DNA of 30,186 nucleotides. It comes from a virus. The notes under the pieces were generated by a model. That model had not been told where the DNA came from. It saw only the letters and a list, made by a program, of their open reading frames with translations, and searched no databases. Below are positions 1 to 30,186 of this stretch, in pieces. The position numbers were made by a program, and so were the translations under genes. Within the stretch, counting starts at the first letter, position 1; every line of letters starts with the position of its first letter. Location of the stretch: positions 1 through 30,186 of IMG/VR virus record IMGVR_UViG_3300050019_000036; one strand, written 5' to 3'.

Positions 1-1
1 T

Positions 2-79
2 GCATTTGTGAAGTTGATTATGGACCAAGCCAAGCAAGCGGCTGGATCAGGTGGGCCAAAGAAAGAGGCCGCCAACTGA
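2..79 (+). CDS. C-terminal end of an unidentified rightward gene
   Basis: The frame starting at base 2 is open and ends at a TGA at 77-79. The 25 visible residues end in a charged, Gly/Ala/Lys-rich tail (GGPKKEAAN). The stop codon sits in the loop of the hairpin at 63-90, which is what one expects for the end of a real transcription unit. The gene enters from outside the window, so its function cannot be judged. It converges on the toxin-antitoxin pair. Confidence 0.4.
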   Translation, partial: AFVKLIMDQAKQAAGSGGPKKEAAN

Positions 80-90
80 GGCGGCCTCTT
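63..90. terminator. Strong hairpin between convergent genes
   Basis: An 11-bp perfect inverted repeat (AAGAGGCCGCC / GGCGGCCTCTT) with a 6-nt loop lies between the stop of the rightward partial gene and the stop of the antitoxin (108). There is no long T-run on either side, but the A-rich 5' flank and T-rich end of the 3' arm are compatible with a bidirectional terminator. Confidence 0.6.
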
Positions 91-107
91 AGCGATCTTA
101 GCTATGG

Positions 108-434
108 TTACAGCGCGAGCTTTAGGCGGCCCGGCGCATAGTTATCGTTGGTGGGCCCAACATCGATTGTAATGTCGTTCCCTAATGCCAATAAGAAGCC
201 AATAAGTCTTTCTAGAGAAAACCCCTCAAAGCGACCATCTAGCAGCTTTGAAACATCAGGTTGCCTTAGCCCAATCTTCTCAGCCGCTGCCGCTTGAGTG
301 AGGTTTTGATTTCTTATTTGGTTGCCAATGGCGACTACGATCTGAGCTTTCACAAGGTGTTTGTCAGCGTTAGGCAGGCCGATATCAGCAAAGATGTTCC
401 CACTACTTCTCTTGACTGTCATATCGTTTTTCAT
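108..434 (-). CDS. HigA-type XRE antitoxin
   Basis: This 108-aa protein has an XRE-family helix-turn-helix at roughly residues 45-78 (LTQAAAAEKIGLRQPDVSKLL), preceded by a short N-terminal segment (GNIFADIGLPNA) typical of antitoxins paired with phage Gp49/RelE-like toxins. It follows the toxin gene after 58 bases on the same strand, the toxin-first order of HigBA systems. By family knowledge it should bind and neutralise the toxin and repress the shared promoter at 915-943. The start at 434 is the first ATG; a second in-frame ATG lies four codons in. A solitary XRE regulator is the alternative but is unlikely given the neighbour. Confidence 0.85.
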   Translation of the reverse strand: MKNDMTVKRSSGNIFADIGLPNADKHLVKAQIVVAIGNQIRNQNLTQAAAAEKIGLRQPDVSKLLDGRFEGFSLERLIGFLLALGNDITIDVGPTNDNYAPGRLKLAL

Positions 435-492
435 GGCTCTATTCTCTCATTTCTCGACATTCTACACATTCACATATTAGCCATTGGGTCGT

Positions 493-891
493 TTAGACCG
501 CTTCGCGACGCCCCTTATAATTCTCTTCGTAGTGTTCCTTCGCTCTCGCCAATCTGGCCTTAATGATCGCGATCTCAGACTTGGGCGTCGCGATACCTGA
601 TTTCGATTTCTTCTGAAACGCGTGGAGTACGTAGACCACTCCAGCAAATCGCACGGTATAAACCGCCCGATAGGTGTTACCGTCAAAGTCATCAACGACT
701 TCAAGAACGCTCGCGCCCCTGAAATCTTTTCCGCCTGTCAACGGCTTCGCGCGTTGATGCCTGCCGCCCAACTGAGCCTGAAAAATTGCAAAACCAAAAA
801 CGTCTTTAACTTCAACCGGAAATTCCGCGAGGTCTTCGCGGCTCGAACCCATAAATTCGGCAGGCTTGGAAATCGGAATACCAGGCAGCAT
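493..891 (-). CDS. HigB/RelE-like toxin (phage Gp49-like)
   Basis: This 132-aa protein carries the signature of phage-derived Gp49-like toxins: a beta strand ending in YVLHAFQKKSKSGIATP (about residues 87-103) followed by a helix (IAIIKARLARAKEHY). Members are usually ribosome-dependent mRNA interferases of the RelE fold; activity here is inferred. The start is well fixed: a full Shine-Dalgarno (AGGAGG) lies 6 bases before the ATG. The antitoxin gene follows directly. The pair sits outside the late operon, beyond its terminator, and has its own promoter, so it should be expressed in the lysogen if this is a prophage. Confidence 0.87.
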   Translation of the reverse strand: MLPGIPISKPAEFMGSSREDLAEFPVEVKDVFGFAIFQAQLGGRHQRAKPLTGGKDFRGASVLEVVDDFDGNTYRAVYTVRFAGVVYVLHAFQKKSKSGIATPKSEIAIIKARLARAKEHYEENYKGRREAV

Positions 892-914
892 TGAACGCCT
901 CCTATAGCAAAACT

Positions 915-943
915 ACTATATAGATTCCGGTTCCGCCCCGCAA
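915..943 (-). promoter_or_regulatory. Promoter and possible operator of the toxin-antitoxin pair
   Basis: On the minus strand TTGCGG (943-938) and TATAGT (920-915) are separated by 17 bases, upstream of the toxin's AGGAGG. A perfect 8-bp palindrome CTATATAG (916-923) overlaps the -10 element and, with a second TATAG-type half site at 902-906, could be the antitoxin operator. The -35 match is poor. Confidence 0.45.
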
Positions 944-1025
944 GTCCCAAAAGGGTAGTGGGTCAGTTTGATTATGGCGGGATTCCGGGCTGGAAAATGG
1001 GGGATTCGGGGCGTATATTAGCCAT

Positions 1026-1268
1026 ATGAACAGTCCCAGCATTGACGATATCGATAAGCCCAGCGGTTGGCTGTTCCGAGTAAGAACGCCCCCTGATTTG
1101 GCGCGAACCTTTTATGTCTACGAGCTAGACCAAAGCGTCGCCATTGTGCGGCTCAAGGAAAAGCTAACACTTAGCTCGAATGAAACAATCGAGGCGGTCG
1201 CTCAGGCGAACACCCACTCGCTGACTGGGCTCGGCATGAAGCCGGGAGACGTCCTGCAACATGGATAA
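1026..1268 (+). CDS. Hypothetical protein, 80 aa
   Basis: I do not recognise a named family. The protein has no signal peptide or membrane segment, begins with an acidic stretch (SIDDIDKP) and ends GMKPGDVLQHG, with amphipathic strand/helix composition that looks like a genuine small soluble protein. No good Shine-Dalgarno is visible before the ATG. It diverges from the toxin-antitoxin pair, and its TAA overlaps the 5' arm of the hairpin at 1268-1294. Its location in the accessory margin suggests a host-benefit or orphan gene. Confidence 0.5.
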   Translation: MNSPSIDDIDKPSGWLFRVRTPPDLARTFYVYELDQSVAIVRLKEKLTLSSNETIEAVAQANTHSLTGLGMKPGDVLQHG

Positions 1269-1294
1269 GCGCCCCAAGCGCCCTACGGGGCGCT
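1268..1294 (+). terminator. Hairpin after the 80-aa gene
   Basis: AGCGCCCC and GGGGCGCT form an 8-bp perfect stem around an 11-nt loop, starting at the last base of the stop codon of the upstream gene. No T-run follows, so it may be a weak terminator or a 3'-end stabiliser. Confidence 0.45.
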
Positions 1295-1306
1295 CCGCGA
1301 TGATTC

Positions 1307-1543
1307 GTGTCTTCACAGCCTAGCCGATCCAAAAGGGACCACTGCAAAAATCAAAAGGGACCATTAACCCTCAGGCGGGATGGAAAGGGGCCAGTACCGA
1401 TAATCTGGAACGCTGGCAGGGCGGTTGAACCATCGCAGCTATCGCTGATCGATGCGCCGCCGGAACCGACAAAAAAGAAGCGCGCCGGGCCTCGACGGGC
1501 CCGGGCACCTCGACGGCGTGGTAATGGTGGCGCCTCAAAGTAA
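1307..1543 (+). CDS. Doubtful basic ORF, 78 aa
   Basis: This GTG-initiated ORF encodes a Lys/Arg-rich, low-complexity protein (KKKRAGPRRARAPRRRG near the C-terminus) with no recognisable domain. Part of its N-terminal sequence is encoded by the spaced AAAAGGGACCA repeats at 1331-1393, which argues that the frame may be open by chance. A basic nucleic-acid-binding peptide is conceivable, but there is no Shine-Dalgarno and no supporting context. Confidence 0.22.
   Translation: MSSQPSRSKRDHCKNQKGPLTLRRDGKGPVPIIWNAGRAVEPSQLSLIDAPPEPTKKKRAGPRRARAPRRRGNGGASK
1331..1393. repeat. Spaced AAAAGGGACCA repeats (possible IS21-type end)
   Basis: AAAAGGGACCA occurs at 1331-1341 and 1353-1363, and a related AAAGGGGCCA at 1384-1393. 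Multiple short direct repeats of a GGGACC core at irregular spacing resemble transposase-binding sites in the ends of IS21-family elements. No istA or istB gene is present, so at most this is a remnant end. Confidence 0.3.
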
Positions 1544-1615
1544 CCACGAGATGTTTAGAGCGATTAGCCCGACCATTATCGCGGCCACGATAGCCATCCC
1601 GATCCAGTCTCTCAT
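1535..1615 (-). CDS. Candidate 26-aa single-pass membrane peptide
   Basis: On the minus strand an ATG at 1615 opens a 26-codon frame ending at TGA (1537-1535). The peptide is MRDWIGMAIVAAIMVGLIAL followed by NISWLL: a charged N-terminus and one uninterrupted hydrophobic helix. GGAG lies 7 bases before the ATG, a good ribosome site. It overlaps the end of the doubtful rightward ORF by 9 bases. Tiny hydrophobic peptides near toxin-antitoxin loci and phage margins can be toxins or regulators of membrane proteins; no function can be assigned from sequence. Confidence 0.4.
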   Translation of the reverse strand: MRDWIGMAIVAAIMVGLIALNISWLL

Positions 1616-1724
1616 GTTCCTGCTCCATCGCGGGCGCTGGGCCAGCCGTGTTAATTTCCTCGGTTCCATTTGAGGGGACCGGCGTGAGCGCATCTGCGCA
1701 GCGTGCTGATCACCATCATGGAAA

Positions 1725-1988
1725 CCGATTGATCATAAGGACAGAAACCGTTCCAACAATTGTTGGAATAATTTGCGCGAGGCAACGCGAGCCCAAAACG
1801 GCGCTAACGCAGCGCGTATAAAGTCGGGGTTGAAAGGGGCCTTTAAAGATAGAGGTCGTTGGCGGTCGCATATTAAGGTGTCTGGCAAGTGTGTTTACCT
1901 AGGATCATTTGGGTCGTCTGAACTAGCTCACTCTGCATACGTTGAAGCTGCTAAAAAATATCACGGTGAATTTTCTAGATTCGAATAA
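1725..1988 (+). pseudogene. HNH-AP2 homing endonuclease, 5'-truncated remnant
   Basis: In the frame that ends at 1988 the sequence reads IDHKDRNRSNNCWNNLREAT then AQN, the second half of an HNH nuclease core (D-H, N-N, N-L-R-x-A-T), followed by an AP2-like DNA-binding module (KGAFKDRGRWRSHIKV ... YLGSFGSSELAHSAYVEAAK ... HGEFSRF). This order is typical of phage HNH-AP2 homing endonucleases. The N-terminal half with the first catalytic strand and histidine is absent: an in-frame TGA lies at 1707-1709 and no plausible start precedes the DH motif. A TTG at 1773 could make a 71-aa AP2-only protein. Cleavage activity is presumably lost. Confidence 0.7.
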
Positions 1989-1990
1989 AC

Positions 1991-2022
1991 AAAAAAGCCC
2001 GATTCCAATTAAGGAACCGGGC
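1991..2022 (-). terminator. Intrinsic terminator of the leftward late operon
   Basis: On the minus strand GCCCGGTTCC and GGAATCGGGC form a 10-bp stem (one G-T wobble) with a 6-nt loop, followed directly by TTTTTT. It lies about 100 bases after the last leftward gene and marks the end of the structural/lysis operon. Confidence 0.85.
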
Positions 2023-2119
2023 CAAGTCAGTTGGGAGGCGTAAAACAGGACCGAGCATGGTCCTCGCTATTGCCGGTCAAGGAAATGCCCGGCAACCTTT
2101 GAACGGCCCGTAGGCCGAA

Positions 2120-2230
2120 TTACTTCAACGGAAACCAACCTATCCAGAAGCCAAAAGCATCAATTCCAAGGGCTACTGCGGTGATAAAGAACACCATCGG
2201 CCATCCGCCAAAATCGTCATAGAAGTTCAT
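2120..2230 (-). CDS. 36-aa membrane protein, last gene of the late operon
   Basis: ATG at 2230 overlaps the stop of the preceding gene as ATGA, indicating translational coupling. The 36-residue product starts MNFYDDFGGWP, has one hydrophobic segment (MVFFITAVALGIDAFGFWIG) and ends WFPLK. It is the final gene before the operon terminator. A small phage membrane protein is clear; a role in lysis timing or envelope exclusion would be a guess. Confidence 0.65.
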   Translation of the reverse strand: MNFYDDFGGWPMVFFITAVALGIDAFGFWIGWFPLK

Positions 2231-2574
2231 GCAGCCGGAGGCGTAGCAGCCGGATCAGTGACCACTACAGGCGCGATCACGGGCGGCGTTACGGTCGGGG
2301 GAACGTCGGGAGGCGTTACGACGGGCGCCGGAACAGTGGTGGCAGCCGGGATCGACGCGGTAAGAGCCGCAGCATCCGTTGCGAGCGAACCAGTGATCGT
2401 AGTGATGTTTGAAACCGCCTGCGTCACAGCGGCAGTGAGAACCGGATCGGTCGTGGGAGCAGCGGCAAGTGCAGCCAAAAGGGCTGCCGTTTCCACACCA
2501 ACCGCAACATGTTCGGCGCCGAAAGCGGTAGTTAGGTTAGTAACGGCAGTGTTGAGATCGTCAGATTGAGACAT
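2227..2574 (-). CDS. Ala/Thr-rich helical protein with Pro/Val tail
   Basis: The chosen start MSQSDDLNTAV has a good Shine-Dalgarno (AAGGA, 6-base spacing), giving 115 aa. The frame is open further upstream to an ATG at 2691 (154 aa; extension MDTKLMKLFGNHNPWDG...), which lacks a ribosome site but looks protein-like. The body is a predicted Ala-rich helical bundle (TAAVTQAVSNITTITGSLAT), and the last 35 residues are a Pro/Val/Thr linker (PAPVVTPPDVPPTVTPP). Similar architecture is frequent in small alphaproteobacterial phage proteins of unknown role. It follows the HslV-like gene and is coupled to the 36-aa membrane protein. Confidence 0.7.
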   Translation of the reverse strand: MSQSDDLNTAVTNLTTAFGAEHVAVGVETAALLAALAAAPTTDPVLTAAVTQAVSNITTITGSLATDAAALTASIPAATTVPAPVVTPPDVPPTVTPPVIAPVVVTDPAATPPAA

Positions 2575-2730
2575 TTCAGTTCCTTGGTTAAAGATAATGA
2601 CGCCCATCATTTCGCGTAGTTCAACGGCCCAATGGGGAGCGCCATCCCAAGGGTTATGATTCCCGAATAGTTTCATTAGTTTGGTATCCATAGATAAGAA
2701 CGATGGCGGCCTAGAGTTTGTCGCGCTTTT

Positions 2731-3216
2731 TCATCGAGCAAGTTTGACCGTGTAAACAGGTGGTCGCGAATTAATGTCGTATCGGCAGGCGATTCGAACC
2801 GCCTCCTGGGCGCTCTTACCGGCCGCCATGGCGCCGATGGCAAGCAGGCGACCTGATCCAATCGCGGCGAACCCGCCAATCTCCCAGACCCCGACATCGT
2901 CTTTGAATTCGGCGTTCCAGTTCGCCTCGCTGGAATGTGTCATCGACACCTTGAAGATGCGCCCACGTGGCAGCACCAGAAGCCCCATATAATCGAGGCG
3001 GATCTTCAGGATGTCGTCGCGCGACGGCAGGCCCGCCGGTGTCTTCACTTTGTCCAGCAGACGCTCAACCGCCCTGGCATCGTTGTCGCCGGCCTGGCCC
3101 AGCAGCGCGCCGGACGATAGTCGCACGATCTTAGATGTGAGCGTGTCGACGACGTCATCGCAGGTCCAGCACGAGTCGCAGGCCATGAGGCCGTCTTTGT
3201 AGGCAACCGTCGTCAT
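2731..3216 (-). CDS. HslV/proteasome-like N-terminal nucleophile hydrolase
   Basis: This 161-aa protein begins M-TTVAYKDGLMACDS, the hallmark of proteasome-beta/HslV folds in which Met is removed and Thr becomes the nucleophile. An Asp 13 residues on (CDS) and a Lys about 28 residues on (TSKIVRL) match the spacing of the HslV catalytic set. A GQAGDNDARAVERLLDKV stretch follows, and AIGSGRLLAIGAMAAGKSA near the C-terminus is the conserved glycine-rich strand and helix. Phages carry several such proteins of uncertain function; no HslU-like ATPase is visible here. The start overlaps the metallophosphoesterase stop by 4 bases, so the two are coupled. Activity is inferred, not shown. Confidence 0.75.
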   Translation of the reverse strand: MTTVAYKDGLMACDSCWTCDDVVDTLTSKIVRLSSGALLGQAGDNDARAVERLLDKVKTPAGLPSRDDILKIRLDYMGLLVLPRGRIFKVSMTHSSEANWNAEFKDDVGVWEIGGFAAIGSGRLLAIGAMAAGKSAQEAVRIACRYDINSRPPVYTVKLAR

Positions 3217-4433
3217 GCCGCCACCTCCGCGTCTTGGATCGGCGTCACGACGTCGCCGTACCAGCCGAATCGATTGTGGTAAGTGATCGCCTTAACTGAG
3301 CGCCCAGATAGGAAGCCGGCGCCGAAGTGCCACGCGTCTTGCGGGATCGGTGCCTGATGCACTTCCGTGATGACGCCCTTGCCTTCCGTGGCCAGCATTT
3401 CGCGGTGATGGACATGGAAACAATGAACGAAGCGGAAGATCGTCTCGCCCCAGTCCTTGGCGCGGCGATGCGCCATAATGCTCGCCATGTCCTTCGCTTT
3501 GACGGTGTGGCCGTGCGTCGCCCCGAGCAACACCGTGCCGAAACGGAACCACCAGAACAACGAGGGGTCGAGATCGACGGTAACGCGCGACTCGTTGCGA
3601 TACCATGCCGCGAGGAAGTAGGCGACGGCGACCGCGCTATGCTCGTCGTGGTTGCCGGGCAGTATCCGGACGGTGATGTGGTCGTGACGGCGCAAGCACG
3701 CGTCGATTGTTCGGACCATCAGCTTCGTGGCAACGCCGACAACCTTCTGATAGCGGCCATCGACTTGTAGGATGTTGCCGCTTTTCGCCGTGGTGTTATT
3801 GGAATTGTCGGCGTGCAACAGGTCGCCGCCGCCGAGCACAATGCACCGACCACTCGCTGGACTTCGCGCTATCGTATCCTCGACCGCGCGGCCGATCGTA
3901 TCCTCGGCGATCTTCAAATCCCAGTCGGTGCCGACTTCCTTATTCCATCCGTACATTCCGATGTGCCAGTCGTTGCAAGGCAACAGCGTGAGAAATTCGG
4001 CGCAGGTTGTAACGGGGGCAGGCGTAACCGGAGCGGCAGGCCGGTAATCGCAAAATGCTTCTTTGAGCGACTCGGCGATGGCGAGCGGGTCAATCTCGCC
4101 TTCCCTGGTCTTTATCCATTTGACGATCTCCGCGCCATCCGGTCCGACCAGAGTAGAGACGCCCTTGACCGTATGCCCAGGAGGCATTTCGAATTGGCCG
4201 CCGTGCTCCGGCTTCTGCTGGACCGATTGCCCATGCGGGCCGTCAGTGACCTGGCTGATCCGGAATCCCGGCATTGTCGGCGGACGGTCCAGCATCATGC
4301 CGCGCGATGCCGCCTGCTTTAGACTGAAACGCAGCGTCGCTGGGTCAATACCCAATTCGCGCGACGCCGCTGCATTTCCAAGTCTATTGTAAACCTCTAC
4401 TCGCTGACGAAGATCGTCATCGGACAAGGCCAT
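3213..4433 (-). CDS. Metallophosphoesterase with N-terminal helix-turn-helix
   Basis: This 406-aa protein has an HTH-like segment at about residues 7-45 (RQRVEVYNRLGNAAASRELG) and a calcineurin-like phosphoesterase domain from about 145. All metal-binding motifs are present: D155-x-H157 (NDWHIG), GGGD204, G-N261-H-D (PGNHDEH), H307-G-H (THGH) and H340-x-H342 (HCFHVHH). A two-metal hydrolase acting on phosphodiesters or nucleotides is therefore likely. The HTH suggests it may be brought to nucleic acid. It sits 3 bases after the RlpA-like gene and overlaps the HslV-like gene. Similar phage proteins occur near structural genes, but the substrate is unknown. Confidence 0.82.
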   Translation of the reverse strand: MALSDDDLRQRVEVYNRLGNAAASRELGIDPATLRFSLKQAASRGMMLDRPPTMPGFRISQVTDGPHGQSVQQKPEHGGQFEMPPGHTVKGVSTLVGPDGAEIVKWIKTREGEIDPLAIAESLKEAFCDYRPAAPVTPAPVTTCAEFLTLLPCNDWHIGMYGWNKEVGTDWDLKIAEDTIGRAVEDTIARSPASGRCIVLGGGDLLHADNSNNTTAKSGNILQVDGRYQKVVGVATKLMVRTIDACLRRHDHITVRILPGNHDEHSAVAVAYFLAAWYRNESRVTVDLDPSLFWWFRFGTVLLGATHGHTVKAKDMASIMAHRRAKDWGETIFRFVHCFHVHHREMLATEGKGVITEVHQAPIPQDAWHFGAGFLSGRSVKAITYHNRFGWYGDVVTPIQDAEVAA

Positions 4434-4436
4434 TTG

Positions 4437-4769
4437 TTATGCCTCTTCGAAAGTTACCGTGACAACGCCAGCATTAAGAAAGCCAAGGACACGAGCCGCG
4501 CCGCGCGACAAGTCGATACATCGCCCGGTCCATTTGGCCGGACCACGGTCGTTTATACGCACGACAACCGAACGGCCCCTGTAGTTCACACGTAAATTTG
4601 TGCCAAACGGATAGCCCCAAATAGCTGCCGTAAGACCATCAGGTTTGAAACGTTCGCCATTCGCCGTGATCTGGCCTTCGTGATAGAAAGAAGCCTTGCA
4701 CGTCGTGGCGTCGGCTCTAGCAGGCAATAAAAAAGCAGCCACGAGGGCGGCTAGAGCTATAGCCTTCAA
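4437..4769 (-). CDS. Secreted RlpA-like double-psi beta-barrel protein
   Basis: The 110-aa product has a cleavable signal peptide (residues 1-21, LAALVAAFLLPARADA) followed directly by an RlpA-like domain: KASFYHEGQITANGERF, AAIWGYPFGTNLRV, VVVRINDRGP and IDLSRGAARVLGF. E39 (NGER) and D74 (NDRG) occupy the positions of the two acidic residues important in characterised RlpA lytic transglycosylases. It lacks the SPOR domain, so it is a stand-alone catalytic-type domain in the periplasm. The start is a TTG; no in-frame ATG is available upstream. In this operon it probably modifies peptidoglycan during exit, or protects or reshapes the septal wall. Confidence 0.83.
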   Translation of the reverse strand: MKAIALAALVAAFLLPARADATTCKASFYHEGQITANGERFKPDGLTAAIWGYPFGTNLRVNYRGRSVVVRINDRGPAKWTGRCIDLSRGAARVLGFLNAGVVTVTFEEA

Positions 4770-4788
4770 AACATAAATCCGTGATGCA

Positions 4789-5022
4789 TTATCTCAGCCT
4801 CAAGCACTTCTTCGCTTCGGCGATTTGTTGTTCGCTGGCGCCAGCAGCTCGGGCTACCCGCTCGGCCTCTTTGGGTCCGAGGGTCGCGACCGTTGCGCGG
4901 ATATCCTTGCAGTAGTCTGTGATCTCGTCGGCGGGGGATTGGCCTACGCCAAGACAGAAAAACAATGAGATGACGCACGCGAACCAGATGACGATGACGG
5001 TGGCACCGCGATTATTGATCAT
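4789..5022 (-). CDS. Small exported or membrane-anchored protein, 77 aa
   Basis: An N-terminal hydrophobic segment (residues 8-27, TVIVIWFACVISLFFCLGVG) is followed by a short helical periplasmic domain with two cysteines (DYCKDIRATVATLG ... EAKKCLRLR). Either signal peptide or anchor is possible. The AASEQQIAEAKK-type helix and paired cysteines suggest a small disulfide-stapled helical hairpin. No family recognised. It lies between another small exported protein and the RlpA-like gene. Confidence 0.65.
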   Translation of the reverse strand: MINNRGATVIVIWFACVISLFFCLGVGQSPADEITDYCKDIRATVATLGPKEAERVARAAGASEQQIAEAKKCLRLR

Positions 5023-5034
5023 TGAATTAAACCT

Positions 5035-5256
5035 TCAGATATTTTCAAATCGATCGAGATGGTTACAGGGGCCATAGCCATCCGCCCAACCGAAGTGCAT
5101 CACGCCGAGAATATCCTTGCCGGCGGCTCGATAGGTGATGACGCAGTAATCAGTCTGGACGAGTCGGATCTTCGGCATCGTGTCTGCCGCCATAGCGATA
5201 AGCAGACAGATCGTGACTAGCAGGATGGATATCCGAATCCTAAGATTTGCGGACAC
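5035..5256 (-). CDS. Small exported protein, 73 aa
   Basis: GTG start five bases after the upstream stop. The N-terminus is basic (NLRIRIS), followed by a hydrophobic stretch (ILLVTICLLIAMAADTM) that is a signal peptide or anchor, and then a compact, aromatic-rich domain with two cysteines (DYCVITYRAAG, GYGPCNHLDRF). Family unknown; it belongs to the run of envelope-targeted genes. Confidence 0.6.
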   Translation of the reverse strand: MSANLRIRISILLVTICLLIAMAADTMPKIRLVQTDYCVITYRAAGKDILGVMHFGWADGYGPCNHLDRFENI

Positions 5257-5261
5257 GTCTT

Positions 5262-5786
5262 CTATTTAACTACATGGGGGAGGAATGCCTGCGAAGCTCC
5301 AATCAACAAGCCCAAGAATGAGATTACCACGGCGATCAGAAGTAGGGTCTGCCCGTTGAAGGAGAAGTTATCCCGCCTGCCCTCGCTGCCGGCGAAGATG
5401 CGCCCATCACCCAAATCAAGGCGTGATGTCAGGCGATCGATCTTTTCGTTGGTGGCCAAATTCGCGGTAGTAAAGCTGGTCTGTAACTGCTTGATCAGAT
5501 CGACCATCGCCAGCTCGCTCTTCGCGGCTGACTCCTTCTGGGTTTGCAGCGCGGCGCTCAACGCTACCGCGTTTGCCTTAGCCAACTGGTCGACCAAGTC
5601 CTTGTTGGCATCGAAACGCCCCTGAATTGTCGCGTTCATTGCGATGAGCTTTCCATTGAGGTCTTCGCGGGCAAGATCAGTGGCTTTATCAATGGCGTGA
5701 AATTTCTCGGATATTTTTTCGTCAAGGGCATGGATCTGTAGGGTCAATGTCTCCTTGACGGCTAAGTGCGCGAACTCAGTAGTCAT
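5262..5786 (-). CDS. Coiled-coil protein with C-terminal membrane anchor
   Basis: This 174-aa protein is helical and heptad-rich from about residue 10 to 130 (ETLTLQIHALDEKISEKFHA, EKIDRLTSRLDLGDG) and ends with one hydrophobic segment at about 147-168 (LLLIAVVISFLGLLIGASQA). That is the reverse of a classical inner-membrane spanin, which has an N-terminal anchor and a periplasmic coiled coil. With a C-terminal anchor the coiled coil is most likely cytoplasmic unless the protein inserts N-out. The start overlaps the upstream lipoprotein stop as ATGA, which implies joint production. Confidence 0.72.
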   Translation of the reverse strand: MTTEFAHLAVKETLTLQIHALDEKISEKFHAIDKATDLAREDLNGKLIAMNATIQGRFDANKDLVDQLAKANAVALSAALQTQKESAAKSELAMVDLIKQLQTSFTTANLATNEKIDRLTSRLDLGDGRIFAGSEGRRDNFSFNGQTLLLIAVVISFLGLLIGASQAFLPHVVK

Positions 5787-6172
5787 TGCACGGCACGATT
5801 ACGAAAGAACAGTGATAGCCAGCGTTGCTTGAATGTCTGTTTTGGGGCGATTACGGCTGGCGCAACAACCACTGGCGGGACAACCGTGACAATTGGCGCA
5901 ACGACAACAGCGGGCTTAGCGACAACATGCGGTTGTCGTACTGGGCGTTCGCGAAAGAACTTGCGAAGCAAGCGGCGCTTTAACGTCTGCTTGGCAATTG
6001 GAGCGGGCGCAACGGGCGCAGCGACAATAGCAGGCTTCGCAACAACGGCAGAGGCCGGGACCTTCGTAATCTGATGGTACGGCACTGCCGCAGTATGTTC
6101 TGCTTGCGGAGCATGAGCGCAGGCGCCTAGCAGCAACGCAACCACGCTAATGCTTGATAATACTCGCAACAT
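5783..6172 (-). CDS. Basic Ala/Pro/Val-rich lipoprotein with twin repeats
   Basis: Residues 1-18 form a lipoprotein signal (VVALLLGAC, lipobox L-G-A-C). The mature protein is Ala/Val/Pro-rich and contains two copies of a basic amphipathic motif: KQTLKRRLLRKFFRERPVR and KQTFKQRWLSLFFRNRAVQ, the second at the extreme C-terminus, each preceded by a VVAPxxxAP-type linker. The architecture (outer-membrane lipoprotein, Pro-rich linker, basic helices) recalls outer-membrane spanins, but it is longer than Rz1. The gene starts 26 bases inside the preceding holin-like gene and is coupled to the coiled-coil gene. Confidence 0.7.
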   Translation of the reverse strand: MLRVLSSISVVALLLGACAHAPQAEHTAAVPYHQITKVPASAVVAKPAIVAAPVAPAPIAKQTLKRRLLRKFFRERPVRQPHVVAKPAVVVAPIVTVVPPVVVAPAVIAPKQTFKQRWLSLFFRNRAVQ

Positions 6173-6548
6173 TCTGAAACATCCTTTTCCCGTAATACCA
6201 TGAGATAATTAGGCCGACCCAGACACCAACGGCGCCTCCGATTGGAGCAGTTGAACCGTCTGTTAACGAGCCAAGCACCTTGTCCCAGATGATGACCTTC
6301 GCCATGTAAATCAGGACGATGTAGAATCCGAGTTTTTCAGGTTCTAGCGGATGCCCCACTTCGGCAATCTTGAGCTGCGTGGCCGCCTGAATTTCGGCAG
6401 TCTGTGCGGCGATCTCCTGGCCGGCGAGCGTAGCGGCGGTCATGTTATCGGTTGTGGTGGCCGTGAGATGGGCTTGATACGCACCGAGCATTGCCTTGGC
6501 GATGGGGCCGCCAAGCCACTTGAAGAGCATTGATGCGAAAGCTAACAT
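6147..6548 (-). CDS. Holin-like membrane protein, 133 aa
   Basis: An amphipathic N-terminal helix (FKWLGGPIAKAMLGAYQAHL) and an Ala/Thr-rich helical linker precede two hydrophobic segments at about residues 74-93 (FYIVLIYMAKVIIW) and 103-119 (GAVGVWVGLIISWYYG), followed by a basic tail. Together with the neighbouring 76-aa gene and the endolysin this fits a holin or holin partner. The layout resembles gene-transfer-agent and alphaproteobacterial phage holins, but I cannot name the family. Start overlaps the upstream stop as TGATG. Confidence 0.68.
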   Translation of the reverse strand: MLAFASMLFKWLGGPIAKAMLGAYQAHLTATTTDNMTAATLAGQEIAAQTAEIQAATQLKIAEVGHPLEPEKLGFYIVLIYMAKVIIWDKVLGSLTDGSTAPIGGAVGVWVGLIISWYYGKRMFQNVASIIKH

Positions 6549-6778
6549 CAGCCAGCCGCCTTTGATCCAACCGGCCCCGTGGTGACGATGCGCAAGATCA
6601 CGCCGAGCACAGCGTTGCAGACAATAAAGACCGCAACGTATTTTGCCGGGATCACGGGCGTTACATCGACCGTTGAAAATTGCGTGTAGACGTAAAGCGC
6701 ACCGGCCGGAAGGCCAACTACTGCGTTGGCTATGATGGTTTTATAGCCCTTGAGGCGAATTCGGAGCGCGGCGAACAT
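6548..6778 (-). CDS. Small two-segment holin-like protein, 76 aa
   Basis: Two hydrophobic segments, about residues 14-33 (TIIANAVVGLPAGALYVYTQ) and 46-64 (KYVAVFIVCNAVLGVILRI), with a basic N-terminus (RIRLKGYK), fit a class II-like holin or small phage membrane protein. Ribosome site AGGA lies 8 bases before the ATG. It is followed without gap by the 133-aa membrane protein. It is the best canonical holin candidate for release of the cytoplasmic GH24 endolysin encoded upstream. Confidence 0.68.
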   Translation of the reverse strand: MFAALRIRLKGYKTIIANAVVGLPAGALYVYTQFSTVDVTPVIPAKYVAVFIVCNAVLGVILRIVTTGPVGSKAAG

Positions 6779-6793
6779 TTCAATTTTCCTGAG

Positions 6794-7378
6794 TTAACGC
6801 GCCAGTAAGGCGCATACGGTTCGCGACGGCACGATCGTCATAAAATTAGAATTGCCAATCCCGCCGACGTTTATACCGACCACATAACCATAACGGTCAA
6901 TAGCGGGGCCTCCACTCATTCCGGGGCCAAGCGTTCCGTCAACAACATAGGCTTCTTTCCAATCTCCAACTTTAGCTATTTGCGATTTTGCTAAATGTCC
7001 CCAGCTAGTCAACAGATCAAGTGTGTACGGATTGCCTTCGAACGATAATAGTTCGCCTTGATCAAGATAACGACACGACAACGAACGCGACTTAACGTTT
7101 TTGAAATCGCTAATCCTCAACAATGCAACGTCGTAGATTTTGTTTGCCCACATTAATTCGGTATTGTGAACAATACCCTTGCTGTCCTTGATGCTGATAT
7201 GGGCTTCATCGTCAATCACATGGAAGGCTGTAAGAACTAAGCCGTTACCAATATGGACGCCAGAACCGTGGCCATCGCCTAAGTCGACGTATAGAGTCGA
7301 AGATGCTAGTTTGCTATGGTCGACGCATCCGCAAAGACATAGGCACAACATTGCTGCAGCAACTAACGACTTGCTCAT
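6794..7378 (-). CDS. Lipoprotein trypsin-like serine protease
   Basis: From the MSKSLV start the protein has a lipoprotein signal (AAAMLCLCLCGC, lipid-attachment Cys18) and a trypsin-like domain with the full triad: H53 in LTAFHV, D83 in YDVALL and S155 in GPGMSGGP. GSGVHIGNGLVLTAFHVID is the typical N-terminal beta-barrel entry, and VVGINVGG follows the serine. At 194 aa it is a single domain without PDZ. An in-frame ATG at 7402 would add eight residues; either start lacks a strong ribosome site. It should be anchored in an envelope membrane facing the periplasm. Phage-encoded lipoprotein proteases are uncommon; the target could be spanin-like partners, outer-membrane proteins or incoming phage proteins. 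Confidence 0.82.
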   Translation of the reverse strand: MSKSLVAAAMLCLCLCGCVDHSKLASSTLYVDLGDGHGSGVHIGNGLVLTAFHVIDDEAHISIKDSKGIVHNTELMWANKIYDVALLRISDFKNVKSRSLSCRYLDQGELLSFEGNPYTLDLLTSWGHLAKSQIAKVGDWKEAYVVDGTLGPGMSGGPAIDRYGYVVGINVGGIGNSNFMTIVPSRTVCALLAR

Positions 7379-7460
7379 GTGATAGGCCGCCCCACTCATC
7401 ATTTTGCAGCCACCAGCTAATTACGGTCAACACCGCCATACCGGCCGCCACGAATGTCAT
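7314..7460 (-). CDS. Possible overlapping 48-aa membrane ORF
   Basis: In another minus-strand frame an ATG at 7460 opens a 48-codon ORF with an N-terminal hydrophobic segment (VAAGMAVLTVISWWL), which bridges the gap after the 55-aa gene and overlaps the 5' end of the protease gene. Most of its remaining sequence lies within the protease signal region and may be fortuitous. Overlapping reading frames are normal for spanin pairs, so it is recorded with low confidence. Confidence 0.25.
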   Translation of the reverse strand: MTFVAAGMAVLTVISWWLQNDEWGGLSHEQVVSCCSNVVPMSLRMRRP

Positions 7461-7477
7461 CTCGCAATACAGAAAGA

Positions 7478-7645
7478 TCAGAGCTTCTTAGCTGCTACGG
7501 TGAGAGCTTCCGCCTGAGAATGAAGTTTTTGAGAGAGTGCATTGGCTCCGATGACAAGCTTCTGTATGGATGGTTTTAGAAACCACACCAGGGCTCCCCC
7601 AGCGATGAAAACAATGATGTCCCCTAAGAAAGTAAGAGCGAACAT
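7478..7645 (-). CDS. Small membrane protein after endolysin, 55 aa
   Basis: ATG at 7645 starts a 55-codon ORF four bases after the endolysin stop, with AAGGA inside the endolysin's last codons as ribosome site. The product has one hydrophobic segment (MFALTFLGDIIVFIAGGALV) followed by a basic amphipathic helix (KPSIQKLVIGANALSQKL). This is a typical small lysis-cassette membrane protein (holin, antiholin or pinholin-like); which one cannot be told. Confidence 0.65.
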   Translation of the reverse strand: MFALTFLGDIIVFIAGGALVWFLKPSIQKLVIGANALSQKLHSQAEALTVAAKKL

Positions 7646-7649
7646 GATG

Positions 7650-8300
7650 TTATATTCCTTTTGGTTTGAAGATTGAGAATACGGTATCCATAACAGACGC
7701 GATTATCGAACCATCCGATGGGATAGAAGGTGCTAACGGTTTGGGGATATCAGGAGGCGGCGGGTTTGGCGGCAGGATAACGACGGGAGGGCGCGTAGGA
7801 GCTTGTGGCATTGGACCGCCAGGGGCCGCAGCATGAGCACCAGCTAGTTTCATGGCTTGCGGTACTTGGCCAAAGAACATCAGTCGTTCGGCTTGCCGAC
7901 GCCGCGTAAGGCCATCCATCTGTCGCCCGCCCGCGTGGTCGTATTGCAGCAACGTGCTCATTGCTGCGATGTTATTTCCGGCGTTGATTTTGTCATCAAT
8001 AGATGACTTTCTGAGCGAGCCCGTGTTAAAGTCGAACGACACAAGAGCATCGAATTGGTTTTGCTTCATCGGAATTCTAACGCAATGCTCGACGTTCTTC
8101 TCTACGGCAGAAAGATCGTTCGCAAGGATGGCGTCACACTGTTCATTCGTGATGACCATGCCACGAGTGACTAAAGGAGGCCCGGCGGCAGAGGTGTGGC
8201 CATAGCCAATCGTCAGAACGCCCGTTCCGTCATCGTATGTTTTCAGGAACCTGCCTTCAAACGCCTCAATGAAGGCCCGTCCATCGGGTGATGTTTTCAT
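7650..8300 (-). CDS. GH24 lysozyme (endolysin)
   Basis: This 216-aa protein contains a T4-lysozyme-type muramidase domain with the catalytic set spaced as in T4: E15 (FEG), D24 (YDDG) and T30, followed by IGYGHT. Further conserved parts are QNQFDALVSFDFNTG and LTRRRQAERLMF. It should cleave the MurNAc-GlcNAc bond of peptidoglycan. There is no signal or SAR anchor at the N-terminus, so export would need a holin. Residues from about 165 are a Pro-rich linker (PPVVILPPNPPPPDIPKP) ending in a hydrophobic helix (SIIASVMDTVFSIFKPKG), unusual for GH24 endolysins. Start supported by GAGGA before ATG. Confidence 0.93.
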   Translation of the reverse strand: MKTSPDGRAFIEAFEGRFLKTYDDGTGVLTIGYGHTSAAGPPLVTRGMVITNEQCDAILANDLSAVEKNVEHCVRIPMKQNQFDALVSFDFNTGSLRKSSIDDKINAGNNIAAMSTLLQYDHAGGRQMDGLTRRRQAERLMFFGQVPQAMKLAGAHAAAPGGPMPQAPTRPPVVILPPNPPPPDIPKPLAPSIPSDGSIIASVMDTVFSIFKPKGI

Positions 8301-8339
8301 GCGATCCTCACAAATTCGCGATTGGCTGAACTGCGAACC

Positions 8340-10346
8340 TTATGCAATCTCAATGCAGCCGCAGACGACTAGTTCGGCACCGGCGCCAATGATCGACGTG
8401 TTATCGTATTTGGCTATGCTCATAAGATTAGCTGCCGCCGTGATAGAAACGTTGCATAAAAATCCATTGATCGAGAATTCTCGACCGCTTACACAGCAGT
8501 TATGCTTAGCGGTTAAACTCGCAGGAAGGGTTGCGATGATCGTACCCGATGCTGAGCCTACAGTCGTAATGTGGATATCAAGTTCAAAGGATAGCGATTT
8601 TCCAAAAAGCCGATAACTGCCCGTTGCGGTCGTTGTCGTAAATGTACCGGAACTGGCTGTGATGGTCGGGGTGTAGGTTTTCCAAACGCTGCTGTTCTGG
8701 GTCAATGTGCCGCCATCGGTGACGGTAGTGTCCCCTACCACGCTCGATGTATAGGACGGGTTATCGCCGATGACCGTCCGCGATGATCCGGAGCCGATCA
8801 CGATATGGGCTTGTGCATTTTCACGCAGCGTATTTTTATCAATCTGGGTGCCTACCGCAGTGCCTAGATTGATGTTCGGGATCGTTCCTGTTGTGCTATT
8901 GTTGGTAATACTGCAACCTGTAATGACACCGCCAACAACGCTGCCAATAGAACCGAGAAGATCAACCATGGAGCCGTGAGCATTTGCTCCTGGATTTTGC
9001 TCAAATTCACAATCGCGAATGATCGGAGTCAACGCGCAATCAACGACGATCATGCCGTCTTGATTTACGAAATTATTTCCTATCATCTTGAAGTTTGTAG
9101 CGCCCGCTACCTGATTGACGTAAATTCCCCGGTTTGGTCCATTGGTCGTGCCGAAAGCGTTTGCTCCGAACACGCATTTTTCAACCGTGATATTGTCAGC
9201 GACATAATCGAATTTCGAATTCATCAGCGTACATTTGCTAATGACAGAATCGATCATGGTATTGCCAGCAACTAATCCTTGGACAAGTAGCGAATGACCG
9301 TTCGCCATGTTGTCAATGAATACGTTTTCCATTTCGAAGAATTCGACGTATCCGTTGACGTTAATCGTACCATCAATATGGACGCCGTTGCGACCGTGCC
9401 CCGTATTGAAAACACCTAGAGCGGCAGTTACCGCGAGGTCTTTAAGTCTAAGCCCCGTTACGCGGTCGCTCATAGGAATATACAAGAAATCGCAAGTCGT
9501 CGGGACGCTGGCACCAATACGAAGGATAGAACCTTGCGGGTTAGTATAGACGCCGCCAACCTTTAGATTCCAGCCAACGCCTTGAATGGTAACGCTCTTG
9601 TTGGCGAAGTTAGAAAAATCCAGAATTCCTGCGCCGCCTGTTGCGGGGTCGGGAGAATTAAGCAGGAAATTACCAGCCGGGATGTTCAGCGTTCCACCGT
9701 ATGGCGTAGCAGCTAACGCCGTCCTAAACGCAGCCGCACTATCCGCAGCGCCTGTAGCGTCAGCTCCGTAGTCCATGACGTTGAAGGTGTCATTGAAGCG
9801 CGAACTGGCGGTACGGGCGGTTCCGCTGGCGGCAGTAAACGTAACGTCCGCAGCGTCCGGCTGCGTCAGATTCGGGACGCCGGACGTTGAGATAGTATTG
9901 ATCCATTTGTGCGAAACCGCAGCAATGGATTGCACTCCACCTAGCGTCGAGGCAGATGGTACGGGAAGCGCGGCGTCGAGCAAATTTCCGGAGGCGTCGA
10001 GTCCGGTCAGCATATGATTTGCTACTGCCGTTTTTTGGAATACACCTCCGAGTTTTGTCAGCGTTGGCGCAAGGGTTGCCACCGGCTTGAATCTCTTGCC
10101 GTCGAGAGAAACAATGCAGGTAACTCCGTCATCAGCGGTAGTGGTGTCGGTTGTATCTTGTATATAAGTGATGCCATTGGCTTTCACCGCGACAATCAAT
10201 TGTGCCGAGAGCGTAGTGTTACGAAGTTCTGTAAAATCAGCAAGCACCTGTGCGACGCGCGCCTTCGCCCACGCGACTAAATCGGCCTTCGCAACATTTG
10301 AAGTATTGGTAAGGCCGCCAATAAGTTCAATAGGATTTGCGGTCAC
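8340..10346 (-). CDS. Tailspike with pectate-lyase-like beta-helix
   Basis: The 668-aa protein starts with an adaptor-like region including an ITYIQDTTDTTTADDGV module (about 59-90) shared with the preceding fibre gene, then a STLGGVQSI ... TSGVPNLTQP linker, and from about residue 188 a right-handed beta-helix of the pectate-lyase superfamily (FNVMDYGADATGAADSAAAF, GGTLNIPAGNFLLN). The C-terminal domain from about 555 (TYTPTITASSGTFTTTT...) is likely a trimerisation or receptor-contact head. It probably binds and may cleave a surface polysaccharide. It overlaps the upstream fibre gene by 4 bases. Confidence 0.85.
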   Translation of the reverse strand: MTANPIELIGGLTNTSNVAKADLVAWAKARVAQVLADFTELRNTTLSAQLIVAVKANGITYIQDTTDTTTADDGVTCIVSLDGKRFKPVATLAPTLTKLGGVFQKTAVANHMLTGLDASGNLLDAALPVPSASTLGGVQSIAAVSHKWINTISTSGVPNLTQPDAADVTFTAASGTARTASSRFNDTFNVMDYGADATGAADSAAAFRTALAATPYGGTLNIPAGNFLLNSPDPATGGAGILDFSNFANKSVTIQGVGWNLKVGGVYTNPQGSILRIGASVPTTCDFLYIPMSDRVTGLRLKDLAVTAALGVFNTGHGRNGVHIDGTINVNGYVEFFEMENVFIDNMANGHSLLVQGLVAGNTMIDSVISKCTLMNSKFDYVADNITVEKCVFGANAFGTTNGPNRGIYVNQVAGATNFKMIGNNFVNQDGMIVVDCALTPIIRDCEFEQNPGANAHGSMVDLLGSIGSVVGGVITGCSITNNSTTGTIPNINLGTAVGTQIDKNTLRENAQAHIVIGSGSSRTVIGDNPSYTSSVVGDTTVTDGGTLTQNSSVWKTYTPTITASSGTFTTTTATGSYRLFGKSLSFELDIHITTVGSASGTIIATLPASLTAKHNCCVSGREFSINGFLCNVSITAAANLMSIAKYDNTSIIGAGAELVVCGCIEIA

Positions 10347-11617
10347 GAGGCATATTCCAAGACAGTAAGAGTGCTGCGATTGAACGAACTGGCACCGCTA
10401 GAAGAGGCATTATAAACTGACGATACGGCGTAGGTATGTGATGACGCGTCGTTGCTCACACAGGTAAACATGCAATTAACCGTCATCGCTAGAAACGTCG
10501 GACCGCCAATTATCTGCAGATAATCAACCGGAGTTGCTTCGCTATCGCGATAAAGTCCGAGAACAAAACTCTGACTCAATGCGCCTAATATAAGGTTCGC
10601 TTGATAATCAAACCGAAGTGGCACACTAGCGGCGCGCGCCGTGTACGTGACCGAATTGTTGTCAACGAAGCGATCTTTGTTAACCGGCGACGTTGTGGGA
10701 TTATAACTATAATTTCCGCCAGCACTTACGAGGGCGCCGTGTGCAGCAGCGACAAACGAACTGGCATGTCCGATCAAAGCGCCAATGGAAGATTGCCATG
10801 ACGTTCCGTTGAATTGAAAACTAGTGTTTAGCGCCTTGTCAAAAACTGCATCGCCCAGGACGGGGGTGATAATCGTGAACGAACCGGCCACCAGGCAGAT
10901 GGCCAGTTTACCAGTATTTCCAACCCATGCGCCGGTTGGAGAAGATCCAACGATGTAGGCGGTTGGTGTTGATGGAGATCCGGGCGGCGTATTGGTGGTC
11001 TGATTTTCAATCTTGATGACAAACGACGCATTGGCTCCAAGCACGGCGGTTATAGGAACGCTTCCAGCTGCCAACGTTTGCGTGCCGATTCCGGTGACCC
11101 AAGTGCCGCCGGCATTCTTGTGCCAGTAAGCATCTTGCGCCTCGTCATAAATGAAACGTCCGATGCCGAAATTTATAAATTCCCAACCGCGCTTTGTGAA
11201 GACGGTGATATAGTTGCTCTTGCCAGACCAAGCACCTGTTGCACCCGCTGCAATCCTGTAAGAATCACCGATAGTCGGTGATCCCGGCGGAGTCGAAGTC
11301 GTACCGTTCAGCACAGCAAATGCAAATACGTCTGAGCTGCTGCTTAGTTTATAGCGCCTACCTTCAAATGAAACCAGGCACGATACTCCATCGTTCGCCG
11401 TGGTGGTGTCGGTAGAGTCGTAATGAAATACCCTGCCAAGAAATAAGATATCAACGATCGATGCACCCGTTGACGGGTCTATCGCTACAAGATTCGTCAC
11501 CACGTCGGAGTCGGCTAGAACATATGGCATTCTAGCTACGGCGAGATTTCGCAATAGAGTTTTGCTTGCGCTGCCGGTAATCGGGAGTGCCGCAACAGCA
11601 TCATGGTTGGTTGACAT
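10343..11617 (-). CDS. Tail fibre with two DUF2793-like domains
   Basis: Two tandem DUF2793-like units are visible, about residues 97-175 (TPPGSPTIGDSYRIAAGATG AW) and 198-278 (TPPGSPSTPTAYIVGSSPTG AW). Before them, at about 62-91, is a module (FHYDSTDTTTANDGVSCLVS) shared with the spike gene downstream. The C-terminal part (from about 280) is beta-rich and Ser-rich. DUF2793 occurs in tail fibres of alphaproteobacterial phages. The gene lies between the J-like tip protein and the spike and probably connects or supplements them. Confidence 0.8.
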   Translation of the reverse strand: MSTNHDAVAALPITGSASKTLLRNLAVARMPYVLADSDVVTNLVAIDPSTGASIVDILFLGRVFHYDSTDTTTANDGVSCLVSFEGRRYKLSSSSDVFAFAVLNGTTSTPPGSPTIGDSYRIAAGATGAWSGKSNYITVFTKRGWEFINFGIGRFIYDEAQDAYWHKNAGGTWVTGIGTQTLAAGSVPITAVLGANASFVIKIENQTTNTPPGSPSTPTAYIVGSSPTGAWVGNTGKLAICLVAGSFTIITPVLGDAVFDKALNTSFQFNGTSWQSSIGALIGHASSFVAAAHGALVSAGGNYSYNPTTSPVNKDRFVDNNSVTYTARAASVPLRFDYQANLILGALSQSFVLGLYRDSEATPVDYLQIIGGPTFLAMTVNCMFTCVSNDASSHTYAVSSVYNASSSGASSFNRSTLTVLEYAS

Positions 11618-11626
11618 TTATTATTC

Positions 11627-13234
11627 TCAATTCAAATTGAGCGGAGCTAATGTGAACGCCTGCTCGTCAACCGCGGCGATATAGTCAGTTTCAATCGACG
11701 GATCATATTCGATTAGTGAAACATCAATAGAAGAAAAACTATCGGAGAAGCCCCAATTTGTGCAGATATATAATCCGTTAGCCTGTGCAAAAATAACGCT
11801 GTCAAATACGACTGCGCTGCCAACCAATTCGTCATTGCAATCTGCTAATAGAGCTACGTCACAACGAACTGAAATCTGCCGTCCTAAACGTGAATTCTCT
11901 AGAAACGCTTTCTGCAATCGTTGTGCCCGCCTATCATCCATTGTGAATGGAAGTTCTAATGTCGAGTCCAACAATTCTGCGTCGAGTATTTTCAAATCGT
12001 TACGCGCTAAGACAGGACCATCGGAAATCTGGTACTCACGATCTGCGGCAACAAACCTGACCTTCACTCTATTTGTCATATCTCGCTTGGGCTTTGCGGC
12101 ACGGTATTCAACCGCGCCGGTCAATAACCCATCGTGAATGGTAACGTTTGCTGTTAATGGAATTGAAGACGAAGGCCATACAGAGCCAGAGCTTTCTAAA
12201 ACGCGACCGCGATTTGCGGAAATCATCCCGGCAAGAACGTCGACCGGGGACTGATTGAGAGTCACCACGCCGTCAATGGTATGGCGCTTGATAAAGGTAC
12301 CGTCATTGCAAGCCATCAAGCCGTCGTCCCAATTGGCGGCGATGGCTACTTTTTTCCAGTCCATTCGGCTAGGAAGAATTCTTCCGCCGTATCTCTGAGT
12401 CAGATAGTGTGATTGAACCAACGTTGCATTGTTACTAAATGACCAAGTCGCTTCAGCCGCGGCGGTGGCTGCCGGATCCGAAGGATCATATTGGATAATG
12501 TGCGACGGATTCCTTGGATCGGGAATCGCGATTCCGTCGACAAGAAATAGCGGATTAGGGCGGGACGCCTGGCCCCACAGCGCAGTATATTCGGTGAAGT
12601 CCGCGCCGTAGTCATATCGGAGAACGACGGTTGCGATGCCTTGCTGGCGAAATTGGCTGTCAAGGTTTGTAAAGTTTCCAGCTAACATCGGGTCAATTGC
12701 TTGCGCGGTATCACCATTTCTAAATGAAACAGCTAACCGACCCGGAAAATTTGGTTGTCCAGAGATAGCAATCGGAAGCATAATGCCCGTTAACGGCCCA
12801 GCAAATGAAATTTCTTGAGTCCCGATCCACATTTTTTGAAATGCGGATATTTTCCTCGCGCAGATAAGGTATCCCTGATACAGATAAGGTGGTTTCACAG
12901 CTTCAAAGAATAAAGCCCCACCAACCTTTGCTGAACCGTAGATGATACGTTTCGACGGAATCGCTTGGCGTTCGTTGAGCGATATGGCCTGTGAGTTTAT
13001 CGTATTCGTTGGAGTGGCGAGCGCACCTGCTCCGGTTGAACTTCTCGTTAATGCAGAAATTGCGTAATTGACACCGACCGAGATGGCAACGCCAACCACA
13101 GCGCCACCGATAGCACCAGCTACGGCGGCAGATGCACCTACACTTTCTATCAATGCTGTTAGGCCAATGACTGCCGAAATTACCTCGTGATTCACCGCAC
13201 TCGTGTTAACAAATTTTGCCCTACCAAAAGACAT
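11627..13234 (-). CDS. Tail tip / host-specificity protein (J-like)
   Basis: This 535-aa protein begins with a short segment followed by a hydrophobic Gly/Ala-rich stretch (residues 20-60, AVAGAIGGAVVGVAISVGVN), then a domain typical of phage tail-tip proteins (AIPSKRIIYGSAKVGGALFF, and later LTQRYGGRILPSRMDWKKVA, IDGVVTLNQSPVDVLAGMIS). It occupies the lambda J position, directly after the K-like gene, with no spacing (TAA then ATG). At 535 aa it is much shorter than lambda J, so receptor binding is probably delegated to the fibre and spike encoded next. It should form the baseplate hub tip. Confidence 0.82.
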   Translation of the reverse strand: MSFGRAKFVNTSAVNHEVISAVIGLTALIESVGASAAVAGAIGGAVVGVAISVGVNYAISALTRSSTGAGALATPTNTINSQAISLNERQAIPSKRIIYGSAKVGGALFFEAVKPPYLYQGYLICARKISAFQKMWIGTQEISFAGPLTGIMLPIAISGQPNFPGRLAVSFRNGDTAQAIDPMLAGNFTNLDSQFRQQGIATVVLRYDYGADFTEYTALWGQASRPNPLFLVDGIAIPDPRNPSHIIQYDPSDPAATAAAEATWSFSNNATLVQSHYLTQRYGGRILPSRMDWKKVAIAANWDDGLMACNDGTFIKRHTIDGVVTLNQSPVDVLAGMISANRGRVLESSGSVWPSSSIPLTANVTIHDGLLTGAVEYRAAKPKRDMTNRVKVRFVAADREYQISDGPVLARNDLKILDAELLDSTLELPFTMDDRRAQRLQKAFLENSRLGRQISVRCDVALLADCNDELVGSAVVFDSVIFAQANGLYICTNWGFSDSFSSIDVSLIEYDPSIETDYIAAVDEQAFTLAPLNLN

Positions 13235-13654
13235 TTAAATTACCGACCACATGACACGCACTGCGCTGGATTGCAGAGCCGTCCAACCAAAATCATTGCG
13301 ACCAATGAACCAACCCGGCGCGCGACAAATTACCGTCGAAGGGACGCCGTTGATTTCTACTATTCCGATATCCCCGGACTGCTCGTCGCCTTCTTTGATG
13401 TGATGCCATCCGTATTTTCGTGATATGGCGCGGATAGCTGCAGGTAAACCGCCAGAGCCAAGAACACGTTTTGCACCAATGCGCGTTTTGTATCTTCCTC
13501 TGAATCGCTCAACCGGATCATACCCGAGGGCTTCTTTGAAGATGTCACCACACCACATTCCGCAATCGTCCATTCCCCACGTCAATTCAGCCGCAGATTC
13601 CATGCTCTTGGAAATAGACAAATACAACGCTTCTCGTTTTAAGTTTGAGTCCAT
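13235..13654 (-). CDS. K-like tail-tip protein (DUF6950/NlpC-like fold)
   Basis: Starting at MDSNLKREAL (139 aa; a longer frame begins at 13738 but would overlap the upstream gene by 100 bases), the sequence shows a Cys-containing helix start (MDDCGMWCGDIFKEALGYDP), FRGRYKT and GDIGIVEINGVP. This is the pattern of the NlpC/P60-derived DUF6950 proteins found between L-like and J-like genes. The Cys is kept, but no His follows the GDIGIV strand where a peptidase would have it, so hydrolysis is doubtful and a structural role is more likely. Confidence 0.75.
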   Translation of the reverse strand: MDSNLKREALYLSISKSMESAAELTWGMDDCGMWCGDIFKEALGYDPVERFRGRYKTRIGAKRVLGSGGLPAAIRAISRKYGWHHIKEGDEQSGDIGIVEINGVPSTVICRAPGWFIGRNDFGWTALQSSAVRVMWSVI

Positions 13655-14199
13655 TGGATTGTTTGTGCCTGTAATCCAGAAATCAAATCGAGGCCGGAGT
13701 CGAGAGGATAGGTTAGCTGCTGTTCTTCCGTCGTCCACGCTTCATCCAATGAACGAGCAAGCGTATAGAAACCGGTTCGCGCTGTAATTGATATCGCAAC
13801 AGAACCGTCCGCTTGAGCGGAAAACGATTGATAATCTAGCAGGGAGTCAACAATCTGAAACGGATCAGAAATTACGGCGTTGCCATACCCTAAACAAGCA
13901 AGCCATACTTTCCCGCTAAGGTTCCTGACATTGTCGCCAAGACCAGCTACGATTGACGGATCAACGCCAGACATTCCGAAATTGATTTCTTGAATAGTTA
14001 AATCGCTGCTATGTGAGATCGGTGCAACACTCGCTAATGTTCCAGCACCGGTCCAAACGAACCCGTTCCAGTTTAATAAACCTAACCCTGTCCAAAACCT
14101 AGCTATGCCGCTCGGATGATCGATCTCGGCCAGAAGCGCGAGCGGCCTTCGTTTCCGCAATGCGTCGGCCATGCGAGAAGTTAACGGGGATGCCATCAA
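13639..14199 (-). CDS. L-like tail-tip protein
   Basis: This 186-aa protein lies between the M-like and K-like genes, overlapping the former by 4 bases. It has a basic N-terminus (SRMADALRKRRPLALLAEID) and a beta-rich body (ARFWTGLGLLNWNGFVWTGA, ISITARTGFYTLARSLDEAW). Position and size match lambda L-type or BR0599/DUF2163-type tail-tip proteins of alphaproteobacterial siphophages and gene transfer agents. The assignment rests more on gene order than on a diagnostic motif. Confidence 0.7.
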   Translation of the reverse strand: MMASPLTSRMADALRKRRPLALLAEIDHPSGIARFWTGLGLLNWNGFVWTGAGTLASVAPISHSSDLTIQEINFGMSGVDPSIVAGLGDNVRNLSGKVWLACLGYGNAVISDPFQIVDSLLDYQSFSAQADGSVAISITARTGFYTLARSLDEAWTTEEQQLTYPLDSGLDLISGLQAQTIQWTQT

Positions 14200-14918
14200 G
14201 CGTTCTCGATGGCTTCGATTAGGGAGAAGCCGAAGTTCGCCAGAACGGGAGCCGTGATCTGCATCTCAGCCTGGTTATCGTCGATCAGATGAAATACTGA
14301 TGTTGGATGATCGAGTACAACCATGTCGCCAGCGCTCAATCCCTGACGTAATGCCGGCCGGATTTCGACGCCCGCGGCGCCGGTGGAATCGGTCGGGCCG
14401 TCGACCACTATCTGATAGAGGTTAGGCGTCGCGCTCGGGATGCCGTTGGGGCGCACTTCGAACAGATCGCCGCGCGAAAGTACGTTTGCGGTAGACACAG
14501 GCAGACCGCCGATGACCACCGAATTATCGCCACGATTTGCAGCGGATGCGAGAAAACATGTCGGTGGCAACAGCGATGATGCAAACCCCGATCCGTCCGT
14601 AAATGCACTGCCGTCTGTGAATGTTGAAAATGGCGGCACCAAAAGACGATTATATCTCGGCTGCGTGCGCGATGGGTCGCCCATCCGGATCAATCCGGCC
14701 TGCCCGCCGAGCCGCGAAAAGAACGCGTCCATCTGCGGCCATGTATCGATGTCCTGGATCGAGGCCGTTAGTTTCGGCATCCAGATTTGGGAATGCGGGC
14801 CGTAGACCGAATTTCCACCTGCCCACGGTCGCGCCGAGATTTGCGACCTTGAACTGAGTTGAAACGTAACCGTGGTGAAGTGCCACCAATCAATGGGATA
14901 GGAATATATTTCCGTCAT
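14196..14918 (-). CDS. M-like / distal tail protein
   Basis: The 240-aa product follows the tape measure with a 4-base ATGA overlap, the invariant place of the distal tail (Dit or lambda M-like) protein. It shows a beta-sandwich-like N-terminal half (YPIDWWHFTTVTFQL, DTWPQMDAFFSRLGGQAGLI) and a C-terminal part with LIDDNQAEMQITAP. It should cap the tail tube and connect to the tip hub. Confidence 0.75.
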   Translation of the reverse strand: MTEIYSYPIDWWHFTTVTFQLSSRSQISARPWAGGNSVYGPHSQIWMPKLTASIQDIDTWPQMDAFFSRLGGQAGLIRMGDPSRTQPRYNRLLVPPFSTFTDGSAFTDGSGFASSLLPPTCFLASAANRGDNSVVIGGLPVSTANVLSRGDLFEVRPNGIPSATPNLYQIVVDGPTDSTGAAGVEIRPALRQGLSAGDMVVLDHPTSVFHLIDDNQAEMQITAPVLANFGFSLIEAIENA

Positions 14919-16975
14919 CCGAACCCCGGATTATTCTGGCGAGTCCTTGTAACCACGGCTTGCACGTTAATTATGAAATTCTTTTTGTCCTGTGCAATTA
15001 CGGCAGCGATCCGCGCCACCGCGGCAGCATCGGCGCCACGCGCATCGATGACAGGAGAATAGTTGAATACGTTTTGAACCCGGCCATTGTCGTTGGACGG
15101 CATCTTTCCGTTTGGCATAACCTGTGAGCCCTGCGGAAGACTGACGATTTCAGGACCGCGTTCGCCCACAAGTGCGAGTCCGCCCGGCGCGCTATCAGTG
15201 CCGTCTGCGAAACCGGGGCCAAAGAATGCGCCGCCCGTATTGTTCGCCAACGTGCTTGCAGAAGTCGCAGCGAAGTTAGTACCGCCGCCAAGCCCGAACA
15301 CGCTCAAAATACTACCGCCACCGATCGACGATTGTAGCGCGGCCATCATCGGCTGGACAATTGCGATCTTGATGATCATCTGCTCGATGGTCTTAAGGAT
15401 CGCGATACCCATATTCGAGAAGCCGATGCCTGCCTTGACCGAACCCGTAGCGATATCCGTCAGCCCAGTAACAAGATTATTTTCGATGCCGGTCGATAGC
15501 TGTCGGAAGGCAGTATTGACCCGGATTGACGCGGCGTAAGTGCTATTGAGCGCCGCCGGGATATCGTTGCCGTAAATTCCTTTGAGTTGGTTGGCGATCG
15601 CCACATCATCAGTCGAAAGGAACGCAGTCTTGCTGTTGAAGTCGATGGAAGATGCAACCTTCGCCTTTGCCAACGCATCGGCTGCATCTCCCGCAGCTTG
15701 TTTAAGGACTGCAAATTTTGCGGCCTGATCGGCGGTTTCCTTTCCGCCATTAGCCAGAACGGCGGCGGTTTCGGCCGCAGTAGCTTTAAACGATGCCAAC
15801 GCAGCGTCACCAAGGCCGACAGCGAGCGTATCGGCTTTTTGAGTCTCGATATGCTTCTGCAGCGTATTGATTGCGGAATCTACCGCATCGTTTGCGTCGT
15901 TTCCGGATGGCGGCAATACCGTCGATCCGTTTCCGGTGATCGGAATCCTAGTTAATTGACTTTTTTGCGCGATCAGGTCTTTGACCTTGGCTATCTCGGC
16001 ATCGATATCGCTGTTGTCGGATAAACCAATAACGCCAGCCTTTCCCCTCTGCTGACTCATTTGAAAACTGGAAACATCGGGACCAAGCGAAGCAATCGCG
16101 CTTTTATATTGTTGGATGGCGTCTAATTGTTTTTGCAGGTCGCCGGTGGACCACTGATCTTGAGGGGTAAGGCCGCGCGAAAAGAAACCACTAACAGAGG
16201 CGACCGTATTGATGACGCTGGATGCGATGTTGGCGAGCTGTATCAGTAGCGGCAAGATTCCAGCCAGAGCCCCCTTAAATTGCAAATCCCATGCCGCAAT
16301 CGCGGTGTGCCACTGGTTGTTGAAATCCTTTGCCTTTTGGATCACGCCATCGTCGATCGTGACGCCGAGCTCAGCCGCGGCTTTTTTCTGCGATTCGATT
16401 TCATCAGTACCCTGACGAAGGAACGGCACCCAATCTTTTGAAAGGCCAACGATCGATGCAATTGCATTTGCCATCTGCAGAGTCGGCGCATTCTTGATCA
16501 GATCAGAGATATTCCCCATCGCCTGTTCAGTTGTCTTTAGTTCTCCGTTGGCGGTCTTAATTGATGCCCCGTTCGCCTCGAACAGTTTTCCGAAATCGGT
16601 TGCACCACGGCTTGCCGCCTGTAGGTCCGAGCCGATCTTATCGAGTCCAGAAATGAAATCCTTATCAGTAAGGCCGGACGCCTTTGCGGCGAACAACGTT
16701 TCCTGGAACGACTTCGTCGTCATCCCAGCTTTTTCCGCGTTCATCGCGAGGTCGACCAATTCCTTATTGGTATTACCGACGTAATCGACGAAGCCGCGCA
16801 ACGCCGCGAGCGAGCCGATAAACGCAACACCGACTCCAGCAACGGCGAGAGTCATTCCAGTAACCGAGCCAACGCCCTTTTCTGCGGACGCGCTCGCCTT
16901 ATCCATGGATTGGGTGAATTGATCTGCGCCTGACGTATCGGCGCCAATTACCAATTCGGTGACGACCTGAGACAT
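14915..16975 (-). CDS. Tail tape measure protein
   Basis: This 686-aa protein is the longest of the tail-assembly block and follows the frameshifted chaperones. It has a structural N-terminus (VTELVIGADTSGADQF), a helical heptad-rich body, hydrophobic stretches at about 40-60 (TGMTLAVAGVGVAFIGSLAA) and 240-262 (GILPLLIQLANIASSVINTV), and the common C-terminal motif GLALVGERGPEIVSLPQGSQ. It should set tail length and be ejected with DNA. At about 0.15 nm per residue, 686 residues predict a tail near 100 nm (family rule, not measured). Confidence 0.93.
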   Translation of the reverse strand: MSQVVTELVIGADTSGADQFTQSMDKASASAEKGVGSVTGMTLAVAGVGVAFIGSLAALRGFVDYVGNTNKELVDLAMNAEKAGMTTKSFQETLFAAKASGLTDKDFISGLDKIGSDLQAASRGATDFGKLFEANGASIKTANGELKTTEQAMGNISDLIKNAPTLQMANAIASIVGLSKDWVPFLRQGTDEIESQKKAAAELGVTIDDGVIQKAKDFNNQWHTAIAAWDLQFKGALAGILPLLIQLANIASSVINTVASVSGFFSRGLTPQDQWSTGDLQKQLDAIQQYKSAIASLGPDVSSFQMSQQRGKAGVIGLSDNSDIDAEIAKVKDLIAQKSQLTRIPITGNGSTVLPPSGNDANDAVDSAINTLQKHIETQKADTLAVGLGDAALASFKATAAETAAVLANGGKETADQAAKFAVLKQAAGDAADALAKAKVASSIDFNSKTAFLSTDDVAIANQLKGIYGNDIPAALNSTYAASIRVNTAFRQLSTGIENNLVTGLTDIATGSVKAGIGFSNMGIAILKTIEQMIIKIAIVQPMMAALQSSIGGGSILSVFGLGGGTNFAATSASTLANNTGGAFFGPGFADGTDSAPGGLALVGERGPEIVSLPQGSQVMPNGKMPSNDNGRVQNVFNYSPVIDARGADAAAVARIAAVIAQDKKNFIINVQAVVTRTRQNNPGFG

Positions 16976-16982
16976 GGATTTT

Positions 16983-17357
16983 TCAATCTCTCGGCTTGCT
17001 GTGTTCCTGGCGGAACAAGTCGTCTAATTCTTCGATGATCCGGATTTCCCACGGCGCCAGCGGCATTTTGGAATGCCGAACGAAGGCGTCGATATCCGGC
17101 CACGATATCGGATTAGTCGAAAACCCGCTGGAACGCCGCGCACTGAGACGGCAGAACGCGCTCCAGATATACGCAAGCGCCTCGGGGAACGGGGGACATT
17201 CCAATTCGGCTTCGCGTTCCGCGCGCTTCGCTGGATTGCGCGTGCGCGCCAACAGCCCTTCAAGCATCTCGCGGTAGGTTACGCCGTCGTTGTCGACGGC
17301 GTTAAGTTCGAATATCTTCTTTGCGAATGCCCTCAGCTCTTCGCGGAGGGCTGAATA
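16983..17357 (-). CDS. gpT-like frameshift extension of the tail chaperone
   Basis: The frame is open upstream of the first ATG (17267) and joins the end of the gpG-like gene in the -1 phase at the AAATTTT site. From the slip point it reads YSALREELRAFAKKIFELNA and continues into MLEGLLARTRNPAKRAEREA and the FPEALAYIWSAFCRLSARRS domain, 124 residues in all. The ATG at 17267 has no ribosome site, so expression as a fusion is more likely. The fusion would be 266 aa (142 + 124). By analogy with lambda gpGT it should bind the tape measure and recruit tail tube subunits. The tape measure gene follows after 7 bases. Confidence 0.8.
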   Translation of the reverse strand, partial: YSALREELRAFAKKIFELNAVDNDGVTYREMLEGLLARTRNPAKRAEREAELECPPFPEALAYIWSAFCRLSARRSSGFSTNPISWPDIDAFVRHSKMPLAPWEIRIIEELDDLFRQEHSKPRD

Positions 17358-17363
17358 AAATTT
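17329..17363 (-). promoter_or_regulatory. Programmed -1 ribosomal frameshift signal
   Basis: In the zero frame of the gpG-like gene the codons ACA AAT TTT create the heptamer A-AAT-TTT (17363-17357), a canonical X-XXY-YYZ slippery site. Five bases later a perfect 6-bp stem GCCCTC/GAGGGC (17351-17346 with 17334-17329, 11-nt loop) follows, and the zero-frame TGA (17335-17333) overlaps the 3' arm. The -1 frame is open from here to the stop at 16983. Spacing, frame and gene context all match the conserved tail-chaperone frameshift. Confidence 0.85.
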
Positions 17364-17782
17364 GTGTCGTCACGCATGAAATCGACGACCTGTGAGAATA
17401 ACCAACCCTTCTTTCGGTCTAACAAAAGTTGTTTCGCGGCATCTGGAGAAAATGAAATCGTATCGCCTCCGAGTTTGACTGGCGTGAACGTCTTGGTCCT
17501 CGCAACAATATTCTCGACATTCTCGGCTCGGATTTGGTCGATCGATTGATCTTCTTCTTTCCACTTTTTTCCGTTCACGCGCGCCTGCTTCTGTGCGGCT
17601 AGATCGCGCAATGCTTCCCGTGAGACACGGTTCGCAACTTCCACCGTCTTCGGGTGGCCAGGTCCATAAAATGTCCAAATCCAAGTGGTTGGCTCGTCAG
17701 TAGCAGGATGCCGTATGGCCAATTCGACCTCGTCACGGGCGTCGAGATCATTAATATCAAAATCTGTAGGCGCTTCAGTCAC
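17333..17782 (-). CDS. gpG-like tail assembly chaperone
   Basis: The start is a GTG two bases after the homing-endonuclease stop, with AAGGG as ribosome site; an upstream frame to 17848 would run into the endonuclease gene. The 149-aa protein is acidic at the N-terminus (FDINDLDARDEVELAIRHP), has a TTWIWTFYGPGHPKTVEVAN strand region, and ends in MRDDTNFIQPSAKS. Location between tail tube and tape measure plus the -1 frameshift signal near its 3' end identify it as the gpG-type chaperone. Confidence 0.85.
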   Translation of the reverse strand: MTEAPTDFDINDLDARDEVELAIRHPATDEPTTWIWTFYGPGHPKTVEVANRVSREALRDLAAQKQARVNGKKWKEEDQSIDQIRAENVENIVARTKTFTPVKLGGDTISFSPDAAKQLLLDRKKGWLFSQVVDFMRDDTNFIQPSAKS

Positions 17783-17784
17783 AT

Positions 17785-18573
17785 TTACATCCCTTGAATT
17801 ACGCGTTCGCCGATATAGCGAGATCCGCGAACGCCTCGCCTGATCCAATGAAAGATCGTGGATGGCCTCGTTGACAGCGCCACGGCTGCGGCGCTCAACG
17901 TTTGATATTCAACCCCCATAATCTCGCATGATCGAACCGTGGGCGGCTTTCGACCCTTACGATTTGCGGACTGCAGATCGCAAAATTCAGGCGATCTTCT
18001 CATGCCCAAATGTTTTTGACGGGTTAATTCAATAGACGCGGCCGATCTTTTCTTCCCGGTATTTGCTTTGCGCGTCTTTTCTATCGATTCTGAAGAATGC
18101 TTTCTTCCCATGCATTTCATTGAAAATGAAATGCGCGCTTCATCGGACCATTTCCTACCTGCAGCAGCTTTGATTCCGGCAAGATGGCGCGCAGATATAT
18201 TAGCAGTCCCCTCGCCTCCGTCAGTAAGATTGACGAGCGGGCCGGCCCCCTTATCGACCCTTCCTAACGTTCGGATGAGATAAATTTCGCGCGAGTGTGC
18301 TAATGAGATGATTTCGTGCCAGCTATCAATCTGATAAAGCGGACGAATACCATCACGGAACATTTTCTGAATTATTCGATTCTTATGCCCAACGCTTTTT
18401 GGAAACCGCGCAGTTCTTTCGTGTTCCTCGAGTCGCTGCCGATTCCAGGTCCTCACCTTCGCATAGCCTACATAAAATGGAGTACCATCGTGGCGCAGCA
18501 AAATGTAAACGTAGAATTTTCCGGGATTCGCTTTGATCTCTGCCATGGCGGCAGATAAGGTCATTGTAGCCAT
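17785..18573 (-). CDS. Free-standing GIY-YIG homing endonuclease
   Basis: This 262-aa protein has a GIY-YIG nuclease domain (about 18-120): YVYILL, PFYVGYAK, a basic RTWNRQRLEEHE helix, the catalytic Glu in SREIYLIRTLGR (E96) and VNLTDGGEG. It is followed by repeated NUMOD3-type DNA-binding motifs (GRKWSDEA, GRKHSSESIEK, GKKRSAASIEL, GMRRSPEF; about 139-196) and a C-terminal NUMOD1/IENR-like helix-turn-helix (LSAAAVALSTRPSTIFHWIR). All expected residues are present, so it is probably active. It is inserted between tube and chaperone genes and ends exactly so that the chaperone ribosome site lies in its last codons. GAGG precedes its ATG. Confidence 0.9.
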   Translation of the reverse strand: MATMTLSAAMAEIKANPGKFYVYILLRHDGTPFYVGYAKVRTWNRQRLEEHERTARFPKSVGHKNRIIQKMFRDGIRPLYQIDSWHEIISLAHSREIYLIRTLGRVDKGAGPLVNLTDGGEGTANISARHLAGIKAAAGRKWSDEARISFSMKCMGRKHSSESIEKTRKANTGKKRSAASIELTRQKHLGMRRSPEFCDLQSANRKGRKPPTVRSCEIMGVEYQTLSAAAVALSTRPSTIFHWIRRGVRGSRYIGERVIQGM

Positions 18574-18608
18574 CGCTCGCGCCTCATGCGGGTTGTGGTT
18601 AGGCTCGG

Positions 18609-18629
18609 CGCGATGCTTCGAACATCGCG
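18609..18629. other. Hairpin between tail tube and endonuclease genes
   Basis: CGCGATG and CATCGCG form a perfect 7-bp stem around a 7-nt loop in the 71-base gap after the tail tube stop. No T-run follows on the minus strand, so it may stabilise the tube mRNA 3' end, act as a weak attenuator, or be part of the endonuclease insertion footprint. Confidence 0.4.
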
Positions 18630-18644
18630 TTGGGCCGACTTATA

Positions 18645-19865
18645 TTACGAGTTATTCGAAATTTGTACAGAAATTGTTGTGTCGTCCGCCGATGTTCCGG
18701 AACTATCATGGCCGATAAGTGCAGCGGGCACCGAAATTGTCTGCGTTCTTGCTCCACCAGCCGAACTCATCGGCGAAATATCGGCGCCGCCGAGCGTGAA
18801 ATTTGGCACGTTGATGTTGATGAAGTTCTTCGGTTCCGCCATGTTGTCGACGGCCTTGAGACTGAGCGAATATCCGGTCTCATTCAAGAAGCCCGAGATA
18901 TAGGTCAGATCCTTTTGCAGGATCGTTATGTTCATCGTCACCTGATTGAGACCGCCCATCACTGTGGGCGAAATCTTGCTGCCGACCACTGCAGGCGCAA
19001 CGGCACCATTATCGAACGTCAGATCAAACGCCGTAATATCAGCCACGTCCACGCCACCGAGGCGCAGGGTCGCATCTAGCGCCGCCATGGGCGCAGTTGC
19101 AATCAGTGACGGAGAAGTCAACACAGCGGCGCTAGTTGCCGCCGTGAACAAACCTGTGCCAACCCATGCCGGCTCAAAAACAATCAAGCCATTCGGTGCC
19201 ATCGAAAATTTGAACGATTTCCAGAAGCAATCATTGAACAATCGGCTTGCGCCGAGATCGGACTCATATTCCTCGATCGTGTAGTAGCGATTAATCAATG
19301 AACCGGCGACAGGATTGATGATCTTGCGACCGCGACGCACGATTGAGCAGGTTGTGTCAGGTGTCGCCTCGACAACAAGGAGTTCCGCAACGGTGATTGT
19401 GGTGGCCGACAACGCGGTAATACGGAGGTTCGTGCTGTTATTCGCCGCATCCGTAAAGGTGAGAAGATCGATGATATCATTGACGCGAAAACCCAACGTA
19501 ATCGGATTGCCGGTTGCGAGAATGATCGTATGTGCCCCAGTCGTCAGCGACGTGAAGTCCGATTGCGTCTTGGTGATTTCAGTATCCCATGTCGCGCGCA
19601 TCGCGGCCTGCATGATCTGATCGCAGGATTGGATTGAAAGCTCCATACCGTAGGGACCGCCGACCGCGGTCTGCATGCCGTGCCGGCCCTTGACGGGCTG
19701 CGCATCGCCACGAATTTCCTTCGATTGAATCGCAGCCTTCGACAGCTTGCCAGGCGTTCCGCCGGTCTGCCGGATGATCGTGCCGCCTGCGCCCGTCGCC
19801 GGAGTACCAAGCGCCGACTGGACTAGGAAGGCACTATAACCATAAAAATTGCTTTGATATGTCAA
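18645..19865 (-). CDS. Major tail tube protein
   Basis: The 406-aa protein begins TYQSNFYGYSAFLVQSALGT and contains beta-rich, Thr/Ser-rich sequence with ITALSATTITVAE and YYTIEEYESDLGASRLFNDC, matching long alphaproteobacterial tail tube proteins of the lambda-V class with a C-terminal extra domain (about 330-406, SAGGARTQTISVPAALIG). Position after the tail terminators and before the chaperones supports this. The start is a TTG preceded by AAGGAG with 8-base spacing; no better ATG exists. It should polymerise around the tape measure to form the flexible tube. Confidence 0.87.
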   Translation of the reverse strand: MTYQSNFYGYSAFLVQSALGTPATGAGGTIIRQTGGTPGKLSKAAIQSKEIRGDAQPVKGRHGMQTAVGGPYGMELSIQSCDQIMQAAMRATWDTEITKTQSDFTSLTTGAHTIILATGNPITLGFRVNDIIDLLTFTDAANNSTNLRITALSATTITVAELLVVEATPDTTCSIVRRGRKIINPVAGSLINRYYTIEEYESDLGASRLFNDCFWKSFKFSMAPNGLIVFEPAWVGTGLFTAATSAAVLTSPSLIATAPMAALDATLRLGGVDVADITAFDLTFDNGAVAPAVVGSKISPTVMGGLNQVTMNITILQKDLTYISGFLNETGYSLSLKAVDNMAEPKNFININVPNFTLGGADISPMSSAGGARTQTISVPAALIGHDSSGTSADDTTISVQISNNS

Positions 19866-19894
19866 TTGCGTCGCTCCTTAAGGCTGCGCTGAAT

Positions 19895-20383
19895 TTACGA
19901 TCTGTGAAAGTATTGGAACGGACAACTGACGGTTACTCGGAACGTATTTCCGGCTTGAATGCCTTCGATATTTGCAGCGCTTCCACCGTCCGGTGGACTT
20001 GGCGCCATCGTGCGGACATACGAGCCGTTCGCGTCGACATAGAACGTCGCGGCGCGGAAGATTTCGCCCGCGTTCACCGCGAACTGCTGGGCGCGCGCAT
20101 CGCCCTCGTCGATCGGCACAAGAACGTGCAGCAAGATAAATCCGTCATAGACGAAGAACCGATTTCCGACGTCGCCGAATGTATAAGGATCACTTTTCGT
20201 TCCTGCGACTTCGCAAACTAGAAACGGCGCGGGATTTCCCGTCGCCGGATCGATCGGCGGGAACGGCGGATCTGGTTGTTTGTTGACGTAGACGATCAGG
20301 GTGAGCGGATTGCTCGACCCGTCGATCCATTGAGAAACGAGCCGCGCTTTAATCGCGGCAACTGCGCCGGCATAATCAGGCAT
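19895..20383 (-). CDS. Tail terminator-like protein, second tandem copy
   Basis: This 162-aa protein is a paralogue of the gene just upstream: the first 162 residues differ at only about 25 positions (both begin MPDYAGAVAAIKARL and end NTFRVT-SCPFQ). The location directly before the tube gene is that of the lambda U-like tail terminator, which caps the tail and joins it to the head (family inference). This copy stops at FHRS and lacks the C-terminal extension of the other. Only an AAGGA about 17 bases upstream is seen as ribosome site. Confidence 0.78.
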   Translation of the reverse strand: MPDYAGAVAAIKARLVSQWIDGSSNPLTLIVYVNKQPDPPFPPIDPATGNPAPFLVCEVAGTKSDPYTFGDVGNRFFVYDGFILLHVLVPIDEGDARAQQFAVNAGEIFRAATFYVDANGSYVRTMAPSPPDGGSAANIEGIQAGNTFRVTVSCPFQYFHRS

Positions 20384-20443
20384 GTGGCGCTGTCTCGAAT
20401 CCTTGTGTGGTGTCGTTCGTGGTCGCGCGCGCGGATGTTGCCA

Positions 20444-21073
20444 TCAAGCTGTTCCTAGAAGATAGGCGCCGTCCGCGCCTGTGAGATAAGCGCCATCAGC
20501 GCCTTGGAGATAGACAAATCCCAACGGCGGCGCAGGTAGGAGATCCAACGGCGGCGCAGGCGGCCCAGATCCCCCAAGGGGAGCGAAGGCGCGATAGAAG
20601 AACTGAAAAGGGCAACTGATCGTCACCCGGAACGTATTTCCGGCCTGAATGCCTTCAATGTTTGCCGCGCTTCCACCGTCTGGCGGATGCGGGGCCATCG
20701 TGCGGAGATACGAGCCGTTGGCGTCGACGTAGAACGTAGCGGAACGGAAGATTTCGCCCGCAATAACGGCGAGCTGTTGCGCTCGCGCAGCGCCCTCGTC
20801 CATTGGTACGAGGACGTGTAGCAAGATCAGGCCATTATAAACGAAGAACTGATTTCCGAGATTGCCGAACGTATATGGATTGCTGTTCGTACCGGCGATT
20901 TCACAAACCAGAAACGGCGCGGGATTTCCTGTAACCGGATCGATTGGAGGAAACGGCGGATCGGGTTGTTTATTGACATAGACGATCAGCGTTAGCGGAT
21001 TGTTCGATCCGTCGACCCATTTAGTAATGAGCCGCGCTTTAATCGCAGCAACTGCGCCGGCATAATCGGGCAT
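20444..21073 (-). CDS. Tail terminator-like protein with C-terminal repeat extension
   Basis: Residues 1-162 are the tail-terminator-like domain shared with the following gene. Residues 163-209 form an extension: a Pro-rich linker (GGSGPPAPPLDLLPAPPLGF) and three short repeats YLQGADGA, YLTGADGA and YLLGTA. Such YLxGADGA repeats are seen at the ends of phage structural proteins and may mediate assembly or display. The corresponding DNA has an 18-base direct repeat (ATCCAACGGCGGCGCAGG type) near 20524-20563. It follows the neck gene after 4 bases. Confidence 0.78.
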   Translation of the reverse strand: MPDYAGAVAAIKARLITKWVDGSNNPLTLIVYVNKQPDPPFPPIDPVTGNPAPFLVCEIAGTNSNPYTFGNLGNQFFVYNGLILLHVLVPMDEGAARAQQLAVIAGEIFRSATFYVDANGSYLRTMAPHPPDGGSAANIEGIQAGNTFRVTISCPFQFFYRAFAPLGGSGPPAPPLDLLPAPPLGFVYLQGADGAYLTGADGAYLLGTA

Positions 21074-21077
21074 TGAT

Positions 21078-21554
21078 TTATCTCGCAGTCAGAATCAAAC
21101 AGGGCTGACGAACGAGCCAATCTCGCAGTGCCTTCTTATTCCCGCCGCGGCGCTTGCCTGCGGCCTGTCCAGCAAGAGATCCGGCGTATGCCTGAACCGA
21201 ACCAAATCGAACCGGCATATAGCTAAATTGGACGTTTACGCTATTGCCGTATCGCGCTGAAACAAGCGGAGCGGTCTCTTCATAAACATGAAGTGGCGCT
21301 CGCATTTTTCCGTTACCTAATTCGACGATGCGACTCCATGGAACGGGATTGCTAATCTCTATCGCTTGGCCCGGTTGCCAGTTCTTTGCATCCGGCACAT
21401 TGTGCCCATCGATGAAAAGCATGTGGCTGTCGCGGTAAAGGCCAGGATGTGGATCCTTACCTGATCCAACCGGCGATCTATCGCGGAGCGTCTGAAGTGC
21501 GAACTGCGCTATCGCATCCATATAGACATATTGGATGACGATGCGCTGATTCAT
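21078..21554 (-). CDS. Neck / HK97 gp10-like protein
   Basis: The 158-aa protein contains ALQTLRDRSPVGSGKDPHPG and GQAIEISNPVPWSRIVELGN, the pattern of HK97 gp10/lambda Z-like tail completion proteins, in which a helix is followed by SPVGxxxxxPGxYRDS and NPxPYxxxxExG. The C-terminal GQAAGKRRGGNKKALRDWLV is basic. It starts with a 4-base overlap on the upstream gene and precedes the tail terminators, as expected for a head-tail neck component. Confidence 0.8.
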   Translation of the reverse strand: MNQRIVIQYVYMDAIAQFALQTLRDRSPVGSGKDPHPGLYRDSHMLFIDGHNVPDAKNWQPGQAIEISNPVPWSRIVELGNGKMRAPLHVYEETAPLVSARYGNSVNVQFSYMPVRFGSVQAYAGSLAGQAAGKRRGGNKKALRDWLVRQPCLILTAR

Positions 21555-21796
21555 CCCTCAAATTTCACCTTATCGATCGGAGTGCCGTCTACCGAGACCT
21601 GATAATCGTTCGGGTGGCTGACATTAACCACATCGTCGTGCAGACTGCGGATTTTGTCTCGCATCTCTTGTTGCGCCAGCAAGAGCGCTGATTGCGTTGC
21701 GAGATCGAAACCATTTTCGTCGAATTTCCAGCGCTGGCGATTTACACCATCTGGATCGGCTTTTTCATTATTATTGAAATCGACGAATTCGGTCAT
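21551..21796 (-). CDS. Small unknown protein in the neck block, 81 aa
   Basis: Its ATG overlaps the preceding stop as TAATG and its stop overlaps the following start by 4 bases, so it is a genuine coupled gene. The N-terminus is Asn/Asp-rich (EFVDFNNNEKADPDGVNRQR), the middle is helical (LLLAQQEMRDKIRSLHDDVV) and the end is a short beta-like segment (YQVSVDGTPIDKVKFEG). No recognised family; possibly a head-tail connection accessory. Confidence 0.68.
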   Translation of the reverse strand: MTEFVDFNNNEKADPDGVNRQRWKFDENGFDLATQSALLLAQQEMRDKIRSLHDDVVNVSHPNDYQVSVDGTPIDKVKFEG

Positions 21797-22185
21797 TAGC
21801 CCGAAACTCTCGCGTCGATCCGGACTAATTCCCCGTTAATAACCTTCGCGTCGACGAATGTAACGGACCGCAGAACATTTCTAACGATCATCTTATCTGC
21901 ACCAGCAACGCGCGGGATACGCTGATCGACATCGAACGGCGGCTGCAATGGAACGTGGCCGCCCGGCCACTGCGCGTTATTGATCTGTGTTGGGGACAAG
22001 ATCACGTTGAGATCGGTCGCATTGATGCCGGCGACCAATTGTTCGGTTTTCATCGCGTCTACGCGCGCGCGGCACGTCACATTGATATTCGTTTGATTGG
22101 GCGCCGTCCCGATAACCCGTCGAAGGATGATATCTTCCCCAACTTGCGCCAGCGCATTGTCTAGCGCCGCGATTTCTCCGGACAC
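21796..22185 (-). CDS. Head-tail joining protein
   Basis: This 129-aa protein (GTG start immediately after the upstream TAG) has the signature of head-tail connector proteins in alphaproteobacterial siphophages: EDIILRRVIGTAPNQTNINV, TCRARVDAMKTEQLVAGI, LNVILSPTQI, QWPGG, and VNGELVRIDARVSG at the end. It should sit between portal and tail terminator. The gene order connector, small unknown, gp10-like, terminator, tube is the standard neck-to-tail order. Confidence 0.75.
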   Translation of the reverse strand: MSGEIAALDNALAQVGEDIILRRVIGTAPNQTNINVTCRARVDAMKTEQLVAGINATDLNVILSPTQINNAQWPGGHVPLQPPFDVDQRIPRVAGADKMIVRNVLRSVTFVDAKVINGELVRIDARVSG

Positions 22186-22515
22186 CTATTTCTGTCCCCA
22201 ACTTGCCGCCGGTTCAGCAGGCTTGTCGGGCACTACCGAAGTCGAACCCGAGCCTGGCGCAGCGCGCGTGGATTCCTCCAAAGGGTGGTCACCACCATTC
22301 GAAAGCAGATCCATTGCTTGTTTTAGGCCGTCAATCTCGGAATAAATGCCGGAAATAGCTTCCTTATGCGGGGCCACGGCAGCAACGCGCCTTTGTGCCA
22401 GCGATGCCTTCTCTGCAATGATGCCGTCAAGGTCAGCCTCGAAATCCCTGATCGCCTGCGGTGCGATATCCTTGGCTTGCAGCGCCTTGCTTTTGATCCT
22501 GTCAATAACGCTCAT
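22186..22515 (-). CDS. Helical protein of unknown function, 109 aa
   Basis: I prefer the start MSVIDRIKSKALQ at 22515, which has a purine-rich AGAAGAA ribosome site, over an ATG at 22605 that has none. The body is one or two long helices (DFEADLDGIIAEKASLAQRR, EIDGLKQAMDLLSNG), followed by a flexible Pro/Ser/Ala tail (GSGSTSVVPDKPAEPAAS). It lies directly before the head-tail joining gene. Function unknown. Confidence 0.65.
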   Translation of the reverse strand: MSVIDRIKSKALQAKDIAPQAIRDFEADLDGIIAEKASLAQRRVAAVAPHKEAISGIYSEIDGLKQAMDLLSNGGDHPLEESTRAAPGSGSTSVVPDKPAEPAASWGQK

Positions 22516-22640
22516 TTGATTTCTTCTATGTTCCTGATTGGTGTCATAAACTGCGATGGAGAGCCGGGCGGCAAACCAATCGAGATGGTTTTGAGTAATC
22601 GGCATTCATCGATGGAACAGGGTAAGCATTAGTTTGATCC

Positions 22641-23042
22641 CTACCTCACGCTTGCCCGCACCGCGAGCGTCGTTCCGGAATATGTTCCGGTTGTAGTTAT
22701 GATCGCAGCGAGTTGATCGCCGAGTGCGCCGTCATTCACGCCTTCGGACAGCAGATCGGCGTATACTGTGACGCCCATCGAAAGCAGTCCTTCGAGATTA
22801 CATTGCTTCGCGACGGATGCTGTCGTGAAATCGAACCTAGCGATATGCCTAAATGTTGTTCCGCCATCAAAACTCGTAACTACGATGACACTCGCCGTAC
22901 CTGATCCAGATCCATATTGGAAATCGACGTCAAGCGTAACTGCCGTCATCCCACCAAGATTTGTTATCGGTGTGAGCAAGCTTAACGGCATCGCCGCGGC
23001 GAGTTGTACAGCGGCAAGGGTATAGACTTCAGCATTGTTCAT
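22641..23042 (-). CDS. Beta-rich virion-type protein, 133 aa
   Basis: The sequence is beta-rich with an alternating hydrophobic pattern (TAVTLDVDFQYGSGSGTASV, VTSFDGGTTFRHIARFDF), typical of small capsid decoration or fibre-associated proteins, and no signal peptide. The DGGTTFRHIA motif resembles repeats in phage baseplate and decoration proteins, but I cannot name a family. It is in the structural operon between the repeat protein and the helical protein. Confidence 0.62.
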   Translation of the reverse strand: MNNAEVYTLAAVQLAAAMPLSLLTPITNLGGMTAVTLDVDFQYGSGSGTASVIVVTSFDGGTTFRHIARFDFTTASVAKQCNLEGLLSMGVTVYADLLSEGVNDGALGDQLAAIITTTGTYSGTTLAVRASVR

Positions 23043-23071
23043 GTCAGTCTAACGCCCCTTTGTCAGTCAAT

Positions 23072-23698
23072 TTACGTAACCGGATTACCGAGTGTGATCT
23101 CATTAAATTCTGAAGGCGGCATGGCACCATGCACATCGAGAAACCGCACCCGAACCTGCCCGATCAGCACCGACACTTGACCGGCAAGAGCCTGCACGGA
23201 AGCACCGACCAAACTCGCTAAGCCGGCGTATAGGGTCGATACGGTACCGGCTGCGGTGTCGGCCTGGGCACCAGTGAGCGAAACCGATGTCGGCAGCGCA
23301 CCAGCCTGCGCAACGGCCTCGTCCCCTATCAAATTTTCGGTCATCATCAATGGGATGAGTGACCCTGCCAAGACGCTCGCTTGTGCTCCATTGACCGGTG
23401 CATTGGTAACCTGAATCGTTGCGCTAATCGAGACGGAGCCCGACAAGGCCGCAGCGATTGCCCCGGTCAGTGTCAAAGCAACGCTTGGCTTCAGTGTGCC
23501 AGCAGCAACCAACGCAGCAGAACCAGTTAAAGCGACGCTTAGGGACGGTCGTATTGAACCCGCCGAAACCGTCGCCACAGCCCCGCTAATAACGATTGCG
23601 TCTTGCGGTGCAAGTGATCCAGGATTGGCGGCGCAACTAGCGCCAGATAGCGAAACGCTGAGATCGGCGACTGAGTCGTTGAGCAATAAAAGAATCAT
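23072..23698 (-). CDS. VxLTGA-repeat structural protein, 208 aa
   Basis: Most of the protein is made of about seven imperfect units of 20-24 residues around the pattern V-x-L-[ST]-G-A-x-A-x-x-x-A-G-[ST]-[LIV] (for example VSLSGASCAANPGSL, VALTGSAALVAAGTL, VSLTGAQADTAAGTV). The last 30 residues (VRVRFLDVHGAMPPSEFNEI) are non-repetitive and may be a docking domain. Such repeats recur in phage fibre or decoration proteins and probably form an extended beta structure. It follows the SGNH esterase gene. Confidence 0.65.
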   Translation of the reverse strand: MILLLLNDSVADLSVSLSGASCAANPGSLAPQDAIVISGAVATVSAGSIRPSLSVALTGSAALVAAGTLKPSVALTLTGAIAAALSGSVSISATIQVTNAPVNGAQASVLAGSLIPLMMTENLIGDEAVAQAGALPTSVSLTGAQADTAAGTVSTLYAGLASLVGASVQALAGQVSVLIGQVRVRFLDVHGAMPPSEFNEITLGNPVT

Positions 23699-23746
23699 GT
23701 CAATTCCGATTGCTTAGAAGCTTATTGCTCCGCCCATTATGGAAGA

Positions 23747-25798
23747 TTATGAAATGCTACCGCCGGTAGCCATGTTTATGTTTCCAGTGACGGTCGCTGT
23801 AACACCAGCCGACGCGGTATAAAATCCGATAGCCCCTGCAACACCGGCATTATTAAAGCCGTTGACCGACCAGACGTAATTTCCACTCACCACGCCGCCT
23901 GTCGCCGTGCCTCCGGCGTTCATGTAGTAGCCGATGAAATATGACGTGGCGTCAGGGAACGAAGAGACCATCGTGTTCCCGGTAATCGTGCTACCGTAAT
24001 AATTGCCACCATCATCGAATAGCGCAATCGCTGCGCCAAGCCCAATTGGGTAGCCCGAACCGTCCTGGGAGGGACCGCTATAATAGGTATTGCCCTGGAT
24101 CGTAACGGTGTCGGTTGGAGTCAGCGTTCCAATCGCGTAAGTCGCATTGCAGTGACCGCCGCCGGTTAACCCGAACTTGTCGAAGAGATTGTTTCGAATA
24201 ACAGGCTTGGGACCATAGCTCGCCGCAGGGCCTTCCGAAACCCAAGAATTCTCAAGCGTCAATGGACACCAGACTTTTATAATCTGGAAGTCAGGGTCCA
24301 TCCCCTTACCGCCGCCGTTCAAAGTACAGTTTGTTATGTGGATGGCCATTGTCGCGCCGACGTCGCTACGAACATTAGTAACGGATGCCCAACAATTGTT
24401 CATTGTCAGCGTACCCGAATTAGATGCGTGGACTAAAACCACAATGCCGGAAAGATTGTAACCATCAAGCGTCGTATTCTGACCATCAGGTAACGTCAAA
24501 ACTCCACTAGATAGACCGCATCCAGCCGGGATGTTTCCCGTCGTTGGGACTAACTTTCCAGTGCTTGAAGGGCATCCCACATAGTAATCAACCCCCGCAA
24601 CAGTCCCCGCGGCGGGACGCGCTGCGAATCCATTAAGAAGATTTGGAAATTGTGGCGAATCCAGAGAGCCGACCGCAGCCAATATGCTGGCTACGTAGTC
24701 CCCCATTTGCGCGTACATCGTCGCGTCCGGATGGAGCGAGTCATACATCAAGCCTAAACTGTTGGCCGAGGCCCACGAAACATATTTGGCCAGCCAATCC
24801 ACTTCAGAACAGTTGTTGGTTGCCTGAAGTCCATTGATGCCCGTTTGATAAGCGGCCTGAGCCGCCAGGACGGGTCCGGTATCCCCCGGTGTCGGCACGC
24901 AAAAAAGCACATCTCCGGACAATTTCGCCACGTTATCGACGGCCTGTATATTAGCCATGGACGTCGCTAGTAGCGTCCCGTTGTTCATGTCGTTAAGGCC
25001 GAGATAAATAATCGTCAGGTCTGGTGCAAAATAACGTAAAGCGTTTAGTGCGGTATGCGCCACGCTGTTATTCGCCCATTCGGCGGTATATGCACCGCCG
25101 AATCCACCGTTCAAAATATCAACAGCAGCAGACGTGCTAACGTATGGAACAATTCCCTGAATTAATAATTGGGCTGAAGACGTTGAAGTGATATTGATCG
25201 TATGCACACCTGCAGGAACGCTGAATGTCGTTTTTGCAAATGCAGTGACTGCATTGCTGGTGTTTACCGTCCCGAGAGAGGTTCCTCCGTCGATGTTTAC
25301 GGTAAATGATCCAGACGTAGAAAACCGAACATAATGAATATCGAAGGTATCAAAAGCGGTCGCCGGAGTAAAAGACAGCGTAGATGATGCCGTCGAGCAA
25401 GTTATAAAGCCCCCTCCATACCAGATTAACGAAGCCGTGTAGGCCGTCCAACCTGCGCCAAAAGTCACGCGAGGATCATATGCATGGACAAGGTTAAAGG
25501 TCAGGCCAATACCGATACCAAACCCAGTCCAGTTATCGGTTGTAGACGGAATACCTCTAGATGTTAGGCCACTTGCGAGCGATGCAGGCCACGCGTGAAC
25601 TCGCGCATTTACATATCCGCTAGCACCAGCTCCCCAGCCCATGGTGGTACTATCACCAACCAGAGCGATGCGCGCTCTGCCTGTATTGGCTTTTACCCGT
25701 GCTACAGCGGCTCCCCAAGTCGGCAAAGCCGAAGCCGCGATGTTAGTCGTGAAAGGAAAACCAGATAACGTCACAAAACTGAGCAATCCGATGGTCAT
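23747..25798 (-). CDS. SGNH/GDSL esterase with C-terminal beta-helix
   Basis: This 683-aa protein has all SGNH blocks: GDS (S50 in ALVGDSTTMGWG), a block II glycine (GGFGG, 231-235), GxND (N269 in YLGLNDMN) and DxxH (D353/H356 in YDSLHPD). A beta-sandwich-like insert (about 110-215) between blocks I and II resembles carbohydrate-esterase architecture. From about 385 the protein is beta-helix-like with NCxxN turns (MNNCWASV, ITNCTLNGGG, NNLFDKFG). It probably deacylates a surface polysaccharide during adsorption. It lies just after the antisense moron cassette; its ATG has no clear ribosome site. Confidence 0.85.
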   Translation of the reverse strand: MTIGLLSFVTLSGFPFTTNIAASALPTWGAAVARVKANTGRARIALVGDSTTMGWGAGASGYVNARVHAWPASLASGLTSRGIPSTTDNWTGFGIGIGLTFNLVHAYDPRVTFGAGWTAYTASLIWYGGGFITCSTASSTLSFTPATAFDTFDIHYVRFSTSGSFTVNIDGGTSLGTVNTSNAVTAFAKTTFSVPAGVHTINITSTSSAQLLIQGIVPYVSTSAAVDILNGGFGGAYTAEWANNSVAHTALNALRYFAPDLTIIYLGLNDMNNGTLLATSMANIQAVDNVAKLSGDVLFCVPTPGDTGPVLAAQAAYQTGINGLQATNNCSEVDWLAKYVSWASANSLGLMYDSLHPDATMYAQMGDYVASILAAVGSLDSPQFPNLLNGFAARPAAGTVAGVDYYVGCPSSTGKLVPTTGNIPAGCGLSSGVLTLPDGQNTTLDGYNLSGIVVLVHASNSGTLTMNNCWASVTNVRSDVGATMAIHITNCTLNGGGKGMDPDFQIIKVWCPLTLENSWVSEGPAASYGPKPVIRNNLFDKFGLTGGGHCNATYAIGTLTPTDTVTIQGNTYYSGPSQDGSGYPIGLGAAIALFDDGGNYYGSTITGNTMVSSFPDATSYFIGYYMNAGGTATGGVVSGNYVWSVNGFNNAGVAGAIGFYTASAGVTATVTGNINMATGGSIS

Positions 25799-25827
25799 TA
25801 ATTCGATACCATTGCTTGCTTCTTAAT

Positions 25828-25857
25828 TTGACGAGCGGATTAGGTTAGAGATAGTAT
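25828..25857 (+). promoter_or_regulatory. Sigma70-like promoter of the rightward cassette
   Basis: TTGACG (25828-25833) and TAGTAT (25852-25857) are separated by 18 bases. The predicted start of transcription falls at about 25864, on the ATG of the 59-aa gene (25863), which would make the mRNA leaderless. No comparable rightward promoter is seen within the late operon. Confidence 0.5.
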
Positions 25858-25862
25858 TACGC

Positions 25863-26042
25863 ATGATAAACGAGGTCGTGAACGTCATTTCAGAAGCGCT
25901 CCCCGATACCGCACAAGCGGCCCGTGCCGTCATTGGTCGGTTGCGGTATCCACTAAAGATGCCGGACGGATTCACTTACGAGGACATGATAATCGTGCGC
26001 CGCTATCTCAATTCGATTTTGGAAGAGGCAGACAATGCTTGA
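25863..26042 (+). CDS. 59-aa protein, first gene of rightward moron-like cassette
   Basis: ATG at 25863 opens a 59-codon frame (MINEVVNVISEALPDTAQAA ... YLNSILEEADNA) that ends in TGA at 26042. The protein is small, acidic and helical, with no membrane segment. It overlaps the start of the next gene by 8 bases. Against its reality: no Shine-Dalgarno. For it: promoter immediately upstream, codon-like third positions and coupling to a recognisable phage gene. Function unknown. Confidence 0.6.
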   Translation: MINEVVNVISEALPDTAQAARAVIGRLRYPLKMPDGFTYEDMIIVRRYLNSILEEADNA

Positions 26043-26229
26043 GATAAAACGCTACCCAATAGAGACAGCCCCGAAAGACGGGTCTTGGTTTTGGGGCTAC
26101 GATGGCAGAGAGGTGGAAATCTGTTGGCGTAAAGACCCGTATGGTTCAGAAGGTTGGTACGCGAAAAAAGAACTATGCCATCCGACCCATTGGCGGTCAT
26201 TTGGACCGGCTAGTTTGATGCCAGAATAG
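26035..26229 (+). CDS. DUF551-like small phage protein, 64 aa
   Basis: The product contains PIETAPKDGSWFWGYDGREV, a Trp-rich centre (EICWRKDPYGSEGWYAKKEL) and PTHWRSFGPASLMP at the end, the arrangement typical of small phage and prophage proteins (IETAPKDG ... PTHWMPLP). Function of the family is not established; such genes are common in early or accessory phage regions, not among tail genes. It ends inside the 3' end of the converging large virion gene (20-base overlap). Confidence 0.75.
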   Translation: MLEIKRYPIETAPKDGSWFWGYDGREVEICWRKDPYGSEGWYAKKELCHPTHWRSFGPASLMPE

Positions 26230-29200
26230 CCGCCCACTTCGCGCCAGGTTGAGCTAAGCTCATGTTCTGCCAAGTAGGAGCTATTGGACCTAAAACTTGA
26301 TCAACAGCTTGAACCGCACCATAACTGAATCCGACAATCGGCGCGTCGCAATCCACAAATTGAGCGGGGAAAGCAGCTCTGAAGTTTGAAGGAACGGTGT
26401 ATCCGCCCGTCACATTGACAAAGCCAGGAATAGCATTGATCGAGGCTACGGTCTGGGTCCAGTTGTTACCGTCCTCAGTAGTCGCGATAGACATCGGCCA
26501 GAATTCTGCGAATGCTGGATTGCTCAACATACCGAGCCCGTAAGTATCCCTGCCAGTCATGTTGTTGCCCCAGCTTCCTTCATAGAAACTGATGCCGATG
26601 GCGGGGACCAGACTTCCGCCAGCGAAAGTCATAAGTCTGTGGGCGTGTCGTGACCATGCTTCGGTATTGGCTTTAATCCTATAGGCAGCTCTCGGTCCAT
26701 TGACGATCTCATAATTCATCTGCCGATTGAATTCGGTGTAAACTGATGGATTGGTGCCGTTGCCAAGCGGAGCCGGTCCCAATGCGAAACTATCTCTCAT
26801 CCATTTTATATATTCTGCCGGCGAGCTATTCAGACAGGCGTGATAGCCGCTGCTCATTGTCTGGAGTGCGAACGGGCCACCCGGCGAGACCGTATACGTC
26901 CCAGTGTTGCCCGTTCCGGTTCCAAGCGCTGTGATCATCTGAGTGGTTTTGAGTGGTAGGTATTGGCCAACTTCGATGACGCCTGATGTCATGCTGTTAA
27001 CAGTTAGCGTGGTGCCGGAGATGACACCTGTAAACACCGCCTGCTGGTTGACGCTTCCGCCAGTGCAGTTGATCGCGGTCCCGCTACCCATGTTGCAATC
27101 GGCAATATTGAACGACGCGCTTAATGTGTAAGTGCCGAGGCCGCCACTTCCCGAACCGAGTGCGGTAATGGTGGTGCCTAGCGTGATGCCAGGTATAATA
27201 TTAGGTAGACCTTGTCCGGGCACACCGTCTTGATCATTCAATGCAACCCAAATTCTGTCACCGACTTTGATTGTCCCCTGAAAAACCGATGAGACATTCA
27301 GTTGATTGCCAAAGACAGAGCCGGTGAAGATATTGAGCGATGAAGCGAATGGAAAATTAGTGCCAACGCCCATCGCATAATAGACAGCGGCCTTGTTGCT
27401 CAGATCAAAACCTGCCATCGTGTCATTGACGGTGGTCTGCGACGGTCCTGTCGTCAGATATGTTCCGTTGATGTTGGATCCGGTTCCCGTAGGTGCGGCT
27501 CCGGTATTTGGATCGATCCCGACACCAAACGGCAATAAGACGGCATCCTTAATACCGGCTTGTCGTATCCCGCCAGTCTGACTAGTTCCAAATATGGTCA
27601 TGCCAGGGGTGACAAAATTGAACCCCGTTGCGGTTATGTCGCCAGGTGCACTGAGCATTTTCAGTGTGCCATTTAGATAGGATCCCCTGAAGCTAACAGA
27701 TGTCGATCCGACCCCTATTCTCAATGCTTGTCCGGTGGCTGTATCGGTTGGCAGTGTCCCCAATGTGTTAAATATAATCGGTTGGCCGGGCCAGACATGC
27801 TTATATGCTAGAGCTGCGCCATTGGGGAGCGATAATAAGGATGGCGAGGTACTAGAGATGGATGCGGTCTGAATTCCCCATTGATTTCCCGTGGTGGCTC
27901 CAGCATCGACGCTATAATAACAAGTCACCGCAAGGTCATCGACAAGATCGGGGACCGTAAGCGGACTCCCGGTGTTCGTGATCCACGCCTGGATACCGTT
28001 AAGATTAATTGCTGTGTCGTTGTCAACCGACGTATTTACACCCAACTTGCCTTCCCATGGCCTGACACCGTGCGCGCCGCCTCCGAATACATTGCGGATC
28101 TCATTCATGGCATTGGCGTACATATATCCAGCTATTAGCTCGTTATCTTCCTGTGGAAAATACTTGATGCCGGTTGCCGGATCGACGAAGTTCTGAGACT
28201 GGGCGTCAAGCCAGAAAGCTACAGTAAATTGAGTATTCCAAAGTTCATTACCAAACTGCCAATTCGGAATGAGTCCGGGGTTCAATCGTGATTTGACGAA
28301 GTTCGCCAGCAACGTCACTTCCGCAGTTTGCTTGGCTGGATCCCATAGGGACATGATATTTCCGCAAAAGGTCGAGCCGGTAAATTTATTGTTGACAGCA
28401 TATGGCACCGGCAAATTGCCGAAGTCGCTTGAGTTCACATTGCCTAGCGTGATTGTGTAATCGTCTTTCGCAGTGACCTTACAATACATTCGATTGAGTC
28501 CGGTACATGCAATTGTACTGGTACCATTTTTATCTGGTGCCGCCAGTGCAATCGGTGTGCCCGCCATCGCGTCGGCATAACTCTTGGCAATCTGGAATGT
28601 CGTCCCGGTCGGATTGCAGACAAAATAAGTATTCATGTAGACCAGCGTATTGATATTCAGATCGAACACGATCGGCTGACCGGGAAGCCAGTTTTGTATG
28701 CAATTGAATCTGTTATTGAGATAATCCGAGGTGCAGGCGACTCTCTGTCCAAAGCCGGCGCTAGGACCAGATAGACTTGTGCCTCTTAGCATCCCCCCTC
28801 CGGTGCCACTATCATTGAAGGTCGTAACAACATCACCGATCTGGTATTCGTGCTTCCAGAGAAATCCGATTTGACACGGATTGGCTTTGGTCACGATAGC
28901 CATGTAGTGATTAACCGTTCCGAACGTCGGCGGAATATGAATCCAAGGATGCTTGTTGGTTTCGTTCGCAAGCGCACAGATGGCTGCCCACGGCATCCCG
29001 AATTTAAACGGCGGCATATTTTGAAAGCTGGATGCCCAGTAATGATAGGCCACCGGGGGGAAATGCGCGAAATCGCCGACGTGCATTGAACCCTGTCCCT
29101 GCCAATCCATGAAGCGAAGCTTCCCGGCGCCTGCCGATAGCATCGCAACATTTGCAGGATCGAAGAAGGAGTTCGTCCCGGTGACGGGTCCGACACCATC

Positions 29201-30186
29201 AGAGGCAACAGCAGCTCGCCAGGCCGCCTTATTAGCTTTCAGTCCGATATAGATATCGCGCGGTGGATGCGCTGGATCGACTTGGATTGTGATATCAAAA
29301 TTAAGATCATAGGAGGCAAGCCAAGGATACTCTGCAGTTACAGTTGGTTTACCTAACGGCGTGTATTCCGTTGTGAAAGTCTGACCCACTCTCGTATAGC
29401 CGTAGGGCGTCCATCCACCACCGCCGTTATTCAACTTCTGAAGAAGTCTCTCCAATGTGATGCTGGTGGCAAGTGGGATATTCGCTACAATATCGCCGTT
29501 GACATCAAAAAAGTTATAGCTGCTGTTTAGACCGCGCCCACAATTGCCGTTATTAGGACGGCTACCCTCCTGCGCTTGATACCAGAAAGTTGTGGGTGTG
29601 GTTGTCGGAGCCACGAACACACCCATCTGATTACCGCCGACCACCACACCAGCATATATAGGCCATGAAATTTGAGTCTGACTTACGATTACTGCATCCC
29701 AGTGATGGGTATCATGATTGTATTGAGATGGGACAGCGTTAACGATGTTGATCGGCCAGATTTGATTCCTTGGCCCAAGATTATTGGTGACGGGATTTTC
29801 ATCGGCCTGATAAAGACCATGTGGGATAGCAGTGGTCGCTAATGCTGTCCATTGCCCTAATGCAGTAAATGTTCCTGATTGCGTGCCTGATGTATTGATG
29901 GAATTGCCTGCCAGCGGGCCAGTGACGTAGTTGCCCATATTAACCCATGCAGAGTTGTCCCATACCCACATTGCCGGCGGAATTGATGTGACTTGAAAGG
30001 CGTCGCCTTGTACGTTCCCGGTTAATGGAAGACTTGCCGAACTGGCGAGATTGCCCCTATTCGCATTCCAGCAAATCTGAAATGGCCCACCGGCATAATA
30101 GTTGTTAGCTTGTATATAATAATAAGAACCGCTGATTAGACCTGTCGGTAGTACAGCTCCTGCATCCGCCGTCAATCTAAATGTCG
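26210..30186 (-). CDS. Giant glycoside-hydrolase-like virion protein, 5' end outside window
   Basis: The frame is open to the window edge; a TTG at 30175 would give 1321 aa, but in-frame codons continue upstream, so the true start is probably outside. The beginning (TADAGAVLPTGLISGSYYYI) is a phage fibre-like module. A catalytic-domain candidate spans about 300-1300, with PNWQFGNELWN (Glu at about 644) matching the acid/base N-E motif after a beta strand in clan GH-A glycosidases, and SVYTEFN (Glu at about 1148) as a nucleophile candidate. Between them lies an insert (about 950-1120) of two VGxxxxxxTxITALGxGxG-GTYTxS repeats. A tail-associated glycanase is the best hypothesis; the exact family is not assigned. 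Confidence 0.7.
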   Translation of the reverse strand, partial: TFRLTADAGAVLPTGLISGSYYYIQANNYYAGGPFQICWNANRGNLASSASLPLTGNVQGDAFQVTSIPPAMWVWDNSAWVNMGNYVTGPLAGNSINTSGTQSGTFTALGQWTALATTAIPHGLYQADENPVTNNLGPRNQIWPINIVNAVPSQYNHDTHHWDAVIVSQTQISWPIYAGVVVGGNQMGVFVAPTTTPTTFWYQAQEGSRPNNGNCGRGLNSSYNFFDVNGDIVANIPLATSITLERLLQKLNNGGGGWTPYGYTRVGQTFTTEYTPLGKPTVTAEYPWLASYDLNFDITIQVDPAHPPRDIYIGLKANKAAWRAAVASDGVGPVTGTNSFFDPANVAMLSAGAGKLRFMDWQGQGSMHVGDFAHFPPVAYHYWASSFQNMPPFKFGMPWAAICALANETNKHPWIHIPPTFGTVNHYMAIVTKANPCQIGFLWKHEYQIGDVVTTFNDSGTGGGMLRGTSLSGPSAGFGQRVACTSDYLNNRFNCIQNWLPGQPIVFDLNINTLVYMNTYFVCNPTGTTFQIAKSYADAMAGTPIALAAPDKNGTSTIACTGLNRMYCKVTAKDDYTITLGNVNSSDFGNLPVPYAVNNKFTGSTFCGNIMSLWDPAKQTAEVTLLANFVKSRLNPGLIPNWQFGNELWNTQFTVAFWLDAQSQNFVDPATGIKYFPQEDNELIAGYMYANAMNEIRNVFGGGAHGVRPWEGKLGVNTSVDNDTAINLNGIQAWITNTGSPLTVPDLVDDLAVTCYYSVDAGATTGNQWGIQTASISSTSPSLLSLPNGAALAYKHVWPGQPIIFNTLGTLPTDTATGQALRIGVGSTSVSFRGSYLNGTLKMLSAPGDITATGFNFVTPGMTIFGTSQTGGIRQAGIKDAVLLPFGVGIDPNTGAAPTGTGSNINGTYLTTGPSQTTVNDTMAGFDLSNKAAVYYAMGVGTNFPFASSLNIFTGSVFGNQLNVSSVFQGTIKVGDRIWVALNDQDGVPGQGLPNIIPGITLGTTITALGSGSGGLGTYTLSASFNIADCNMGSGTAINCTGGSVNQQAVFTGVISGTTLTVNSMTSGVIEVGQYLPLKTTQMITALGTGTGNTGTYTVSPGGPFALQTMSSGYHACLNSSPAEYIKWMRDSFALGPAPLGNGTNPSVYTEFNRQMNYEIVNGPRAAYRIKANTEAWSRHAHRLMTFAGGSLVPAIGISFYEGSWGNNMTGRDTYGLGMLSNPAFAEFWPMSIATTEDGNNWTQTVASINAIPGFVNVTGGYTVPSNFRAAFPAQFVDCDAPIVGFSYGAVQAVDQVLGPIAPTWQNMSLAQPGAKWAAILASN

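Follow-up and report, generated by a model that had tools for sequence, protein, structure and literature searches.

Candidate outer-membrane disruptors in the lysis cassette of a Bradyrhizobium-type siphophage

A run of ten genes on a 30-kb viral fragment (30,186 nt, henceforth termed the window) is almost certainly a lysis cassette, and the phage carrying it is best explained as a siphophage of temperate type whose host is Bradyrhizobium or a closely related bacterium. Our best overall explanation, which we regard as evenly balanced between right and wrong, is that outer-membrane disruption would be brought about family-wide by a C-terminal tail of the endolysin, helped in this phage by a basic lipoprotein. 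The Bradyrhizobium prophage family thus gives small, named candidates for spanin-less lysis: a shuffled endolysin tail and a basic lipoprotein in the slot behind the holin. Since the host lineage is genetically usable and includes strain BTAi1, the question can be reduced to a complementation experiment.

Gene order and accessory genes

The cassette spans positions 8300–4437 on the minus strand and comprises ten adjacent ORFs, nine of them after the endolysin, with a conserved metallophosphoesterase gene as its downstream boundary:

7650..8300, minus strand: endolysin (216 aa), GH24 (T4-type) lysozyme domain at about 1–145, proline-rich linker and hydrophobic C-terminal tail IPSDGSIIASVMDTVFSIFKPKGI (PF00959, PHROG 7, tail homology)
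7478..7645, minus strand: p55, small one-TM membrane protein with a charged C-terminal helix, holin-like or holin accessory; core (homologues, position)
6794..7402, minus strand: trypsin/HtrA-like protease with a lipoprotein signal (LCGC); accessory (PF13365)
6548..6778, minus strand: p76, small hydrophobic membrane protein, probable holin/antiholin partner; core (homologous ORFs upstream of p133)
6147..6548, minus strand: p133, holin-like, long N-terminal helix and two membrane helices; core (relatives, PHROG 3427, AF2)
5783..6172, minus strand: 129-aa lipoprotein (LLGAC), candidate outer-membrane disruptor (G109 homologue, composition)
5262..5786, minus strand: cc174, coiled coil and C-terminal TM without signal peptide, positional counterpart of the relatives' coiled-coil/TM gene
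5035..5256, minus strand: p73, small secreted protein with Cys (one homologue)
4789..5022, minus strand: p77, small secreted helical protein with a C...G...AkkCL pattern; core in part of the family (11 homologues, AF2)
4437..4769, minus strand: RlpA-like double-psi beta-barrel protein, secreted (PF03330)
3213..4433, minus strand: metallophosphoesterase ("DNA repair exonuclease" of Rhizobium/Ruegeria phages), downstream boundary, conserved (DNA matches)

By their sequence features, with lipobox and TM calls made by simple scripts rather than trained predictors, all ten products are cell-wall enzymes, lipoproteins, secreted or membrane proteins, as a sequence-only reading of this DNA had claimed. 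The tight and partly overlapping packing that it described was also confirmed: 96.6% of the span is coding, with gaps of 4 nt (endolysin/p55), 75 nt (p55/protease) and 15 nt (protease/p76), overlaps of 1 nt (p76/p133), 26 nt (p133/lipoprotein) and 4 nt (lipoprotein/cc174), and gaps of 5, 12 and 19 nt from cc174 through p73 and p77 to rlpA. The reality of the genes is attested by other phages, whose homologues of p55, p76, p133, p73 and p77 keep this order, and by homologues of the 129-aa lipoprotein and the phosphoesterase in one Bradyrhizobium prophage (G109). An Rfam search of the region gave no match, and its promoter and terminator counts were near shuffled levels.

We compared the cassette with 69 related loci defined by p133 relatives (34 viral, 35 close genomic), nearly all of them Bradyrhizobium prophages. 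The comparison shows a recurring core order of endolysin, p55, p76, p133, coiled-coil/TM protein and small secreted protein (p77), into which four accessory envelope genes are inserted, namely those for the trypsin-like lipoprotein, the 129-aa lipoprotein, p73 and the RlpA-like protein. These four are missing from all or almost all relatives compared, and the protease and rlpA occur in other gene contexts in other phages. The earlier view of an unusually large cassette therefore holds in so far as the ten genes are real, but the extra size is mostly variable cargo and a single large system is unsupported. A comparison of the core among related phages had been proposed as a check on that view, with a variable remainder as an outcome that would count against it; the core recurs, the remainder is indeed variable, and the core itself is still unusual.

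The membrane proteins of the core fit a holin assembly to differing degrees. Homologues of p55 occupy the same position in 24 of the 69 relatives and also occur in the G109 prophage; some carry a Cys in a lipobox-like context, a lipoprotein reading that we rejected, since this Cys varies among the homologues, being absent from the window copy, and lies within a hydrophobic run that extends beyond it. Among the viral relatives, 20 ORFs homologous to p76 lie directly upstream of p133. For p133 itself, position and TM segments fit a holin, and four of 21 family members match PHROG 3427 "holin" (up to 9e-4), with no Pfam match. Its AF2 model (helices 2–64, 70–92 and 105–132; pLDDT 67) gave no meaningful match in a fold search at that confidence. 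The only TM of cc174 lies at residues ~147–165, there is no N-terminal signal, and no sequence homologue was found, including in a single-protein scan of viral contigs. Searches by tblastn with p133, the 129-aa lipoprotein, p77, cc174 and the tail peptide against 50,697 phage records likewise found nothing. The phosphoesterase gene is matched at the DNA level in phages of Rhizobium and Ruegeria, and its product shares 152/403 identities with the G109 copy.

Of the remaining products, the protease (PF13365, 7.6e-17) is a Trypsin_2 domain with His, Asp and Ser motifs that align with DegS (TAFHV, YDVALLRI, GMSGGP) and lacks a PDZ domain; free-standing homologues are known (L036/L037, Rhizobium phages). 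The single p73 homologue (L023:7680-7889) lies two genes downstream of p133, while p77 has 11 homologues in related loci and an AF2 model with a signal helix and three short helices (~87 pLDDT in the mature part) that matched no PDB fold. The RlpA-like protein is a secreted DPBB protein (PF03330, 1.4e-20). Aligned with PA4485, it keeps the Asp of NDRGP and reads TAAI for TAAH; this His and Asp are the RlpA active-site residues. Peptidoglycan-enzyme activity is doubtful because Ile stands where PA4485 has His.

The presence of secreted and lipoprotein products among the accessory genes, together with the position of the protease in Rhizobium phages, beside a MotA/ExbB-like gene and a further membrane protein, might suggest that superinfection exclusion or envelope protection is the joint task of the protease, RlpA-like protein, p73 and p77; exclusion was an option that the sequence-only reading had raised. 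However, relatives do not keep this set of genes together, the contexts of protease and rlpA elsewhere are unrelated, and PADLOC matches were limited to trypsin-like domains of larger multi-domain proteins. We consider an exclusion system highly improbable.

The endolysin and its C-terminal tail

The catalytic part of the endolysin is a GH24 domain (PF00959, E=4.6e-36, residues 13–138; PHROG 7 endolysin, 2.5e-49) that matches solved GH24 lysozymes with values to 1.2e-27. Sequence comparisons show a modular enzyme whose proline-rich linker and hydrophobic C-terminal tail are common to endolysins of unrelated catalytic domains: one proline-rich, hydrophobic, mostly basic tail type is carried by at least four such domains, and the window lysozyme has the same tail. 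Its C-terminal 60 aa align with those of two endolysins with unrelated domains (L003 and L026) at scores of 115 and 100, against maxima of 70 and 78 in 1000 shuffles, whereas, for these types, the scores of the catalytic parts stay at the level of shuffled sequences. The 63 endolysins upstream of p133 comprise 54 with the strict tail, four with a variant, three with a C-terminal TM and two with another amphiphilic end. A tail model matched 34 of 199 Bradyrhizobium genomes and only three of 298 genomes sampled across the whole order, and these three belong to the Bradyrhizobium set as well; within the genomes sampled, the tail is found only in Bradyrhizobium. A tail that passes from one unrelated lysozyme to another inside a single host genus would suggest that lysis modules are selected by the chemistry of the outer membrane.

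A contribution of the tail to outer-membrane disruption is conceivable, and we give it slightly less than even weight. Membrane-active endolysin ends have a precedent in Pae87 (PMC8972805), and C-terminal TM endolysins in Enc34/M4Lys, where C-terminal membrane segments can serve export or timing (PMC8943055). Alternatively, the tail could tether or retain the enzyme at the inner membrane. More broadly, a dedicated outer-membrane disruptor may be neither needed nor present, with the tail targeting the enzyme to the membrane or delaying its release as a holin-coupled tether and the accessory genes being envelope cargo. The Enc34/M4Lys precedent would fit such a role, as would the hydrophobic moment of type A tails, which exceeded composition-preserving shuffles in none of 50 cases (p<0.05); that of the window tail, which is net neutral, is weakly above shuffles (p=0.037). 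Kongari et al. also allow that disruption of the outer membrane may be dispensable in some hosts. On the other side, the Bradyrhizobium outer membrane is reported to owe its rigidity to very-long-chain fatty acids and to bear a covalently linked hopanoid (PMC5613085) and should on that description not be fragile, and two divergent phages both have the lipoprotein in their lysis slot. We judge lysis without a dedicated disruptor to be unlikely. Amphipathic helices, in the tail or in the basic modules of the lipoprotein, were dropped as an explanation after the shuffle tests.

The 129-aa lipoprotein and the spanin question

The whole window contains only two credible lipoprotein ORFs, both inside the cassette, and the cassette has no pair of N-terminal-TM protein and lipoprotein, so that the reported lack of a canonical Rz/Rz1 pair stands for this 30-kb fragment. 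The cassette probably has no spanin; as the window is a fragment, one may lie elsewhere in the genome. A final scan of the relatives' cassettes found no convincing o-spanin-type lipoprotein; it detects both annotated Rz1 controls, having been loosened after stricter versions missed one or both. A related phage, 16-3 of Rhizobium, is among those listed without a spanin, for which membrane-active C-termini of endolysins have been suggested instead (PMC6139136), and ~13% of the phages surveyed by Kongari et al. (2018) have no identifiable spanin, their outer-membrane step being described as open.

The 129-aa lipoprotein has its lipobox at residues 14–18 and a mature part of 112 aa with a net charge of +15, rich in Pro (15), Ala (21) and Val (20). 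It carries two basic modules, KQTLKRRLLRKFFRERP and KQTFKQRWLSLFFRNRA, whose amphipathicity is not significant (p 0.22-0.65; moment not above shuffles). A homologue occupies the same slot in the divergent G109 prophage, behind the holin, overlapping a coiled-coil/TM gene and upstream of the phosphoesterase. The mature parts align with a score of 86 (shuffle maximum 64), and the basic, aromatic C-terminal module is conserved (13/16 identical). These two are the only known members: a single-protein scan of viral contigs found none, the sister holin group has no such lipoprotein, viral contigs matched a DNA pattern for the basic module no more than by chance, and the inspected subset of other weak matches in Bradyrhizobium had no comparable lipoprotein ORF nearby. 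Whether the lipoprotein acts in the outer-membrane step is, in our estimate, an even call.

Two spanin readings of this protein were weighed. With cc174 it might form a two-component spanin of unusual topology, in which an outer-membrane lipoprotein and a C-terminally anchored inner-membrane coiled coil fuse the membranes after the peptidoglycan is cut. The 4-nt overlap of the two genes would suit such a pair, as would the ATGA overlap between the lipoprotein gene and that of a 58-aa coiled-coil/C-terminal-TM protein in G109 and the Pro-richness shared with lambda Rz1. Yet cc174 has no signal peptide, which should leave its coiled coil in the cytoplasm; the coiled-coil/TM slot is also filled in relatives without any lipoprotein; and cc174 aligns with the G109 coiled coil at only 33 (shuffle maximum 49). 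We therefore hold this pairing to be unlikely. A unimolecular spanin of the T1 gp11 type, for which the N-terminal lipobox is present, would use the Val/Ala/Pro-rich stretch at ~81–110 as inner-membrane anchor and a basic cytoplasmic tail; hydropathy flags this stretch, and the strongly basic KQTFKQRWLSLFFRNR right after it fits the positive-inside rule. The stretch contains several prolines, however, the G109 homologue has no hydrophobic stretch there, and the conserved part is the basic module, all of which makes this reading very unlikely.

The preferred explanation, disruption by the tail with help from the lipoprotein, would run as follows. An inner-membrane lesion made by p133 with p76/p55 would release the lysozyme, which would cut the peptidoglycan; the endolysin tail would then insert into and destabilise the membrane, the outer-membrane step done by spanins elsewhere. 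The lipoprotein may add to this with its two basic modules (+5/+8), displayed from the inner leaflet and able to act after removal of the peptidoglycan. The protease, p73 and RlpA-like protein would be accessory envelope cargo, not needed for lysis. Of the two options in the sequence-only reading, non-canonical outer-membrane disruption thus gains indirect support from the lack of spanin-type lipoproteins in related lysis modules, the conserved shuffled tails and the recurrence of the lipoprotein, while exclusion is highly improbable. A bolder version, which we find doubtful, combines a lipid-anchored disruptor without inner-membrane partner or TMD, whose basic aromatic C-terminal modules break the rigid hopanoid-bearing Bradyrhizobium outer membrane from inside, with a genus-restricted tail swapped among unrelated lysozymes as a plug-in outer-membrane module.

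Comparison with known lysis systems

The same GH24 domain type occurs in other proteins of Alphaproteobacteria, among them Caulobacter SpmX, which also combines a Pro-rich region with membrane segments at its C-terminus. The window endolysin matches the NCBIfam models of Bartonella GTA endolysin BgtA and of SpmX (1.3e-35 and 4.5e-18), both scores lying far under the equivalog cut-offs, so that neither is the same gene.

Like a lambda-type cassette (Rz/Rz1; SpaninDB, Kongari et al. 2018), the window cassette is compact, with overlapping small genes, a holin-like gene, an endolysin and one outer-membrane-type lipoprotein; the 129-aa protein is, as o-spanins are, a short lipoprotein with a lipobox. 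It differs in that no type II i-spanin with N-terminal TM and periplasmic coiled coil stands beside the lipoprotein, the TM of cc174 being C-terminal, and in that relatives lack the lipoprotein. Spanin-less 16-3 and its relatives share a similar order (lysis genes, protease, phosphoesterase) and the lack of Rz/Rz1, whereas the window has two lipoproteins and, in its annotated form, the 16-3 endolysin lacks a tail of this kind.

In membrane-active modular endolysins (Pae87, C-terminal amphipathic-helix lysozymes, Enc34/M4Lys), a catalytic domain is likewise followed by a separate hydrophobic/basic C-terminal segment predicted to interact with membranes; here, in contrast, the same tail is spread over at least four unrelated catalytic domains, is Bradyrhizobium-only in our sample and is net neutral in the window copy. 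Disruptins (phiKT gp28; PMC12819732) are also basic phage polypeptides proposed for the outer-membrane step without spanins. Whereas a disruptin is a short, soluble, free cationic amphipathic peptide without a lipoprotein signal, the candidate described here has such a signal and would be lipid-anchored, with a 112-aa mature part and a proline/valine-rich linker.

Layout of the envelope cluster

The window, a virus record of 30,186 bases and probably a fragment, carries ten minus-strand genes in series downstream of two tail-fibre/tailspike-type genes:

10343-11617: tail-fibre/tailspike-type gene (DUF2793), upstream of the cluster
8340-10346: tail-fibre/tailspike-type gene with a weak pectate-lyase match, upstream of the cluster
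8300 to 4437, minus strand: GH24 endolysin, p55, trypsin-like lipoprotein, p76, holin-like p133, 129-aa lipoprotein, cc174 (coiled coil with C-terminal TM segment), p73, p77, RlpA-like protein
Directly after the RlpA-like gene: metallophosphoesterase gene

The sequence-only reading had reported a tightly packed envelope cluster here, an observation that is confirmed and was correctly described: coding density is 96.6%, and genes overlap at p76/p133 (1 nt), p133/lipoprotein (26 nt) and lipoprotein/cc174 (4 nt). Its interpretation, that the cluster exceeds an ordinary lysis cassette and may disrupt the outer membrane non-canonically or mediate exclusion, is partly supported. As a lysis cassette with cargo the cluster is ordinary; what sets it apart is a shuffled endolysin tail together with a basic lipoprotein that recurs, in a family lacking spanins.

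Further minus-strand features of the window were observed:

108-434 and 493-891: adjacent ORFs, putative HigB-like toxin (132 aa) and XRE/HigA-like antitoxin (108 aa)
2731-3216: 161-aa protein, 4-nt overlap with the phosphoesterase gene, start MTTVAYKDGLMACDS, HslV/Ntn-hydrolase-like by eye, no Pfam match at 0.001
17785-18573: ORF resembling a GIY-YIG homing endonuclease, within the tail gene region and overlapping its neighbour, no Pfam match at 0.001
19895-20383 and 20444-21073: tail-region gene in two near-identical tandem copies (162 and 209 aa)

Core and cargo among relatives

Scanning with p133 yielded 34 viral loci, and a p133 profile 65 genome loci, 35 of them close relatives in which p133 matched over most of its length. 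Titles of the 65 are nearly all Bradyrhizobium, with one Nitrobacter, one Bradyrhizobiaceae MAG and one Rhodospirillaceae MAG. In about 30 Bradyrhizobium genomes (L080-L109) the match is confined to the C-terminal half of p133 and the gene has other neighbours; it may be a lysis gene of another prophage or of a GTA-like element.

Around p133 the relatives show the order endolysin, p55 or a longer membrane protein, p76-like protein, p133 and coiled-coil/TM protein, followed in part of them by a p77-like secreted protein. p55 is present in 24 of 69 relatives and p77 in 11; p73 recurs once. Neither protease, 129-aa lipoprotein nor RlpA-like gene was found at the lysis module in these sets, in which downstream sequence of 1.5 kb or more was available for 57 of the 69 loci. 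Elsewhere, the trypsin-like protease is free-standing in two loci (L036, L037), in Rhizobium phages a homologue follows the lysis genes, and RlpA homologues adjoin terminase in Rhodobacter phages. Given this absence or rarity and these other contexts, the possibility that the remainder of the cluster is variable and dispensable largely holds for protease, lipoprotein, p73 and RlpA-like gene, but not for p55, the coiled-coil slot and p77.

The p77 family comprises secreted mini-proteins (pattern C...G...A(K/R)(K/R)CL) whose genes follow the lysis cluster in several Bradyrhizobium phages (window 4789-5022; L010, L011, L015, L019, L022, L025, L030, L031, L003, L049), with no match to a known family or fold. 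In Rhizobium/Sinorhizobium phages, two membrane-protein genes come after that for a secreted trypsin-like protease, the first encoding a four-TM protein and the second a protein with one TM segment and a conserved soluble domain:

L038:3843-5800 (RHph_X2_25)
L039:3625-5906 (phage 16-3)
L041:3457-5303

The four-TM protein belongs to the MotA/TolQ/ExbB family (PF01618, 6.2e-05 in RHph_X2_25), and the three genes could form a phage proton-channel plus protease module. In Zobellviridae phage KZY1, a proline/lysine-rich lipoprotein gene (L043:2640-3062) lies two genes upstream of a homologue of the window protease.

A tail common to unrelated endolysins

Endolysins upstream of p133 fall into at least seven sequence groups (50 A, 3 B, 2 C besides the window, 4 D, 2 E, 1 F, 1 G). 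Group C is GH24, F is GH108, E bears a peptidoglycan-binding domain and one D member is weakly GH19-like; A, B and G gave no Pfam match. Compared with each other, the catalytic regions of A, C and D do no better than shuffles, while B and C (45, shuffle maximum 43) may be distantly related. Groups A, B, C and D nevertheless have in common a C-terminal tail of the type P-S-[IVL]-x-x-P-x-x-G-S-[IL]-G-A-F-[IF]-x-x-[IL]-F-x-x-[IL]-F-[KRG]-[RK]-K, strict in 54 of 63 endolysins and variant in 4; another 3 end in a TM segment.

The window lysozyme ends in PPPPDIPKPLAPSIPSDGSIIASVMDTVFSIFKPKGI, and its last 60 residues score 115 against group A (L003; shuffle maximum 70) and 100 against group D (L026; 78). 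Its match to a tail profile from which GH24 members were left out is only weak, so its tail is a divergent copy. The tail profile matches 34 of 199 Bradyrhizobium genomes and 3 of 298 in an order-wide sample, all 3 also within the Bradyrhizobium set. Tails of this kind are hydrophobic and mostly basic; as the helical moment of the tail does not rise above shuffles, we do not term it a proven amphipathic helix.

The basic lipoprotein and a proposed outer-membrane step

Against Bradyrhizobium genomes, the 129-aa protein gave weak low-complexity matches and one real match, in G109, a genome with a divergent prophage; no other of 272 Bradyrhizobium genomes held a comparably strong match or the module pattern. 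The G109 homologue is a 69-aa lipoprotein whose start lies at the stop of the holin-like gene (ATGA) and whose gene overlaps the next, for a 58-aa coiled-coil/C-terminal-TM protein (ATGA). Upstream lie two membrane-protein genes, one p55-like and one of 66 aa, and an endolysin resembling group B that has a C-terminal TM segment; downstream, two secreted proteins and a phosphoesterase homologue (152/403 identical to that of the window). Scores exceed shuffle maxima for the mature lipoproteins (86 vs 64), holins (93 vs 51) and p55 (68 vs 38), and 13 of 16 residues of the C-terminal lipoprotein module are identical. Although rare, the lipoprotein gene thus occupies one and the same slot in divergent phages; it is missing in five relatives of the G109 holin.

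This recurrence, and a mature protein of net charge +15 rich in proline, alanine and valine, make lysis at the outer membrane its most parsimonious role, although that is a guess. The main rival, an odd spanin pair of lipoprotein and cc174, draws on the lipoprotein/coiled-coil gene overlap conserved in two divergent phages. In the lysis scheme we propose, p133 with p76 and p55 would act at the inner membrane, as suggested by where their genes lie, their TM segments and weak matches to PHROG holins; the lysozyme, GH24 by sequence, would cut the wall; and the endolysin tail would serve the outer-membrane step across the family, joined in the window phage by the lipoprotein. PMC5613085 describes Bradyrhizobium lipid A as carrying very-long-chain fatty acids, tied to outer-membrane rigidity, and a linked hopanoid; that such lipids select for special disruptors is speculation.

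In the relatives, lipoprotein scans adjusted until two annotated Rz1 genes were detected turned up no convincing lipoprotein of the o-spanin type at distances up to 1.5 kb from p133. What the scans still picked up was p55-type TM proteins, further membrane or secreted proteins, or noise comparable to the opposite strand (24 vs 16 loci). Rz/Rz1 is present in some Rhizobium phages (RHph_TM3_3_14B, RHph_Y5A), so spanin absence is not a general trait of rhizobial phages. Rhizobium phage 16-3, whose arrangement is similar to that of the window and which also has the phosphoesterase, counts among the 91 phages without spanins in Kongari et al. (PMC6139136).
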